DNA of 57,957 nt from Nitrospiraceae bacterium. GTDB taxonomy: Bacteria; Nitrospirota; Thermodesulfovibrionia; UBA6902. Within the stretch, counting starts at the first letter, position 1, and each line of letters starts with the position of its first letter. Where the stretch lies: the NCBI GenBank assembly GCA_020356065.1, contig CP070632.1, forward strand, positions 1,086,973 through 1,144,929. Direction: 5' to 3'. The position numbers and the translations under genes were made by a program. Below are positions 1 through 57,957 of this stretch, one piece after another. Under the pieces are notes generated by a model. The model was not told where the DNA came from and did no database searches. It saw only the letters and a list, made by a program, of their open reading frames with translations.

Positions 1-981
1 TCCAACAGCCTTGAAGACAGTCCGGGCGGACAGTACACGGAAAACACGACAAGCTGGGTGGGGTATATGACTCCGATCGCTTCGGTCAAGGATCACAGGT
101 ATACCCTTTCGTTCGAGTGGAAAGGTGAGATTGAACAGGGCTTTGACTACATGGATATCAACTATTCCATAGACGGCATTAACTGGGACTGGATCGATTA
201 CAGGACCGGATATGAAGAGGATTTCATTTCAGACCAGTCTCTGGAACTCACCGGCGTGGCTGAAATGTTCGACAGTTTTTATTTTGGGTTCGGCATAACA
301 TCAGACAGTTCGATTAATGGTGAAGGCGTATATCTGGAAAATATATCCATTACGAGACGTCCCATCGAGATAAGTGAGTTCAATTATTCAAGTGCAAGCG
401 GTACCTCAGTTGCAGCACCATTTGTATCCGGCGTTGCAGGGTTAATACTTGCAGTGAATCCTGAATTAACGAGTATTCAGGTAAAGAATAAAATTCTGAA
501 CAGTGTAGATAAAATACCGGCACTTTCACAAAAAGTAATGTCAGGAGGCAGGTTAAATGCCTACAGTGCGCTTCATGCCAGCTCCGACAGTTCCCTCTGT
601 GATGAAAGCAATGACGGTGAAAGCGCTTCAGGCTGTGTAACAATACGCAGTTCCTCGGCCGGAACCGATGGAAGCGGAAAAGGGTGTTTTATTGCAACGG
701 CTGCGTACGGAAGCGTGATGCATCCGTATGTAAAAGAACTGCAGCGTTTTAGAGATATATTCCTTTTGACAAACGCACCCGGTAAAGCTCTCGTTCAATT
801 TTATTACACATATTCTCCTCCCCTGGCAGACTACATTCGCGACAGGGAAGATTTGAGATTGCTTACCAGAATTATCCTGGCACCTCTGATAATTCTCATC
901 GTATATCCATACAAAATACTGGGCATTTCTGTTCTTATGATAGTTGGATTACTAATTCCTGGGAGACGTAAAAATTCTTGA
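1..981 (+). CDS. Subtilisin-like serine protease with CFI-box tail (5' end missing)
   Basis: The frame is already open at base 1, so the start lies upstream; about 326 codons are visible. The first ~110 visible residues are beta-rich (a Gly/Trp/Asp-rich insert of the type seen inside bacterial S8 proteases). Near base 400 comes SGTSVAAPFVSGVAG, the catalytic-Ser box of subtilases (GTS-x-AAP). The Asp and His of the triad must lie in the missing part. At about base 685 is CFIATAAYGS, then HPYVKEL, a conserved YY.YSPPLADYI segment and a hydrophobic helix ending in basic GRRKNS: the layout of CFI-box C-terminal domains, whose role in anchoring or sorting is not established. Probably exported or surface-attached. 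No operon link to the next gene is visible, since 467 bp and a repeat intervene. Confidence 0.85.
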   Translation, partial: SNSLEDSPGGQYTENTTSWVGYMTPIASVKDHRYTLSFEWKGEIEQGFDYMDINYSIDGINWDWIDYRTGYEEDFISDQSLELTGVAEMFDSFYFGFGITSDSSINGEGVYLENISITRRPIEISEFNYSSASGTSVAAPFVSGVAGLILAVNPELTSIQVKNKILNSVDKIPALSQKVMSGGRLNAYSALHASSDSSLCDESNDGESASGCVTIRSSSAGTDGSGKGCFIATAAYGSVMHPYVKELQRFRDIFLLTNAPGKALVQFYYTYSPPLADYIRDREDLRLLTRIILAPLIILIVYPYKILGISVLMIVGLLIPGRRKNS

Positions 982-1088
982 CTCCTGCCCAACAGAGTGC
1001 TAATATTTATAATAATTTAATCTGCAAAAGCTCTAGTGAAGTGCGTCTCAAATTCCTTTGCATTGAAGCTATTGAATAAATTAATAAT

Positions 1089-1207
1089 TGTCATTCCCGA
1101 GGTAGTAGTCGGGAATCCAGTGTCTTACAGAAATGAAAAAACTCTGGATTCTCGATGCGAGTCTACGAGAGAGTCGCTCCGACCCGCTTAAGGACTGCGG
1201 GAATGAC
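1089..1207. repeat. Dispersed palindromic repeat, copy 1
   Basis: The ends are a perfect 10-bp inverted repeat: GTCATTCCCG at 1090-1099 and CGGGAATGAC at 1198-1207. An inner pair GGAATCCAG (1112-1120) / CTGGATTCT (1144-1152) extends the fold. A second, diverged copy with the same organisation lies at 7800-7878. The GTCATTCCCG...GGAATCCAG signature resembles short intergenic repeats common in anaerobe genomes (from memory). It could be a REP- or MITE-like element. No coding capacity is seen. Confidence 0.75.
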
Positions 1208-1283
1208 GGTTCACGGCACTTGAATCATAGATAAAGAAGTGTGGGATGCACTATGCTCGTTTTCAATACTTAAAAATTTTAAT

Positions 1284-1301
1284 CCTGTTACCGGAAACAG
1301 G
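1284..1301. promoter_or_regulatory. 18-bp dyad, possible operator or upstream activator site
   Basis: CCTGTT-A-CCGG-A-AACAGG is symmetric except for one A/A pair. It lies 56-73 bp upstream of the sigma-54 -24 element at 1357, a usual place for an enhancer-binding protein. Function is inferred from position and symmetry only. Confidence 0.4.
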
Positions 1302-1356
1302 TATCATGACAGACATAAGCCAATTAACTATCTTTAATATACGAGTAGTTAAACAG

Positions 1357-1372
1357 TGGCATGGCAATTGCT
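1357..1372 (+). promoter_or_regulatory. Sigma-54 promoter of the caspase-like operon
   Basis: TGGCATG-GCAA-TTGCT matches the RpoN consensus TGGCACG-N4-TTGCW with exact GG-N10-GC spacing (GG at 1358-1359, GC at 1370-1371). Transcription would start near 1383, about 65 bases before the ATG at 1449. Nothing comparable to a sigma-70 promoter stands out closer to the gene. Confidence 0.75.
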
Positions 1373-1448
1373 TTTTCATTTCAGCATGATGATAGTCTCA
1401 CCCGGCTTCTGATGATGACTAAACGGTATATATGTGATGAGGGATTGC

Positions 1449-2735
1449 ATGAGTAAAGTAAAAGCAGCAGTTTGTTTTATATCCTGCATACTATTTCTTG
1501 TGTCATGCAATTCTTCCAGGCAGGTATTAAAAAAACCTCCTTCCGGCGTCAGGGGTATTGTTCTCTCAAAGGGCATCGATACCAGGGACACAGAAGGTGT
1601 GCCTGTTAATCCTACTACATCATTTTCAACGAATGACAGGGAAGTGATCGCCCTGTTTAAAATTGAGAATCTTTCGGGTAAGCATAAAGTGCGATGGGAC
1701 TGGCATGATCCCCAAGGGAACGTATACTTTTCAACAGGTGAACATCCTGTCAAGACCGGAGAGGGCAAGTATATCCCTCAGGCTACGTTATGGCACAGAC
1801 TTTCCATTAAAGATAACAAAGCAGCATATTTGCCCGGACAGTGGGAAGTAAAGGTGTATATGGACAATATCCTGATAGAGTCAAAAAATTTTACTCTCGA
1901 AAATGCTGTTGTAAATGTTGACAGGATTAACAGCGCCGCTCTCAAGCCCTACCCCAAAGACTGGGGACTCATCATCGGCATAGAGAATTATGACAATTTA
2001 CCCGTTGTGAATTATGCCAGAAAAGATGCACAGATAATGAAAGAATACCTTATGAAGCTTTTGGGGGTGCCCGAAGACAATATTATCATGCTTATTGACA
2101 GAGGTGCTACAAAGGCACGAATAGAGGGATACCTCAAGCAATACCTTCCGCGCAATGTAGAGAAAGGGACAACACTGTACGTATATTATGCCGGTCACGG
2201 CATGCCTGACATTGAGAAGAATGAGCCCTACCTTGTTCCCTATGATGGAGATACCCGTTTTATCAACCATACGGGATACAGGCTGAAGGACTTTTATCAG
2301 GATCTTGAATCACTTGATATCGGGAAATCTTATGTGTTTCTTGATTCCTGCTTTAGCGGGGCTGCATCAAGGACGGAAAAAATGCTTGTAGCAGGAGCCA
2401 GACCCGCGCTTATTCATGTCAAGGACAGTAATACAAATTCCCGCAAAGTTGTTGCTCTTACCGCATCTCAAATGAACCAGATAAGCAATGCGTATCCTGA
2501 TGCAAAGCACGGCCTGTTTACATATTATCTCCTCAGAGCGCTGCGGGGTGAAGCTGACGAAAATGATGATCAGTGGGTCAGCATCAAGGAAGCCTATACA
2601 TACATAAAAAAACATGTGGTCAGGGTGTCGCGGAGAATGGGAACAGAACAGACTCCGGTGATAATGCCTTCGCTGGATACGCTGAAGGACACCGGAATCA
2701 GCAGGTCAGCAATTTATAATTATCGAAATAACTGA
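1449..2735 (+). CDS. Caspase-like (peptidase C14) lipoprotein
   Basis: I start at ATG 1449 because GAGGG (1439-1443) sits 5 bases upstream; the frame is open to GTG 1434. The protein (428 aa) begins with a lipoprotein signal ending in LVSC-N, so it should be lipid-anchored outside the inner membrane. Residues ~45-140 form a beta-rich domain. A caspase/metacaspase domain follows, opening with WGLIIGIENYD. Both catalytic residues are present: His250 in YYAGHG and Cys301 in LDSCFSGA. Such domains cleave after Arg/Lys or Asp in known members; the substrate here is unknown. It leads a run of four same-strand envelope genes (6-bp gap to the DUF4384 gene) behind a sigma-54 promoter. Caspase-like and DUF4384 genes are often neighbours. 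Confidence 0.88.
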   Translation: MSKVKAAVCFISCILFLVSCNSSRQVLKKPPSGVRGIVLSKGIDTRDTEGVPVNPTTSFSTNDREVIALFKIENLSGKHKVRWDWHDPQGNVYFSTGEHPVKTGEGKYIPQATLWHRLSIKDNKAAYLPGQWEVKVYMDNILIESKNFTLENAVVNVDRINSAALKPYPKDWGLIIGIENYDNLPVVNYARKDAQIMKEYLMKLLGVPEDNIIMLIDRGATKARIEGYLKQYLPRNVEKGTTLYVYYAGHGMPDIEKNEPYLVPYDGDTRFINHTGYRLKDFYQDLESLDIGKSYVFLDSCFSGAASRTEKMLVAGARPALIHVKDSNTNSRKVVALTASQMNQISNAYPDAKHGLFTYYLLRALRGEADENDDQWVSIKEAYTYIKKHVVRVSRRMGTEQTPVIMPSLDTLKDTGISRSAIYNYRNN

Positions 2736-2741
2736 AGAACA

Positions 2742-3593
2742 ATGTCACTTAAACGAATACTGACATGTATCACACCCTTTGTACTTATCCCCTTCATATC
2801 AGCGTATCAGGCAACAGGAGAGACTGTTACCTGGGTAACGGTAGAAGGTACAGGCAGTATGGTTAATGCAAAAAAAGATGAGGCAAGAGTCCGTGCACTG
2901 GAAGATGCCAGATTCAATGCATTTCATGAAGCAGTCCTGTCCGGTATTTCAGCAGAGTCACTGGTTGTGAATTTTAAACTTTCCGGAAATTTAACCGGTG
3001 CCATCCCATACTGCAGGATTACGGATAAAAAAATTCTGAACGAAGGCATTGAGCGCATAAACATTAAGGGGGAAGATGAGCCCGTTCCTGTTTATAAAGT
3101 GAAGATAAAAGCAGGAGTGATTCAGGAAACGGAAAGCACGTCTCCTGAATTCAGTATCAATTCCTCACTGAATAAACTCAGATTTACAGACGGTGATACA
3201 ATACATCTCAACGTTCAGACAACCAGGGACTGTTACATTGCTGTTTTCAACATCATGGAAAACAATAAAGTGATAAAATTATTACCCAATACATTTAAAA
3301 AGAATATTTTAATCAGCAAAAAAAATCCTCTTTCCTTTCCTGATGAGCATGACCTGAAAAATGGAATCAGCCTTGTAGCGCATATTCCGGATGGGAAAAA
3401 GTCTGTCACTGAAATGTTTTATGTGCTGGCATTGAACACGCCTCTGGCTTTGCGTGAATCAGATATTCAGGAAGGCATATATCACAGGTATGATGGCCAG
3501 ACCGCATTTTTCAGTGACCTGGTTAAGGAAGTAGCAGGTATCCCTCATAACGAAAGGGCTGAAAGTATAATCAGCTATCAAATCATAAAATGA
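2742..3593 (+). CDS. Exported DUF4384-domain protein
   Basis: The 283-aa product has an N-terminal hydrophobic export signal (residues ~4-24). Residues ~28-120 resemble the LPP20/ARE type of domain (VEGTGSMVNAKKDEARVRALEDARFNA in outline: acidic and Ala-rich helices before a beta strand). The C-terminal half, from about residue 140, fits DUF4384: FTDGDTIHLNVQTTRDCYIAVFN-like strands, then LLPN and a FYVLAL strand. DUF4384 is found beside or fused to caspase-like and Ser/Thr-kinase proteins; its biochemical role is not known. It is 6 bp from the caspase gene and overlaps or abuts the next gene, so the three are probably cotranscribed. Confidence 0.8.
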   Translation: MSLKRILTCITPFVLIPFISAYQATGETVTWVTVEGTGSMVNAKKDEARVRALEDARFNAFHEAVLSGISAESLVVNFKLSGNLTGAIPYCRITDKKILNEGIERINIKGEDEPVPVYKVKIKAGVIQETESTSPEFSINSSLNKLRFTDGDTIHLNVQTTRDCYIAVFNIMENNKVIKLLPNTFKKNILISKKNPLSFPDEHDLKNGISLVAHIPDGKKSVTEMFYVLALNTPLALRESDIQEGIYHRYDGQTAFFSDLVKEVAGIPHNERAESIISYQIIK

Positions 3594-3607
3594 TACGGAG
3601 TCCGGTC

Positions 3608-3943
3608 ATGAGATTCATAAAAAAAATATGTGCCGTTGCCATAATACTGTCATTCATCTCTGTAAACATACCCGGGACGGTATTCGCCGGGGATGAGGAC
3701 CTTTACTCAGAATCATCACATATCACAGAGAACGTACCCGAGATGATCGTTCAACCCGAAGTAGACATCCCGATGGAACAGGTCTCGACAGAGAGCAAGG
3801 GCAGTAAAAAATGGATATACTACGTGCTTGGCGGTGCCTTGATTGCAGGCGGCGCTGCCATCGGACTTGGTGGAAGCAGTGCTGGTTCTGAACCCGAACC
3901 TCCGAAAACGGGTACTATCGTCATCAGCGGGCCTGCCCCGTGA
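3608..3943 (+). CDS. Small exported protein with C-terminal membrane helix
   Basis: ATG 3608 is chosen over the overlapping ATG 3590 because GGAG (3597-3600) lies 7 bases upstream. The product (111 aa) starts MRFIKKICAVAIILSF, a signal peptide cut near VFAGD. An acidic linker (DEDLYSESS onward) follows, then KKWIYYVLGGALIAGGAAIGLGG, a Gly/Ala-rich membrane helix, and a short Pro-rich tail ending GPAP. I recognise no family. Position suggests a partner of the caspase/DUF4384 pair, perhaps a small envelope anchor; that is inference only. Confidence 0.65.
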   Translation: MRFIKKICAVAIILSFISVNIPGTVFAGDEDLYSESSHITENVPEMIVQPEVDIPMEQVSTESKGSKKWIYYVLGGALIAGGAAIGLGGSSAGSEPEPPKTGTIVISGPAP

Positions 3944-4000
3944 TGCATGACCGGTCTGATTATAGTTTATTGACCAGTTCTAAACTGAATGGGAGAAGAA

Positions 4001-5446
4001 ATGATGATCAGTAAGACAACCAGAGCGTTACCTGTTTTTCTCTGTTTCATCTTCGTGATTATATTCCTGTCATGCGGGACAGATACATCATCAAAAAATG
4101 ATGCTCACGGGACGTTTCGTGCTGACGGGAACGGACTGGCAATGTCGTTTTCATCACCGGGTGATCTTGCAAGTGCCGTAATTGGATTTTATGATCTTCA
4201 GGCCGAAGCAACAGTCAACGGAGGCAGCCCGTATCCTCTGAATGTTAATCAGGAGACAAATGAAATAAGCGGTACTATTCCTGACATATCTCCCGGGACG
4301 TATACACTCCAAGTTACGTACTTTGTTTTCACATCAGAAAAGGTTATTCTCTGTACATTTACGAAAGACGTCACAGTAACGGCCAGCCAGCAGTCAAATG
4401 TGATTATCGGGGATGCTGATCTTAACAGAAATTATGATAATGATAATGACAGCTTTACAAACCTTGAAGAGATCAGAGAGAAAACGGATCCTCTCGATTC
4501 TGACAGCCATCCCGTGATCCTGCCCGATCCACCTTCAAACGTTACCGCCATTCCGGGCATTGAAAAGGTAACGCTCAGCTGGGACAGTGTAACAGATGAA
4601 TCAACATATAATATTTATTTGGGGATATTCAGCGGAGTTTCAAAAAACTCATATGACGCCTCCTATATCTGCGATGTGACATCCTGTTATATTGACGGAT
4701 TAACGAGCGGGGTGGTCTATTACTTTGTTGTTACTTCAGTTACCGGGATTGGTGAAAGTAACGAATCGGCAGAGGTCAATGCAACACCTTATGCGTTTGA
4801 ACCGGATTGTGTAGATGCGGATGGTGACACTTTTGGTACAGGTGCGGACTGTTTAGGTCCTCAAGACTGTGATGATTCGAATAAATTGATCAATCCTGAC
4901 TCAACCGAAATCTGTGACAATATTGACAATAACTGCGATGGGCAGAAAGATGAAAATCTTCTCAAGTTAATTACATGCGGGGTTGGTGAGTGTAAAAACA
5001 ATACAGGTACAGAGACCTGCAGTAATGGGATATGGGTCAATAATACATGTGATCCATTTGCTGGTGCAGTAAATGAAATCTGTGACGGACTGGACAATGA
5101 CTGTGACGGGACCATAGACAATGGAGTATGCGCTCAGCCGGGTGACAGCTGTGGAGCAACATTGATATATGATTGCAACCAGAATTGTGCACCTGCTACC
5201 TGGTTGGGTGATGGGATCTGCGATTCCGATCCAACTGAAGCTGATTTTACCTGTATAAATAATGACAACGGAGATTGCATAAACCCAGGAGTCAGCTGCG
5301 ACACTGACAAGATTTATGACTGTCTTTTAAATTGTGAACCAGTTGACTGGTTAGGCGATGGTATTTGTGATAACGATACCCTCGATATTGATCCCGATGC
5401 TGCTGATTTTGTCTGTATAAATAATGACGAAGGGGATTGTTTATAG
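4001..5446 (+). CDS. Lipoprotein with FnIII, MopE-like metal-binding and WLGDGICD repeats
   Basis: ATG 4001 has GGGAG 5 bases upstream; the frame is open to 3989. The signal peptide ends FLSC-G, a lipobox. Residues ~25-150 are a beta-sandwich of unknown family. A DNDNDSFTNLEE...TDPLDSDS calcium-loop linker follows, then a fibronectin-III domain (residues ~175-265). Next come two Cys/Asp-rich MopE-type putative metal-binding motifs (ICDNIDNNCDG, ICDGLDNDCDG). It ends in two copies of a ~50-residue six-Cys repeat centred on DWLGDGICD or TWLGDGICD and finishing NNDxGDC. The many paired Cys imply oxidative folding outside the cytoplasm. Likely a surface lipoprotein; ligand unknown. Last gene before the inverted repeat at 5447. 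Confidence 0.8.
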   Translation: MMISKTTRALPVFLCFIFVIIFLSCGTDTSSKNDAHGTFRADGNGLAMSFSSPGDLASAVIGFYDLQAEATVNGGSPYPLNVNQETNEISGTIPDISPGTYTLQVTYFVFTSEKVILCTFTKDVTVTASQQSNVIIGDADLNRNYDNDNDSFTNLEEIREKTDPLDSDSHPVILPDPPSNVTAIPGIEKVTLSWDSVTDESTYNIYLGIFSGVSKNSYDASYICDVTSCYIDGLTSGVVYYFVVTSVTGIGESNESAEVNATPYAFEPDCVDADGDTFGTGADCLGPQDCDDSNKLINPDSTEICDNIDNNCDGQKDENLLKLITCGVGECKNNTGTETCSNGIWVNNTCDPFAGAVNEICDGLDNDCDGTIDNGVCAQPGDSCGATLIYDCNQNCAPATWLGDGICDSDPTEADFTCINNDNGDCINPGVSCDTDKIYDCLLNCEPVDWLGDGICDNDTLDIDPDAADFVCINNDEGDCL

Positions 5447-5651
5447 TCTAATCCACATTATTCATACATATTTGAGCCATGGAGGTAAGCCTTTAAAAAA
5501 AGTTTTGAATACGGTGCAATGCCAGGGGATATGATCAATGTTAGAATTTCATCAACGCTTAAAGTGTACGCTAATGTTTTGCTGTGACAGCCGCTCCCAA
5601 AACTTTTTTTAAAGGCTTATCTCCATGGGTATATGAATAATGTGGATTAGA
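5447..5651. repeat. 205-bp element with long inverted ends between convergent genes
   Basis: The left end TCTAATCCACATTATTCATA (5447-5466) is matched exactly, inverted, at 5632-5651. Further in, CCATGGAGGTAAGCC followed by TTTAAAAAAAGTTTT on the left pairs with the inverse around 5599-5630, with one substitution (GAGGT versus GAGAT). About 90 bp lie between the arms. It fills the whole gap between the stop codons of the convergent genes at 5446 and 5657. It could be a bidirectional terminator (the A/T tracts would suit) or a MITE-like element. Confidence 0.7.
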
Positions 5652-5656
5652 TTCAT

Positions 5657-7570
5657 TCATGGTCTCATTATCAGGCGGAACCCTATCACATCAGATGCAA
5701 AATCAGGTTTAAAACTGGTACGCCTCGCCGAACGGCTTGCATAAGCTGATGCACGCCAGTGCCCACCCCTGATTACACGCTCAGTTCCTGAAGAAGGCCC
5801 TTTGGGGTTTTGTGATGGTTTTGACGGGTACGAACCATACCAGTCGCTGCACCATTCTGAAACATTTCCGTGCATGTTATATATACCCCATTTATTTGGT
5901 GATAGTGTTCCGGCTAAAACAGGCATCCCGCGGTATACTTTGAATTCATCCCTGCAATGTGAAAACTCAGGACCCGGACTGCCGAAATTCGCGTGGTCTG
6001 AAGACAGACATTTTCCGAATGCAAAAGGGGATGTCGAGCCGGCCCGGGCCGCATATTCCCACTCTGCTTCAGATGGAAGTCTGTATGTTCCTTCGTCCCT
6101 TCTGTTAAGCCAGTTAATGAATGCTATCACATCATTCCATGAAATACAGGTAACCGGGTGCTGGTCCATCTGCCTGTTTGTATGCGAATTCCATGAACCG
6201 GGATTATCCCAGGAGCTGTTTCTATCGATTTTCCACCCACTGTCCTGTTTACTTATCCAGCATCCGTTCCCGTTCTCGGCTTCAGTCCTGAATCCTGTAT
6301 TCTTTACAAACTTTCTGAACTGACCGACTGTTACTTCTGTCGTTTGCAGATAAAATGGTTCTGTCAATGTGACTTTATGCAGGACTTCATCATGAAATGT
6401 ATCATGCTCTTCGTCCGGACTGCCCATGGTGAAACTGCCCGGTTTGATTAACATGAACTTCATTCCAAGACCGTTTTGTATCTCACGTCCCTGTTTATCA
6501 AGCGCAATTGAGAGAACCCTGTCTTCGCCGGCTGAAAGGTCAAGCCGCACTGTTTTTTTGTCATACCCTGAGCGGGAAAACTCCAGTGTATATGTTCCGG
6601 GTTTCAGTTCAATTCCCTGGGAGAATGAGTCAGGGACATTCAGAATTCGTATGTGAGTATCATCCGGTTTTGTTTCCAGAAACAAACGGCCTGTCAGGAG
6701 GGCCTTCCTTGACATATCAAAAACAAAATCGCCCTGTGCCAGAGATATATGGTTATGCTTGCCGTATTGCGGGTGCTGTGTATCAGAAGTAATATTTGAA
6801 ATCATACTGAGAAGGTATACTCCGAGTTCAGAGCCGGTAATAAAACCGTCTGCAATCATATCTGCATCCTCCCGTAATCCTTTTAAAAGAAGTCGATGAA
6901 ACAGATGTCTGTTAGCTGAAGAATCCTTATCACTTCCGGCTATTATATATTGTCTTACCGGCAAGGCATTACGAAGAGTAAATTCCTCTAAAAAAGGTGT
7001 CTCCACCTTAAAAACAACACCGCTCAGAAACGCATCAAACAACATCAACACATGTTTTGACAGAATCCTTTTTGAATATCTCTCAATTTCTGACATACTT
7101 ATTGCCTTGCGGGAAAAAGCTTCTGAATCTTCATCAATAGGTGGACAATCGCTGGGAATAATCCACCCCAGTTTTGAGCCATCAGGCAGGTTCCGGGTTT
7201 CCCCATGACCGGCAAAATAAAACAACATGCCGATATCAACATTGTCCCCCCCCTCTCTCACCAATTCCTCAAATGCCTTTTTTAACTCAAGGGAAGTTGG
7301 ATCGGTCATCAGTCTTACTCTGAAACCTGTCTTTCTGAGAAAGGATGAGACCTCCGCTGCATTCTGCGTCGCATCAGGGAGGTCCGGCCATTTGTCATAC
7401 GTGCTTACACCTACAACAAGAGCATAGTAATCTGAATAGAGGTATATTGATTCACCTTTTTGAGACGTTACCGTAACATCCTGGGAATACACATGAGACA
7501 CCAAAGAGAAAAAAAGAGAAAGAAACAGCAACGGGCATAATACCGGGATATGAGTCAGTCTGTATGCCAT
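5657..7570 (-). CDS. Secreted pseudo-caspase / PEGA / FGE-sulfatase fusion
   Basis: I choose ATG 7570 since it begins a clean signal peptide (MAYRLTHIPVLCPLLFLSLF..., cut near VYSQ) with AAGGTG just upstream; the frame is open to 7621. Three domains follow in 637 aa. Residues ~45-270 are a caspase fold with the His kept (FAGHG, His122), but the nucleophile box reads FDAFLSG where active members have DSCFSG, so Phe181 replaces Cys. Residues ~300-355 are a PEGA domain (LKPGTYTLEFSRSGYDKKTV). Residues ~365-637 are a formylglycine-generating-enzyme/SUMF1 domain (FTMGSPDEE, EVTVGQF, YRLPSEAEWEYAARAG, GNVSEWCSDW, RVIRGG, GFRL). Probably a non-proteolytic periplasmic binding protein. The FGE fold here may also be non-catalytic. 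Confidence 0.85.
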   Translation of the reverse strand: MAYRLTHIPVLCPLLFLSLFFSLVSHVYSQDVTVTSQKGESIYLYSDYYALVVGVSTYDKWPDLPDATQNAAEVSSFLRKTGFRVRLMTDPTSLELKKAFEELVREGGDNVDIGMLFYFAGHGETRNLPDGSKLGWIIPSDCPPIDEDSEAFSRKAISMSEIERYSKRILSKHVLMLFDAFLSGVVFKVETPFLEEFTLRNALPVRQYIIAGSDKDSSANRHLFHRLLLKGLREDADMIADGFITGSELGVYLLSMISNITSDTQHPQYGKHNHISLAQGDFVFDMSRKALLTGRLFLETKPDDTHIRILNVPDSFSQGIELKPGTYTLEFSRSGYDKKTVRLDLSAGEDRVLSIALDKQGREIQNGLGMKFMLIKPGSFTMGSPDEEHDTFHDEVLHKVTLTEPFYLQTTEVTVGQFRKFVKNTGFRTEAENGNGCWISKQDSGWKIDRNSSWDNPGSWNSHTNRQMDQHPVTCISWNDVIAFINWLNRRDEGTYRLPSEAEWEYAARAGSTSPFAFGKCLSSDHANFGSPGPEFSHCRDEFKVYRGMPVLAGTLSPNKWGIYNMHGNVSEWCSDWYGSYPSKPSQNPKGPSSGTERVIRGGHWRASAYASRSARRTSFKPDFASDVIGFRLIMRP

Positions 7571-8005
7571 AACACCTTTATTCTGAGCATTGTATTCTTG
7601 ATCCATATCAACAAGATGCATATGCGTCTATCTTAATCTTTATATTTTAAAAAATACTATACACTTAAAAAATAATCATTGATTTCATTTCAACAGAAAC
7701 CTCCACACTGGTTTGATACCTGCGTTCAAGGGAAATATATAGTGGATAATGCAATACATGGATACGAGAACCTATCTCAAAATTGAAGTCGTCTTGGTCG
7801 TCATGCCCGAAGTCAGTAATCGGGCATCCAGAACCTTTAAAAACACTGGATTCCTGATCAACAAACCTCGGGAATGACAGGATCGGTGTAATAGTAACTT
7901 AAAAAATTTGTATTTTTAGATAGGTTCTAATTAAACGACTTTAAAGAATTATTGTTTCTGAGGATTACACGTTGAAGTGAGAATGGAAAAAAGCAGTTAC
8001 AGTAA
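7571..8005. other. Intergenic region with palindromic repeat copy 2
   Basis: 435 bp separate two minus-strand genes. Apart from the repeat at 7800-7878 I see only AT-rich sequence. There is no credible ORF, and no GG-N10-GC promoter on the minus strand ahead of the 7570 gene. Confidence 0.6.
7800..7878. repeat. Dispersed palindromic repeat, copy 2
   Basis: GTCATGCCCG (7800-7809) and CGGGAATGAC (7869-7878) form the ends. An inner pair GCATCCAG / CTGGATTCC lies at about 7824-7831 and 7846-7854. It is shorter than copy 1 (79 versus 118 bp) and has diverged (GCCCG for TCCCG), with the same nesting of inverted segments. Confidence 0.65.
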
Positions 8006-8431
8006 TCAGCACACCTCATCATAAAGTGCTTTGTATATTGATCCAGAAGGAATATATAGATAATATATTTTGTTATAGTTGGTATTCAATATCATTTCAC
8101 CACTCATTTTATAACTGATTATTGATTTTACCCCGACAATATTATCTGCACAATTTATCACCATTGTTGATATCGAATGATCTTCCAATTCAATACTTTC
8201 ATCTTTAGCCGCATATTTTTGAAAAAACTGTTTTACCGAATCTTTATCTTTATAAGTTTGTTTTAGTATTACCTGAATAGTCATTTCAGAAAGATGCTGG
8301 ATGTCATCTAAATCGTAGTAGTATACATAAACACCCCTTGAAGCAAGGTGCTCCCATTGTACGGCATTTGATTTTGCATAAAACAGTAATATTGAGATAA
8401 TAAAAATAACAACAAGAATCACTTTCCTCAT
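8006..8431 (-). CDS. Exported surface-adhesin-E-like small protein
   Basis: ATG 8431 is preceded at 7 bases by GGGGGG and starts a clear signal peptide (MRKVILVVIFIISILLFYA, cut near SNAVQ). The mature ~120-residue protein has the pattern of surface-adhesin protein E: a W-x-x-L start, YYYDLDDI, VILKQTYKDKDSV, then an INCADNIVGVKSIISY-like strand set. The assignment rests on that general pattern and is moderate. It lies ~270 bases downstream of a GEMM riboswitch on the same strand, so its transcription may depend on a cyclic dinucleotide. An in-between short ORF (8600-8650) separates them. Confidence 0.6.
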   Translation of the reverse strand: MRKVILVVIFIISILLFYAKSNAVQWEHLASRGVYVYYYDLDDIQHLSEMTIQVILKQTYKDKDSVKQFFQKYAAKDESIELEDHSISTMVINCADNIVGVKSIISYKMSGEMILNTNYNKIYYLYIPSGSIYKALYDEVC

Positions 8432-8599
8432 ATTTAATCCCCCCTTCATGGATTAACAACTGAACCTGTATAGAAAGTGGTAAATACGGATATTTGTATT
8501 TAAGTCTTCTGCGTACGTAAGCTCATGATAAAAATTGTATGAGAGATAATTAAACACCGGCATAGCTAAAGCTAAAATTAATGACATTGTAACAGCTGC

Positions 8600-8650
8600 T
8601 TATAACAAACCTTCCCATGTTCTTTCTGTTGAAAGAAATTGCATCTTCAT
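8600..8650 (-). other. 16-codon ORF with in-frame continuation, possible decayed gene or leader
   Basis: ATGAAGATGCAATTT... encodes MKMQFLSTERTWEGLL then TAA, with AGGGGTG just upstream. Past the stop the same frame stays open for about 48 more codons, including a hydrophobic MSLILALAMPVF stretch. It is the first ORF after the riboswitch. It may be a true leader peptide, or a small secreted-protein gene broken by a nonsense mutation. Nothing else identifies it. Confidence 0.3.
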
Positions 8651-8698
8651 CACCCCTATTTTACGCAATAAAAAACCTTGCTTACCTTTGTTAACACC

Positions 8699-8776
8699 TT
8701 CCGTAGCTCGGCCATCTTAATCCTCAGACCCGCCGCTTTCCGTCCCCCTCTCACGAAAGGTTTGGCTTTGTCGGGG
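8699..8776 (-). ncRNA. GEMM-I cyclic-dinucleotide riboswitch
   Basis: Read on the minus strand, the RNA has the GEMM-I landmarks in order: GACAAAGC, then AAACC opening the CCUUUC/GAGGGG stem capped by a GUGA (GNRA) tetraloop, GGGACGGAAAGC, the GGGUCU...AGAUGGCC stem, and GAGCUACGG. The GNRA loop at 8751-8754 would dock on the second stem as in known structures. Class I binds c-di-GMP, and the GEMM-Ib variant of Geobacter binds 3',3'-cGAMP. I cannot assign the ligand without an alignment. A T-run follows at about 8668-8673, but no clean terminator stem is visible. A GGDEF-EAL enzyme is encoded 2.3 kb away. Confidence 0.82.
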
Positions 8777-8789
8777 ATATATATGTTTC

Positions 8790-8818
8790 TATTTACTCCT
8801 TTTATGAGTACTTGTCAA
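8790..8818 (-). promoter_or_regulatory. Sigma-70-type promoter of the GEMM riboswitch transcript
   Basis: On the minus strand TTGACA (8813-8818), a 17-base spacer and TAAATA (8790-8795) place a start near 8783, just upstream of the riboswitch. The -35 is perfect and the -10 weak. Confidence 0.55.
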
Positions 8819-8961
8819 TTTAAAATATTTATAGATTCCATAAAGATACGTTATAAATAATATAATCAGATATTTAAAATAATTCGTTGAACATATAGCA
8901 TGCTGGGGTGAACTGTGAAAGTATTGTCTAAGAATTTGTCAAATCGGGTAGCTGGAAACAG

Positions 8962-8970
8962 TGATATAAT
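8962..8970 (+). promoter_or_regulatory. Extended -10 promoter of the LysM lipoprotein gene
   Basis: TGA-TATAAT at 8962-8970 is a perfect TGn extended -10, 47 bases before the ATG at 9017. No good -35 is seen, as is usual for this class. Confidence 0.5.
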
Positions 8971-9016
8971 TTAAATAAGGACTTCAGTATCCTTAAAAAT
9001 AGAAAAGAGAAAAGTC

Positions 9017-9358
9017 ATGAAGATATGTGTATTATTCTTTTCAATTCTTATCTCAGGAATATTAGTTCTTGGAATTTCTGGTTGTACCAAAGAGGAGGAA
9101 GAGGATCTAACAGACTGGTCAATACCAAGATTTGAAAAGGAGGTTGTTGTCACTGAAGAAGCCGAAATGCCTGAAGAAAAATATTTGGTTAAAAAAGGTG
9201 ATAGTATCTCTGCAATCGCTAAACTACATGGTGTATCAGCTCAACGATTAGCTGAGGCGAATAATCTGGAACTGGAAGGATCAAAATCAATTATTTATCC
9301 TGGACAAAAACTGATTATTCCTGATGTTAATAAAAAAGTTTATTACTATAAGAAATAA
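9017..9358 (+). CDS. Small LysM-domain lipoprotein
   Basis: The 113-aa product begins with a lipoprotein signal peptide ending LGISGC-T. A charged linker rich in Glu follows. Residues ~60-107 are one LysM domain: YLVKKGDSISAIAKLHGVSAQRLAEANNL...IYPGQKLIIP, with the expected GDS, I..N and PGQ.L.IP features. LysM binds peptidoglycan, so the protein probably ties the membrane to the cell wall. It stands alone, with its own extended -10 promoter and a terminator at 9373-9396. Confidence 0.85.
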   Translation: MKICVLFFSILISGILVLGISGCTKEEEEDLTDWSIPRFEKEVVVTEEAEMPEEKYLVKKGDSISAIAKLHGVSAQRLAEANNLELEGSKSIIYPGQKLIIPDVNKKVYYYKK

Positions 9359-9372
9359 TGAAAAAGGGGAAA

Positions 9373-9396
9373 GGCAGTCAGGGGGGGCTGACTGCC
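9373..9396 (+). terminator. Hairpin terminator after the LysM lipoprotein gene
   Basis: GGCAGTCAG (9373-9381) and CTGACTGCC (9388-9396) make a perfect 9-bp stem with a GGGGGG loop, 14 bases past the stop. There is no T-run, so it may act as an RNA-end protector. A second stem, GAAAGGTTCGC / GCGAACTTTC (about 9410-9431), follows directly. Confidence 0.55.
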
Positions 9397-9765
9397 CTGG
9401 GGGTAAATTGAAAGGTTCGCTTAGGCGAACTTTCATATGTTGACATGCAAAATAAATACCATGAAAATACACGACGCTCTTTTTCTTTTTTAATAAGCAC
9501 TTATATCAGAATATAAAAAAAACAATGGCTGTGCGTTGTCTTAAAAAGTACCGTCAAATGTATGTTTTTTGAAACAGTGCCTATGGTTATTTATGATTGT
9601 AACCTTCAATGTTCTCTGATAATATGGCTTATTTATTATATAGATTTATATTGAAAAAACAGATTCAGTCAGGATCACTGACAAAAATTATTTCTTCATA
9701 ATAATAGGCGTTATAGATTTTATGTTTTAGTTAAACAGTAATGATAGTTCTGAAAGGGTAATAAC
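9397..9765. other. Intergenic region between convergent genes
   Basis: Apart from the second hairpin near 9410-9431, this is AT-rich sequence with no credible gene. A weak GTCAG/CTGAC stem followed by a T-run on the minus strand (about 9658-9690) could end the VKOR transcript. Confidence 0.45.
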
Positions 9766-10713
9766 TTACTTTGTTCCCTCATGTACATACCCCGAAAGCG
9801 TGGCAAGACGGTCAGGCTCGAGTATTTCCACGTACCTTTTGCCTTTAATGATCCAGGTGGGATATGACTTGATTTTTTCCCTTATGCAGACCGGTGCCTT
9901 TGGTCCGCTGCGACCCTGTGGAGAGCACTCGATATAGGGAAGTCTGTCAGCTGATGCCCCGAACAGATCCTTCTGTTCCATGCATGCCGGTCACCAGAAC
10001 GCACCGTAAATAAAGGCCTGATCCTGCGTAAGATGTTCAGCCAGTCCCCTGAGAAAGGGGTCTTCAGGTCCGGCCATGGGATCAAATACGCCGCTGTAAT
10101 GCAGGTGCATTCCACCAACGATAATGGCTGTTATGATTACTGTCTGACGGGCGAAGGAGGTATAATTAAATTTTGGCAGTTCCTTTGGCCGCTGATATGT
10201 TATCACGCCGAAGATAACAGTCATGATAGTAAATGATGCGATGCACCAGGCACAGGCTGCCTGAATCACGACCACCGAGATTGTTATGAGATAGATACTG
10301 TAGCCCAGGCCAACCATGGAGACTGTCCATCCTGATTTCCAGTGTGTCCCTGGATTGCGAACTTTGATTCCTACGTAGCACAGTGCAGCGTATGTCAGGA
10401 AACCCCAGAAAGCAGTGGGCAGGCCGAGAAAGGTCCCCCATCTGCTCTGCTGAACAATGTCGCAGGAACTTCCTTCATCGCACAGTAACGGCGCTCTGTC
10501 CAGCCAGCCGGTGAGAGCCAGATAAGCGGTCAGTATCATACCAGCTGTCGCCAGTCCCGTGAGGGGCCAGTTTGGTTTTTCCATCAACTTAAGCGCCGGC
10601 TGTTTCTTCTTTTTTTTCTTTTTTGGCTCTTTCGGCTGTTCCTGAATCAGGGGTTCTTTTAAAGATGACTGTGTCTGCTGTGCAGCTCCCCTGCGTTTCT
10701 TTTTCTTGCCCAT
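9766..10713 (-). CDS. VKOR-thioredoxin fusion, probable selenoprotein (TGA at 9991-9993 read as Sec)
   Basis: Read through the in-frame TGA, the product has 315 residues. Residues 1-45 are a Lys-rich cytoplasmic tail. Residues ~50-190 are a VKOR domain: several membrane helices, the loop pair Cys...SSC-D, a conserved Ser/Gly-x-x-x-G turn and the CAWC active site. A further helix leads to a periplasmic thioredoxin-like domain. Its active site is IYGAFW-[TGA]-PAC-MEQKDLFG; bacterial VKOR-Trx fusions have W-C-P-x-C here, so TGA replaces exactly the nucleophilic Cys. The downstream part keeps YIEC, the cis-Pro SYPTW and LSGY, and is clearly still under selection. A SECIS-like hairpin follows the TGA. 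The protein should drive disulfide formation in exported proteins. Alternatives are a recent nonsense mutation or a sequencing error. Confidence 0.8.
9961..9978 (-). promoter_or_regulatory. SECIS-like hairpin downstream of the TGA codon
   Basis: Twelve bases after the TGA the message folds as GAACAGA-AGGA-UCUGUUC: 7 bp, perfect, with a 4-base loop whose second base is G. Bacterial SECIS elements are short stems at this distance from UGA with a G among the first loop bases; E. coli fdhF has 11 bases before a similar stem. The hairpin lies inside coding sequence and does not disturb the thioredoxin frame. Confidence 0.7.
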
Positions 10714-11049
10714 AAAATTATCTTACCAGCTTTATATTAAGTGACTTCTTACACCCAGCGAAATCATGGTTAACCCATGAATCATTCTAACACAATTTCT
10801 AATATTGTCCACGTTGCGTTAGTTCGTCATACTCAAAGATCTTTAAAAAATCGGAGATCTTTTGAAGCAGAAAGAAAAAACGGGAAAATACATAGTCATC
10901 TTCTCTTTTACCTGCAATACGTGACAGGTACATTAATATGAGTAACGCAGCTTAAGCGTAATCATATTTATTCCGTATATCTATATGTATTCTTTCACGG
11001 ATAACAGGTTTAGCCTGATGCCTCAATCATGGGGCGCATTGAATAAGTC
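10714..11049. other. Divergent intergenic region with two imperfect palindromes
   Basis: 336 bp between the VKOR gene and the GGDEF-EAL gene. I see CATGGTTAACCCATG (an imperfect dyad near 10765) and AAGATCT...AGATCTT (near 10840-10870). No GG-N10-GC promoter on either strand and no convincing ORF. Confidence 0.45.
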
Positions 11050-13284
11050 ATGAAAAACAATAAGCTCATACAACACATATTTATTATTTCACTGGTAATA
11101 TCCGTTATTTTTCCGCTTGTAAATATTTATTTTATTTTTCCGTCATTTAAAGATCTTTTAATTAACAATGCTGAAGATGAAGCGCTAAGAATAGGCAATC
11201 ACATGTCAGGCATGCTGCTTAAAAAAAACAGAGAACTCACGCATGCAAATGTTACCAGCACGTTGTCCCTCGACAAATATCAGTTGCTGCTCCATGATTT
11301 TCAGTTAATGAAGCTCAAAATATTCAGTCCTTCAGGTGAAATTCTCTATTCCACTAACCCCGATGAAATAGGGGATATAAACGTTTACAGCTATTTCCAT
11401 GAGCACGTGGCACGTGGCAAAACGTATACAAAAGTAGTGAAAAAGGACTCCGAATCTCTCGAGGGCCAAAAGGTTGTGGTGGATGTTGTGGAAACGTATG
11501 TGCCGATCATCAAGGGCAATAAATTTTATGGCGCCTTTGAAATATATTATGATTTATCCTCTAGAAACAGGGAACTTAATGACTTTATTGTTATTTCTTC
11601 GATTGTAACTCTTATCCTGATATTCGGGTATCTTGTAACGCTCATATACGTAATTTTACGTTCGGATAAAAGAAATAGCGAAATACTTTTGGAACATCTG
11701 CCCCGGCGTCTCAGTTCTCCATTTTATTCCATATTACTGATTATCATATCATTATTTGTCACGGAAACCATCGTGATGCTGGTTATTTCTGCTCTTCCGT
11801 CTCTTTCCGTAATTACCAGGGCAGTATTTGATTCAACGTTACTTGTAGTTCTTGTTTCACCCTTGCTGTATTATTTCATGCTCAGGCCGCTGCTTGTGCA
11901 TATTACTGAACTTGTCCGTGCAAAGCAACGCATATCTCATATGTCACTCTATGATGATTTAACAAATCTTCCGAATCGCACCCTCTTCGGTGACCGTCTG
12001 CAACAGGCAGTCTTGCATGCGGAACGTTATAAGCGAAAGCTTGCAGTATTGTTTCTTGATCTTGACAATTTCAAACGCTTAAATGACATCTTTGAACATC
12101 GCGGAGGAGACCTCATTTTACGGGAAATAGCTGACCGGCTGAGCTCCAATTTGCGATCGTCCGACGCTATGGCCCGAATGAATAAGGAGGAAGTCTCGAG
12201 CATGGTAGCACGGTTGGGCGGAGATGAATTCAGTATTCTGCTGACTGAGGTACAGACCAAACAGGATGTAATCCAGGCAGCAGGACGAGTTAAGAATATA
12301 TTGTCGGAACCCGTGATGATTAATGATCAAGAGGTCTTTATCACTAGCAGTATCGGAATCGCTACCTATCCCGGTGATGGGCAGGATGCGGACAGTCTTC
12401 TCACGAATGCCCATTCAGCAACGTATTACTTAAAAAATCATGGAAGAAATAATTTCCAGTTTTATGAAGACTCAATGAATGAAACAGCCTTTCACCTCCT
12501 CATTCTGGAAAATGACCTGCATAAGGCTCTCAATAATGAGGAATTTATTCTCTATTACCAGCCCCGGATGGACATTCTTACAGGAAACATTGCATCACTG
12601 GAAGCACTTATACGCATGATTAAGCCGGACAGGGGTATCATTCCTCCCATGGAGTTTATCCCCCTGGCCGAGGAGTCCGGCCTGATTGTTCCGATCGGAG
12701 AATGGATCATGAGGAATGCCTGTCAGATGAGGAAATCATGGCAATACTCCGGACTTATTGATACCAGTATTTCTGTAAACATTTCCGGATATCAGTTTCA
12801 GCGGCAGGATTTTATCAGTACCATTGCCCGTATTCTGGAGGAAACGGGTCTTGATCCGTCACTACTGGAGCTGGAGATTACTGAAACCGTTATGATGCAA
12901 GACGGGAGAGAATCGCTCACCATATTACACCAGCTGAAAGACATGGGCGTGTGTCTTGCCATGGATGATTTCGGGACCGGCTACTCGTCATTCAGTTACC
13001 TGAAAAGCTTTCCACTGGACACGATTAAAATCGACAGATCCTTTATCAGAGACGTTACCACAAACAAGGACACAGCGGCCATTGTAGAGGCAATTGTAGC
13101 CATGGCTCTCAGGCTGGATTTACGAATTGTTGCCGAAGGGGTTGAAACCGGGGAGCAGCTAACGTTTCTGAAAGATCAGGGATGCCATGAAATTCAGGGG
13201 TTTTTCATCACCCCTCCTTTACCAGCTGATGCAATATATCCCTTTATTATGGAGACATCAAACAGAGCTCACGTCATCTCCTAG
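11050..13284 (+). CDS. Membrane GGDEF-EAL cyclic-di-GMP enzyme with periplasmic sensor
   Basis: The 744-aa protein has a membrane helix (residues ~10-30), a periplasmic Cache-like domain (~35-185, with IFSPSGEILYSTNP), then helices near 178-200 and 222-280. The GGDEF domain runs from ~295 (LYDDLTNLPNRTLF) and has an intact LGGDEF at 389-394. No RxxD inhibitory site precedes it. The EAL domain starts near 490, with EAL at 518-520. All usual metal and catalytic positions appear (NIS, EITE, DDFGTG, KIDRSF, AEGVE, QGFF), so both synthesis and hydrolysis of c-di-GMP are possible. It could feed the GEMM riboswitch at 8.7 kb. It stands alone. Confidence 0.9.
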   Translation: MKNNKLIQHIFIISLVISVIFPLVNIYFIFPSFKDLLINNAEDEALRIGNHMSGMLLKKNRELTHANVTSTLSLDKYQLLLHDFQLMKLKIFSPSGEILYSTNPDEIGDINVYSYFHEHVARGKTYTKVVKKDSESLEGQKVVVDVVETYVPIIKGNKFYGAFEIYYDLSSRNRELNDFIVISSIVTLILIFGYLVTLIYVILRSDKRNSEILLEHLPRRLSSPFYSILLIIISLFVTETIVMLVISALPSLSVITRAVFDSTLLVVLVSPLLYYFMLRPLLVHITELVRAKQRISHMSLYDDLTNLPNRTLFGDRLQQAVLHAERYKRKLAVLFLDLDNFKRLNDIFEHRGGDLILREIADRLSSNLRSSDAMARMNKEEVSSMVARLGGDEFSILLTEVQTKQDVIQAAGRVKNILSEPVMINDQEVFITSSIGIATYPGDGQDADSLLTNAHSATYYLKNHGRNNFQFYEDSMNETAFHLLILENDLHKALNNEEFILYYQPRMDILTGNIASLEALIRMIKPDRGIIPPMEFIPLAEESGLIVPIGEWIMRNACQMRKSWQYSGLIDTSISVNISGYQFQRQDFISTIARILEETGLDPSLLELEITETVMMQDGRESLTILHQLKDMGVCLAMDDFGTGYSSFSYLKSFPLDTIKIDRSFIRDVTTNKDTAAIVEAIVAMALRLDLRIVAEGVETGEQLTFLKDQGCHEIQGFFITPPLPADAIYPFIMETSNRAHVIS

Positions 13285-13603
13285 CTCGAGAGTGCATGGT
13301 GTCAGACGATCATGCGAACAATCATATACTCAGACATTAATACATATGATTTATCTCAAATGCTGATAAAATACATATAAACATATATCGAAATTATCAG
13401 GCATAATACGGTTATTGACATATTCCATGGCCTGAGTATTATAGTATAAACTGTAAACTGCATATGACAAGGCAATTCAGCATATCATAATCTATTTTAA
13501 CGCGTGAAAATTGGATGTGCATTTTATGAAGACACATGTATGTGAACGGTGATAGGATAAACTGAATATTCCTTTTTGATATACAGGGATTACAAATATT
13601 GAT
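13285..13603. other. Intergenic region before the VanZ-like gene
   Basis: 319 bp of AT-rich sequence with no gene. The only signal I can support is the sigma-70-type promoter at 13415-13442, which would leave an untranslated leader of about 150 bases. Confidence 0.5.
13415..13442 (+). promoter_or_regulatory. Sigma-70-type promoter of the VanZ-like gene
   Basis: TTGACA (13415-13420), a 16-base spacer and TATTAT (13437-13442). The -35 is perfect and the -10 has five of six matches. Confidence 0.5.
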
Positions 13604-13981
13604 ATGAACAGTAAACATGATATAAATATCAGAAATGCCATAATCTGCTGGTTTATCACCTTCGGGTATATGGGAATAATCTTTTTCCTGTCATCACAGC
13701 ATAGCTTCCATTTGCATGGATTACCTGAGAATGCTGACAAGGTGGTCCACACATTCATATATATACCGCTGGCTTTCATGATTTATCTTTCACTGAACAG
13801 AAGCGGCCTTAAAAAGTCGCTGTTTGCTGTAGCGTTTATATTTGCAGGAATATACGGCATTACTGACGAGTTTCACCAGTATTTTGTATCGGGCCGGTAC
13901 GCATCTGCGGGGGATGTTGTTGCGGATTTCCTGGGAGCTCTCGTGGGAAGTACAGGGGCAAAATATTTTATTAAATCATAG
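13604..13981 (+). CDS. VanZ-like small membrane protein
   Basis: The 125-aa product has four predicted membrane helices. The VanZ-like signature is clear: FFLSSQ after helix 1, DKVVHTFIYIPLAFM at helix 2, GITDEFHQYFVSGRYASAGDVVADFLGALVG before the last helix. VanZ is named for low-level teicoplanin resistance, but most chromosomal homologues have no known role. It is convergent with the 20-haem cytochrome gene, whose stop lies 17 bp away. No functional link to its neighbours is evident. Confidence 0.85.
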   Translation: MNSKHDINIRNAIICWFITFGYMGIIFFLSSQHSFHLHGLPENADKVVHTFIYIPLAFMIYLSLNRSGLKKSLFAVAFIFAGIYGITDEFHQYFVSGRYASAGDVVADFLGALVGSTGAKYFIKS

Positions 13982-13998
13982 ATATTAACTGAGTATAA

Positions 13999-16470
13999 TT
14001 ACCGTGCATGATCGGGAACTATTATATTTTTGGTCTTCTCAACTCTCTCTTCAACATCATGATAATATTTAAACCTGAACAGTGCATCAAGACCATGACA
14101 GTCGATGCATAAAAGGCTGTAGGTCTGCATCCTCAGGAAACTGTTTGTTGCATTGCCTTCAACATTTTTCCCGGGGCCTGTTGTCTTGAATTTCGGATCC
14201 CATTGATGCACGTTATGACATGAAGGACATGAGATATTTCCCACAGTCAGATACTCCCCTGAACTGTCATTATAGATCGGAAAATAGTTGGGTGTATGCT
14301 TGATATCCCGACCAATATTATTAATCAGTTGATCATCAGGATGGGAGGCGATGACCGGTACCTTGTCTTTTGCGGAACCATCTCCGGCATGACAATAATT
14401 GCACATTTTATCCATCAAGGATGGACCGTCACCAAAGCCCAGCGCCCACAGCCTGGTTTTATTCTTGCTGTTATGGACATTATGGCACACACCACAGGTG
14501 CCTGCTTCCGCAGCCGTCAGTCCGAATGATTCAGATATCGTCATATCATGGTCAGTCATTTCCACATAGGATTCATCTTTGTGGCAGTTTCCGCACAGCC
14601 GTGGACTGGGAAAGTTGCTCATCCTGAGAAAACTGTTTCTAACATTGCCCTCTATCTTGATGTGTTCGCCGTTCATAATATTATCAGCTGACCATGTATG
14701 CGGATCATGACAGGTCTCACAAGTCATTAATCCATTATCATCAAGATGACCCTTGTTATCGAACAGGGGCAGGGTAGTGGTCAATCCTGATTCAGTGAGG
14801 GATATGTTGACAGGATGTGAATAGTCCTTCACAATTTTTTCTTTTGCCATTCCCTGTTCATTGTGGCAGGCTATACACAGGTCCTGTACCACATTGCCGC
14901 TTTCAGATACTGTTTTTCTGGCCCAGAGATATCCCTGTTGTCCGCCGTGTACAAGATGGCACACGCCGCAGATCCCTGACTCGGCAGGGGTTTGATCGAG
15001 AGCATTTTTTTCTTCAGGAGCGACTTTTGCAATATCATGCTTTGAATTCTCTATGAAAAACTTATTGCTATGGCATTCTTTACAGATGTCAGGCGCCGGC
15101 CTTCTAAGAAAAGAGGTGAGGCTGTTCCCTTTCACGTTCTCACTTATCTCGCCCTTTTCTGAATCAGATCTCCAGCGGTGCGGATCATGGCATGTTGTGC
15201 ATGTCACATTACCGTCACGGTCCTGTATCCCGTACTTATTGAAAAGCGGCAGTGTGAATGTGCTTTCATCCATGCTTGAAGTTGCGAGGTTGAGTTTGTG
15301 ATCACCGTTATTAAAGGGATTAATGCCAAGAGGATGCCTGTAATCAACAGGGACTGCTTTTTCAGCAATATTCCCTTTTGTATGACAGCTCAGACACAGA
15401 CGTGTGATAAAATCTTCCCCTTTACCTGACGTTCTGGCTTCTTTATGCGGAAGGTGGCAGGGGGAGCATATGCCGGTTTCAGCAACGGTCTTTCCTTCAA
15501 GGTTTTTTTCCTCAGGTGCTGAGTGAGTCAGGTTGTGCTTGGTATCGGCAAGGTAGTTCTTGTTCTTATGGCATGTAAGGCAGAGCGTTGACTTCTCATC
15601 CTTCATGATCAAAAGGAGCCTTTTCTCTATATTGTTATTGTGCACCTTGTGGCATGTCTGGCATATAATCTCACCCTGCCATCCGAGCTTTGCCCCTCTG
15701 TCAATAACCTCTTCAGGGATGGTGACGTTAACAGGCTTGACATTTACCACATGCTGGTGGTTTCTCTTCCCTTCAGCATCAAAGATCTTCTTGTTGGCAT
15801 GGCATTCAAGGCACAGACCCGAGTTTCTAGCGCTTTCTATGAGGAAACTCTCATTGGGTGATCCGTGCACTGTATGGCATGTCTCACATATAATTTCATT
15901 CTTGCCGTCTCCCTTGCGGCCGCCATGGGTCATTATCGTTTCAGAAATCTCTTTTTCAGACGTGCCGACAGGATGGTTTCCTTTATCTACCCCACCGGTT
16001 TGATCAGTGTGGCACATTTTGCACATTGAGGAATTATTATTTGATGCCCTTATAAAGATCGTTTTTTCAATTCCCATCTCACTCGGAACGCCGTGGGCTG
16101 TATGACAGGTTGCACACTGCATATTCCCTTTTTCATCCAGTGGAAAGATCTTTGGTATGTTCATATGCTCGGGAGGCGGCTTGTCCGTATTGTGGTGCTT
16201 GTCATTGTAGACCTTTGCCCGTGAGTCAACAACACTGCCGTCATGGCAGGTAAAGCACATGTCTACTGATGCCACTACTTTCTCCTGCTGATAGGGAACG
16301 AGGTCTGAACCACGACCGTCCAGGTAAAAGGTATCTATCCATCGGTAATGACAGATGGCACATTCCTTGGCAGAATCAGGATTTCTCGGTGCTTCAACAA
16401 CAGCGTATGTCACAGCGTTCGGAAGTACTGAACACATTATTGATAAAAACAGGAATACGTTTCTTCTCAT
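13999..16470 (-). CDS. 20-haem periplasmic cytochrome c (module B, OmcQ-like)
   Basis: The 823-aa exported protein (signal peptide cut near TYA) carries 20 CXXCH motifs by my count, spaced through the whole length. Many occur as paired CHxxH/CHxP blocks of ~70 residues (for example TCTTCHDPH ... SFLRRP ... ICKECHSN ... ICGVCHLVH), showing growth by internal repetition. The N-terminus KECAICHYRWIDTF and the C-terminus LCIDCHGLDALFRFKYYHD match the 18-haem paralogue at 20501-22762, so the two differ by about one two-haem unit. Role by context: a periplasmic electron wire or store for the membrane b/c complex encoded upstream. Last gene of its module, 3 bp after the NHL gene. Confidence 0.9.
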   Translation of the reverse strand: MRRNVFLFLSIMCSVLPNAVTYAVVEAPRNPDSAKECAICHYRWIDTFYLDGRGSDLVPYQQEKVVASVDMCFTCHDGSVVDSRAKVYNDKHHNTDKPPPEHMNIPKIFPLDEKGNMQCATCHTAHGVPSEMGIEKTIFIRASNNNSSMCKMCHTDQTGGVDKGNHPVGTSEKEISETIMTHGGRKGDGKNEIICETCHTVHGSPNESFLIESARNSGLCLECHANKKIFDAEGKRNHQHVVNVKPVNVTIPEEVIDRGAKLGWQGEIICQTCHKVHNNNIEKRLLLIMKDEKSTLCLTCHKNKNYLADTKHNLTHSAPEEKNLEGKTVAETGICSPCHLPHKEARTSGKGEDFITRLCLSCHTKGNIAEKAVPVDYRHPLGINPFNNGDHKLNLATSSMDESTFTLPLFNKYGIQDRDGNVTCTTCHDPHRWRSDSEKGEISENVKGNSLTSFLRRPAPDICKECHSNKFFIENSKHDIAKVAPEEKNALDQTPAESGICGVCHLVHGGQQGYLWARKTVSESGNVVQDLCIACHNEQGMAKEKIVKDYSHPVNISLTESGLTTTLPLFDNKGHLDDNGLMTCETCHDPHTWSADNIMNGEHIKIEGNVRNSFLRMSNFPSPRLCGNCHKDESYVEMTDHDMTISESFGLTAAEAGTCGVCHNVHNSKNKTRLWALGFGDGPSLMDKMCNYCHAGDGSAKDKVPVIASHPDDQLINNIGRDIKHTPNYFPIYNDSSGEYLTVGNISCPSCHNVHQWDPKFKTTGPGKNVEGNATNSFLRMQTYSLLCIDCHGLDALFRFKYYHDVEERVEKTKNIIVPDHAR

Positions 16471-16473
16471 GGC

Positions 16474-17475
16474 TTAATGTAAAATGTCATAGACCCCTAC
16501 CCGGTTGGCAAACATCTCAACTACGTAGAGTCTGTTACTGTTATCAATGAAGATACCCACAGGTTTATTAAATTTCTTGACAGCGGATTTTCCGGCATCA
16601 CTTATAACAGAATCAAATTCCCCATTTGCTTTAAATACCTGAATGACACCCATGTAACCGTCACTGACAAATACTCTGCCACTGCTGTCCACTGCAACTC
16701 CCTTGGGCCTGAAGAATTCACCCTTTTCAACCCCCCATCCTCCTATAAACTGCACAAATTTTCCGTCAGGGTTAAGGACCTGCACACGGGTATTTATCAC
16801 ATCAACGATATACAGATAGTTGTTTTTATCAGATGATATCAGGAACGGATAGCGGAACTCCCTTTTTCCCATCCCCGGCGCACCATATGTATCAAGCAGC
16901 TCAAATGTCTGGAGATCATACACCAGGATATGGTGGTTATTATTATCAACAATAAATATCCTGTTTCTTGACTCATCAACCGTAACATCGGTAGGGTCTG
17001 CGGGCGTGCCTTCAAATGGAGGGATATTGATGTGCGATTCATATTCACCAAACGGGTTGAAGATCTGTATTCTGTGGTTTCCTGAATCAGCGAGATACAC
17101 CTGCCCGTAACTGTCAACAAAAATACCCAGGGGAAAGAGCATCTGTCCCATGTCTGAACCTTTTTCTCCGAAGGTAAAGAGCACCTTGCCTTTTTTGCTG
17201 CTCACCACCACCCTGTTGTTGACACCGTCAACAATGTAGATTTGACCGCTCCGGGAAACAGCCAGGTCGCTCGGTTCACTCATATCATATGTAACGTTAT
17301 GCAGATGCTGTATGCTGGTGAAGCTGATTCCAAAGGCCGGCCCACTGCAAAAAAGGAGTGCAAAGATAACTGTAGAACTGACAATTGATATTATCTCCGG
17401 CCTATGTAAAAGTTGTTTCATTTTCATTGCATGACAACGGGAATGCCGTAAGAGCAGCAAGACACTCCCTGACAT
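16474..17475 (-). CDS. Exported six-blade NHL-repeat propeller (module B)
   Basis: The 333-aa frame starts at ATG 17475; ATG 17427 is an alternative, and neither has a strong Shine-Dalgarno site. After a hydrophobic export segment come six NHL-type blades, each with a phrase like PSDLAVSRSGQIYIVDGVNNR, PLGIFVDSYGQVYLADSGNHRI or PKGVAVDSSGRVFVSDGYMGV. No haem motif is present. Such propellers are found beside multihaem cytochromes in Geobacter and its relatives and may scaffold or dock cytochromes. Its paralogue is at 22822-23775. Flanked by the tri-haem gene (26 bp) and the 20-haem gene (3 bp), so cotranscribed. Confidence 0.88.
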   Translation of the reverse strand: MSGSVLLLLRHSRCHAMKMKQLLHRPEIISIVSSTVIFALLFCSGPAFGISFTSIQHLHNVTYDMSEPSDLAVSRSGQIYIVDGVNNRVVVSSKKGKVLFTFGEKGSDMGQMLFPLGIFVDSYGQVYLADSGNHRIQIFNPFGEYESHINIPPFEGTPADPTDVTVDESRNRIFIVDNNNHHILVYDLQTFELLDTYGAPGMGKREFRYPFLISSDKNNYLYIVDVINTRVQVLNPDGKFVQFIGGWGVEKGEFFRPKGVAVDSSGRVFVSDGYMGVIQVFKANGEFDSVISDAGKSAVKKFNKPVGIFIDNSNRLYVVEMFANRVGVYDILH

Positions 17476-17501
17476 TTAATAGAACCGGTTTGTTCGGTTG
17501 C

Positions 17502-18431
17502 TCAGTCTATTTTTGTTATAGTTAATGGTTTTTTATTTTTTTTTATGTCAGGTGTAAGGTTTTGCTCACTTTCTTTTTCACTCTTGTCTCCTGGATGGAG
17601 CATTCTCGGCATATAGAATTTTGTATAGTTTTTAATAAGCCCAACAACTTCGGTGCTCAGGATGGAATCTATACGTTCTTTAGGATATCCCAGCTTTTCA
17701 AGGGGCAGAACCGGTGCTTTGGTGTTATGGCAGTCTTCACATACATAGGGCTGTTTACTCACTATCTTATGGATAAGCTTCTTTGCCTTTGTGCTCTGGG
17801 CCTCAGTAAGGGCATCCTTAGTTTCCCGAAATTCACGGGCAAAACTGATCCGTTCATCTGAATCGATTCTCGTAGGCTGTCCGTTTACACTCTCAAAGGG
17901 GATTATCTTTGACTTGTAGGTCCCCGGTTCCTCAAAGGCCACCGGGCTGGGAATTATTACACCTGTACGTCTGTCATACCACCTGAATTCTCCTGTCTGT
18001 TCCTCTCCTTCAAGTTTTACATGACAGGTTTGACAGCCTATAAAGAACGCATGCATATTCAGAAATGCCCGCAGGTCCTTGATCTGATCATGGGGCATGT
18101 CTCCATGGCATTCAACACAATATGAGCGTTGATCCGGACCGATGTCCATGCCGATATGATGAAAATGGCCCTTTATCCTTTTTTCTTCCAATACCTTATA
18201 CCCGAGATAGTGTTTCACTGTCTCCTCACTGTCAAGGATGATTTTCTGAAATGTGGTCTTGGCAGGGGCCTCCTCATTCTCCTTCTCTACGTCCAGGGCC
18301 TCAAGAACTTCCTGTCGTTCGTGATATTCTTCTATGACATGTGCAAATGTGACCTTCCATATGATGATCATGAAGAATATCGAAAGCGCTGCGAATCCAA
18401 GTATATATAATTTCATTAACATGCTTTTCAT
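17502..18431 (-). CDS. Membrane-anchored tri-haem cytochrome c (module B)
   Basis: 309 aa. It overlaps the cytochrome b gene by 4 bases (ATGA). An N-terminal membrane helix (residues ~7-30) anchors a periplasmic domain with three CXXCH motifs: YCVECHGDMPHD, GCQTCHVKLEG and VCEDCHNTKAP. The block LRAFLNMHAFFIGCQTCH is closely repeated in the module A paralogue (LRALLNMHTQFFVCETCH), and the extra conserved His (HFHHIG) may be a haem ligand. The C-terminus is Lys-rich and polar. It probably links the membrane cytochrome b complex to the soluble multihaem protein. Confidence 0.85.
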   Translation of the reverse strand: MKSMLMKLYILGFAALSIFFMIIIWKVTFAHVIEEYHERQEVLEALDVEKENEEAPAKTTFQKIILDSEETVKHYLGYKVLEEKRIKGHFHHIGMDIGPDQRSYCVECHGDMPHDQIKDLRAFLNMHAFFIGCQTCHVKLEGEEQTGEFRWYDRRTGVIIPSPVAFEEPGTYKSKIIPFESVNGQPTRIDSDERISFAREFRETKDALTEAQSTKAKKLIHKIVSKQPYVCEDCHNTKAPVLPLEKLGYPKERIDSILSTEVVGLIKNYTKFYMPRMLHPGDKSEKESEQNLTPDIKKNKKPLTITKID

Positions 18432-19258
18432 GCCTGACCTCCTTCCTCTGAAGCAACGGCATGCATGCCGTGAGGCGGAAGTATTTCATGTTCCAGTCCT
18501 GCCTTTTTCATAACCTCGACATACTCTTCATAATGTTCCTCTACCATGAGTTCCTCCGGAAGGTATCCGGTAATGAACGCAGTCCCCATGGGAAAAACGG
18601 CCTGGGAGAAGTGTACGTTGTACCAGTGCCAGATAAAGAGAAACAGGGCTGCAAGCAGGGCCTCGTCACTATGCGCAATTAACGAGAAGTTTATTAATTC
18701 TCCCGGGAAAATCGTGGTTGCCAGTTCTTTATTCCACATGACCAGTCCTGAAAGACCAATAATGACCATACCCCAGAATGGGGCCCAGTAGTCAAACTTT
18801 TCTTTCCACGTATATTTTGCGCCGTCCGGTCTTTTTCTCGTGAAATACAAAAGATACTTCAAGAGTCCCCAGATATCTTTTGCGTCTTTTAAATTTGGGA
18901 CGAGTGGCTGGTTTGCCAGCACCTTGAGCACTTTTCCTGTTGACACGCCGTCCTTCTTCTTCATGGGAAGCACCTCATATTTATATATGATGTATATGAG
19001 ATACACAATATGATATACGAACAGGGCCAGCAGTATGGCGCCAAACACTTTATGTATAACAGGCGCTGCATGTATGCCTCCGAACAGTGAATACAGATAG
19101 GGGGCCCACGATGCATCAGGGAACTTCAGGGGCATGCCTGTCAGGACAAGTGTGACAACTGACCAGGCCAGAATAAAATGTTGAATTCTCTGGTTTACCG
19201 TAAATCTGTAAAAATACTTAATACCGTTTTTTACCTTGATGCTGGGAGTCTTTTCCAT
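18428..19258 (-). CDS. Membrane di-haem cytochrome b, quinol-oxidising subunit (module B)
   Basis: 276 aa; ATG 19258 has AGGAGG 8 bases upstream. Four or five membrane helices carry the His set of cytochrome b561/hydrogenase-type proteins: RIQHFILAW, PVIHKVFGAILLALFVYHIVYLI, LIAHSDEALLAALFLFIWHWYNVH. Two haems b are expected, with a quinone site near the periplasmic face. The neighbours are an 8-haem and a tri-haem cytochrome c, giving a bc-type quinol:cytochrome reductase like Geobacter CbcBA. The paralogue is at 24673-25575. A cytoplasmic loop (VLPMKKKDG...) and C-terminal tail are polar. Confidence 0.88.
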   Translation of the reverse strand: MEKTPSIKVKNGIKYFYRFTVNQRIQHFILAWSVVTLVLTGMPLKFPDASWAPYLYSLFGGIHAAPVIHKVFGAILLALFVYHIVYLIYIIYKYEVLPMKKKDGVSTGKVLKVLANQPLVPNLKDAKDIWGLLKYLLYFTRKRPDGAKYTWKEKFDYWAPFWGMVIIGLSGLVMWNKELATTIFPGELINFSLIAHSDEALLAALFLFIWHWYNVHFSQAVFPMGTAFITGYLPEELMVEEHYEEYVEVMKKAGLEHEILPPHGMHAVASEEGGQA

Positions 19259-19260
19259 TG

Positions 19261-20322
19261 CTATTTCCTCCTCTTTATCACGGCATGTGGAAAGAGCCGT
19301 CTTATACAGTCAAGAAAGATGATCCCCATTAATGGAAGTAACGTGCCCCCGGTCAGTACGATGAAGAAGAAGGTGAAGTAATACTGCACAGGACTCTGGG
19401 TCTTGTTAAATTCAGCATGTACAGAGTAGGTTGCGAATTTGGGCGTTGCTGACGGGTGGCAGTCCATGTTCGTGCAGATCTTGCTTCTGTTATCTTTATG
19501 GGTAGATGACAATGGATTGTCATTTGCCAGCATCTGGTGCACTGATTCTCCTTTTCTGACGTGACAGTCAAGACAGTCAGGGATCCGCTCATCAAGAAAC
19601 CTCGCTGCCTTTCCATGAAATGTTTCGCCGTATGAATACACAGCCTTGGTTGACAGGTTGTGTCTTGCCACGATCTCAGGGTTATTGTGGCACCGGGCGC
19701 AGACTTCAGCTATGTTTAAGGGATTCCTGCTCTTATGAAGTCTTGTTGTTACATGATTGTAAAACCGGTAGATGAACTCGTCTTTCTTATGGCATACCCT
19801 GCATCTTCCCAGGGAGGCCTCGGAAACGCCGTACCGCACCTTCTTGAAAAAAGAAAGAGGCCTGTACAGAGGATTGTCATGACAGTTCTTGCATGTGGGC
19901 ATGTCTTCAGCGAACTGCTTGGGATTGCCGTCTTTATCTTTTGTGCTGTGCACGCTGTTTGCGAGAAAGAACTCAGCATCCTTGTGGGAAAACTTTGTTT
20001 CTGTTGAGGGTTCCGTGATATGGCACTCTATGAGGCAGTCGACTTTCTTGGCCGGATCATGCGGCACCTTCTTTATATCAGTATGGCAGCCTTCACAGTT
20101 TACTTTGGCGTGGACACTGTTGTTAAAGATGTCTTCATTGACATAAAAGAGTCTCAGGTCGCCGTTTTCATCTACTCTGCTTATACCCGGATACTTATGA
20201 CACAGCAGACAGTTTCCGATGTCAGCGGCAAAGACAGCTGGGGTAAAGTTGAATAGCAGGATAGATATAAAGACGATAATAATATTTACATGTTTTCTGA
20301 GAACCTGACGTGCATATTTCAT
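19261..20322 (-). CDS. Membrane-anchored 8-haem-type cytochrome c (module B, CbcA-like)
   Basis: 353 aa; GGGGG lies ~8 bases before ATG 20322. It has a signal peptide (cut near VFA), six CXXCH motifs (CLLCH, CEGCH, CKNCH, CRVCH, CARCH, CLDCH) and two longer-spaced ones: CLIECH (CX3CH, third) and CTNMDCH (CX4CH, last). A C-terminal membrane helix (FTFFFIVLTGGTLLPLMGIIFL) and a basic tail anchor it. In the paralogue at 25601-26746 haem 6 is CX3CH and haem 8 is CXXCH, so the spacing at these two haems differs between copies. Placed directly before cytochrome b (2-bp gap), it is likely the partner that accepts electrons from it. Confidence 0.88.
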   Translation of the reverse strand: MKYARQVLRKHVNIIIVFISILLFNFTPAVFAADIGNCLLCHKYPGISRVDENGDLRLFYVNEDIFNNSVHAKVNCEGCHTDIKKVPHDPAKKVDCLIECHITEPSTETKFSHKDAEFFLANSVHSTKDKDGNPKQFAEDMPTCKNCHDNPLYRPLSFFKKVRYGVSEASLGRCRVCHKKDEFIYRFYNHVTTRLHKSRNPLNIAEVCARCHNNPEIVARHNLSTKAVYSYGETFHGKAARFLDERIPDCLDCHVRKGESVHQMLANDNPLSSTHKDNRSKICTNMDCHPSATPKFATYSVHAEFNKTQSPVQYYFTFFFIVLTGGTLLPLMGIIFLDCIRRLFPHAVIKRRK

Positions 20323-20500
20323 TTTTCAATCCCCCTTATGTTGGATTAACATCCATTGATAAAGGCAGTTCGGTTGTATTTTTTAATCTTTAATTGTTTC
20401 CCGGAATGAATAAATCATGTCCATACCTTTTACATACAACAGTTTCAGGGAGCTGTAAAATAATTAATTGTAATACAGGTATTAATGTGGCAAAAAAGGC

Positions 20501-22762
20501 TTAGTTATTAATCGTTATAACAGGCGAGAGGGGCTCTACTCTTTCCTCGGGATCGTGGAAATATTTATACCTGAACAGGGCATCTAGACCATGACAGTCG
20601 ATGCATATATTATTGTAGCTTACGTTTCTGAGAAAACTGTTTGTTGTGTCGCCTTCAATGTTTCTGTTCTCTCCTTTTTCTTCAGTGAGAGGACTCCATC
20701 TGTGGGCATCGTGACAGGTAGGGCAAGATATGTTTCCCACATTGGTTTCAAGCCCTGTGTGTTTGTCAAAAATCGGTGCAAAATCAATCTTTGTCCGGTC
20801 ACAGCGCATGGTATTATTGACCAGTTTATCCTCAGGATGCATTGCGGTCATGGGTATTTTGTTTTTTGCGATATTACCTCTGGAGTGGCAGCTGTTACAT
20901 AAGGAATCAATGATGTCTTCTTTATTGTAGACACTTCCATAAGGCCGGGCCCAGAGTTTCAGTTTATTCGGACTGTTGTGCACAAGGTGACAGGCACCGC
21001 ATTGTCCTGATTCCTGCACGGTCTGATTCAGCAGGTTTCTGGAATCAGGTGACGTAACGTTCATGTCATGGTCCGTGCCGTCAACATAGGCCTGTTCCTT
21101 GTGGCAGCTCTTGCAGAGGTCGGATGAAGGGAAATTTGACATCCGGAGGAAACTGTTCCTTGTGTCACCTTCCATATTTGTATGATTGTAATCTATATCA
21201 GCATTATTGGGATCCCAGATATGCGGATCATGACAGGTGGTGCAGAAGACCTTGCCATCGATGGTTCTTATTCCTTCACTGTTATATAAGGGAAGTGACG
21301 TGATAATGCTCATCTTACCCAGAGAGACATCAATTGGATGGTAGTTTTTCCCGATAAGTTTTTTACCTGCAGACGCATTTTTCTCATGACAGGAACTGCA
21401 TAACCGGGAAACGTAATCTCCATATCCGGGCAGCTCCTTGGCCCATAAAGGTTTTGCCGTGGCATTGTGAGGCACGTGGCAGACACCGCAGGGCCCGGAA
21501 ACTTCCGGTATGAAACCATGGGCGTTTCGTTCCCCTGGAGCGGTCACAGCAAGGTTGTGATCTGATGTTGTTACCTGCTTCTTGTCCTGATGGCACTCAA
21601 GACAGAGGACTGAAGACGTATTTGTTATTCTCAGAAAACTGTTCGATGCATCTCCTTCAACGTCTTTGCCCCCTGTATTTTCATGAACTGAAGGGTCCCA
21701 GGTGTGTATATCATGACAGGAAAAGCACTGCACCTTGCCTTCAGCATGTTTTGAACCGTCTTCAGCAAACAGCGGAAGATGTATGGTCTGGTCAGGTTGA
21801 AGAGTAATACGTACATCAATGGGATGGGAGTACGTACCGATACGTTTCGTCTTATAATCCGTGTGATCACCGTGACAGCCGAGACATAACTGAGATGCGG
21901 GATTACCTTCCATCACGGGACGGGCCCACAGCTTCTTATCGAGCGCATTGTGAGGCGTGTGGCAGGCACTGCATGGCCCTGCCTCATCTAATGCCTGATT
22001 CCTGATGTTTTTTTCTTCCGGCAGGGTTACCCGGAGATCATGTTTTGTATTAATAATGTTTTTCTGATGTTCATGGCATAATTCACAGAGTTCTGAATTT
22101 TTATTGCTCGTAATTAATATCTTTTCTGCTTCTGCTCCATGTACTTTATGGCATGACTGACAGATGACTTCATTGCTGCTTGTAGCCTCTTTCGCGCCGA
22201 GTTCAAAAAGTTTATCCGGCAGGTCAATGGCGTTTGAATGAACAGGATGGCTGTTCGAGGTTTTATATGTTGCTTCTCTGCTGTGACATTTCTCGCAGAG
22301 ACTTGAGTTTACATTCAATTCCCGGTACACTTTGGTCCTTCCCATCGGGTTGCCATGAGCGGAAGCTCCCTTCCCATGCGCAGAGTGGCAGGTACCACAG
22401 TATATTTCACCTTTCACGCTCAGCGGGAGATCAGGGGGCACGGTGATGCTTTCAGAGGGCTTTACAAATGTGGGATGCCTGTTTTTATTCCACGCAATAT
22501 GCCTCGAGTCCATTACATATCCGTCGTGGCAGCTGTAGCATATATCTTCAGAACTTACCACTCCCTGCGTATCCTTCATCAATACATTGCCGGGCTGAAA
22601 CGGTACAAGTGATTCCTTGTCCGTCCGGAAAGAGTCAAGCCACATTATATGGCAGACAACACAGTCGCGTTTGGATGACATTCCCACTGCGCCTGCTCGT
22701 GAAGATACAAAAGAAACTGACAGTATTGAAATAAAACAAATAAGAATCTTTGTCCTGGTCAT
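20501..22762 (-). CDS. 18-haem periplasmic cytochrome c (module A, OmcQ-like)
   Basis: 753 aa with signal peptide (cut near AGA) and 18 CXXCH motifs by my count. It starts KRDCVVCHIMWLDSF and ends ICIDCHGLDALFRYKYFHD, like the 20-haem paralogue, and has the same repeating blocks (FCTTCHDPHIWDP, SFLRMSNFPSSDLCKSCHKE, QCGACHLVH). Most motifs are followed by a second His (CHxxH), the bis-His ligation pattern of long wire-type cytochromes. Last gene of module A: 178 bp separate it from the first gene of module B. Confidence 0.9.
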   Translation of the reverse strand: MTRTKILICFISILSVSFVSSRAGAVGMSSKRDCVVCHIMWLDSFRTDKESLVPFQPGNVLMKDTQGVVSSEDICYSCHDGYVMDSRHIAWNKNRHPTFVKPSESITVPPDLPLSVKGEIYCGTCHSAHGKGASAHGNPMGRTKVYRELNVNSSLCEKCHSREATYKTSNSHPVHSNAIDLPDKLFELGAKEATSSNEVICQSCHKVHGAEAEKILITSNKNSELCELCHEHQKNIINTKHDLRVTLPEEKNIRNQALDEAGPCSACHTPHNALDKKLWARPVMEGNPASQLCLGCHGDHTDYKTKRIGTYSHPIDVRITLQPDQTIHLPLFAEDGSKHAEGKVQCFSCHDIHTWDPSVHENTGGKDVEGDASNSFLRITNTSSVLCLECHQDKKQVTTSDHNLAVTAPGERNAHGFIPEVSGPCGVCHVPHNATAKPLWAKELPGYGDYVSRLCSSCHEKNASAGKKLIGKNYHPIDVSLGKMSIITSLPLYNSEGIRTIDGKVFCTTCHDPHIWDPNNADIDYNHTNMEGDTRNSFLRMSNFPSSDLCKSCHKEQAYVDGTDHDMNVTSPDSRNLLNQTVQESGQCGACHLVHNSPNKLKLWARPYGSVYNKEDIIDSLCNSCHSRGNIAKNKIPMTAMHPEDKLVNNTMRCDRTKIDFAPIFDKHTGLETNVGNISCPTCHDAHRWSPLTEEKGENRNIEGDTTNSFLRNVSYNNICIDCHGLDALFRYKYFHDPEERVEPLSPVITINN

Positions 22763-22821
22763 ATACTACCTTATTATTACGGTCATCAATATAATTTACA
22801 TAAAAACTGAGCTTTCACATT

Positions 22822-23775
22822 CTAAATAGACAGTTTTAGAACCGTAAGCTTATTGCCCCTCATCTCAACAATGAACAGCTTTTTGTCTGAGACAGCAAGC
22901 CCAACAGGGGCTTCAAACTTCTTTAATGAATTGTCTTCGCAGATGACTCCGAGATACCGGCCGAGATCAGTGAATACCTGCACGACGCCCATATAGCTGT
23001 CACTAATATACACTCTGTTCTGATTATCCACTGCAACCCCTTTAGGTCTGAAGAGCTCTCCCTGTAAAACACCCCATGACCCTATATCAGTAATATATTT
23101 CCCAAATGGATCAAATTTCTGTACTCGGGTATTCAGGACATCCACAATAAATATTTCGTGATATTCATTTATGCTCATCATTCCGGGATATCTGAATGAT
23201 CCATACTCCTCTCCAAATGCTCCCCACTCAAATGCGTATGTACCGTTCTGGTCATACACCTTGATTTTATGATTGTCGTTATCTGATATATACAGGTAAT
23301 TTTGTATGCTCGAGGCCTGTACATCAACCGGATCAGACGGCCTTTCGCCCGGACCGCTCTTTACGGTAAACATATACTTGAATTCACCTTTGAGATCAAA
23401 TACCTGGATCCTGTGATTACCCGTATCAGCGATGAAGACCGTTCCGCTGTCAGTTATATCAATACCAAGCGGCCGAATAAAATCTCCCTTGCCGCTCCCT
23501 TCCTGGCCAAAGGAAAACTTGAATCTGCCGTCACGGCCTACCACAATGATTCTGTTATTTACGCCATCTACAAAATAGATGTTTCCGTCAGCTGCGACGG
23601 CAATATCACTTGGCTGGTTTATTTTACCTTTGATATCAAAGAGAAATTCTGAATTTATACATTCCAGTGCTGATACACTGAGGGGAATCCCCAGGAGGAC
23701 AAAGAGAATGATTAATTGTCTGTAGATAATTCGCAATTCACTGTGATAATAATCGAATTTATATCTTGAAATCAA
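22822..23775 (-). CDS. Exported six-blade NHL-repeat propeller (module A)
   Basis: 317 aa from a TTG codon at 23775; an internal TTG at 23736 would give a tighter signal peptide (RIIYRQLIILFVLLGIPLSVSA), so the start is uncertain. Six NHL blades follow (PSDIAVAADGNIYFVDGVNNRI, PLGIDITDSGTVFIADTGNHR, PKGVAVDNQNRVYISDSYMGV in part). The order of blades and key phrases match the propeller at 16474-17475 along the full length. No haem site. Probably a docking or assembly factor for the adjacent cytochromes. The 51-bp gap upstream contains a hairpin (23778-23815). Confidence 0.85.
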   Translation of the reverse strand: MISRYKFDYYHSELRIIYRQLIILFVLLGIPLSVSALECINSEFLFDIKGKINQPSDIAVAADGNIYFVDGVNNRIIVVGRDGRFKFSFGQEGSGKGDFIRPLGIDITDSGTVFIADTGNHRIQVFDLKGEFKYMFTVKSGPGERPSDPVDVQASSIQNYLYISDNDNHKIKVYDQNGTYAFEWGAFGEEYGSFRYPGMMSINEYHEIFIVDVLNTRVQKFDPFGKYITDIGSWGVLQGELFRPKGVAVDNQNRVYISDSYMGVVQVFTDLGRYLGVICEDNSLKKFEAPVGLAVSDKKLFIVEMRGNKLTVLKLSI

Positions 23776-23777
23776 AT

Positions 23778-23815
23778 CCCTGCAGGGATCCAGAGATTAA
23801 CTGAAACCCTGCAGG
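23778..23815 (-). other. Intercistronic hairpin built on two CCTGCAGG palindromes
   Basis: CCCTGCAGGG at 23778-23787 and CCCTGCAGG at 23807-23815 can pair with each other across ~19 bases, or fold individually. It sits between the tri-haem and NHL genes and touches the NHL ribosome-binding region, so it may lower translation or mark an RNA-processing site. Confidence 0.4.
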
Positions 23816-23826
23816 ATGGATTGGAT

Positions 23827-24657
23827 CTAGTCTGAAAAGAGTTTAGGAATATAAAACTTTTCGTACTTGGTAACCATACCCTTGATATTTAACTGTTCCA
23901 GGTCGACGATTCTGTTTATGGCAAAACCCAGCTTCTTGAAGTTCAGAATTCCTTCTTTTGCATGACATGCCTTGCATTCATGTCCTTTTGCCTTGATATT
24001 GACATGAAATTTCTTTTTTACATTGTCTCTTTGTTCAGGGGTAAGCTTATCTCTCACGTTCATATAATCCATTGCCAGGGGAGCATCCTGTGCCTTTATC
24101 GCCAGATCCAGATTATCTCCGTACCTGAAATAAGGGGCAATCTTGGAGAACTGGTCTTCCACTTCCGCAAGGTTTCCAGTTTCCTGGTTATAGCTCGTAC
24201 CGAAAAAAGGACCCGCAGGATTTTCATTAAAAGGGTTATACCACTTATAAACGATATCGGTATCTTCTCTTTCCTCAATATGACAGGTCTCACACACAAA
24301 AAACTGGGTGTGCATATTTAACAGGGCCCTTACTTTCTTGTTCTTGCTGTGAGGATAGTCGGAATGGCATATATAGCAGACGGGTCTGGAAGATTCAGGC
24401 AATGCAGGATAATCAACGATGTTATGGAAGTGTCTGTGTTTTTCATATTCTTCCTGACGTCTTACCTCCTCGAGAATGGCTGATTTCTGCTGTGCTTCAA
24501 TTTTCTTCTGCACCGGGATGAGCAGACCCGGACCATGATGTGAAAATGTAATCTGGTACGTGACCCCGATTAATACCGCTATTGTGATAATCTTAAAAAT
24601 AAAACCAATAACATAAACTGATTTAGGATGATCCAATCTTTTTGGTTCGCCTGGCAC
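23827..24657 (-). CDS. Membrane-anchored tri-haem cytochrome c (module A)
   Basis: 276 aa from a GTG start at 24657, supported by GGGAGGTG 7 bases upstream. A membrane helix (residues ~14-36) is followed by a Glu/Lys-rich coiled stretch and three CXXCH motifs: VCYICHSDYPHS, VCETCHIEE and ECKACHAKEG. KVRALLNMHTQFFVCETCH aligns with the same block in the module B paralogue. HRHFHNIVDY supplies extra His ligands. It lies 15 bp after cytochrome b and should serve as a relay between the membrane complex and periplasmic carriers. Confidence 0.85.
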   Translation of the reverse strand: MPGEPKRLDHPKSVYVIGFIFKIITIAVLIGVTYQITFSHHGPGLLIPVQKKIEAQQKSAILEEVRRQEEYEKHRHFHNIVDYPALPESSRPVCYICHSDYPHSKNKKVRALLNMHTQFFVCETCHIEEREDTDIVYKWYNPFNENPAGPFFGTSYNQETGNLAEVEDQFSKIAPYFRYGDNLDLAIKAQDAPLAMDYMNVRDKLTPEQRDNVKKKFHVNIKAKGHECKACHAKEGILNFKKLGFAINRIVDLEQLNIKGMVTKYEKFYIPKLFSD

Positions 24658-24672
24658 TTGATTTCACCTCCC

Positions 24673-25575
24673 TTAGTTCGTTTCAAAACCGTTTTCTTTT
24701 AATACTTTTTTCATATATTCTTTTTCTTCAGGGATCTCTTTAAGATTTCTAATATACTCGAGGAAATGCTCTTCTATCTGGTGCTCCCTGGTAATTTTTC
24801 CGGTGATAAAAGACCACTGTAAAGGAAACCGCCCCGGAACAAGATGCACATTGGACCAGTGCCAGAAGACAATAACCGTTAATGCCATGATCGCCTCGTC
24901 GGCATGCATCAGTCTTGCAAGATCCTGAAAAAAAGCTGCGTTTGGCCAGATCGTAGCCATTGTTTCAGGGAAGAGAAGACTTGTACCAGCAGTAATCAAA
25001 ACAAAACTTCCCCATAGTATTGCAAGATAATGGAGCTTCTGCTTATACATGAATTTTTCCATTTTGGGGCGGTAATTTTCCTTGCCCATGAAGTACTTCA
25101 TATCATGTACGATGTCCTTCAGGTCTTTAAGTCCGGGTATCTGAGTTCTTTTGATATCAAATTGCTTTTTACTGACCTTCTGTAATGTACCTCCTATAAT
25201 GGTAATCAGGTGGTATACACTGGCTGCAACCATCAGAAATGCTGCCACCCTGTGAATTAACCTTGCTGTATCTGCCCCTCCAAACAGAGATATCACATAC
25301 GGCGCCCACCAGAGGTCGCTGAAGTGTAAGGTCAGTCCTGTTGAGGCAAGCACAAGAAATGTTATGAATGTAAGAAAGTGCTGGATAACTATGTGATAGG
25401 AATATCTCGGCAGGTCACCCAGAGGATCGGACTTGACCAGCTTGTAAATGTCCCTTGGAATATTACCCACTCCTTCAACATAGGTTACGTCCTGTTCGCC
25501 TTCCAGCGTGTCGGTCATTGTGTCAACCGAAACGTCATCAGAAGTTGTTGCAATGTTTTCAGATGGTGTTGACAT
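24673..25575 (-). CDS. Membrane di-haem cytochrome b, quinol-oxidising subunit (module A)
   Basis: 300 aa; GGGAGAAG precedes ATG 25575. An acidic N-terminal extension of ~50 residues, absent from the module B paralogue, precedes the first helix. Conserved His lie in YHIVIQHFLTF, RLIHRVAAFLMVAASVYHLI, LMHADEAIMALTVIVFWHWSNVH. It has the same helix pattern and loop phrases as 18428-19258 (LHFSDLWWAPYVISLFGGADTA versus LKFPDASWAPYLYSLFGGIHAA in outline). Expected role: menaquinol oxidation with electron transfer to the neighbouring 8-haem cytochrome. Confidence 0.88.
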   Translation of the reverse strand: MSTPSENIATTSDDVSVDTMTDTLEGEQDVTYVEGVGNIPRDIYKLVKSDPLGDLPRYSYHIVIQHFLTFITFLVLASTGLTLHFSDLWWAPYVISLFGGADTARLIHRVAAFLMVAASVYHLITIIGGTLQKVSKKQFDIKRTQIPGLKDLKDIVHDMKYFMGKENYRPKMEKFMYKQKLHYLAILWGSFVLITAGTSLLFPETMATIWPNAAFFQDLARLMHADEAIMALTVIVFWHWSNVHLVPGRFPLQWSFITGKITREHQIEEHFLEYIRNLKEIPEEKEYMKKVLKENGFETN

Positions 25576-25600
25576 AAATCTTCTCCCTTGTATGAGGTAT

Positions 25601-26746
25601 TTATCTGTTTAATATTTTTTTAATATCAGTTTTTAATTTTGAGAATCCGCGCCATGTTGTGCCTCCGCGTATCTGCCACTTGATGCCGTCTCTTCTTCTG
25701 CCTATTGTTTCTATAAGCATGAGACCAACCAGTCCAAAAACTGACCCATAGAAAACAAACGCTAGCCCTGTATTCATATAGTAAAGGACAGGTTTCTTGT
25801 GTGGATCCAGTTTTGAATGTACATCAATCCGGGCAAACTGATCACCGACATTTGTATGACATTGTCTGCATGTTGAGGTGCGGTTTTCAGCGTGTACAGA
25901 TGATTTTTTATCATCTTTCTTATAAATATCATGAATAGCGTTTGTAGAATGGCAACTGATACAGTCGGCGGCCTCCTCTGATCCCAGGGTCACTGATTTG
26001 CCGTGGACTGATCGCGTATACGTTTCAACGGCCTCGAGGCTTTCCTCGGATACATTGAACGACTTCATCATTTCAGCCTCCTGGTGACAGTTTTTTGCGC
26101 ATAAATTGACAATTTCCTGAGGAGAACGGGATGTTTTATGCCTCAATCTGTGAGTTATATGTTTATAGGCCTGAGTAACGCCTTTCTTTTCATGGCAATT
26201 CAGGCAGCGGCTGAGGGTCTTGTCAAAGGCTATTCTCTCCTCCTCTACTCTGGTGAAGATAGGATTCAGATGGCAGTACTTGCAATGAGGTTTTGCACTC
26301 TTCAATTCCGGGGGATCATCAGCCTTGATACCATGAACACTGTCATTATAAACCTCAATGATCTTCTTATGGGAAAAGTTCTCCTTTGAAAACGGCGGCT
26401 TGATATGACATTCATTTGCACAGTTGACCTCTTCGGTTATCGGATCATGCGGAAGTTTTGTTATGTACGTATGGCAGTCTCTGCAGGGAACATTCCTGTG
26501 AGTCGTATTTGCATAGATATTTTCATCCACATAGTAGCTTCTTTTTTTGCCCTCTTCATCAATCCGGCCAATCTGCCGGTATTTATGACACATGAGACAG
26601 TTCTCATTGTCAGCAGCATCAGCGCTCATTGAAGAAAATACGAGTAAACAGAAAACAGCCAGTAAGAGTGGTGTTTTTGCGGCAAATGGAATAATGCCAC
26701 ATGCTTCTTTTTTTATACGATTAAGTAAGACCTCTTGCATCTCCAA
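25601..26746 (-). CDS. Membrane-anchored 8-haem-type cytochrome c (module A, CbcA-like)
   Basis: 381 aa. A TTG start at 26746 is favoured because AGGAGG (26755-26760) lies 8 bases upstream; the ATG at 26740 would be 14 away. A signal sequence (cut near ADA) is followed by six CXXCH (CLMCH, CRDCH, CKYCH, CLNCH, CISCH, CRQCH) and two CX3CH motifs (CANECH third, CAKNCH sixth). A C-terminal helix (MNTGLAFVFYGSVFGLVGLMLI) and a basic tail face the cytoplasm. The plan matches the seven- or eight-haem partner of cytochrome b in Geobacter Cbc complexes. First gene of module A, downstream of a sigma-70-type promoter. Confidence 0.88.
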   Translation of the reverse strand: MEMQEVLLNRIKKEACGIIPFAAKTPLLLAVFCLLVFSSMSADAADNENCLMCHKYRQIGRIDEEGKKRSYYVDENIYANTTHRNVPCRDCHTYITKLPHDPITEEVNCANECHIKPPFSKENFSHKKIIEVYNDSVHGIKADDPPELKSAKPHCKYCHLNPIFTRVEEERIAFDKTLSRCLNCHEKKGVTQAYKHITHRLRHKTSRSPQEIVNLCAKNCHQEAEMMKSFNVSEESLEAVETYTRSVHGKSVTLGSEEAADCISCHSTNAIHDIYKKDDKKSSVHAENRTSTCRQCHTNVGDQFARIDVHSKLDPHKKPVLYYMNTGLAFVFYGSVFGLVGLMLIETIGRRRDGIKWQIRGGTTWRGFSKLKTDIKKILNR

Positions 26747-27194
26747 GATACGCCCCTCCTTTTATAAATTGACATTTCATTTACGTTATAGAGAACTACA
26801 TGGATTAAACATTCAGATTTCTTACGATTCAGGTGATTCGCCCGGTAAAATACCAATTTTGAATATTGCCAGCATGTAAATAAAGTATGACGTCTATTTC
26901 TTATTTTTTTAACTTTTTTGAAGAGTTAAAAAATTATGGGAATATCAATAAAAAAGAGCTATACCAAATTATTTATATATCATAAATTTTATAAGAGTCA
27001 ACTCAAAAATAATTATCATTGTATAACTCGTTTTTATGACATATGCTCATTGATCGGAATTTACGGGAGAAACAACGTGTCAGGATAAAAAAACTATGAA
27101 TAAATAGCTTGTTAAGCGTTATTGGAAATACTTATCGTTGCATTATATGCCTTAATATTATCTCGTATACGGCCGATAAAATTAATCAAAGAAC
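26747..27194. other. Divergent control region between module A and the two-component genes
   Basis: 448 bp, very AT-rich. It contains the minus-strand sigma-70-type promoter (26972-27001) and a 7-bp inverted repeat TTTAACT / AGTTAAA (26908-26930) that could be an operator. No GG-N10-GC sigma-54 element was found on either strand. No clear promoter for the kinase gene was found. Confidence 0.5.
26972..27001 (-). promoter_or_regulatory. Sigma-70-type promoter of cytochrome module A
   Basis: Minus strand: TTGACT (26996-27001), an 18-base spacer and TATAAA (26972-26977). The start would be near 26965, leaving a ~220-base leader before TTG 26746. Confidence 0.5.
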
Positions 27195-28706
27195 ATGATA
27201 TATTCTCTGAAATTTAAATTCATCGTCGCATCGTTACTTATTGTCTCTGTTATCATGTCAATTACTACCTGGAAAGATATCAAGGACACAAGGCATAGGC
27301 TTCTTGAAGGTCAAAGGGAAAAAGCCAAACTGCTCTCACAGGGTGTCATGTATAGCATTCATAACCTTATGCTGAGAAACAGGTGGAATGATTTACAGTC
27401 CATGGTAGAAGATATTGTTACAGACTCCACGGAAATAAAAGAGCTGAGGATCTTTCTTCCGGACAGCGGTGAAATAGTGACCTCATCTGAGCCTCAGGAG
27501 ATAGGGGACAGGATATATGCTTCAGACATGCAGGTCTATACGAGCCGGAAATACAAAGATGCCGTACTTATGGAGAAGAACGGATCAACATATGCTTCGA
27601 AACTTTCACCTATTCACAACAAAACCGAATGCCAGCGGTGTCATGACCATAAAAGAGATGTGCTCGGCGTACTTGACCTTGAAGTATCTCTTGCCGGCAT
27701 TGATGAATCCATACGTGCATCCAAAAAAAAACATCTTGAAGATACCCTTATCATTTTTTTGATACTAAGCGGAGGTATTCTCCTGGTTGTAGGCATCCTC
27801 ATAGACCGGCCGATTACAAATATCATTCATACTATTGAAACGATAGAAAAAGGTGATTTGACTGTCAGAATGGAGGATGGCAATGATGAGTTCGGAATAA
27901 TGGCCAGGAGCTTTAACAGTATGCTTGATTCAGTTGCGAAATCAAACAGGGAAGTGGAAAAATGCCACTCGTTACAGATGGAGAGGGCAGCCAAGCTGGC
28001 ATCTCTCGGAGAGATCATATCCGGCATTGCCCATGAAATAAAAAACCCGCTGGCCGGCATTAGCTGCGCGGTGCAGGTTTTTCAGTCTGAGCTTGAGGAA
28101 GGGGACGACAGGAAAGTCATTACATCAGAAATTCTCAACCATATCAAGAGACTCGATAATATCGTAAAAGGCCTTCTGAACTATGCCAGACCCATCCCCC
28201 CACAGATGAGGAATCAAAAAATAAGTGAGGTCCTTGATAAGGCTGTCTTTTTCGTATATCCAGAGGCAAAAAAACATAATGTGACCATTGAAACTCATCT
28301 GGAAGAAGAAATACCGGATATCCTGATGGATTCAGACCAGATGCAGCAGGTATTTTTGAATTTAATGATAAATGCTGTCCAGGCCATGCCTGATGGTGGC
28401 AATCTCAAGATAGTAGCATCAGAATCCGACAAGTTCAGTATGGACATCTGTAATGGGTCCGGATCACAGTTATCGGGTCACAAGGCCATAAAAGTCATAT
28501 TTGAAGATAACGGGCACGGGATTGAACCGGAGATGCAGAAAAGTATATTCGATCCTTTTATAACAAAAAAATCCAGGGGGACGGGTCTGGGGCTATCCAT
28601 AAGCCAGAGGATAGTCCGGGAACATGGCGGGAATATCGTGGTAAGCAGTGAGGTAAACAAGGGCACCACTTTTACAGTGTATTTACCGGAAACCAGTGAC
28701 ATGTAA
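27195..28706 (+). CDS. Sensor histidine kinase with a c-type haem site in its periplasmic domain
   Basis: 503 aa. Helix ~8-25, a periplasmic domain ~30-180, helix ~186-205, HAMP (~207-255, RPITNIIHTIETIEKGDLTVRM), HisKA with phospho-acceptor His280 in SGIAHEIKNPLAGI, and an HATPase_c domain with N box (NLMINAVQAMPDGG), G1 (DNGHGI) and G2 (GTGLGLSI). The periplasmic domain contains KTECQRCHDHK, a CXXCH at residues 146-150, followed by VLGVLDLEVSL. This is the form of haem-c-bearing sensor domains known from Geobacter-type kinases, and implies sensing of redox state or a gaseous ligand. It is divergent from cytochrome module A and translationally close to its regulator gene. Confidence 0.9.
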   Translation: MIYSLKFKFIVASLLIVSVIMSITTWKDIKDTRHRLLEGQREKAKLLSQGVMYSIHNLMLRNRWNDLQSMVEDIVTDSTEIKELRIFLPDSGEIVTSSEPQEIGDRIYASDMQVYTSRKYKDAVLMEKNGSTYASKLSPIHNKTECQRCHDHKRDVLGVLDLEVSLAGIDESIRASKKKHLEDTLIIFLILSGGILLVVGILIDRPITNIIHTIETIEKGDLTVRMEDGNDEFGIMARSFNSMLDSVAKSNREVEKCHSLQMERAAKLASLGEIISGIAHEIKNPLAGISCAVQVFQSELEEGDDRKVITSEILNHIKRLDNIVKGLLNYARPIPPQMRNQKISEVLDKAVFFVYPEAKKHNVTIETHLEEEIPDILMDSDQMQQVFLNLMINAVQAMPDGGNLKIVASESDKFSMDICNGSGSQLSGHKAIKVIFEDNGHGIEPEMQKSIFDPFITKKSRGTGLGLSISQRIVREHGGNIVVSSEVNKGTTFTVYLPETSDM

Positions 28707-28719
28707 TGACGGAGGTCAG

Positions 28720-30093
28720 TTGATTACAGGCAGAATCCTTGTTATTGATGACGAGGAATTTATAACCAGGACGCTGAAGCAGCATTTAGAAAAAGTAGGG
28801 CATGAGGTCTTAACGGCTTCCTCTGGTGAGCAGGCTGTGGAAATTTATAAGTCTGAGATGATGGATGTTGTTCTTCTTGATCTTAATATGCCGGGTATAG
28901 GAGGGATTGAAGCATTACAGGCAATACGCTCCATTAGCAGTGATGCGGTTGTGATTATTATTACTGCGCACGGTGATATCGTTACCGCGGTTTCCGCTAT
29001 TAAATCAGGCGCATATGATTTTATCGAAAAACCATTTGAACTTGATCGCATGTCTGTGGTTATTAAGAAAGCAATGGAAACGGTAAACCTTAAACGTGAG
29101 GTTAACTACTTCAGGGAGGAAAAGTACGACACGTACAGTTTTAAAAATATTATCGGTAAGTCAAGGGCCATGCAGGAGGTTAAGGATCTTGCCATGAAAG
29201 TTGCAGCCAGTGACGCGAACACGATTCTTATTCAGGGTGAAAGCGGTACCGGAAAGAGCCTGCTGGCAAGGGCCATTCATTATGACAGTCCGAGAGCAGC
29301 AGAGCCCTTTGTAGAAGTGACCTGTACCGCCATTCCTGAAGCGCTTATTGAAAGTGAGTTGTTTGGTCATGAAAAGGGGGCATTTACTGATGCCAAGTCA
29401 GCCAAGAAAGGGCTTTTTGAAGTTGCCAGCGGAGGCACCATATATCTGGATGAAATTGGTGATATAAAAATGTCCACTCAGGCAAAACTCTTACGGGCAC
29501 TGGAAGAACGGACCTTCAAGCGGGTGGGAGGTCTGAAAGATATCAAGGTCAATGTCAGAATAATAGCAACAACAAATAAAAAAGACCTGGAAAGTGCGGT
29601 CAGGGACGGAAGCTTCAGGGCTGATCTGTATTACAGACTCAAGGTGATTCCGATAGCAATTCTCCCGCTGCGGGAAAGACAAAAGGATATCATTCCTCTG
29701 GCATTGCACCATATCAGCAGGTTCAACAGGGAATTCAGGAAAAATGTCAAGGGAATTTCCGGTGGTGCTGAAAAACTGTTAATCAATTATCCATGGTATG
29801 GAAATGCCCGGGAGCTGAGAAATGTCATAGAACGCGTTTGCATCCTTGAAGACACTGATTTAATATATCCGGAACATCTGCCGACTGAAATTATCAAACA
29901 TGTTGATACATATTCAGACAATGGCAAGTCTGTTGAACTGCCGGGAGGCGGCTTATCACTAAAAGATGTTGAGAGGGAACTGATTGTACAGGCAGTTCAA
30001 AAAGCAGATGGGAATCAGACAAAGGCGGCTAAACTTCTCGACATTTCGCGTGATGCCCTCAGATATAAAATGCAGAAGTTTGGGCTGCTTTAA
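28720..30093 (+). CDS. NtrC-family sigma-54 response regulator
   Basis: TTG 28720 is preferred because GGAGGT (28711-28716) lies just upstream; GTG 28696 in the same frame would overlap the kinase gene by 11 bases and has no such site. The receiver domain (residues 1-120) has the DDEE pocket, Asp54 in LLDLNMPG and Lys in FIEKPFE. The AAA+ domain (~135-370) has Walker A GESGTGKS and the sigma-54 contact loop GAFTDA (220-225), a natural variant of GAFTGA. A Fis-type helix-turn-helix ends the protein (NQTKAAKLLDISRDALRYKMQKFGL). Its likely targets include the sigma-54 promoter at 30359, 265 bp downstream. It resembles Geobacter BccR by type and context. Confidence 0.9.
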   Translation: MITGRILVIDDEEFITRTLKQHLEKVGHEVLTASSGEQAVEIYKSEMMDVVLLDLNMPGIGGIEALQAIRSISSDAVVIIITAHGDIVTAVSAIKSGAYDFIEKPFELDRMSVVIKKAMETVNLKREVNYFREEKYDTYSFKNIIGKSRAMQEVKDLAMKVAASDANTILIQGESGTGKSLLARAIHYDSPRAAEPFVEVTCTAIPEALIESELFGHEKGAFTDAKSAKKGLFEVASGGTIYLDEIGDIKMSTQAKLLRALEERTFKRVGGLKDIKVNVRIIATTNKKDLESAVRDGSFRADLYYRLKVIPIAILPLRERQKDIIPLALHHISRFNREFRKNVKGISGGAEKLLINYPWYGNARELRNVIERVCILEDTDLIYPEHLPTEIIKHVDTYSDNGKSVELPGGGLSLKDVERELIVQAVQKADGNQTKAAKLLDISRDALRYKMQKFGLL

Positions 30094-30260
30094 GACCCTA
30101 TGAAAAGGCTGCATATATATAAATACAGCTTATGATCATATTGCTTTTATCAATTATCTTGAGTCAAGGCATTGTGTTATAATGAAAATATTGTGTTCAT
30201 ATTTATCAGTGGGGCTTTTTTCATATTTGTGTAAAAAAACACATAAAAAACGCCTTTTTT

Positions 30261-30282
30261 TTGACAAATATGTCTGTGTCAA
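30261..30282 (+). promoter_or_regulatory. Candidate upstream activator site
   Basis: TTGACA-N10-TGTCAA is a dyad 77-98 bp upstream of the sigma-54 -24 element. It contains TGACAAATAT, which is also found in the dyad at 48219-48233 ahead of another sigma-54 promoter. Suggested as the binding site of the response regulator encoded just upstream. Confidence 0.45.
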
Positions 30283-30358
30283 TTGCATGTCGTTATATAC
30301 GGTAATTTTTTTTCTTTAATATTTGGATGGTTAAAGAACATACCTGTATAAAATAGCC

Positions 30359-30374
30359 TGGTATGTATTTTGCA
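30359..30374 (+). promoter_or_regulatory. Sigma-54 promoter of the OmcS/OmcE-like gene
   Basis: TGGTATG-TATT-TTGCA has GG at 30360-30361 and GC at 30372-30373 with exactly 10 bases between. It differs from the TGGCACG-N4-TTGCA consensus at two upstream positions. Start expected near 30385. Confidence 0.7.
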
Positions 30375-30458
30375 GATATGATCACAGAATTTAAAATTGA
30401 AATTTTAAATAATAAGGATGATGATTAAAAAATTCAAAATTGAAAAAGGAGGAATAGT

Positions 30459-31658
30459 ATGAAAATAGTATTTCTTGCAGTTAGTCTTGTTTTCTTTGCA
30501 TTATTCTTTAATGCTGCTCATGTTGGTGCAGTTACTGGAGAGTGTTCAAACTGCCACACCATGCATGACAGGCAGGGTGCTGATACTGACATCGGTGAAA
30601 CAGGCGCCCAGGGAAAGTTATTAAAAGCAGGCTGCGCAGGCTGTCATACAGGTCCCCGTGTTGCTGCTGGATTGAACAGTTTGGGTGCCCCTGTTGTAAT
30701 TGATAATGCCCCTCCTGCCGGACAGGGAGGAACCAATACATATGCAGGTGGAGATTTTTACTGGGTTGAGAACACCGATGATGCAAAAGGACATAATGTT
30801 ATTGATATAAATCCTTCTGTTCCAAACCCTGACGGAGTACTCGGCAACACCCCTCCGGGCTGGGATCCTGATGCTACCGATGGCTCCAACGGATATGCCT
30901 TTGGACCGGTTGCAGGTGGAGCAGCAACCTGGGGCGCCAATCAGCTGACCTGTGCAGGCACGTATGGATGTCATGGGACACGTACCGTTGCCGATTCTTT
31001 AGACGCAGTCACAACCTCTCATCATAATAATGCAGACACAGGAGGCGGTGTATCAGCGACTTCAGCGTCTACTGCTGATACAATAGCAAACAGTTACAGG
31101 TTCCTTGGCGGTATCAAGGGGCTTGAGAATGCAACATGGAACTGGGGTGAGAATGCTGCAACACATAATGAATATTATGGATTGAATGATACTGATCCGG
31201 AAAGGGATGACGATGATCCAAATGATTCATATGCAAATGAGGACACAATGAGCTATTTCTGTGCCCAGTGTCACGGTTTTTTCCATAGCAGGATTGTTGC
31301 ATCAGGTGCAGGTATTACCAGTCCATGGGTAAGGCATCCCACAGACATTGTATTACCCGGAACTGTAGCTAAAGAATATGATGATTATAACTCTGACAAT
31401 GGGGATGACACAGAGGGTGATTACAATGTGGACGTTCCTGTTGCCAGACCTGTGGTACCAACAAATGCCCAGGGCAGCACCAACACTGTTGTTGCCGGAG
31501 ACGACACGACAATAAACGGTGCTATAGTCATGTGTTTGTCATGCCACAGGGCCCATGGTTCTCCCGAAGATGATATGCTCAGGTGGACATATTCAAACAT
31601 GGTGGTAGGCAGCAACGATCAGACAGGTTGCTTTGTCTGTCATACAGATAAGAACTAA
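30459..31658 (+). CDS. OmcS/OmcE-like filament cytochrome c
   Basis: 399 aa; AAAGGAGG lies 7 bases before ATG. The signal peptide (cut near VGA) is followed at once by VTGECSNCHTMHDRQ. There are five CXXCH (CSNCH, CAGCH, CAQCH, CLSCH, CFVCH) and one CX5CH (C165-AGTYG-CH). OmcS (recalled from memory) has the same landmarks in the same order: CxxCHTMHN, GGDFxWV...KGHN, ANQLxC...CH, SYRFL/AYRILGG, CAxCHxxxH with RHP, NCLSCHRAH, and a CxxCHxxx C-terminus. OmcS and OmcE polymerise into extracellular haem-stacked filaments. Expressed alone: sigma-54 promoter upstream, strong terminator at 31692. The C-terminal CHTDKN is typical of the family. Confidence 0.85.
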   Translation: MKIVFLAVSLVFFALFFNAAHVGAVTGECSNCHTMHDRQGADTDIGETGAQGKLLKAGCAGCHTGPRVAAGLNSLGAPVVIDNAPPAGQGGTNTYAGGDFYWVENTDDAKGHNVIDINPSVPNPDGVLGNTPPGWDPDATDGSNGYAFGPVAGGAATWGANQLTCAGTYGCHGTRTVADSLDAVTTSHHNNADTGGGVSATSASTADTIANSYRFLGGIKGLENATWNWGENAATHNEYYGLNDTDPERDDDDPNDSYANEDTMSYFCAQCHGFFHSRIVASGAGITSPWVRHPTDIVLPGTVAKEYDDYNSDNGDDTEGDYNVDVPVARPVVPTNAQGSTNTVVAGDDTTINGAIVMCLSCHRAHGSPEDDMLRWTYSNMVVGSNDQTGCFVCHTDKN

Positions 31659-31691
31659 GCGTTTATAAATTGTATCTAATTTTAAGGAGGG

Positions 31692-31728
31692 ATGGGCATC
31701 ATGCAGGATTTGCTTGATGCCCATTTTT
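31692..31728 (+). terminator. Intrinsic terminator after the filament cytochrome gene
   Basis: ATGGGCATCA (31692-31701) pairs perfectly with TGATGCCCAT (31715-31724) over a 13-base loop and runs into TTTTT. A textbook intrinsic terminator that makes the cytochrome gene monocistronic. Confidence 0.85.
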
Positions 31729-31772
31729 CTCATTCACACGTCAAATAAAACAATATTATATATATTGCTGTT

Positions 31773-31801
31773 TTGAATTTAAAAGAACATATTGCTATTA
31801 T
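31773..31801 (+). promoter_or_regulatory. Sigma-70-type promoter for the 31.8-kb gene run
   Basis: TTGAAT (31773-31778), 17 bases, TATTAT (31796-31801). The start near 31808 lies downstream of ATG-like codons at 31792 and so supports ATG 31843 as the first codon. It may serve the long run of closely spaced genes to about 47.3 kb. Confidence 0.5.
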
Positions 31802-31842
31802 TTGTGACACATATATCAGGTTTGTTTGAAATTGAGAATGAG

Positions 31843-32790
31843 ATGAAAAAATCTGTTCATAACTTAACACGGTTTCTTGCTGTTTTTCTTATCTTCTATG
31901 GTATCCTTGCTGTTCCCAGCCAGGTAACGGCAGAGCCCGATGCAATTATCTATGAAGACAGCATATCCCATGATGAGGAAGAATCCAGGCTGTCACTGCC
32001 GTCTTTTGTCATGGTGGATAAGAAGATGAATGAAATATATGTCATTGACGGCAGAAGCAGGATCATGATATACACCTCTGACTTATTTCCCCTTTACACA
32101 ATGAACAGCGAATCAGGTATTGAAACTCCCCGTGGTCTGGCCCTAGATGAAGGGGGGAATTTATATGTGGCACAGTCATCTTCCAATGGCAATGCAAGGC
32201 ACAGAATTTCGGTTTATAAGCCGTGTTTAAGAAAGGATCGTGACATTTATATTAAGGATTTTGAGGGGGCTGAAACGTTCATCCCATATCGAATGGCCGT
32301 GGACAATAAAGGGAATATATTGGTTGCTTCAGGCCATTACCCGGGCTTGATTGTATTGAATAATGAAGGATCGCTTATTGATATTCTGTCACCCGTTGAA
32401 CAGGGAAAGAAGGTGAAAATCACCAACGTCAGTATTGACGAAGCAGGGCGTATATATATTGTCAGTGAAGATGCAGGCCGTATCTATATCTATGATAAAA
32501 ACAGAAATATCATAGCAAGTTTCGGAGAAAAAGGCGGCAGTTCCGGCAAGCTGAGCAGGCCTCGGGCAATTGCGATTGACAGCTTCAATGGCAATATGTT
32601 TGTTGTTGATTATATGCGTCACACAGTGACTATTTTCAGTTCAAGCGGATCTTATATTCATGAATTCGGAGGATTGGGATGGGATGAGGGGTGGTTTCAG
32701 CACCCGAACGACATTTCAGTTGACAGCAGGGGCAGATTATTTGTTGCGGATTTCTTTAACCATCGTGTGCAGATATTTAAGACAAGGTAG
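31843..32790 (+). CDS. Exported NHL-repeat propeller
   Basis: Starting at ATG 31843 gives 315 aa with a standard signal peptide (MKKSVHNLTRFLAVFLIFYGILAV, cut near VTA); the open frame begins at 31792, ahead of the likely transcription start. Five or six NHL blades follow (PSFVMVDKKMNEIYVIDGRSR, PRGLALDEGGNLYVAQSSS, PRAIAIDSFNGNMFVVDYMRH, PNDISVDSRGRLFVADFFNHRV in part). No haem motif. In Geobacter an NHL protein gene lies beside omcS, so a role in filament export or assembly is plausible but unproven. Confidence 0.85.
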   Translation: MKKSVHNLTRFLAVFLIFYGILAVPSQVTAEPDAIIYEDSISHDEEESRLSLPSFVMVDKKMNEIYVIDGRSRIMIYTSDLFPLYTMNSESGIETPRGLALDEGGNLYVAQSSSNGNARHRISVYKPCLRKDRDIYIKDFEGAETFIPYRMAVDNKGNILVASGHYPGLIVLNNEGSLIDILSPVEQGKKVKITNVSIDEAGRIYIVSEDAGRIYIYDKNRNIIASFGEKGGSSGKLSRPRAIAIDSFNGNMFVVDYMRHTVTIFSSSGSYIHEFGGLGWDEGWFQHPNDISVDSRGRLFVADFFNHRVQIFKTR

Positions 32791-32865
32791 ATCGTCTGAA
32801 TAGATTTCGGAGTCACAAATCTGTCTCCTGTGCATGATTCTATTATCTCATTTTAAAGGACAGTG

Positions 32866-34431
32866 ATGAAAAAAAACATACAAACCTTTTTTATCTGCAT
32901 TGTGATACTGCACGGATTTATCCCGGGCTGTTCAACAGTTGGAGAGCAGAACGACTCTTTATTTGGTGCCAAAGGGCAACTGTCACTTTTTCTGGCCGGT
33001 CCTGCAGAGGTGTTCCATGATATATCATTTCGTGTAACAGCTGTCAATATTATATCTGAAAACGGGGTTTCTATACCGATTACAACCGGGCCCAGGGATA
33101 TAAGCTCTCTTTCAATATCAAACGGTCATAGTAATCTGGCCGAATCTCCACTGCCGGTTGGCACGTATACAAAACTTGTTTTCATGATTAACAATGCCAG
33201 TATCAGGAGCGATGGCAAGGTTGTCCAATTAACGGTTACTGATGAGAGCATGACTATTCCAGTCAATGTAATGGTGAAGAGGCAGCAGAACACGTCTTTA
33301 TTCGTATACTGGAATCCTGATGAATCTGTAACCGATGACAGCATATTCAGGCCTGTCATGACTGAACAAAAGAAGAAACAAGAGCTAAGCTCAGCGCTCA
33401 TATACGTTACGAATGAACTTTCCGATAATGTCTCGGTGATAAACCGGTATTCAGGAGAAATTGTGGATACGATTATGGTCGGCAGGCAGCCAAAGGGGAT
33501 TGCTGCTTCTCTTTCGATCAACCGGCCAAGATTATTTGTTGCAAATTCTGGTTCAGACAGCATAACTGTTATAGATCCGGCCAATAACAGCGTAGAGAAT
33601 GAGATTCCTGTACGATATGGGACTGAACCTGTTGACGTTACCGTAGCAGACATATCATCAGAAAAGAAACTCCTTTTTGTAGCAAATTACCGGTCCAATT
33701 CCATTTCAGTTATTGATCTTGCCACTTACAATGAAATGGAAAAAATAGACGTGGGATCAGGACCTGTGGCACTGGCAGCAGATCCACCGGCTGATTCGCT
33801 CACGGTGAGCAGATATTTAAGTGTTAATGACATAAATGAATTAAGAAGTTACAGAGAGAAGTTTATAAATGTATATGTAGTGAATCAGAATTCCAATAAT
33901 GTATCAATTTTAAGGATAGACATCATATCAGGAAGAAGCACAGGTGTTATAACTCTGGATGTGGATTGGGATCCGAGAGATCTATACGTCGATTATATCC
34001 GTGGCAAGGTGTTTGTTGCGAATTATGGATCTGACAAATTATCTGTTATCAATATTCTGAAGACTCTGACGAGTAGTTCAACAGAAGCCGTAACATCTAT
34101 CAACAATGTGGGAAACCATATTACTGCAATTACGTCAGATCCGGATTTTGACAGAATCTATCTTCTCAGGGATTCCCCCCCCGAGATAGTGACCATAAGG
34201 CCTTCTTCAAATGAAAATATCCAGCTTCAGTCAATGATATCACCTGTATTGGGGCGAATAAGTGTTGGTACAACCCCCCGGTCTTTAACACTGGATAACG
34301 AAAAAAGAAAAATATTTGCAGTAAACCGGGGTTCGGACGATATATATGTTATTGACAAGACAACAAGGAGAACCGAGCTGAAAATACCGGTTGGTAAAAG
34401 ACCATATGACATAGCTGTTTTACCTGAATAA
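32866..34431 (+). CDS. Lipoprotein with DUF4382-like domain and YVTN beta-propeller
   Basis: ATG 32866, with AAAGGAC ~6 bases upstream. The signal peptide ends FIPGC-S, a lipobox. Residues ~25-165 resemble DUF4382 (GQLSLFLAGPAEVFHDISFRVTAVNI...LPVGTYTKLVFMI). From ~180 to the end is a seven-blade YVTN propeller: ALIYVTNELSDNVSVINRYSGEIVDTI, PRLFVANSGSDSITVIDPANN, KVFVANYGSDKLSVIN, KIFAVNRGSDDIYVIDKTTR (segments shown in part). Probably on the periplasmic face or surface of the outer membrane. It lies between the NHL gene and the beta-barrel gene, as part of the presumed conduit or assembly set. Confidence 0.85.
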   Translation: MKKNIQTFFICIVILHGFIPGCSTVGEQNDSLFGAKGQLSLFLAGPAEVFHDISFRVTAVNIISENGVSIPITTGPRDISSLSISNGHSNLAESPLPVGTYTKLVFMINNASIRSDGKVVQLTVTDESMTIPVNVMVKRQQNTSLFVYWNPDESVTDDSIFRPVMTEQKKKQELSSALIYVTNELSDNVSVINRYSGEIVDTIMVGRQPKGIAASLSINRPRLFVANSGSDSITVIDPANNSVENEIPVRYGTEPVDVTVADISSEKKLLFVANYRSNSISVIDLATYNEMEKIDVGSGPVALAADPPADSLTVSRYLSVNDINELRSYREKFINVYVVNQNSNNVSILRIDIISGRSTGVITLDVDWDPRDLYVDYIRGKVFVANYGSDKLSVINILKTLTSSSTEAVTSINNVGNHITAITSDPDFDRIYLLRDSPPEIVTIRPSSNENIQLQSMISPVLGRISVGTTPRSLTLDNEKRKIFAVNRGSDDIYVIDKTTRRTELKIPVGKRPYDIAVLPE

Positions 34432-34482
34432 TCATTATGTAAAAGCAGGGGCACCATAAAAACAGAAGATCTGATATATATA

Positions 34483-36798
34483 ATGAAAAAAATAATCTGC
34501 AGATACACCGTAACTTTTTTATTTTTTATATTGTCCGGTTCAGGAGCATATGCAGATGGTCTGGGAGGACTGGCAAGCTTTAACTATAACAGTACAAACG
34601 TTGACAGGGACGGTAATAGACAGACAGAGACCACGTCTTTAAATGAGAATTATTATTTGACGTATGATAAATCAGTTACACGAGCAGTTTCTTACCAGTT
34701 GTATGTAAGGATTAACGAGTTTCAGTCCAGAATAACTGATGACACGAATAATATAGATTTAAATCATAACAGAATGATTGAACCGGGCTTAGATGTGTAT
34801 ATACGGAACTCCTTTTATAATTTTTCTGTGGGTTACAGGAGACAGGAGGACTGGTCAGATAATTTCAGCTCAGGAGACATCAAGTTTTTATACCCTTATC
34901 AGTTGCTGCGTTCGGATGACCGTCTGGGAGACGATGACAGGGAAACTACTGAATTGTATTATGCAAGGTTAAACTTCATACCGAAGAATTTGCCTACATT
35001 GACTCTGGACTATGACAGATTTGAGAACTTTGATTATCTTTCACCAAAGAGTAAAGACCAGACAATTGATGAGTACTCTATCAGATCCTCATATTCCGTG
35101 TCCCCGTGGGATATAAGCACAAGGTATTACCTAAATTTTTCTCATAGTGTAAACAAAAAACCGGATGCAAGAACCAATAAGATTGTCAGCAATGATTTGA
35201 ATCTGAATTATGTTACCGGCTATGCCGGCTCCTTCTGGGGACGCAGGGTCAACTACTCATTTTCATACAGGGGGAATTATTCCAGGTCGGATAATAAAAT
35301 ATCTGTAACCGAGACAGGCAGTTTCCTCATACAGCGGGATGCACTCGGAGGATTCAACGCACGGGGGAATGCAGCCCAGCCTGATGTTGATTTTCTTCCC
35401 TCTCAGGTATCTCTGATTGATGACGATTTCATTAATTCAACCGGTATAGATATAAGCACGTTTATTACAGGACAGTTTGAGAATCTGGGGATCAGGGTAT
35501 CAGGAACAAAGTCTGTCGATACCATATATGTCTATGTGAACCAGGATGTAACGGCTGATGTTCTTAATAATGTATCTAACTGGAGGGCCTTCAGCAGTGA
35601 CGTTAATATTAATGTGCCGGGCACCTGGACCGAGCAGACCATTCAGAGTGTTTCTGTCTCTGCCCATGATATACCGAATTCCATTTACCGCTTTGAAATA
35701 AAGCTCTCTGTACCGGTAATGGCATTTTTTTTAAAGGTAGTTAATTTACAGATTGCGTCTACTGCGAATGTTTCTGTTACGGAAATTGAGGCGTACGGTA
35801 CCGATAATATATTAGACAAAGAAACTACGGATGAGACAGATTCTTTTACGCAGGGGCTTGAATTCAGGTCCAGTTCACAGCTGCGTGAGAACATAACTCT
35901 TACCCTTCATTATTCAGTAGACAGGTCTGACCGGAATGCTGACTCTGTATTCAGCTCGATAGGGGGTGTTTTTAAAAACATATTCAGCGATGATGTAAGT
36001 GGTGATGATGCTGACTTCAGAAGTATCATTACCAGGGGGTATGGAGCAACTGCAAGCTGGGATGCGCACAGACTGATCTCAACATCCCTGAGATTGCAGA
36101 GGAGTGAGAATTTTGATGATCTCAAGATAAATGATTTTGCATCCAACTCATATAATCTTTCATTCAACTCATCTCCCCTGCCAACGCTCGATGCTACCCT
36201 ATCCCTTTTAAGAAGTGATACATTTCAGTCTGATAATAAAGAAAATGAAACACATTCTGTACTCTTGAGTGTTGGGTCCCGGCTTCACAGGGATGTACAT
36301 ATGATTACTGATACGGGTTACACCAGGTCTAACTCTCTGACCAATAATACGACGTCAGATTCTTATCTGTTTGACGGATCTATTAACGCAAAACTGAACC
36401 GCAAACTGTCTGGGAGCATGAGCTACGGGTTTCTCCACACTTCTTCGGGCACGACGTCGAGCGATTCAGTAAATTCATTGTTAACAGTCAGTTACAGGCC
36501 TGCACGTCTTATTAATTTTTCCGGTAATTTCAGGATCCAGGATACGGATGGCATCACTACTACTTCAGAACGTCTGCTTGTGGACTGGATACCATTGCCA
36601 GTGGTAAGAATGAATTTTAATTATGTTCATTCAAACTCAGATGCTTCTCCTTCCAGAAGTGATACTTTTTCAAGTTACATGATCTGGCATATCACAAAAT
36701 TCGCTGATGTGAGGTTTACATATACATATACTCGAACAGTCGATATAGACACGACCAAGACATATGGCTATAACACCTATGTAAATTGCAGATTTTAG
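34483..36798 (+). CDS. Large outer-membrane beta-barrel protein (porin-like)
   Basis: 771 aa. The signal peptide is cut near AYADG. The rest is a series of alternating aromatic/polar strands (TSLNENYYLTYDKSV, FYNFSVGYRRQEDWS, FTYTYTRTVDIDTT) ending in NCRF, a C-terminal Phe as recognised by the BAM machinery. Residues ~315-445 depart from the pattern and resemble a coagulation-factor-5/8-type jelly roll (TEQTIQSVSVSAHD...FFLKVVNLQIASTANVSVTEIEAYG in outline), probably an extracellular or plug domain. No haem motif. Context suggests the pore of a porin-cytochrome conduit or the exit channel for the filament cytochromes. It is not an obvious MtrB/PioB by sequence. Confidence 0.8.
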   Translation: MKKIICRYTVTFLFFILSGSGAYADGLGGLASFNYNSTNVDRDGNRQTETTSLNENYYLTYDKSVTRAVSYQLYVRINEFQSRITDDTNNIDLNHNRMIEPGLDVYIRNSFYNFSVGYRRQEDWSDNFSSGDIKFLYPYQLLRSDDRLGDDDRETTELYYARLNFIPKNLPTLTLDYDRFENFDYLSPKSKDQTIDEYSIRSSYSVSPWDISTRYYLNFSHSVNKKPDARTNKIVSNDLNLNYVTGYAGSFWGRRVNYSFSYRGNYSRSDNKISVTETGSFLIQRDALGGFNARGNAAQPDVDFLPSQVSLIDDDFINSTGIDISTFITGQFENLGIRVSGTKSVDTIYVYVNQDVTADVLNNVSNWRAFSSDVNINVPGTWTEQTIQSVSVSAHDIPNSIYRFEIKLSVPVMAFFLKVVNLQIASTANVSVTEIEAYGTDNILDKETTDETDSFTQGLEFRSSSQLRENITLTLHYSVDRSDRNADSVFSSIGGVFKNIFSDDVSGDDADFRSIITRGYGATASWDAHRLISTSLRLQRSENFDDLKINDFASNSYNLSFNSSPLPTLDATLSLLRSDTFQSDNKENETHSVLLSVGSRLHRDVHMITDTGYTRSNSLTNNTTSDSYLFDGSINAKLNRKLSGSMSYGFLHTSSGTTSSDSVNSLLTVSYRPARLINFSGNFRIQDTDGITTTSERLLVDWIPLPVVRMNFNYVHSNSDASPSRSDTFSSYMIWHITKFADVRFTYTYTRTVDIDTTKTYGYNTYVNCRF

Positions 36799-36887
36799 GA
36801 ATGTCACTTATAATAACAGGGGTACTGTAAGTCAAGATAGTATAAGGATAATATGATATTTAGCAAACTGAATCGGTAAATTGATCG

Positions 36888-37496
36888 ATGAACAAGAGAC
36901 ATAATTTAGTTGAGAAAGAAAAGAGAATCGGCTCCCCTGGAAGCCATTTTTCCCTCATAGTATTGATAATTATCGTCATATGTTATGGTTGCAGTGGAAC
37001 GTTAAAGCAATATAAACATGCTGAAATTCAGACAAAGAACCTGAAAAGGATAGCTGTGTTACCCATGGAAAATCTGACAGGGAATGAATATGCAGATGAA
37101 AAGATCAGAAGCCTTGTTATTATGGACCTTTTATCGAGAGATGTGAACGTGATCGAACCCGGAGAAGTGATGCGGGTATACAAGGAATTGAGGATATCGC
37201 CATATCAGCCTGTGTCCAGAAGGAATTTGCAGAATCTGGGGGAGATGTTGGAAGTCGAAGTTGTGTTGAAGGGTTCTGTAGGAACATACGACATTAAAAA
37301 AGGAGTTTCTGTTTCATACCCGGAGGTATCCACTCATTTAACATTAGTAGACATAGAATCAGGTGATATCCTCTGGTCAGCATGGCATACGTCCGGAGGT
37401 GCGAGTATCTGGACCAGGCATTTTGGCGCTGAAGGTACGACTCTGGATGAAACAGCAAGACAAGTCATAAAAGAGTCCTTCGATAGTTTATTTTGA
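36888..37496 (+). CDS. GNA1162/CsgG-like lipoprotein, copy 1
   Basis: 202 aa. After a long N-tail, a hydrophobic segment ends VICYGC-S, a probable lipobox. The mature part starts LKRIAVLPMENLTGNEYADEKIRSLV and has the alternating beta-alpha pattern of CsgG/GNA1162/FlgO-type proteins, then LKGSVGTYDI, THLTLVDIESGDILWSA and ASIWTRHFGAEGTTLDETARQVI. The next two genes encode relatives. Such proteins form or assist outer-membrane secretion assemblies. Here the set may help export cytochrome filaments (inference). Confidence 0.8.
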   Translation: MNKRHNLVEKEKRIGSPGSHFSLIVLIIIVICYGCSGTLKQYKHAEIQTKNLKRIAVLPMENLTGNEYADEKIRSLVIMDLLSRDVNVIEPGEVMRVYKELRISPYQPVSRRNLQNLGEMLEVEVVLKGSVGTYDIKKGVSVSYPEVSTHLTLVDIESGDILWSAWHTSGGASIWTRHFGAEGTTLDETARQVIKESFDSLF

Positions 37497-37556
37497 AGAC
37501 ATGACAGGTTTATTAAATTATGGTCATATTCCGAAGTATGTATTAAAGGAGATAAA

Positions 37557-38141
37557 ATGAATATGTTAAGAAAAGGATTCCCGGTTGTTACTGTATTGTT
37601 ATTCCTTGTAATTTCAGGATGTCGCAGCAATACGCATGCTCCTTATCATATCAGTCAGGATGTTGATTTCAGTTTTATTAAGAATGTAGCTGTGTTACCT
37701 CTTGAAAACCTGAGCAGTGAAAAAGAGGCTGGTGAAATTATAAGACGTCTGGTAATGAGTGAACTCCTGGCATCGGGACTGGTTAATGTGGTTATTCCGG
37801 GAGAAGTAAATTCAGCTGTCAAGGACCTCAGCATTAAAAACACCACCTCCCTTGATAAAAAACAGATTACGGAGTTAGGCAGGGTCCTTAAGGTAGAGGG
37901 AATAGTAATGGGTTCAATTGAACAGTACGGCTACAGTAAGACCGGAAACAATGCTGCGCCTGAAGTTACGATTACGCTCATGATGGCCGAGACCGGTACA
38001 GGTGACGTTATCTGGTCAGTTACTAAAAGAAGAGGCGGAAGCAGTTTTTTGACCAGGCATTTTGGAGCTTCTTCCCAGACACTGAGTGAGACTTCTCTCG
38101 GTGCGGTGAGGGATGCGATTCATACCCTGACGGAATATTGA
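37557..38141 (+). CDS. GNA1162/CsgG-like lipoprotein, copy 2
   Basis: 194 aa; AAAGGAG (37545-37551) precedes ATG 37557. The signal ends VISGC-R (lipobox). IKNVAVLPLENLSSEKEAGEIIRRLVMSELL, VEGIVMGSIEQYG, VTITLMMAETGTGDVIWSV and SFLTRHFGASSQTLSETSLGAV (each in part) align with copy 1, including the shared TRHFGA phrase. It is a diverged tandem duplicate, 60 bp downstream. Same inferred envelope role. Confidence 0.8.
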   Translation: MNMLRKGFPVVTVLLFLVISGCRSNTHAPYHISQDVDFSFIKNVAVLPLENLSSEKEAGEIIRRLVMSELLASGLVNVVIPGEVNSAVKDLSIKNTTSLDKKQITELGRVLKVEGIVMGSIEQYGYSKTGNNAAPEVTITLMMAETGTGDVIWSVTKRRGGSSFLTRHFGASSQTLSETSLGAVRDAIHTLTEY

Positions 38142-38235
38142 GGGAAAAGTCAGAAAACAGATTTTTATAAAGCCAGTGATGTGCAATTAGCTATTCAGAT
38201 ATCGGAATACATGGATAAGATTCCATTTGATTAAC

Positions 38236-39471
38236 ATGAGAAAGTTCCACTACATAATCCCCCTTTTCATAATAATGTATCTATTTGCTGTGGCAGGATA
38301 TGCTGAAGAAAATAACTCTCCTGACGTTCATAAGGAAACTGAACCTGCCCAGATCCGGGACGTGATCCAGTTTTTCGATGATGTACAGGATGATGCTGAG
38401 TTACAGACAACAGACGCAAACCTGCCGACGGAATATGAAAAGCGCAAAATAGCGCTGCTTCCTTTTGATAACGTGAGCAATAATATTGCTGCCCTTGATA
38501 TCATCATGCCTTTGTTAGCAGGTCAACTTGAAAAGAGGGGACTGGAAATTCTTCACTATGAGAAAGTCGAGTCATTTCTGTGTGAAAGACGGATCAGACA
38601 GGCATCGTACATTTCAAGGGAGGTCGCACAGGAACTGGGAACAACCAGATCGGTTAATACGATCATGGCAGGTGCTGTGCTCACGTTTGTTTCTGACGGG
38701 AATCCAAAAATCGGGATCATGGCCCGCCTCATAGATATACCTACCGGTCTCATTGTCTGGTCGGATTATGTGTCCTTAACCGGAGAAGATTTCACAAAAG
38801 TGCTTGGACTGGGAACAATCAAATCTGTAGACAAGCTGATCCCAGAGGCAATTAACAGTCTGTTTTCCTCACTGGATAATGTTTCATCTGACACAACCGG
38901 TGAGAAAACCTATAAGATTGCAGTATTGCCATTTAAAAATGAGAGTGGTTACAGACATGCCGGTATGATTATTAACTATCTGTTTCAGCACGAACTGTCA
39001 AATAACCTGATGTTTAAACCTGTGGATTTTGGTGATGTCAGGAAGATCATGATTGATCTGAGAGTGGGGCATAAAGGGGAAGTTGATTATGTAAATTTAA
39101 AGTCTCTTTCCAGAGCTCTCGGAGTTGATGTTGTATTAACCGGAACTGTCGAGGAATATGTTATTGGACGTGACGACTCATCTCCTCCCAGAGTAACGAT
39201 CTCAGCAAGATTACTTGACAGCCAGAGGAGCAGAATTATCTGGTTCGATCATCACCAACTGGCCGGAGACCAGCACATTATAGCTCTGGACTGGGGTCGG
39301 CTGAGATCTGCCGATAAAGTTGCCGATACATTGATAGCGGGTTTGGTGGAAAATATGGAAACAGAGGGAATGCCTCTATACAGGGCCAGACTAAGCCCTG
39401 CTGATAACATTGCCGACGCAACGGTATCAGGTCTGATACAAGATGTGGATGCTGAGATTCTGCCTCAATAG
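38236..39471 (+). CDS. Double-domain CsgG/GNA1162-like exported protein
   Basis: ATG 38236 starts a normal signal peptide (MRKFHYIIPLFIIMYLFAVAGYAEE); the frame is open to TTG 38227. After an acidic linker, two copies of the domain in the preceding lipoproteins are fused: KRKIALLPFDNVSNNIAALDIIMPLLAGQL... and YKIAVLPFKNESGYRHAGMIINYLFQHEL..., each ending in a strand with IVWSD or IIWFD. The C-terminal ~40 residues hold two copies of a short ADxxADxxVxGL motif. Together with its neighbours it makes four such domains in a row. The role is inferred only from context. Confidence 0.75.
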   Translation: MRKFHYIIPLFIIMYLFAVAGYAEENNSPDVHKETEPAQIRDVIQFFDDVQDDAELQTTDANLPTEYEKRKIALLPFDNVSNNIAALDIIMPLLAGQLEKRGLEILHYEKVESFLCERRIRQASYISREVAQELGTTRSVNTIMAGAVLTFVSDGNPKIGIMARLIDIPTGLIVWSDYVSLTGEDFTKVLGLGTIKSVDKLIPEAINSLFSSLDNVSSDTTGEKTYKIAVLPFKNESGYRHAGMIINYLFQHELSNNLMFKPVDFGDVRKIMIDLRVGHKGEVDYVNLKSLSRALGVDVVLTGTVEEYVIGRDDSSPPRVTISARLLDSQRSRIIWFDHHQLAGDQHIIALDWGRLRSADKVADTLIAGLVENMETEGMPLYRARLSPADNIADATVSGLIQDVDAEILPQ

Positions 39472-39534
39472 TGCTTTTTTACTATATATGCTTTTGCAGA
39501 GGGGTGTTGATCAGTACCTGTAGACAGATAAACA

Positions 39535-41175
39535 ATGATTAACAACTTATTGAAATTGAGATGGGCGCGATATTCTGTCTACTTTATATGTATTGTTTCT
39601 TTAGCCGGTTGTGCCACTGTATCTCAAAAAAAAGATATTGCCGCACTGGTTGATAATGATCCTGTCACAATCGGAGATATTGAGTATTCATTGCAGATTG
39701 CTCATCGGAGAGAAGGCCTTTCCCAAACAAAAAGCATTAATATTCCCGAATTTGTTCAGAAAGTAATCGATGAAAGGCTCCTTGTACACGAGGCAAAACG
39801 AATGAACCTGGACCGTGATCCGGGTCTGATAAAAAAAGTAGATGCATATATTCTCAGGGAGTCGGTAACAAGGCTCTATAGTGATGAAGTGTTGACAAAA
39901 GTGAAGGTTTCAGAAGATGAAATTAAGGAATATTACGGCAAAGAATACAAAACATATACGTTGAGTTACATTGAAACAGATTCACCGGAAGATGCCGAGG
40001 CCCTGTTACATACCTTAAACGCGGAAACTGATTTCAGTGAGCTGGCCCGTAAATTTGCCTCCCGTGAATTTCGCAAAGTCACGGTTGAGGCAATCCATAC
40101 ACGAAAAGACCTGAACAAAGAACTGAAAGAAGTAATCGATAACCTTTCACCGGGAGAAACAAGTAATGTAGTTGAGGCAGGCGGAAGGCATTATATCGTC
40201 AGGCTTATAAGCAGACATAGTGCTCCTGACAATGAGTTTGATCTGAAGAAGGAAAGCATTCATGAAACGTTACGGAAGACGAAGGTAGATCAGCGCAGTG
40301 ATGAATACCTTGATCACCTGGAAAAAAAAATGTCCCCGGAGGTAAATCAGGAGCTTTTATCATCAATACCGGTTGACCCGGACCAGTCGGAGCGGGCTGC
40401 GTGGTTGCAGGATAACAGGATTCTGGTCTCGCTCAGGGAGTCAACTCTGACGGTCGGTGAGTTTGTAACAATGCTCAGACCCGGTAAAGAGGTATCAAAA
40501 GACAGGATTATCAGACGGTGGATTGAACCTAAGGCAGTTGATTATGAGGCACTTGACCGGAGATATGATATGAACTCTGACCTGAAAGACATGGTATTGA
40601 GATACAAAAATAAAATGCTCATGAACCTGTTTATAAAAAAAGAGCTTACATCAGGGGTGCGCATTTCTGATCAGGAGATGCTGGATTATTACAACGATAA
40701 CCGGGACGAATATCACACACCGGTTAGGTATAAATTGCAGCAGATTACAACAAATACGATGACGGAGGCTGAAGACATAAAGAGAGAGCTGGAAAATAAC
40801 GCTGACTTTACATGGCTGGCCAGAAACAGGTCTGTCGATAACTATTCATTTTCCGGAGGCACGGTTGGATGGCTGGTTAAGAGTAATATGCCATCAGATC
40901 TGAAGAGTATAATTGAAGATCTGCAACCGGGACACATAAGTGATATCATGAAGTCCGGAGATTTTTACAGAATTTACAGGGTACAGGACAAAACAGAAAG
41001 TAAAGTGGAAGATTATGACCGGGTCAGACCTGATGTGCACAGAAAAGTATTTGCTATTAAATATGGAGAGTTACATAAAACGTATGTGGATAAGCTGAGG
41101 AGTGAGGCAGACATAGTCATTAATGAGAAAGTCTTACAGGATTTAGACCGGATGATTAATAGTGGAAAGTCATAG
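39535..41175 (+). CDS. Periplasmic PpiC-type peptidyl-prolyl isomerase lipoprotein with two rotamase domains
   Basis: 546 aa. The signal ends VSLAGC-A, so it is lipid-anchored. Residues ~35-120 form a SurA-type N-domain (VDNDPVTIGDIEYSLQ, VIDERLLVHEAKR). Two parvulin domains follow, ~125-225 (EEIKEYYGKEYKTY..., FSELARKFASREFR, LSPGETSNVVEAGGRHYIVRLI) and ~380-480 (LDYYNDNRDEYHTPVRYKLQQITT, GGTVGWLVKS, LQPGHISDIMKSGDFYRIYRV). It should assist folding of exported proteins. A PpiC gene also accompanies omcS-type filament clusters in Geobacter (from memory), in line with a role here in cytochrome or barrel maturation. Confidence 0.88.
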   Translation: MINNLLKLRWARYSVYFICIVSLAGCATVSQKKDIAALVDNDPVTIGDIEYSLQIAHRREGLSQTKSINIPEFVQKVIDERLLVHEAKRMNLDRDPGLIKKVDAYILRESVTRLYSDEVLTKVKVSEDEIKEYYGKEYKTYTLSYIETDSPEDAEALLHTLNAETDFSELARKFASREFRKVTVEAIHTRKDLNKELKEVIDNLSPGETSNVVEAGGRHYIVRLISRHSAPDNEFDLKKESIHETLRKTKVDQRSDEYLDHLEKKMSPEVNQELLSSIPVDPDQSERAAWLQDNRILVSLRESTLTVGEFVTMLRPGKEVSKDRIIRRWIEPKAVDYEALDRRYDMNSDLKDMVLRYKNKMLMNLFIKKELTSGVRISDQEMLDYYNDNRDEYHTPVRYKLQQITTNTMTEAEDIKRELENNADFTWLARNRSVDNYSFSGGTVGWLVKSNMPSDLKSIIEDLQPGHISDIMKSGDFYRIYRVQDKTESKVEDYDRVRPDVHRKVFAIKYGELHKTYVDKLRSEADIVINEKVLQDLDRMINSGKS

Positions 41176-41267
41176 TCTCATGGGTTACATACGAACGAGT
41201 AATATATGACAGTACGAACAGGCTATAGTGGTTATGAATTCAATATATATTGCCGATAAAAAAAGTG

Positions 41268-43232
41268 ATGCATATTTTGTCGAAACATAACAGTTCTTTT
41301 TTTTCATGTCTCGTTATTGCGATACTTTTTTCAATGCTGGTCTCCTGTGTACCTGAGAAAAAAGTGCGCAAGCGTTTTGCTCCCAAGCCCTGCATTGAAT
41401 GTCATGGAGAAAAATTGACAGACCTTCAGAAAAAATTTGTCCATGCGCCTGCCGGGGAAAAGGATTGTGAGGCCTGTCATCTTCGTCATGGAAGGCTTGC
41501 AATTAAATCTTTTGTTGAAGAAAACGAGAGAAAGCTGTGCTTTAGATGTCATGATGGTATGAAAAAGGAGATGTCAGAAACAGCTAACAAACATACCGTA
41601 ATTAAACAGGGGCTATGCATCCCCTGTCACGAGCCGCATGGTTCTGATCATCAGTATCTGCAGAAAAATACCGGCAGTACGCTCTGTTTTACCTGTCATG
41701 AACGTGCTCCTTTTGAACGCGCAAAACAGCACGAGCCTCTGGAAAACGGGTGTGATCAGTGCCACGCCCCTCACGGGTCAGACTATCCTGACAATCTCAT
41801 TAAAAGTGAAAAGGACCTTTGCGGGACGTGCCATGATTACAAGGTCCAGGACTTTAAAGGTGCGCATATGAACTATCCTGTTGATAACAGTAAATGCACA
41901 GGATGTCACAGTCCTCACAGCTCATCAAATGAGCAGTTGATGCGGGAGTCAGTTCATGAGCCTCTTCAAACGGCTGCATGCAGTGCCTGTCATAATCCTG
42001 CAGATGGGAATGATCCTGTTGGCGTGTCACAGTCCATTGACATGTTGTGCTATTCCTGTCATGAAAAGGAGAAAGACAGGTACATGAAAGGTCATACGCA
42101 TCCTCTGACACAAGAGGGCGAATGCACCTCCTGTCACAGCCCCCATGCTTCAGATTATCCATCTGTAACCCTGCTGGATAAAGTTGAACTGTGCACTCAG
42201 TGTCATAAGGACAAGCCGGATTTAGACGTGAGTCAGCTGCATGTTCCCGTAAAAGAAAATGGATGTACAGGGTGTCATGATCCCCATGCATCAGATCTGG
42301 AATTCACATTAAAGAAGCCCGACGGGGAACTGTGCTATTTCTGTCATAATGAAACAGAAAATGACCTGAATAGAGACGTCCTTCATAAACCTTTTTCCGA
42401 TGATGACTGCACTGCATGTCATGATGCTCATGGCTCAAATAATTCTGTTCTATTAAAGACCCCAATTACGGAATTATGCAATGAATGCCATAAAAAAGAA
42501 CTCGAAAGTTTTTTTAAAACCTATATTCACACACCTGCTGACAATAAACAGTGCTTTTTATGCCATGGCTCGCACTCCTCATCTCACAAAGGGCTTCTGA
42601 GCAGTTCCCCTGAGGAGATCTGCATGGATTGCCATAAGAGCATGCTTGTTGATGTTGATGAAAACGGTACGCATCCCCTGTTTCGAGACCGGGACTGTAT
42701 GGCATGTCATGATTCACATGCAGAAGACAACAGAGGATTTACAAAGAAGCCTGTGAAGGAGATGTGTCTTGATTGCCATGCATCCATGGGAAGCGGCCTG
42801 ATAAAAAGCAGAATTAAACATTCTCCTGTTGAAGAGGGTGAATGTATTGAATGTCACAGTCCCCACGGCACGAGGTTGAAGTATCAGCTGTTAAATCAGC
42901 CCAATGAGCTATGTCTTACATGTCATGAACGAATCGTCACCTCGAAGGAACGTAAAGGACATGTATTCATGGAAAATGGCAGCTGTCTGAACTGTCACGA
43001 TTCTCATTATGCTGATCGAAACGGACTTTTGGTGGATGAAGATCCCCGACTCTGTAAACAGTGCCATGCAGATGATACAGAGCGGTTAACTGCCGTGCAC
43101 AGGCAGCCGCTTAAGGACTTCAGTGAATGTATGAGCTGTCATGAACATCATGTGACTGAAGAGCCGGGGATGCTGAAGAATGTCGGCCATGAACCTTTTT
43201 TACAGGGACATTGTGAGGCCTGTCATGAGTAA
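41268..43232 (+). CDS. 26-haem cytochrome c lipoprotein
   Basis: ATG 41268 begins a lipoprotein signal ending MLVSC-V; TTG 41250 in the same frame would spoil it. The 654-aa protein carries 26 CXXCH motifs by my count, one per ~25 residues, in alternation of CxxCHxPHG/CxxCHxxHA and LCxxCH forms: a chain of doubled-CXXCH units. The second His after each CH supplies the bis-His ligand. It ends right at a haem (HCEACHE). The lipid anchor suits an outer-membrane cytochrome on either face, as in porin-cytochrome conduits. The barrel gene is 4.5 kb upstream. Next gene 34 bp away. Confidence 0.9.
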   Translation: MHILSKHNSSFFSCLVIAILFSMLVSCVPEKKVRKRFAPKPCIECHGEKLTDLQKKFVHAPAGEKDCEACHLRHGRLAIKSFVEENERKLCFRCHDGMKKEMSETANKHTVIKQGLCIPCHEPHGSDHQYLQKNTGSTLCFTCHERAPFERAKQHEPLENGCDQCHAPHGSDYPDNLIKSEKDLCGTCHDYKVQDFKGAHMNYPVDNSKCTGCHSPHSSSNEQLMRESVHEPLQTAACSACHNPADGNDPVGVSQSIDMLCYSCHEKEKDRYMKGHTHPLTQEGECTSCHSPHASDYPSVTLLDKVELCTQCHKDKPDLDVSQLHVPVKENGCTGCHDPHASDLEFTLKKPDGELCYFCHNETENDLNRDVLHKPFSDDDCTACHDAHGSNNSVLLKTPITELCNECHKKELESFFKTYIHTPADNKQCFLCHGSHSSSHKGLLSSSPEEICMDCHKSMLVDVDENGTHPLFRDRDCMACHDSHAEDNRGFTKKPVKEMCLDCHASMGSGLIKSRIKHSPVEEGECIECHSPHGTRLKYQLLNQPNELCLTCHERIVTSKERKGHVFMENGSCLNCHDSHYADRNGLLVDEDPRLCKQCHADDTERLTAVHRQPLKDFSECMSCHEHHVTEEPGMLKNVGHEPFLQGHCEACHE

Positions 43233-43246
43233 AAAACAGGTAAGAA

Positions 43247-43285
43247 GTAAAAGTAGAAAGTAGAAAGTGAAAAGTAGAAAAAATA
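43247..43285 (+). repeat. Purine-rich short tandem repeat across a start codon
   Basis: AAAGTAGAAAGTAGAAAGTG and the following AAAAGTAGAAA are imperfect copies of a 7-base AAAGTAG unit. They span the GTG start at 43267, where no normal Shine-Dalgarno site is seen. Slippage here could change the 43267 gene's translation start. Confidence 0.5.
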
Positions 43286-44526
43286 TACAAATTATTATAT
43301 GGAGTATGTTGACGGTCGCCATTATCGCATTTCATAGTAGCGCAGAGGCCAGGGTCAAACTGAAAAAGCCCATACCCGAGCTTTGTTATGACTGTCATGA
43401 AGAGCTGAAGAAGGCCCTGTCAGATACATTTGTTCACGAACTTTTCAAAAAGGGAGACTGCATTACTTGTCATAACTCTCACGTCAGCTCTGTACCCGGT
43501 TTGCTGGATGACAGAGTCGGTTCCATATGCCTTAACTGTCATGAATATATAAAAAAGCTGATGACTACAGGAAGGGTTCATAATATTCTGAGGAATGGAA
43601 ATTGCTCAGAGTGTCATACACCGCACAGCAGCAACATTGCCAAGCTGCTTGCTGATGAGGAAAAGGAGCTGTGTGTGAGATGTCATGCTGAATCAAAAGA
43701 ACAGGCCGGGAAGGCGCATGGCTGTCTTCCTTTTAAGAAAGGGGAATGTTCAGCGTGTCATGACTCTCACGCATCTGCAGACAAGAGCCTCATGAGGTCA
43801 GAACCAACTGCCCTGTGCAGTGAGTGTCACGTGCCGAGGTGTAAGGCAGACGGTGTTTCCATTGCTTCCATTGTAAAAGATATGGACTGTACGTCATGCC
43901 ATTCCGGGCATGGATCTGAAAACAGCAGTGCTCTGGGACCATATGGTCATACCGCTTTTATGAATAAGGATTGCGGTACGTGTCATAATCCTATAACTCC
44001 GGGCGGGGCAGTATCGGTGCGATTCAAGGGTGAAGCGCTCTGTTTTAACTGTCATAAAAAGGAAGAGTACATATATGTTAAAGATGTTCAGCATGCAAAA
44101 GGACAGTCTAGTCAGTGCAATCTCTGCCACAGCCACCATTCATCTGACAAGCAGGACCTGACTGTAACGGAGGGTGAAGTCTGCATTGAGTGTCACGAAA
44201 AAACCGAGAAGAGAACAGTGGAGATGGAGAGAGGATTAAAGACAAAAGAATGCTCACCCATCAAAGACAGAAAATGTTTTGAGTGCCATATACCCGGCCA
44301 CTCAGACCAGACGCTGAGTTTCAGAAGCGATGGGATTGAGATGTGTGCCCGTTGCCATACATCCGAGCATTCCTCAACGCATCCGGTTGGACATGATATA
44401 ATAGACCCTCGAAATGGGGAAACGGTGACCTGTATTTCCTGCCACAGCATGCATGCAGCGAGAAATGATTTTATGCTGACGCACGACAGGAACAGGTCGT
44501 TATGTATTCAGTGTCATAATAAATAA
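43267..44526 (+). CDS. 16-haem exported cytochrome c
   Basis: 419 aa from GTG 43267, which sits in an AAAGTAG repeat, so the start is uncertain. A signal peptide (cut near AEA) is followed by 16 CXXCH motifs by my count, in doubled units like those of the 26-haem lipoprotein (DCITCHNSHVS, ICLNCHEY, NCSECHTPHSS, LCVRCHAES). There is no lipobox or C-terminal helix, so it should be soluble in the periplasm or secreted. It forms a cytochrome pair with the upstream gene (34-bp gap) and is followed after 2 bp by the second filament-type cytochrome. Confidence 0.88.
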   Translation: MKSRKNIQIIIWSMLTVAIIAFHSSAEARVKLKKPIPELCYDCHEELKKALSDTFVHELFKKGDCITCHNSHVSSVPGLLDDRVGSICLNCHEYIKKLMTTGRVHNILRNGNCSECHTPHSSNIAKLLADEEKELCVRCHAESKEQAGKAHGCLPFKKGECSACHDSHASADKSLMRSEPTALCSECHVPRCKADGVSIASIVKDMDCTSCHSGHGSENSSALGPYGHTAFMNKDCGTCHNPITPGGAVSVRFKGEALCFNCHKKEEYIYVKDVQHAKGQSSQCNLCHSHHSSDKQDLTVTEGEVCIECHEKTEKRTVEMERGLKTKECSPIKDRKCFECHIPGHSDQTLSFRSDGIEMCARCHTSEHSSTHPVGHDIIDPRNGETVTCISCHSMHAARNDFMLTHDRNRSLCIQCHNK

Positions 44527-44528
44527 TT

Positions 44529-45683
44529 ATGGATAATGGAATGAGGAAATATGCAGTTTACTGTTTAGCAGGGATCATTGTCCTGATGATGACTACAGCA
44601 GCGCATTCTGTGTTAACCGGCCAGTGCAGCAGCTGTCATACCATGCATAACAGACAGAACAATTCTGAGATGGTTAATCTCACATATGGCACTGAAACAA
44701 CTGAGGCAAAGGACTATCTGCTCAGGGGGACATGCCTTGGATGCCATGCTCAGAACACCGCAAACAGGATTGAAGCTCTGGGAGGTAATGATGTTCCCCA
44801 GGTCTATCACAAGGACCCGGGGGGAGATCTGGCAGGCGGAAACTTTGCATACATTGATGGAAGCTGGGGTAGCGGGGCTTCTGACAAAAAAGGACATAAT
44901 ATCAAAGACTTTGGGAGTTTTGATAATCCCTCCCAGCCGCCCGGGAGACGGCATGATATTGCAGGCATTAATACAACAGTTAACAATACGGGTTTTACAT
45001 GTGCCGGTACCCATGGATGCCATGGAGTCCGGGGCAACCAGGGGAATGGACTTTCAGCAATCGAAGGGGCACACCATAACAATGTTGATGGACAGCTCAG
45101 CACTGCTGATACGGTTGCCAACAGTTACCGGTTTTTATATTATGTGATCGGTCTGGAAAATACGACCGGTGGTTCAAAATGGCAGAATGTAAATGCCTCC
45201 AATCATAACGAATATTTCGGAGCAGATGAACCGATGGATTTTGTTTCCACAGGCTGTGTGACGTGTCACGATGCGGGTAACAACAATAACAGACCAAATA
45301 ACAAGACCATGAGCGGTTTTTGCGCAACATGCCATGGTTATTTTCACTTGCTTGACAGCGGCGGGTATGCACTGGACCCTGATGGAGATGGAGTAGGAGA
45401 TGATAAGTTTTCCCCCTTTAAAAGACACCCGACTGATGTTGTCCTGCCAAACAGGGGGGAATATACATCTGTTGTCAGCTATGATGTGGACACACCAGTA
45501 GCAAGGACAAGCCCTCCCGCTTCTATAGACGCCGGCGTGTCACTTGATTCGGATGCTGTTATGTGTCTGTCCTGTCACGGAGCTCATGCAACAGATTTCT
45601 ATAAAATGCTGAGATGGGATATAAAGGGATCGCTTGCAACTGCCATATCCGGCTGCGGCAACTGTCATACGAGTAAGAACTAA
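44529..45683 (+). CDS. Second OmcS/OmcE-like filament cytochrome c
   Basis: 384 aa; ATG 44541 is an alternative start. The signal peptide is cut near AHS, then TGQCSSCHTMHNRQN. Six CXXCH (CSSCH, CLGCH, CVTCH, CATCH, CLSCH, CGNCH) and one CX5CH (C158-AGTHG-CH) make up to seven haems. Shared with the 30459 gene: AGGNFAYI...KKGHNI, TCAGTxGCHG, VANSYRFL..IGLEN, FCATCHGYFH, FKRHPTDVVLP, VMCLSCHGAHA, LRW and a final CHTSKN. It lacks its own promoter here and follows the 16-haem gene by 2 bp, so its control differs from that of the first copy. Confidence 0.83.
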   Translation: MDNGMRKYAVYCLAGIIVLMMTTAAHSVLTGQCSSCHTMHNRQNNSEMVNLTYGTETTEAKDYLLRGTCLGCHAQNTANRIEALGGNDVPQVYHKDPGGDLAGGNFAYIDGSWGSGASDKKGHNIKDFGSFDNPSQPPGRRHDIAGINTTVNNTGFTCAGTHGCHGVRGNQGNGLSAIEGAHHNNVDGQLSTADTVANSYRFLYYVIGLENTTGGSKWQNVNASNHNEYFGADEPMDFVSTGCVTCHDAGNNNNRPNNKTMSGFCATCHGYFHLLDSGGYALDPDGDGVGDDKFSPFKRHPTDVVLPNRGEYTSVVSYDVDTPVARTSPPASIDAGVSLDSDAVMCLSCHGAHATDFYKMLRWDIKGSLATAISGCGNCHTSKN

Positions 45684-45686
45684 AAG

Positions 45687-47036
45687 ATGAAGAACTCGAA
45701 ACTGATAATGAAAAGAAAAGTGATACTTCCGGGTCTGCTGGTAATATTGACTGGGCTGATTTTTATTGAAACAGTCCGCGCAGGAGCTTATCTTGACTCT
45801 GCTCATGGAAATTCCGCATATGGGGTAAAACGCAGTGCAGCGGGATTTCCCGCTGACTATATAAGGGGACTCTGCACACACTGCCATGATACGCATGCGA
45901 GCATTGATGGAGTTGAGCCTGATCCTGACGGCAGTGCTCCCTCCCTGTATTCAATATTTTATGATAGTCATGTCGATCAGACCGACAACTTCTGTTTCCA
46001 GTGTCACACAGATGTAGGCTCCTTTCAGGACGGAGGCGGAATCATTAATCGCAGCTACAGCTATCGGGCCGGAGCATGGACAACTGATACGCTGAATGAT
46101 GTGCTGGAGTCATTCTCGTATCCGCCTGCTGATTCAGATCATAACCTCGACGATATACTCGCATTCATCGATGGCCAATGGGAATATACAGCTGATTCAA
46201 ATCCCTGTAATGCATGCCATAACCCCCATTCTGCCCAGGGAGACCCTGCCAATGCACCGAATAGTGCCAAGAGTTCCGGTACCAGGGGCTGGCCTGTATC
46301 CCGTCCCAGTCTGCATGATGCAGATGACAATAATGCATGGGGGCTCTGGGGTGATGAAGCAGGTGAGAAGATGAGTGATTATACAGCCAATTACCAGGCT
46401 CCATTGCGGTTTACGTCAAACTATGAACCTGATGGTTCTGCAACGCAGAATGGATCGAACCTGACCGACTTTGTTACCTTTTGCACAGACTGCCATAACA
46501 ATGTGAATACGATTTTCAGTACGGCTCTTGGACGAAATCTTAATACTTTTGACTGGAATATTGAAAAACACGGAACAGGCCTTGCAGACGACAACATTCC
46601 AAACGGCAATGAACCGGCATCATGTAACAGAATACTTGCACCCTATCAGGTAGGGGCTTGCGGCACATATGTTCTTTCCTGCACTGACTGTCATGAACCC
46701 CATGGGTCCCCGAATATTTTTCTTGCCCGGAAAGAGGTTAATGGTGCTGTTGTCACGGTTGATACAGGAACGGGAGCCGGTCCATCAGGAGATCCCAATT
46801 CTGAATGGATCAACCTCTGCAATCGGTGTCATAATATCGCTATCGGGGATGCCAGGCATGATCATCCTGCGACTATTCCACCGTCACCACCGGGACCGGG
46901 CTGCAATGGTACAATATGTCATGGTCCGCTGGGCACCCAGTATGAATTGTGTACGAATTGTCATAACCACGGAAACGGAGACATCTTTGATTTTTTAGGG
47001 CCTAATCTCGGACCCTACGGGGACCAGTTATTTTAA
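45687..47036 (+). CDS. Exported multihaem cytochrome c (7 CXXCH plus one CX4CH)
   Basis: 449 aa, 3 bp after the previous stop. Signal peptide cut near VRAG. CXXCH motifs are CTHCH, CFQCH, CNACH, CTDCH, CTDCH, CNRCH and CTNCH, plus CNGTICH (CX4CH) between the last two. The opening AYLDSAHGNSAYGVKR and RGLCTHCHDTHAS lead into long loop regions, so haem density is lower than in the wire-type neighbours. I do not recognise a named family. Position next to the filament-type cytochrome suggests a partner or cap protein (inference). Confidence 0.83.
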   Translation: MKNSKLIMKRKVILPGLLVILTGLIFIETVRAGAYLDSAHGNSAYGVKRSAAGFPADYIRGLCTHCHDTHASIDGVEPDPDGSAPSLYSIFYDSHVDQTDNFCFQCHTDVGSFQDGGGIINRSYSYRAGAWTTDTLNDVLESFSYPPADSDHNLDDILAFIDGQWEYTADSNPCNACHNPHSAQGDPANAPNSAKSSGTRGWPVSRPSLHDADDNNAWGLWGDEAGEKMSDYTANYQAPLRFTSNYEPDGSATQNGSNLTDFVTFCTDCHNNVNTIFSTALGRNLNTFDWNIEKHGTGLADDNIPNGNEPASCNRILAPYQVGACGTYVLSCTDCHEPHGSPNIFLARKEVNGAVVTVDTGTGAGPSGDPNSEWINLCNRCHNIAIGDARHDHPATIPPSPPGPGCNGTICHGPLGTQYELCTNCHNHGNGDIFDFLGPNLGPYGDQLF

Positions 47037-47057
47037 ATACAGGATGAGGAGCTTATC

Positions 47058-47312
47058 ATGATAAGGAACATGTTAATCATCACCGGCCTTCTGGCTGGTA
47101 TCTTTTGGATATCCAACACTGACAAGGCATCGGGTCAGGATGCAAAGGAACAGGAAGCACTCCAGAGACATATAAATGCCGTAAAGGTAACAAACCCTCA
47201 GATGTATCAATCCATGGTAGATGCTGCAGGAGGCAATATTGTCAATTGCATGAGCTGCCATAGCAGCATATTTCAGGATACAGGATCATCCAGCAAAAGA
47301 CGCCCGCAGTAA
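47058..47312 (+). CDS. Small exported mono-haem cytochrome c
   Basis: 84 aa with a signal peptide (IRNMLIITGLLAGIFWI, cut near ASG), an AHINAVKVTNPQMYQSMVDAAGG-like helix region and a single CMSCH (residues ~69-73) near the C-terminus, followed by a basic KRRPQ tail. AGGAG lies ~7 bases upstream of ATG. No Met ligand is obvious, so the axial ligand is unclear. Last of the close-packed gene run. Possibly a small shuttle between the larger cytochromes. Confidence 0.7.
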   Translation: MIRNMLIITGLLAGIFWISNTDKASGQDAKEQEALQRHINAVKVTNPQMYQSMVDAAGGNIVNCMSCHSSIFQDTGSSSKRRPQ

Positions 47313-47411
47313 ATTCATAAGCAGTTAATTCCATTCAGACTGCTTTGACCCTCTCACAGTCCATTTCCTTAAAACGTCTTAAGACCTTAAGTAAATTCCA
47401 TTACTGACGAT

Positions 47412-47434
47412 ATGTATATATATATATCGTTATT
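47412..47434. repeat. AT-dinucleotide palindrome in an intergenic gap
   Basis: CGATATG-(TA)n-TATCG is a self-complementary (TA)-rich stretch ~15 bases before the 47449 gene. It may act as a promoter melting region or simple repeat. A GTCTTAAGAC palindrome lies ~35 bases further upstream. Confidence 0.4.
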
Positions 47435-47448
47435 AGAGGAAATTACCA

Positions 47449-48120
47449 ATGAACAGGGCATACATATATGGCTTTGCACTTATCATTCTGTCAGCATGCG
47501 CATCCACACAGGAGAATACTCATCATATACCTCAACAGGAAACTGCTTCCACGGAAAGAATGAAAGATGATCATATCCGTACTGATAAAGAGCAAAAGAC
47601 ATTTGATATTTTCCAAGAGATTTTTTCGATAACACGGACTACCCGGGACAGACAGTCTGTCCTTCCCAGGATTGAGTCACTGTATATGCAGATCATCAGG
47701 GATTATCCTGAAACACCGCTCGCCCAGGAGAGCCACTGGAGACTAATAATTATGTATGTCAAAGATTATTCTCCTCCTGATTTTGAGAAAGCGGACATGC
47801 TTTACCATGATTTTGTAAAGAAATATCATGATTCCCCTTTAAGGGGTGTCATCGAAGATACTCTGGCTAAAAGCTACGTAAAGCATGAGGAATGGGGCAG
47901 GCTGTTAACGTTATGCTCACCTTCATACAGGGGCTATGTTGAGAAAAAGATTACACCTAAAGCATCACTGATGTTTATGTATGCCGAGGCACATTATCAT
48001 CTTGGCAACATGGAGCAGGCAGAACAGGGATACTCAATCGTGTCAGAACTCTTCCCCAAACTAATGGTCGGGAAAAAGTCAAAGTTCATGATCCAGGCAA
48101 TAGAAAATAATGGAGATTAG
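47449..48120 (+). CDS. Lipoprotein with TPR-like helices
   Basis: 223 aa; AGAGGA lies ~9 bases before ATG 47449. The signal ends ILSAC-A, a lipobox. After a His/Gln-rich linker come repeated helical pairs (ESLYMQIIRDYPETPLAQESHWRLIIMYVKD, KADMLYHDFVKKYHDSPLRGVIED, YAEAHYHLGNMEQAEQGYSIVSELFP in part), the pattern of TPR/YbgF/BamD-like proteins. Likely a protein-binding periplasmic lipoprotein that helps assembly. No catalytic motif. Not clearly cotranscribed with the preceding gene (136-bp gap). Confidence 0.72.
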   Translation: MNRAYIYGFALIILSACASTQENTHHIPQQETASTERMKDDHIRTDKEQKTFDIFQEIFSITRTTRDRQSVLPRIESLYMQIIRDYPETPLAQESHWRLIIMYVKDYSPPDFEKADMLYHDFVKKYHDSPLRGVIEDTLAKSYVKHEEWGRLLTLCSPSYRGYVEKKITPKASLMFMYAEAHYHLGNMEQAEQGYSIVSELFPKLMVGKKSKFMIQAIENNGD

Positions 48121-48218
48121 CATGCATGTTGGGCCGGTTAATGCACGATGCAATGCCAATGGTTTTCAATAATGAGTGATGAGGGATGTAAGGATAGAAC
48201 TGATAATCGAAATATTTA

Positions 48219-48233
48219 TGACAAATATTGTCA
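48219..48233 (+). promoter_or_regulatory. Perfect dyad TGACAA-ATA-TTGTCA, candidate activator site
   Basis: A 15-bp perfect inverted repeat 158 bp upstream of the -24 element. It shares TGACAAATAT with the site at 30261-30282. Enhancer-type sites at this distance are normal for sigma-54 activators. Confidence 0.5.
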
Positions 48234-48390
48234 GCTGTGGCAATCATTATTATTTATATTATATGCATTTATCACATCTGTTTCCCCAGGACTGCGTCAT
48301 ATCACGCAGTATCCTAATAATCGTTCTCCAAAGCAGGTGTCTTCAATGATTTTACCTTTTATTTCCAAAAAGTTAATCAAGGAACTATAC

Positions 48391-48406
48391 GGGCATACCC
48401 TTTGCA
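48391..48406 (+). promoter_or_regulatory. Sigma-54 promoter of the propeller/giant-cytochrome operon
   Basis: GGGCATA-CCCT-TTGCA gives GG (48392-48393) and GC (48404-48405) exactly 10 bases apart and matches the consensus at nearly every fixed position. Start near 48416, so the gene must begin downstream: ATG 48474 and not the codon at 48402, which lies inside the promoter. Confidence 0.78.
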
Positions 48407-48473
48407 TGTAAAATTAATGAATATGAGTGTAAATATAATTAACATAATTATTAAGGCTAACAGGGCCATTTCA

Positions 48474-51272
48474 ATGAATAACTTTACTCATGCTTCTCTT
48501 CCCGGAAAACTTATCATCGCAATTATGATCGGATTATTCTGTCTTCCACAAACAGTGTTTGCATCTGTCATACCGGAATATCAGAGACTGGAGCCAATTA
48601 AAAAATACGTGAGTTATCCGACATCACTGGCGCTTGATGTTTATGAAAATATTTATGTGACAGAATCTATTGAAAACAGACTTCTCATATTCAGCCAGAG
48701 CGGCTCTCACCTGAAAACCCTTGCCGGATTGAGTGAACCTCTTGGTATTGCTGTTGATCAGTATGGAAGAATTTTTGTAGGCAACAAACTCGACAGGAAT
48801 GTCGAGGTATATGACCCCGGTCTGAACTTCTTATTCAAACTTGGCTCAGGGAATGGCGAATTCTCGCAGCCGACATCGATCGCAATTAACGAAGACAGGA
48901 TTTATGTTGCGGACAGCCTTGAGGATAACATAAAGGTCTACAATCCGGATGGATCGTTCAGTTTCTCTTTCGGACAGACAGGAAACGGTGCCGGTCAGTT
49001 CAATTTTCCTGTTGCCCTGGCAGTAAATGATATATCAGGCGAGCTCATCGTCCTTGACCGTCAGAATATTGAATCGATGTCAGGTGCCGGTCAGGGCGCA
49101 CGCGTACAGATCTTTGATATGGAAGGAGTATTTAAACGGAGCTTTGGCGAGCGCGGAATCGGAGATGGAAAACTGAGTAAGCCCGTGGGTGTTGCGGTAG
49201 ATGGCAAATCAAGGATTTACGTGACTGATACATATCAGCAGCTTGTGCAGGTATTTGATGAAAACGGCACGTTCCTTACGTCTCTCTATAATGCGGACCA
49301 CCAGCTCAGAACGCCCATGGGGATTGTTAGGGGCGACAGCAACAGACTGTATATCGCCTCACTGCATACCGGAAGTGTTGAAGTTTATGGTATTGATGCA
49401 TATACGCAGCTTTCTGTAGCACCGTTGTTGCTTTACTTTGAAGGAGATGGGAAGGGCACTGATACTGCATCACAGTTTGTAGAGATAGGCAATGAAGGCA
49501 ACAGTCCTCTAACCTGGTCAGCATATTCTGAACACAGCTGGATTACCCTGACAGAATATTCCGGCTCGCTGGATCCCCTGGAAACGCACATTATTGAAAT
49601 TGGTGTAAACATGAACGGGCTTTCAGAAGGTATCCATACAGGCACTGTTCAATTAGTTGCCGAGTCAGGTGCCACGGAAATAGTGGAGGTGGTATTTAGT
49701 GTGGTACATCCTCCCACCCCTGAACTTTCGGTTCATCCTTTATCACTGGAATTTGTATCAGTAAACGGCTCATCCCCTGCATCGCAGAGTCTTTCAATTT
49801 CAAATGATGGAACAGGTGTTCTCACATGGTCCGCAACATCTGATAGCGATTGGATATCAATGGACAAAATAGCAGGGACAGCACCGGATGATATACCTGT
49901 CTCTGTGAATGTGTCTGGTCTGAATGAGGGAACGTTCACCGGCTCTGTATCAATTATGGGGCAAGGTGCACTGTCAAGCCCTCTGAGTATCCTTGTACAG
50001 CTTGAGGTAAGGGAGGAAAGAGGGACGATCAGTGTGACCACGAATATTGACAGCGCCACCTTTGTTATCAGCGGTCCGGAATCCTATTCCGGAAGTGGAC
50101 CGGCATGGGACGTAAAGAATGCCCCGGCAGGTACCTATTACATTCAATTCAATGGAGTCAATGGTCATATTTCTCCTTCACATAAGAATCAGACACTGAT
50201 TGCTGACGGTAAGATTATCTTTCACGGGGAATATATCAAAACAGAGGAAGAACTGAATGAAGAGGAAAGGTCCCTCCAAATCATTACCGGAGCAGGTCCC
50301 GGTGAAGCAAACAACGGATCTGTAAAGGTATTTGACCCTTATGGGAAGGAATCAGGAATAGCGTTTCAGGCTTATGGGTACCCCTATGGAGTAAACGTTG
50401 CTGCAGGAGACATGAACAATGACGGTATTGATGAGATCATCACAGCTCCTGGTCCTGGCCCTGATAATCCCGCGGAAGTTCGTATATTTGATAATACCGG
50501 CAGCCAACTCCATCATTTAACCACAACGGTATTGCCACATTTTTATGGAGCCAACATAGCTACAGGTGATCTCAATTGTGACGGGTATGATGAGATTATC
50601 GTTGGCGCGGGAAGTTTTACCGGTAATCCAATGGAGGTTCGGGTATATGTCCATGATCCTGAACAGGGGATGCTGGTAGACAGCGGCATCAATCTGAATG
50701 CATTTGAGAGCACCGGAGGCGTATTGGTAGCAGCGGGTGATATGGACGGAGATCAGTATGAGGAAATTATAACTGCACCGGCAAACGTCTTTGGAGAGAA
50801 TATAAAAATCAGGACATGGAAGGTCGACAGGTCAGCAGGAGCAGGGAAGTGGAGTGTCAGTTTAGCTGAAGAGTTTTCCATTAAGAGAAGGAAACACAGC
50901 AAGTTCTCTTTGAGAACACGAAATATACAGAGTATCAGTATGACGGTTTCGGACATTAATGGAGACGGCATTGACGAAATCATAACAGGGTCTCGTTCGA
51001 ATTCCGGAGGCGCAGGTATCATACATATTTTTGACGCAGTAGGCGGAGAAATATCGGAGTTTCAGGCCGGTGACAGGCAGCACTATATCTCTTCAGTGGC
51101 CAGCGCTGACATGGATGGAGACGGAGCAGCGGAAATTATAGCTGGAACTGTCCACCGTACATTGCTGACAACAGAAATAACGATCTTTGATGCCTTTGGA
51201 TCAGAGAAAACAACCTTTACTGAACCAGAAACACAGCATGGGGTAACGCTGGCGATTGGCAGCTTATTTTAG
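48474..51272 (+). CDS. Exported multi-domain protein: NHL propeller, two BACON-type domains, FG-GAP repeats
   Basis: ATG 48474 has AGGG 8 bases upstream, starts a good signal peptide (cut near VFAS) and lies downstream of the sigma-54 promoter. The 932-aa product has six NHL blades (~30-305), two Ig-like BACON-type modules (~315-410, ~415-510: NxGTGVLTWSATSDSDWIS), a short PEGA-like module (~515-595) and five FG-GAP/VCBS-type blades (~605-930) with calcium loops such as DMNNDGIDEII and DINGDGIDEII. No haem site. Thus two propellers are joined by Ig domains: a plausible surface scaffold for the giant cytochrome encoded 2 bp downstream. Wholly inferred role. Confidence 0.82.
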   Translation: MNNFTHASLPGKLIIAIMIGLFCLPQTVFASVIPEYQRLEPIKKYVSYPTSLALDVYENIYVTESIENRLLIFSQSGSHLKTLAGLSEPLGIAVDQYGRIFVGNKLDRNVEVYDPGLNFLFKLGSGNGEFSQPTSIAINEDRIYVADSLEDNIKVYNPDGSFSFSFGQTGNGAGQFNFPVALAVNDISGELIVLDRQNIESMSGAGQGARVQIFDMEGVFKRSFGERGIGDGKLSKPVGVAVDGKSRIYVTDTYQQLVQVFDENGTFLTSLYNADHQLRTPMGIVRGDSNRLYIASLHTGSVEVYGIDAYTQLSVAPLLLYFEGDGKGTDTASQFVEIGNEGNSPLTWSAYSEHSWITLTEYSGSLDPLETHIIEIGVNMNGLSEGIHTGTVQLVAESGATEIVEVVFSVVHPPTPELSVHPLSLEFVSVNGSSPASQSLSISNDGTGVLTWSATSDSDWISMDKIAGTAPDDIPVSVNVSGLNEGTFTGSVSIMGQGALSSPLSILVQLEVREERGTISVTTNIDSATFVISGPESYSGSGPAWDVKNAPAGTYYIQFNGVNGHISPSHKNQTLIADGKIIFHGEYIKTEEELNEEERSLQIITGAGPGEANNGSVKVFDPYGKESGIAFQAYGYPYGVNVAAGDMNNDGIDEIITAPGPGPDNPAEVRIFDNTGSQLHHLTTTVLPHFYGANIATGDLNCDGYDEIIVGAGSFTGNPMEVRVYVHDPEQGMLVDSGINLNAFESTGGVLVAAGDMDGDQYEEIITAPANVFGENIKIRTWKVDRSAGAGKWSVSLAEEFSIKRRKHSKFSLRTRNIQSISMTVSDINGDGIDEIITGSRSNSGGAGIIHIFDAVGGEISEFQAGDRQHYISSVASADMDGDGAAEIIAGTVHRTLLTTEITIFDAFGSEKTTFTEPETQHGVTLAIGSLF

Positions 51273-51274
51273 GA

Positions 51275-54200
51275 ATGATTAAGAAATATATTATTATACT
51301 GGCCCTGGTTTCTACATCGGTTTTGGTAACCGTTCAGTCCCATGCCCTGGATTATCCGCATAACAATGCAAAGAGTGTTTCCTGTGAAGACTGTCATTAT
51401 ATCTGGGGATCCGAACCTTCTTTAATGATAGAAGGTCTGACCTATGGGAATGACATAGATGATACACACTATAATGCTCTCTGCTGGAGCTGCCATGAAA
51501 ATGCTACAGCTCCGTTAGTAGAGACACACTCCAGCCTTCAGACAGACAACGGGTATGGCGACTGGACAGTCGAGTGCATTGAGTGTCATGATGCTCACGG
51601 AAATTACCAGTTCCGGACATATGGCAGTGCCAGCTATATTTTTCAGGGAAGCGTGTCACTGGTCAATGCAACGACTCTTACCTTGATAGGTGCGGGCTGG
51701 ACTGTTGATGAATTTAAGGATCTGGTGCTCGTTCCGAATGTTGCGTGGGACTACAATAATTACAGGATAACCGGCAATACGAGCGACACCCTTACCGTAG
51801 CAGGCACCATCGATCTGAGCAACGTAAACCCGGGAGATACCTTTGCCATTATCTACGGGAAGCTGGTAAAGGACACAATAAACACTCCAAGCAGCGGAGC
51901 AAAAACAGTACGATTATTCGATTCCTCGGGAAACAACTCATTTGCAGACGGAGACGGCACATATGACGGGGTCTGCGAAGCGTGTCATACCCAGACCACG
52001 TATCACAGAAACGATGTGAGCGGCGATCATACCCATAATGCAGGACTTGATTGTATGACCTGTCACAAGCACACACTGGGATTCAAGACAGCTTGTGACA
52101 TCTGTCACGGTAATCCTCCTGTTGTGAACACGCCAACCGGCGGGCCGGATGGGCTGGCAAATGACCCGGGTGCTACAGGTTCTTTAACTGCCGGAGCCCA
52201 TGACGTACATGTAAATACAAAAAGCATCGGCTGTACGGTCTGTCATTATAACAGTGTGGGTACGGGCTCCACGCATAACAATGGCCTTGCTGTTACCATG
52301 GGATTTTATTTATTTAGCGGTGCGAAACAGGGAGGGTCATATGACGGACAGTCAGGAGTAAGCTACAATGCCACGACAACCACACCTGCCACAGCCGTCT
52401 CCAGCAATAACAATAAAACGTGTTCAAATATCTACTGCCACAGTACGGGACAGTCAACAGTAAGCGGCAGCGACTCAACACCAACATATGCATCACCGAT
52501 ATGGGATGATCCTGTGAGTGCGGTATGCGGAACGTGTCATAAAGTAAGTGAAGGAACAGGACTGACCAGCGGCAGCCATGAGGCCCACCTCGGAACAACC
52601 GGGGTAGCAGGCTGTGCTGAGTGCCATACCGGAGTTGAGAATGATGCGTCAGCATATAATTCCGGTAATCATGTTAATGCGTCAATTGATGTTGCCAATT
52701 CATATGCCGCAGGCGGATCACCCGGCAACGGGTACGGGAAATGCTCAACAGGACGCTGTCATGATGACGGGGTGGGGAATCCAAAATTAACGCCGGACTG
52801 GGGAACGCCCGGCGCGGGTTGTTCTGAGTGTCATGTAGAACTTCCGGCCACAGGGAGTCACGTCAAGCATGTGACAACGACAACGTACAACACAGCGGAT
52901 TGCGACGACTGTCATGGCGGAGCAGTGAGAAATACGACCGCACCTGCGCAGCACCTTGACGGAGATATTGATGTCTATGATTCTTCAGCCGGTGACCTGG
53001 GGTATTCCCCGGATGTGGCAAAGGGCGGTGCTCCCTATGAAAACTGCTCCACAGCATACTGTCATAGCACTGGGCAGTCAACGACTGACGGCAACTCATC
53101 GACTCCGACGTATGCAACGGTAACCTGGGGTGACACAGCAGCATGCGGGACCTGTCATGAGGTAAACGTTGGATCAGTTGCCAGCGGCAGTCATAATGAG
53201 CATCTCAACGCTACAGGGGTAAACGGCTGCGGTGACTGTCATGCAGGCGCGGCTGATGATGCCTCATCATATAACTCATCAAGTCATGTGGACGGATCAA
53301 TAGATGTTGCAAATACCTACTCGCTCGATGGAACGCCCGGCAATGGATATGGCACATGCTCGGCAGCGAGCTGTCATGATGATGGAACAGGGACACTGGT
53401 TGCCACATCGGTATGGGGAACGGATGATGCAAACTGTACCTCCTGTCATGATGCAGCTCCGAATACCGGAAGCCATGCCTCACATCTTGCAGTAAGCGGA
53501 GTGGCATGTAACGCCTGTCACGATAATGCTATAGAAGGCACTACTTCGCCGACTCAGCATTTGGACAATAATATCGATGTTTATAATTCAGCATCAGGAG
53601 ATCTTGGATATCCTGAAAACAAGGCCAAAGGTTCTGCCTATGCAACCTGTTCAAATATTTACTGTCACAGTAATGTCCAGTCAGCTGACGGAAACGCAGT
53701 AGCTGATACGTTTGCGATACCACTGTGGGGGTCGTTACTTGCATGCGATGCCTGCCATGGACAGGACGCTGAAGAGAATGACGGACAACCGGCTTCGGGC
53801 TCGCATGACAAACATGCAGGTTCCCAGGCAGGAGAATATAACTACGCTTGCTCAACCTGCCATGACAATGGAGGTGACGGAAACACGAACCATGTAAATA
53901 ATACCCTTAACATGGACATAAACAGTTCATACGGTACAGGTGCCAGTTATTCGCAGGGTGACCATCCACCTGGTTCAGGAGGATATGGAAGTTGCAGCAC
54001 GGTCTATTGTCATGGATCAGAGTCTGAGACATGGGGTACGGACCTGTCAGCCTATGATACGTGTACTAAGTGCCATGGCGAGAAGACAGCAAGTCCGACT
54101 GATCCGCAGAAGGCCCCGGGTGGTTCGGGAGTTGATACGAATGGGGATTCAGCGGCTTCCGATGCTCAGGTAGGGGCTCACCAGGCCCATATGACATTGC

Positions 54201-55066
54201 CGAGTGGCTATAGCAACCAGCTGAACAGCACGGGAAACTGTAACGAATGTCATAAAGTACCGTCAGCGGCAGGCGATGTGGACCATATTGATTCAGCACT
54301 TCCGGCTGAGGTGTATCCGGTCACTATTAATCCCGAAAAGGCGGACTTGAACAGCGTGTCACCCAATTATGCGTCAGGCTACTGTACTGTGTACTGTCAC
54401 GGCGCAAGTATGCCGGGAGGTTCGAACAACGGGAGTGATACGGCACCCGAGTGGAACCAGACAGGATATCTTTCCGGGACGCCCGGTGACAACAATGACG
54501 GAAGCGGTGACTGCGAAAAATGTCACGGCGCACCTCCAAATACAGCTTCACACTCAGGCACCGAGACGCTGGCTGACTGTGATACATGCCACCAGCACTT
54601 TAATAATGACGGTACTCTGAATAATATGGCACTTCATATTGACGGTACTGTTCAGGCTGCAGCAGACTGTGACTCCTGTCATGCCTATCCGCCGACAGTA
54701 GGTGACGGAAGGGCGTATCAGGATGCACCGATCAGCGAGGGCAAGGGTGCTCATACGACTCATATATCGAACATAGCCGCTGAGAAGGGGGTAACACTCA
54801 ATCCAGCTACAGATACCTATGGAGCAGGGTCAGCCGCGGCCGTATGCGGCGTTTGCCACACAAATAACAGCGCGAACCATATGACCGGCACCAGAATGAT
54901 CAACTTTGGTGACGGCAGCACAGCATACAAATTTGGTTCGTCAGATCCGTCTTATAACGGCGTCCCGGGCACATCGTCAGGCACGACGCCAAAGACCTGT
55001 TCAAACATAAGCTGTCATTTTACTACATCACCCGCATGGCAGGATCCTGCCACGGCTGGCGACTAA
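51275..55066 (+). CDS. Giant Geobacter-type CxxxxCH multihaem cytochrome c
   Basis: 1263 aa with signal peptide (cut near SHA). I count 23 CXXCH, 7 CX4CH (such as CSNIYCH, CSTGRCH, CSTAYCH) and one CX3CH (CTVYCH): up to 31 haems. The CX4CH...CXXCH alternation is the hallmark of the GSu_C4xC__C2xCH family known from Geobacter. Units of ~150 residues repeat (PGNGYGKCSTGRCHDDG..., SHxxHL, GCxxCHxGxxxDAxxYNSxxHVxxSIDVANxY). An N-terminal beta-rich segment (~115-230) lacks haems. The last ~490 residues are closely repeated by the next protein. Probably extracellular or cell-surface. Directly after the propeller gene. Confidence 0.9.
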   Translation: MIKKYIIILALVSTSVLVTVQSHALDYPHNNAKSVSCEDCHYIWGSEPSLMIEGLTYGNDIDDTHYNALCWSCHENATAPLVETHSSLQTDNGYGDWTVECIECHDAHGNYQFRTYGSASYIFQGSVSLVNATTLTLIGAGWTVDEFKDLVLVPNVAWDYNNYRITGNTSDTLTVAGTIDLSNVNPGDTFAIIYGKLVKDTINTPSSGAKTVRLFDSSGNNSFADGDGTYDGVCEACHTQTTYHRNDVSGDHTHNAGLDCMTCHKHTLGFKTACDICHGNPPVVNTPTGGPDGLANDPGATGSLTAGAHDVHVNTKSIGCTVCHYNSVGTGSTHNNGLAVTMGFYLFSGAKQGGSYDGQSGVSYNATTTTPATAVSSNNNKTCSNIYCHSTGQSTVSGSDSTPTYASPIWDDPVSAVCGTCHKVSEGTGLTSGSHEAHLGTTGVAGCAECHTGVENDASAYNSGNHVNASIDVANSYAAGGSPGNGYGKCSTGRCHDDGVGNPKLTPDWGTPGAGCSECHVELPATGSHVKHVTTTTYNTADCDDCHGGAVRNTTAPAQHLDGDIDVYDSSAGDLGYSPDVAKGGAPYENCSTAYCHSTGQSTTDGNSSTPTYATVTWGDTAACGTCHEVNVGSVASGSHNEHLNATGVNGCGDCHAGAADDASSYNSSSHVDGSIDVANTYSLDGTPGNGYGTCSAASCHDDGTGTLVATSVWGTDDANCTSCHDAAPNTGSHASHLAVSGVACNACHDNAIEGTTSPTQHLDNNIDVYNSASGDLGYPENKAKGSAYATCSNIYCHSNVQSADGNAVADTFAIPLWGSLLACDACHGQDAEENDGQPASGSHDKHAGSQAGEYNYACSTCHDNGGDGNTNHVNNTLNMDINSSYGTGASYSQGDHPPGSGGYGSCSTVYCHGSESETWGTDLSAYDTCTKCHGEKTASPTDPQKAPGGSGVDTNGDSAASDAQVGAHQAHMTLPSGYSNQLNSTGNCNECHKVPSAAGDVDHIDSALPAEVYPVTINPEKADLNSVSPNYASGYCTVYCHGASMPGGSNNGSDTAPEWNQTGYLSGTPGDNNDGSGDCEKCHGAPPNTASHSGTETLADCDTCHQHFNNDGTLNNMALHIDGTVQAAADCDSCHAYPPTVGDGRAYQDAPISEGKGAHTTHISNIAAEKGVTLNPATDTYGAGSAAAVCGVCHTNNSANHMTGTRMINFGDGSTAYKFGSSDPSYNGVPGTSSGTTPKTCSNISCHFTTSPAWQDPATAGD

Positions 55067-56960
55067 AGAGGCTGGATATGATGACCGAAAGTAAATACAA
55101 AGAAATAAGTATTAAAACAAGTCGTATATCTTTAAATTTTAACCTTACAAGGAGAATGCAATAATGAATCAGAAAAGGGGTAAAAAATGGGGAAGCCGGG
55201 CGGTTTTGCCGGTGTTGATTTTATTAACATTTATCGTTGTATTCGCCGGAGGATTCGGTCTTGTGGGTATCGCAGAAGCCCAGTTTACCATAGGCTCCTG
55301 TGCAGACTGTCACGGGAATCCACCAGCAGACGGATCGGCACGTAACACTCCAGCAGGGGCTGTGGTCGGATCTCACGTAAAACACGTCACTGACCAGGGC
55401 ATAGCGTGTACATTCTGTCACGGTGACACTACCAGCGGCGGGACTGATTATGCTCACAGAAACGGAAACATCGAGATGCTTGCGACCATACACAGCGGAT
55501 CAGGTGCTTACAGTAAGGGAACAAGCTTTGCTCAAACGAACGATCTTGACGGGTCGGGACTGGGGACCTGTTCAAATATATACTGCCACAGTAATGTACA
55601 GGCGACCAACGGTACAGCAGCAGCTGACACCTATGCCTCTCCCCAGTGGGGGTCAGGCACGCTTGCATGTGATGCCTGTCACGGCCAGGATCCGGACGAA
55701 ACCGACGGTCAGCCAAACTCGGGCTCACACAACCAGCACGCCGGATCACAGGCAGGAGAACTGAACTATACCTGTACCGTCTGTCACAACAACGGGGGCG
55801 ATGGCAATTCGAACCACGCGAATGATACCCTGAACATGGATATTGACAATACATACGGAGCAACCGCTGCCTATTCACAGGGAGATCATACGCCGGGATC
55901 AGGAGGCTACGGAAACTGTACCACATCATACTGTCACGGGTCAGGATCGCCTGCCTGGGGCACTGATCTTTCCACATATGACACATGTACTAAGTGCCAT
56001 GGAGAAAATGCGGCTTTACCGACAGAGGCCCAGAAGGCTCCCGGTGATGCCGGAACTGACACCAACGGCGACTCAGCTGCAACGGATGCCCAGGTCGGCG
56101 CGCATCAGGCCCACATGACGCTGGCCAGCGGTTATACGGATGTACTGAACGCCTCAGGGAATTGCAATGAGTGTCACATTGTACCATCCGCAGTAGGCGA
56201 TGCCGGTCATATAGATTCGGATCTGCCGGCTGAAGTTTTCCCCGGAACGATCAACCCGGATAAAGCTGACCTGAACAGCGTAGTGCCAAGCTATTCAGCA
56301 GGCGCCTGTACTGTTTACTGCCATGGTGCTGATATGCCGAATTCAACGGATAACGCGACACCACCAGTCTGGACCGACACATCTTTGATGACCGGTACAC
56401 CTGATCTTGCTGGTGACTGCTCTAAATGTCATGAGGCCCCTCCGGCAAGTCTCAGTCCGCACACGGGTAGTGAGACACTAAGTGATTGCGACACATGTCA
56501 TGTTCATTTTAATAATGATGGGACGCTCACTGCTGGGGCTAACAGGGCATTGCATATTAATGGTGTAGTTGATTATTCAGCAGATTGTGACAGCTGTCAT
56601 GCATACCCGCCGTTTGTCGGTGATGGCAAAACAGCCATCAATCCGGAGGGTAAGAGCGACGGCGCTCATGCTAAGCACGTTAATCACATAATCGCCGTTG
56701 ATGGATTGGCAGCGCTTAATGCAACGAGCGATACCTATCAGAATCATCCTGTTTGCGGCTACTGTCATGATACTACTATTGCAGGTAATCACAGGGATAA
56801 TGACGTCGACATGAAGGGCCCGCAGTACACAACTCTGTTTGATGCAGCCCTGAAGTTCGGTGCGTCTGACGCGATCTATAACGGTACGGTCGGGAGTGAT
56901 CATACGGCTACGCTCAAAACCTGTTCGAACATAGCCTGTCACTTTACTACAACGCCGGAA
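53650..56960 (+). repeat. Tandem gene duplication of a CxxxxCH cytochrome region
   Basis: The part of the 1263-aa gene from about 53650 to 55045 and the region from about 55565 to 56955 in the next gene code for the same ordered motifs: TCSNIYCHSNVQ, ACDACHGQD, QPxSGSHxxHAGSQAGE, DTCTKCHGE, AHQAHMTL, CTVYCHGA, DCDTCHxHFNNDG, DCDSCHAYPP, CSNIxCHFTT. Many base stretches are also near-identical, so this duplication is more recent than that of the bc modules. Limits are approximate. Confidence 0.75.
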
Positions 56961-56975
56961 TGGCAGTCTTACTAA
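55164..56975 (+). CDS. Second Geobacter-type CxxxxCH multihaem cytochrome c
   Basis: 603 aa; AAGGAG lies ~9 bases before ATG 55164. An N-terminal KKWGSRAVLPVLILLTFIVVFAGGFG signal or anchor is cut near AEA. 10 CXXCH, three CX4CH (CSNIYCH, CTTSYCH, CSNIACH) and one CX3CH (CTVYCH) give up to 14 haems. Apart from its first ~110 residues it parallels the C-terminal third of the 1263-aa protein motif by motif. It lacks C-terminal anchoring signals. Likely a surface or secreted cytochrome that overlaps in function with the larger one. Different 5' ends suggest separate export or location. Confidence 0.88.
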   Translation: MNQKRGKKWGSRAVLPVLILLTFIVVFAGGFGLVGIAEAQFTIGSCADCHGNPPADGSARNTPAGAVVGSHVKHVTDQGIACTFCHGDTTSGGTDYAHRNGNIEMLATIHSGSGAYSKGTSFAQTNDLDGSGLGTCSNIYCHSNVQATNGTAAADTYASPQWGSGTLACDACHGQDPDETDGQPNSGSHNQHAGSQAGELNYTCTVCHNNGGDGNSNHANDTLNMDIDNTYGATAAYSQGDHTPGSGGYGNCTTSYCHGSGSPAWGTDLSTYDTCTKCHGENAALPTEAQKAPGDAGTDTNGDSAATDAQVGAHQAHMTLASGYTDVLNASGNCNECHIVPSAVGDAGHIDSDLPAEVFPGTINPDKADLNSVVPSYSAGACTVYCHGADMPNSTDNATPPVWTDTSLMTGTPDLAGDCSKCHEAPPASLSPHTGSETLSDCDTCHVHFNNDGTLTAGANRALHINGVVDYSADCDSCHAYPPFVGDGKTAINPEGKSDGAHAKHVNHIIAVDGLAALNATSDTYQNHPVCGYCHDTTIAGNHRDNDVDMKGPQYTTLFDAALKFGASDAIYNGTVGSDHTATLKTCSNIACHFTTTPEWQSY

Positions 56976-56995
56976 AAGGCTAACAGTGAGAATGT

Positions 56996-57957
56996 ATGGT
57001 AAAAGGACTAACAGCGAGAGCTAAAGAGATGAAAGAGAGACTGAAAACAGTACAGAGCAGCAATGAGATGATAAGTCTCAGAGACAGGCTTTTTATATAC
57101 ATTCTGCTTATCTTAACAATGATCGGAGGAACAGGGATTGTCCTGTTCCCCGATGAAGCTCATGCAAACTGGACAAAGAATGATACCTGTATCCAGTGTC
57201 ACACTGCTCTGCACAGTACAGCTACACTTGATACTGCTGTAGATGGAGTTCAAACAACATCAGCAAGTATAGACAATGATGGTACAGACTCATTTGAACT
57301 GGACTGGATGTTTGAAGGTGGAACCTGGACCACTAACAAGGAATCAGTCGGAGTTATGATGGCGGTTCCTAATGGTTGGACAGTAGAAAGTGGTACCGCG
57401 AACTCTCCGTCTCTCACAAACTGGAGCAGTACATGGGATAATGTGGATGGAGGAAAGTCATGGGTTCTTATGCCTGATACAAAAGGCGACTGCCCTGTAA
57501 ATCACGATTGTTACTCCGTTCAATTTACTTCGCCATGGGATCATGATACGGCCAGTGAAAACATGGCCTGTAACATTGGGGGCACTACATGTGAAGCCGG
57601 TTCAGCTGGGACAGACCAGGATGGGGTGGCCAACAGGATGGGTACTGACGCGGTGATCAAAACAAGTGCTGGAGAGACGCCGGGTGCCTTTACAATTCTG
57701 CTTTATGCTGTTGGTTTTGATGATAATACCAAGGCGTATAAAGATCAGACGATAAATGTTACGGTTAATGCTGCGCCACCCAATACCGACCCCGACGACC
57801 CGACGAATCTTGCTCAATATAAAAGCAATGGAAGTACGGTGATATCGACTGGAGGATATACAGAAGAAAGTACGGTAAAAATTGAAGCCGACATCAGTGA
57901 TCCTGACGGCGGAGATACCGTAAAATTGCAGGTAGATATAGACGGAAACGGAAGCTC
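56996..57957 (+). CDS. Exported cytochrome c-like protein, 5' part (runs off the window)
   Basis: Open from ATG 56996 (alternative ATG 57029) to the window end. After a basic N-tail, a helix (LFIYILLILTMIGGTGIVLF) and a cut near AHA, the mature protein begins NWTKNDTCIQCHTALHST with one CXXCH. It then becomes beta-rich (ELDWMFEGGTWTT, GGKSWVLMPD) with a Cys-containing loop. From ~residue 255 an Ig/cadherin-like module starts (PPNTDPDDPTNL...ISDPDGGDTVKLQVDID). The pattern of one N-terminal haem followed by Ig-like domains fits a surface protein tied to the cytochrome layer. The rest is unseen. The ribosome site is weak for both starts. Confidence 0.7.
   Translation, partial: MVKGLTARAKEMKERLKTVQSSNEMISLRDRLFIYILLILTMIGGTGIVLFPDEAHANWTKNDTCIQCHTALHSTATLDTAVDGVQTTSASIDNDGTDSFELDWMFEGGTWTTNKESVGVMMAVPNGWTVESGTANSPSLTNWSSTWDNVDGGKSWVLMPDTKGDCPVNHDCYSVQFTSPWDHDTASENMACNIGGTTCEAGSAGTDQDGVANRMGTDAVIKTSAGETPGAFTILLYAVGFDDNTKAYKDQTINVTVNAAPPNTDPDDPTNLAQYKSNGSTVISTGGYTEESTVKIEADISDPDGGDTVKLQVDIDGNGS

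Follow-up and report, generated by a model that had tools for sequence, protein, structure and literature searches.

We found, in a window of 57,957 nucleotides from a Nitrospiraceae bacterium (contig CP070632.1), a gene that very probably encodes a selenocysteine (Sec)-containing VKOR-thioredoxin fusion enzyme. A hairpin just downstream of an in-frame UGA would direct insertion of Sec at residue 241, and the product would carry out quinone-linked oxidation of dithiols.

A VKOR-thioredoxin frame with one internal TGA

The initial annotation of the window had described a VKOR gene that appears to stop at TGA 9991-9993 while its frame continues as a thioredoxin tail. Indeed, this TGA is the sole interruption of the frame 10713..9766 on the minus strand, and reading through it (TGA=U) yields a protein of 315 amino acids in which Sec is residue 241 (...IYGAFW-U-PACMEQKDLFG...SYPTW...LSGY). 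The VKOR membrane domain covers residues 49 to 170 (10204..10569, minus strand; Pfam PF07884, 1.3e-21). A thioredoxin-like domain with the motif U241-P-A-C244 covers residues about 219 to 310 (9784..10059, minus strand) and was delimited by alignment to PDB 3kp8 (E 5e-37), which Foldseek also matched to it (TMt 0.94, rmsd 1.0). Beyond the TGA, the frame encodes a thioredoxin-like domain in full, as profile alignment to the Synechococcus VKOR showed. The family profile matched PDB 3kp9/4nv5 along almost its entire length (7e-64; E about 1e-63 across 3kp9, 4nv2, 4nv5, and 4nv6), and the same Synechococcus VKOR structures were the top fold matches of a predicted structure (mean pLDDT 77).

All relay residues of the Synechococcus VKOR are kept, namely, the periplasmic loop cysteines C78 and C84 (10462..10482, minus strand; Cys50 and Cys56 in Synechococcus), S90, the quinone-side CxxC C154-C157 (10243..10254, minus strand), and U241/C244. 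Both cysteine pairs of the VKOR part are invariant in our alignment and were placed by alignment to 4nv2. The window protein hence has the VKOR domain, loop Cys pair, Ser, CxxC, and fused thioredoxin of a VKOR-thioredoxin fusion, Sec being allowed at the first position of the thioredoxin motif. It shares the two domains, the relay cysteine positions, and the thioredoxin tail with the Synechococcus enzyme (PDB 3kp9, 4nv5, and 4nv6), to which it is about 31% identical over the structure alignment, but has Sec241 where the latter has Cys209.

We then gathered homologues from genomes of the same family and phylum and from named genomes, and removal of duplicates left 88 sequences. The active-site column holds TGA in 28 of them, TGC or TGT in the other 60, and nothing else, confirming by alignment that the TGA (9991..9993, minus strand) occupies the place of the first Cys of W-C-P-x-C, the first Cys of the thioredoxin CxxC. 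Identity of the TGA homologues to the window protein goes down to ~49%. The Cys forms, found in Nitrospira-type and other bacteria (L042-L059 and L117-L171), have the same fold and motifs and, in most Nitrospirota members, share 42 to 51% identity with the window protein. One genome that had been flagged for a single TGA (G329) turned out to carry a Cys form, its TGA lying outside the active site. A sequencing error is an implausible source of the window TGA, because the same TGA is present in 26 other genome assemblies.

The hairpin and its conservation

A hairpin with a 7-bp stem and an AGGA loop, GAACAGA-AGGA-TCTGTTC (9961..9978, minus strand; loop 9968-9971), starts 12 bases past the TGA, exactly as initially described. 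The published bSECIS model specifies a loop of 3 to 9 nt, a stem of 4 to 16 bp, a G in the first two loop positions, a distance of 16 to 37 nt from the UGA, and an MFE of <= -7.5 (PMC13188914). With a 4-nt loop, 7 bp, a G at position 2, a TGA-to-loop distance of 19 nt, and -8.4 kcal/mol when folded with 1-nt flanks (-6.8 for the bare 18-mer), the window hairpin agrees with this model, as had been proposed. Of the window's 42 TGAs flanked by long open stretches, the VKOR TGA and one spurious site were the only two that did so.

Taken singly, this hairpin is not strong evidence for a SECIS element, because the peptide EQKDLF by itself favors GAACAG...CTGTTC: given this peptide and pooled codon usage, the chance of a full 7-bp stem is ~27%, roughly one in four randomly drawn synonymous sequences forming one. 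The stem nevertheless goes beyond chance, since all seven pairs are kept at the same place in 28/28 TGA forms and in only 1 of the 60 Cys forms, the other 59 lacking the full stem. An MFE of <= -7.5 was likewise obtained for every TGA form and for a single Cys form. In the TGA forms, the stem is closed by a GAT, TTT, TCT, GCT, or GTT codon; five amino acids are thus encoded there (Asp, Phe, Ser, Ala, or Val) with a third base that is always T, while in the Cys forms the third base is mostly C and G. The CAG, CTG, and TTC codons are invariant across the TGA forms, and in two sequences GAG instead of GAA replaces an A-U pair with a G-U wobble. The loops of the TGA forms (AGGA, AGGC, AGGT, AGTC, AGTT, and GGGA) all fit the G[G/U] rule. 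The homologues are related and hence not independent, and we give counts with the Cys forms as a control instead of a probability.

The strongest evidence for the predicted Sec is comparative, and it bears directly on the possibility that the TGA is a true stop, leaving a 240-residue VKOR without a thioredoxin domain and a downstream relic. We consider this very improbable. The stem alone would be compatible with it, being fairly likely by chance for EQKDLF, but the synonymous freeze at the hairpin argues against it, as do a codon that is always TGA and never TAA or TAG and a Cys at this column in all other homologues. Moreover, decay of the downstream half, named at the outset as a sign against the Sec reading, was looked for in relatives and found in none: this half is conserved and stop-free in 28/28 TGA forms, and its Ka/Ks of 0.07 to 0.33 (0.05 to 0.16 upstream of the TGA, where measurable) indicates purifying selection. 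Alternatively, VKOR could end at the TGA and the thioredoxin domain start as a second protein at ATG 9979-9981, an in-frame codon 9 bases past the TGA in the window genome. However, relatives have Val, Ala, Thr, Lys, Gly, and other residues in place of this Met, and a product started there would lack the Trp and the first active-site residue, which makes two separate proteins extremely improbable. A pseudogene stop, a split gene, and a general reassignment of TGA were all rejected because of conservation.

Selenocysteine machinery and distribution

The source genome (3.17 Mb, one sequence) carries selA, selB with winged-helix domains, and selD, the last itself with an in-frame TGA, in GGUAAK. 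selA and selB are neighbors with a transposase gene between them, which probably splits an ancestral selAB pair. This transposase looks IS4-type (L015:12475-13692; C1 about 3,057,474-3,058,691), and both sel genes are intact.

Searches of the source genome for tRNA-Sec with the Rfam tRNA-Sec model and ARAGORN returned ordinary tRNAs only, and a pattern search gave nothing real, while most family members have a tRNA-Sec scoring over 70 bits. When the tRNA-Sec of a relative was used as the query, 51/51 bases matched the source genome, anticodon TCA included. The gene lies at C1:2032116-2032170 (L074:1501-1554), where its 5' 54 bases are followed by about 100 Ns, so that the 3' half cannot be read. 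These Ns may mark a gap in the scaffold or masked sequence; because they cut the gene, automated tools will score this genome as lacking tRNA-Sec. With selA, selB, a Sec-containing selD, and the 5' half of tRNA-Sec present and no downstream decay in relatives, the Sec reading of the window VKOR-thioredoxin is supported.

In several family genomes, further copies of the final ~26 bases of tRNA-Sec lie at other sites, like att-type direct repeats (G006:C181:4319-4344; G009:C232:1-27 and 3807-3832; G032:C2:2344-2367; G300:C1:1513180-1513207). This is the pattern that would be expected if mobile elements integrate at tRNA-Sec.

Sec forms were found in Thermodesulfovibrionia and related Nitrospirota metagenome-assembled genomes (MAGs), in Desulfuromonadales, in SAR324, in a Desulfobulbaceae MAG, and in MAGs labelled Deltaproteobacteria. 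The Desulfuromonadales carriers include the cultured Malonomonas rubra DSM 5091 and Pelovirga terrestris M08fum and a Geopsychrobacter MAG. A further genome of the Malonomonas order (G459) has one internal TGA and stands outside the counted Sec forms. A MAG of the same genus as the window genome (G007) holds two different Sec-form VKOR genes, on C1 (L025) and C128 (L039), 82% and 79% identical to that of the window, which are either paralogues or a strain mixture. No relative was found in viral contigs or plasmids.

selA is present in 26/27 genomes with a Sec form, in 0/25 Cys-form genomes of the Nitrospira-type family (f32), and in 11/19 other Cys-form genomes. The one Sec-form genome lacking selA is a Victivallaceae MAG (G422) whose 3-kb contig groups with Desulfuromonadales and was probably misbinned. 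In the tree, the Sec forms make up one side of a single branch (support 99/89; 97% of bootstrap trees). The simplest reading is thus a single change from Cys to Sec with later transfer from phylum to phylum, although the root is not fixed.

Proposed function and significance

In the mechanism that we propose, SelB and tRNA-Sec would decode UGA 9991-9993 as Sec under the direction of hairpin 9961-9978, giving a membrane VKOR to which its own periplasmic partner, a thioredoxin-like domain, is fused. By homology to the Synechococcus VKOR, Sec241, the N-terminal residue of the thioredoxin CxxC, would take electrons from dithiols of exported proteins and hand them on, through exchange with loop Cys78/Cys84, to C154-C157, and these would reduce a quinone, probably menaquinone. 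The oxidized resting form would be a Sec241-Cys244 selenylsulfide. In the Synechococcus VKOR crystal structure the interdomain disulfide is Cys50-Cys209 (PMC4555152), and the predicted equivalent in the window protein is Cys78-Sec241. Sec is dispensable for the reaction itself, since Cys forms work in many bacteria; any kinetic advantage it might bring is something that we infer, as are Sec insertion, the direction of electron flow, and the quinone type.

In Malonomonas, Pelovirga, and a third Desulfuromonadales genome, tlpA/resA, ccdA (DsbD_TM), dsbB, and dsbA precede the Sec VKOR on the same strand, forming an oxidative-folding and cytochrome-maturation cluster. The window gene is isolated, flanked by a LysM lipoprotein gene and a divergent GGDEF/EAL gene (11050-13284), and the function proposed for it is accordingly drawn from homology and from gene clusters elsewhere. 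A c-di-GMP-I-GGC riboswitch scoring just above the gathering threshold was also seen at 8698-8775 (minus strand), upstream of a small gene at 8006-8449 (minus strand).

Because the relay residues are kept and the Desulfuromonadales genes lie in such a cluster, the most likely role would be to oxidize dithiols of exported proteins in a quinone-linked reaction in which Sec is the attacking residue. The enzyme could instead act mainly as a reductase or isomerase that keeps the CXXCH cysteines of apocytochromes reduced for heme attachment. In general, Sec paired with Cys is more reducing than two paired Cys, and both the ccdA and tlpA/resA neighbors and the CXXCH motifs of the window would suit such a role. 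We regard it as quite unlikely, since none of the VKOR electron-relay cysteines varies, a sign of quinone-linked oxidation, and dsbA and dsbB lie in the same cluster. The CXXCH motifs number 149 between positions 14001 and 56973, in 13 open reading frames with at least three each and up to 26 in one frame, in line with the ~150 first estimated, and this region is a dense multiheme cytochrome cluster. That a Sec VKOR suits the maturation of many cytochromes c is a plausible conjecture, to be weighed with the service of Cys forms in many other bacteria and with the isolated position of the window gene.

Translation of bacterial selenoproteins terminates at UGA when selenium is poor. Here it would stop after Trp240, leaving a VKOR without its partner domain. 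This might be by design, the full Sec enzyme being made when selenium is replete and the shorter VKOR using separate DsbA-like proteins when it is not; dsbA and dsbB adjoin the gene in Desulfuromonadales. We think such a two-product arrangement unlikely, and it would extend rather than oppose the preferred reading of a Sec-dependent fusion enzyme.

The Sec VKOR-thioredoxin looks like an undescribed selenoprotein family. The initial annotation called a Sec nucleophile in a disulfide-forming VKOR fusion unusual, and the 119 prokaryotic selenoprotein families inventoried in 2026 include many UxxC thioredoxin-like proteins and no VKOR (PMC13188914). No selenoprotein model of NCBIfam 20.0 matched the window protein, and earlier inventories and full-text searches gave no VKOR selenoprotein, a mention in Haft and Tolstoy 2025 or Deng et al. 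2026 being possible. The UxxC proteins (thioredoxin, DsbA-like form 1, DsbG-like, and thiol:disulfide interchange protein) resemble the window protein in having Sec first in a thioredoxin-fold active site and a SECIS just downstream. However, none is listed as fused to VKOR in Table 1 of that inventory (PMC13188914), whereas the window family would be membrane bound and quinone linked. What is new is the combination of a known enzyme with a known mechanism of UGA recoding.

Ordinary gene callers will place the end of the gene at the UGA, so that the thioredoxin half is missed and the Sec VKOR probably figures as a truncated VKOR in annotations of the genomes that carry it. Two carriers are cultured, which makes the claim directly testable. 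The list of Sec enzymes gains a predicted membrane disulfide-forming enzyme, and the Sec clade and its Cys relatives, with and without Sec machinery, offer a natural comparison for why selenium is used in oxidative folding. More tentatively, as a possibility that we would not yet call probable, this family may place selenium in quinone-linked disulfide machinery, having had a single origin in a Cys enzyme and having then passed between phyla, but only to bacteria equipped with Sec machinery, in which protein export and cytochrome maturation would have become selenium dependent.
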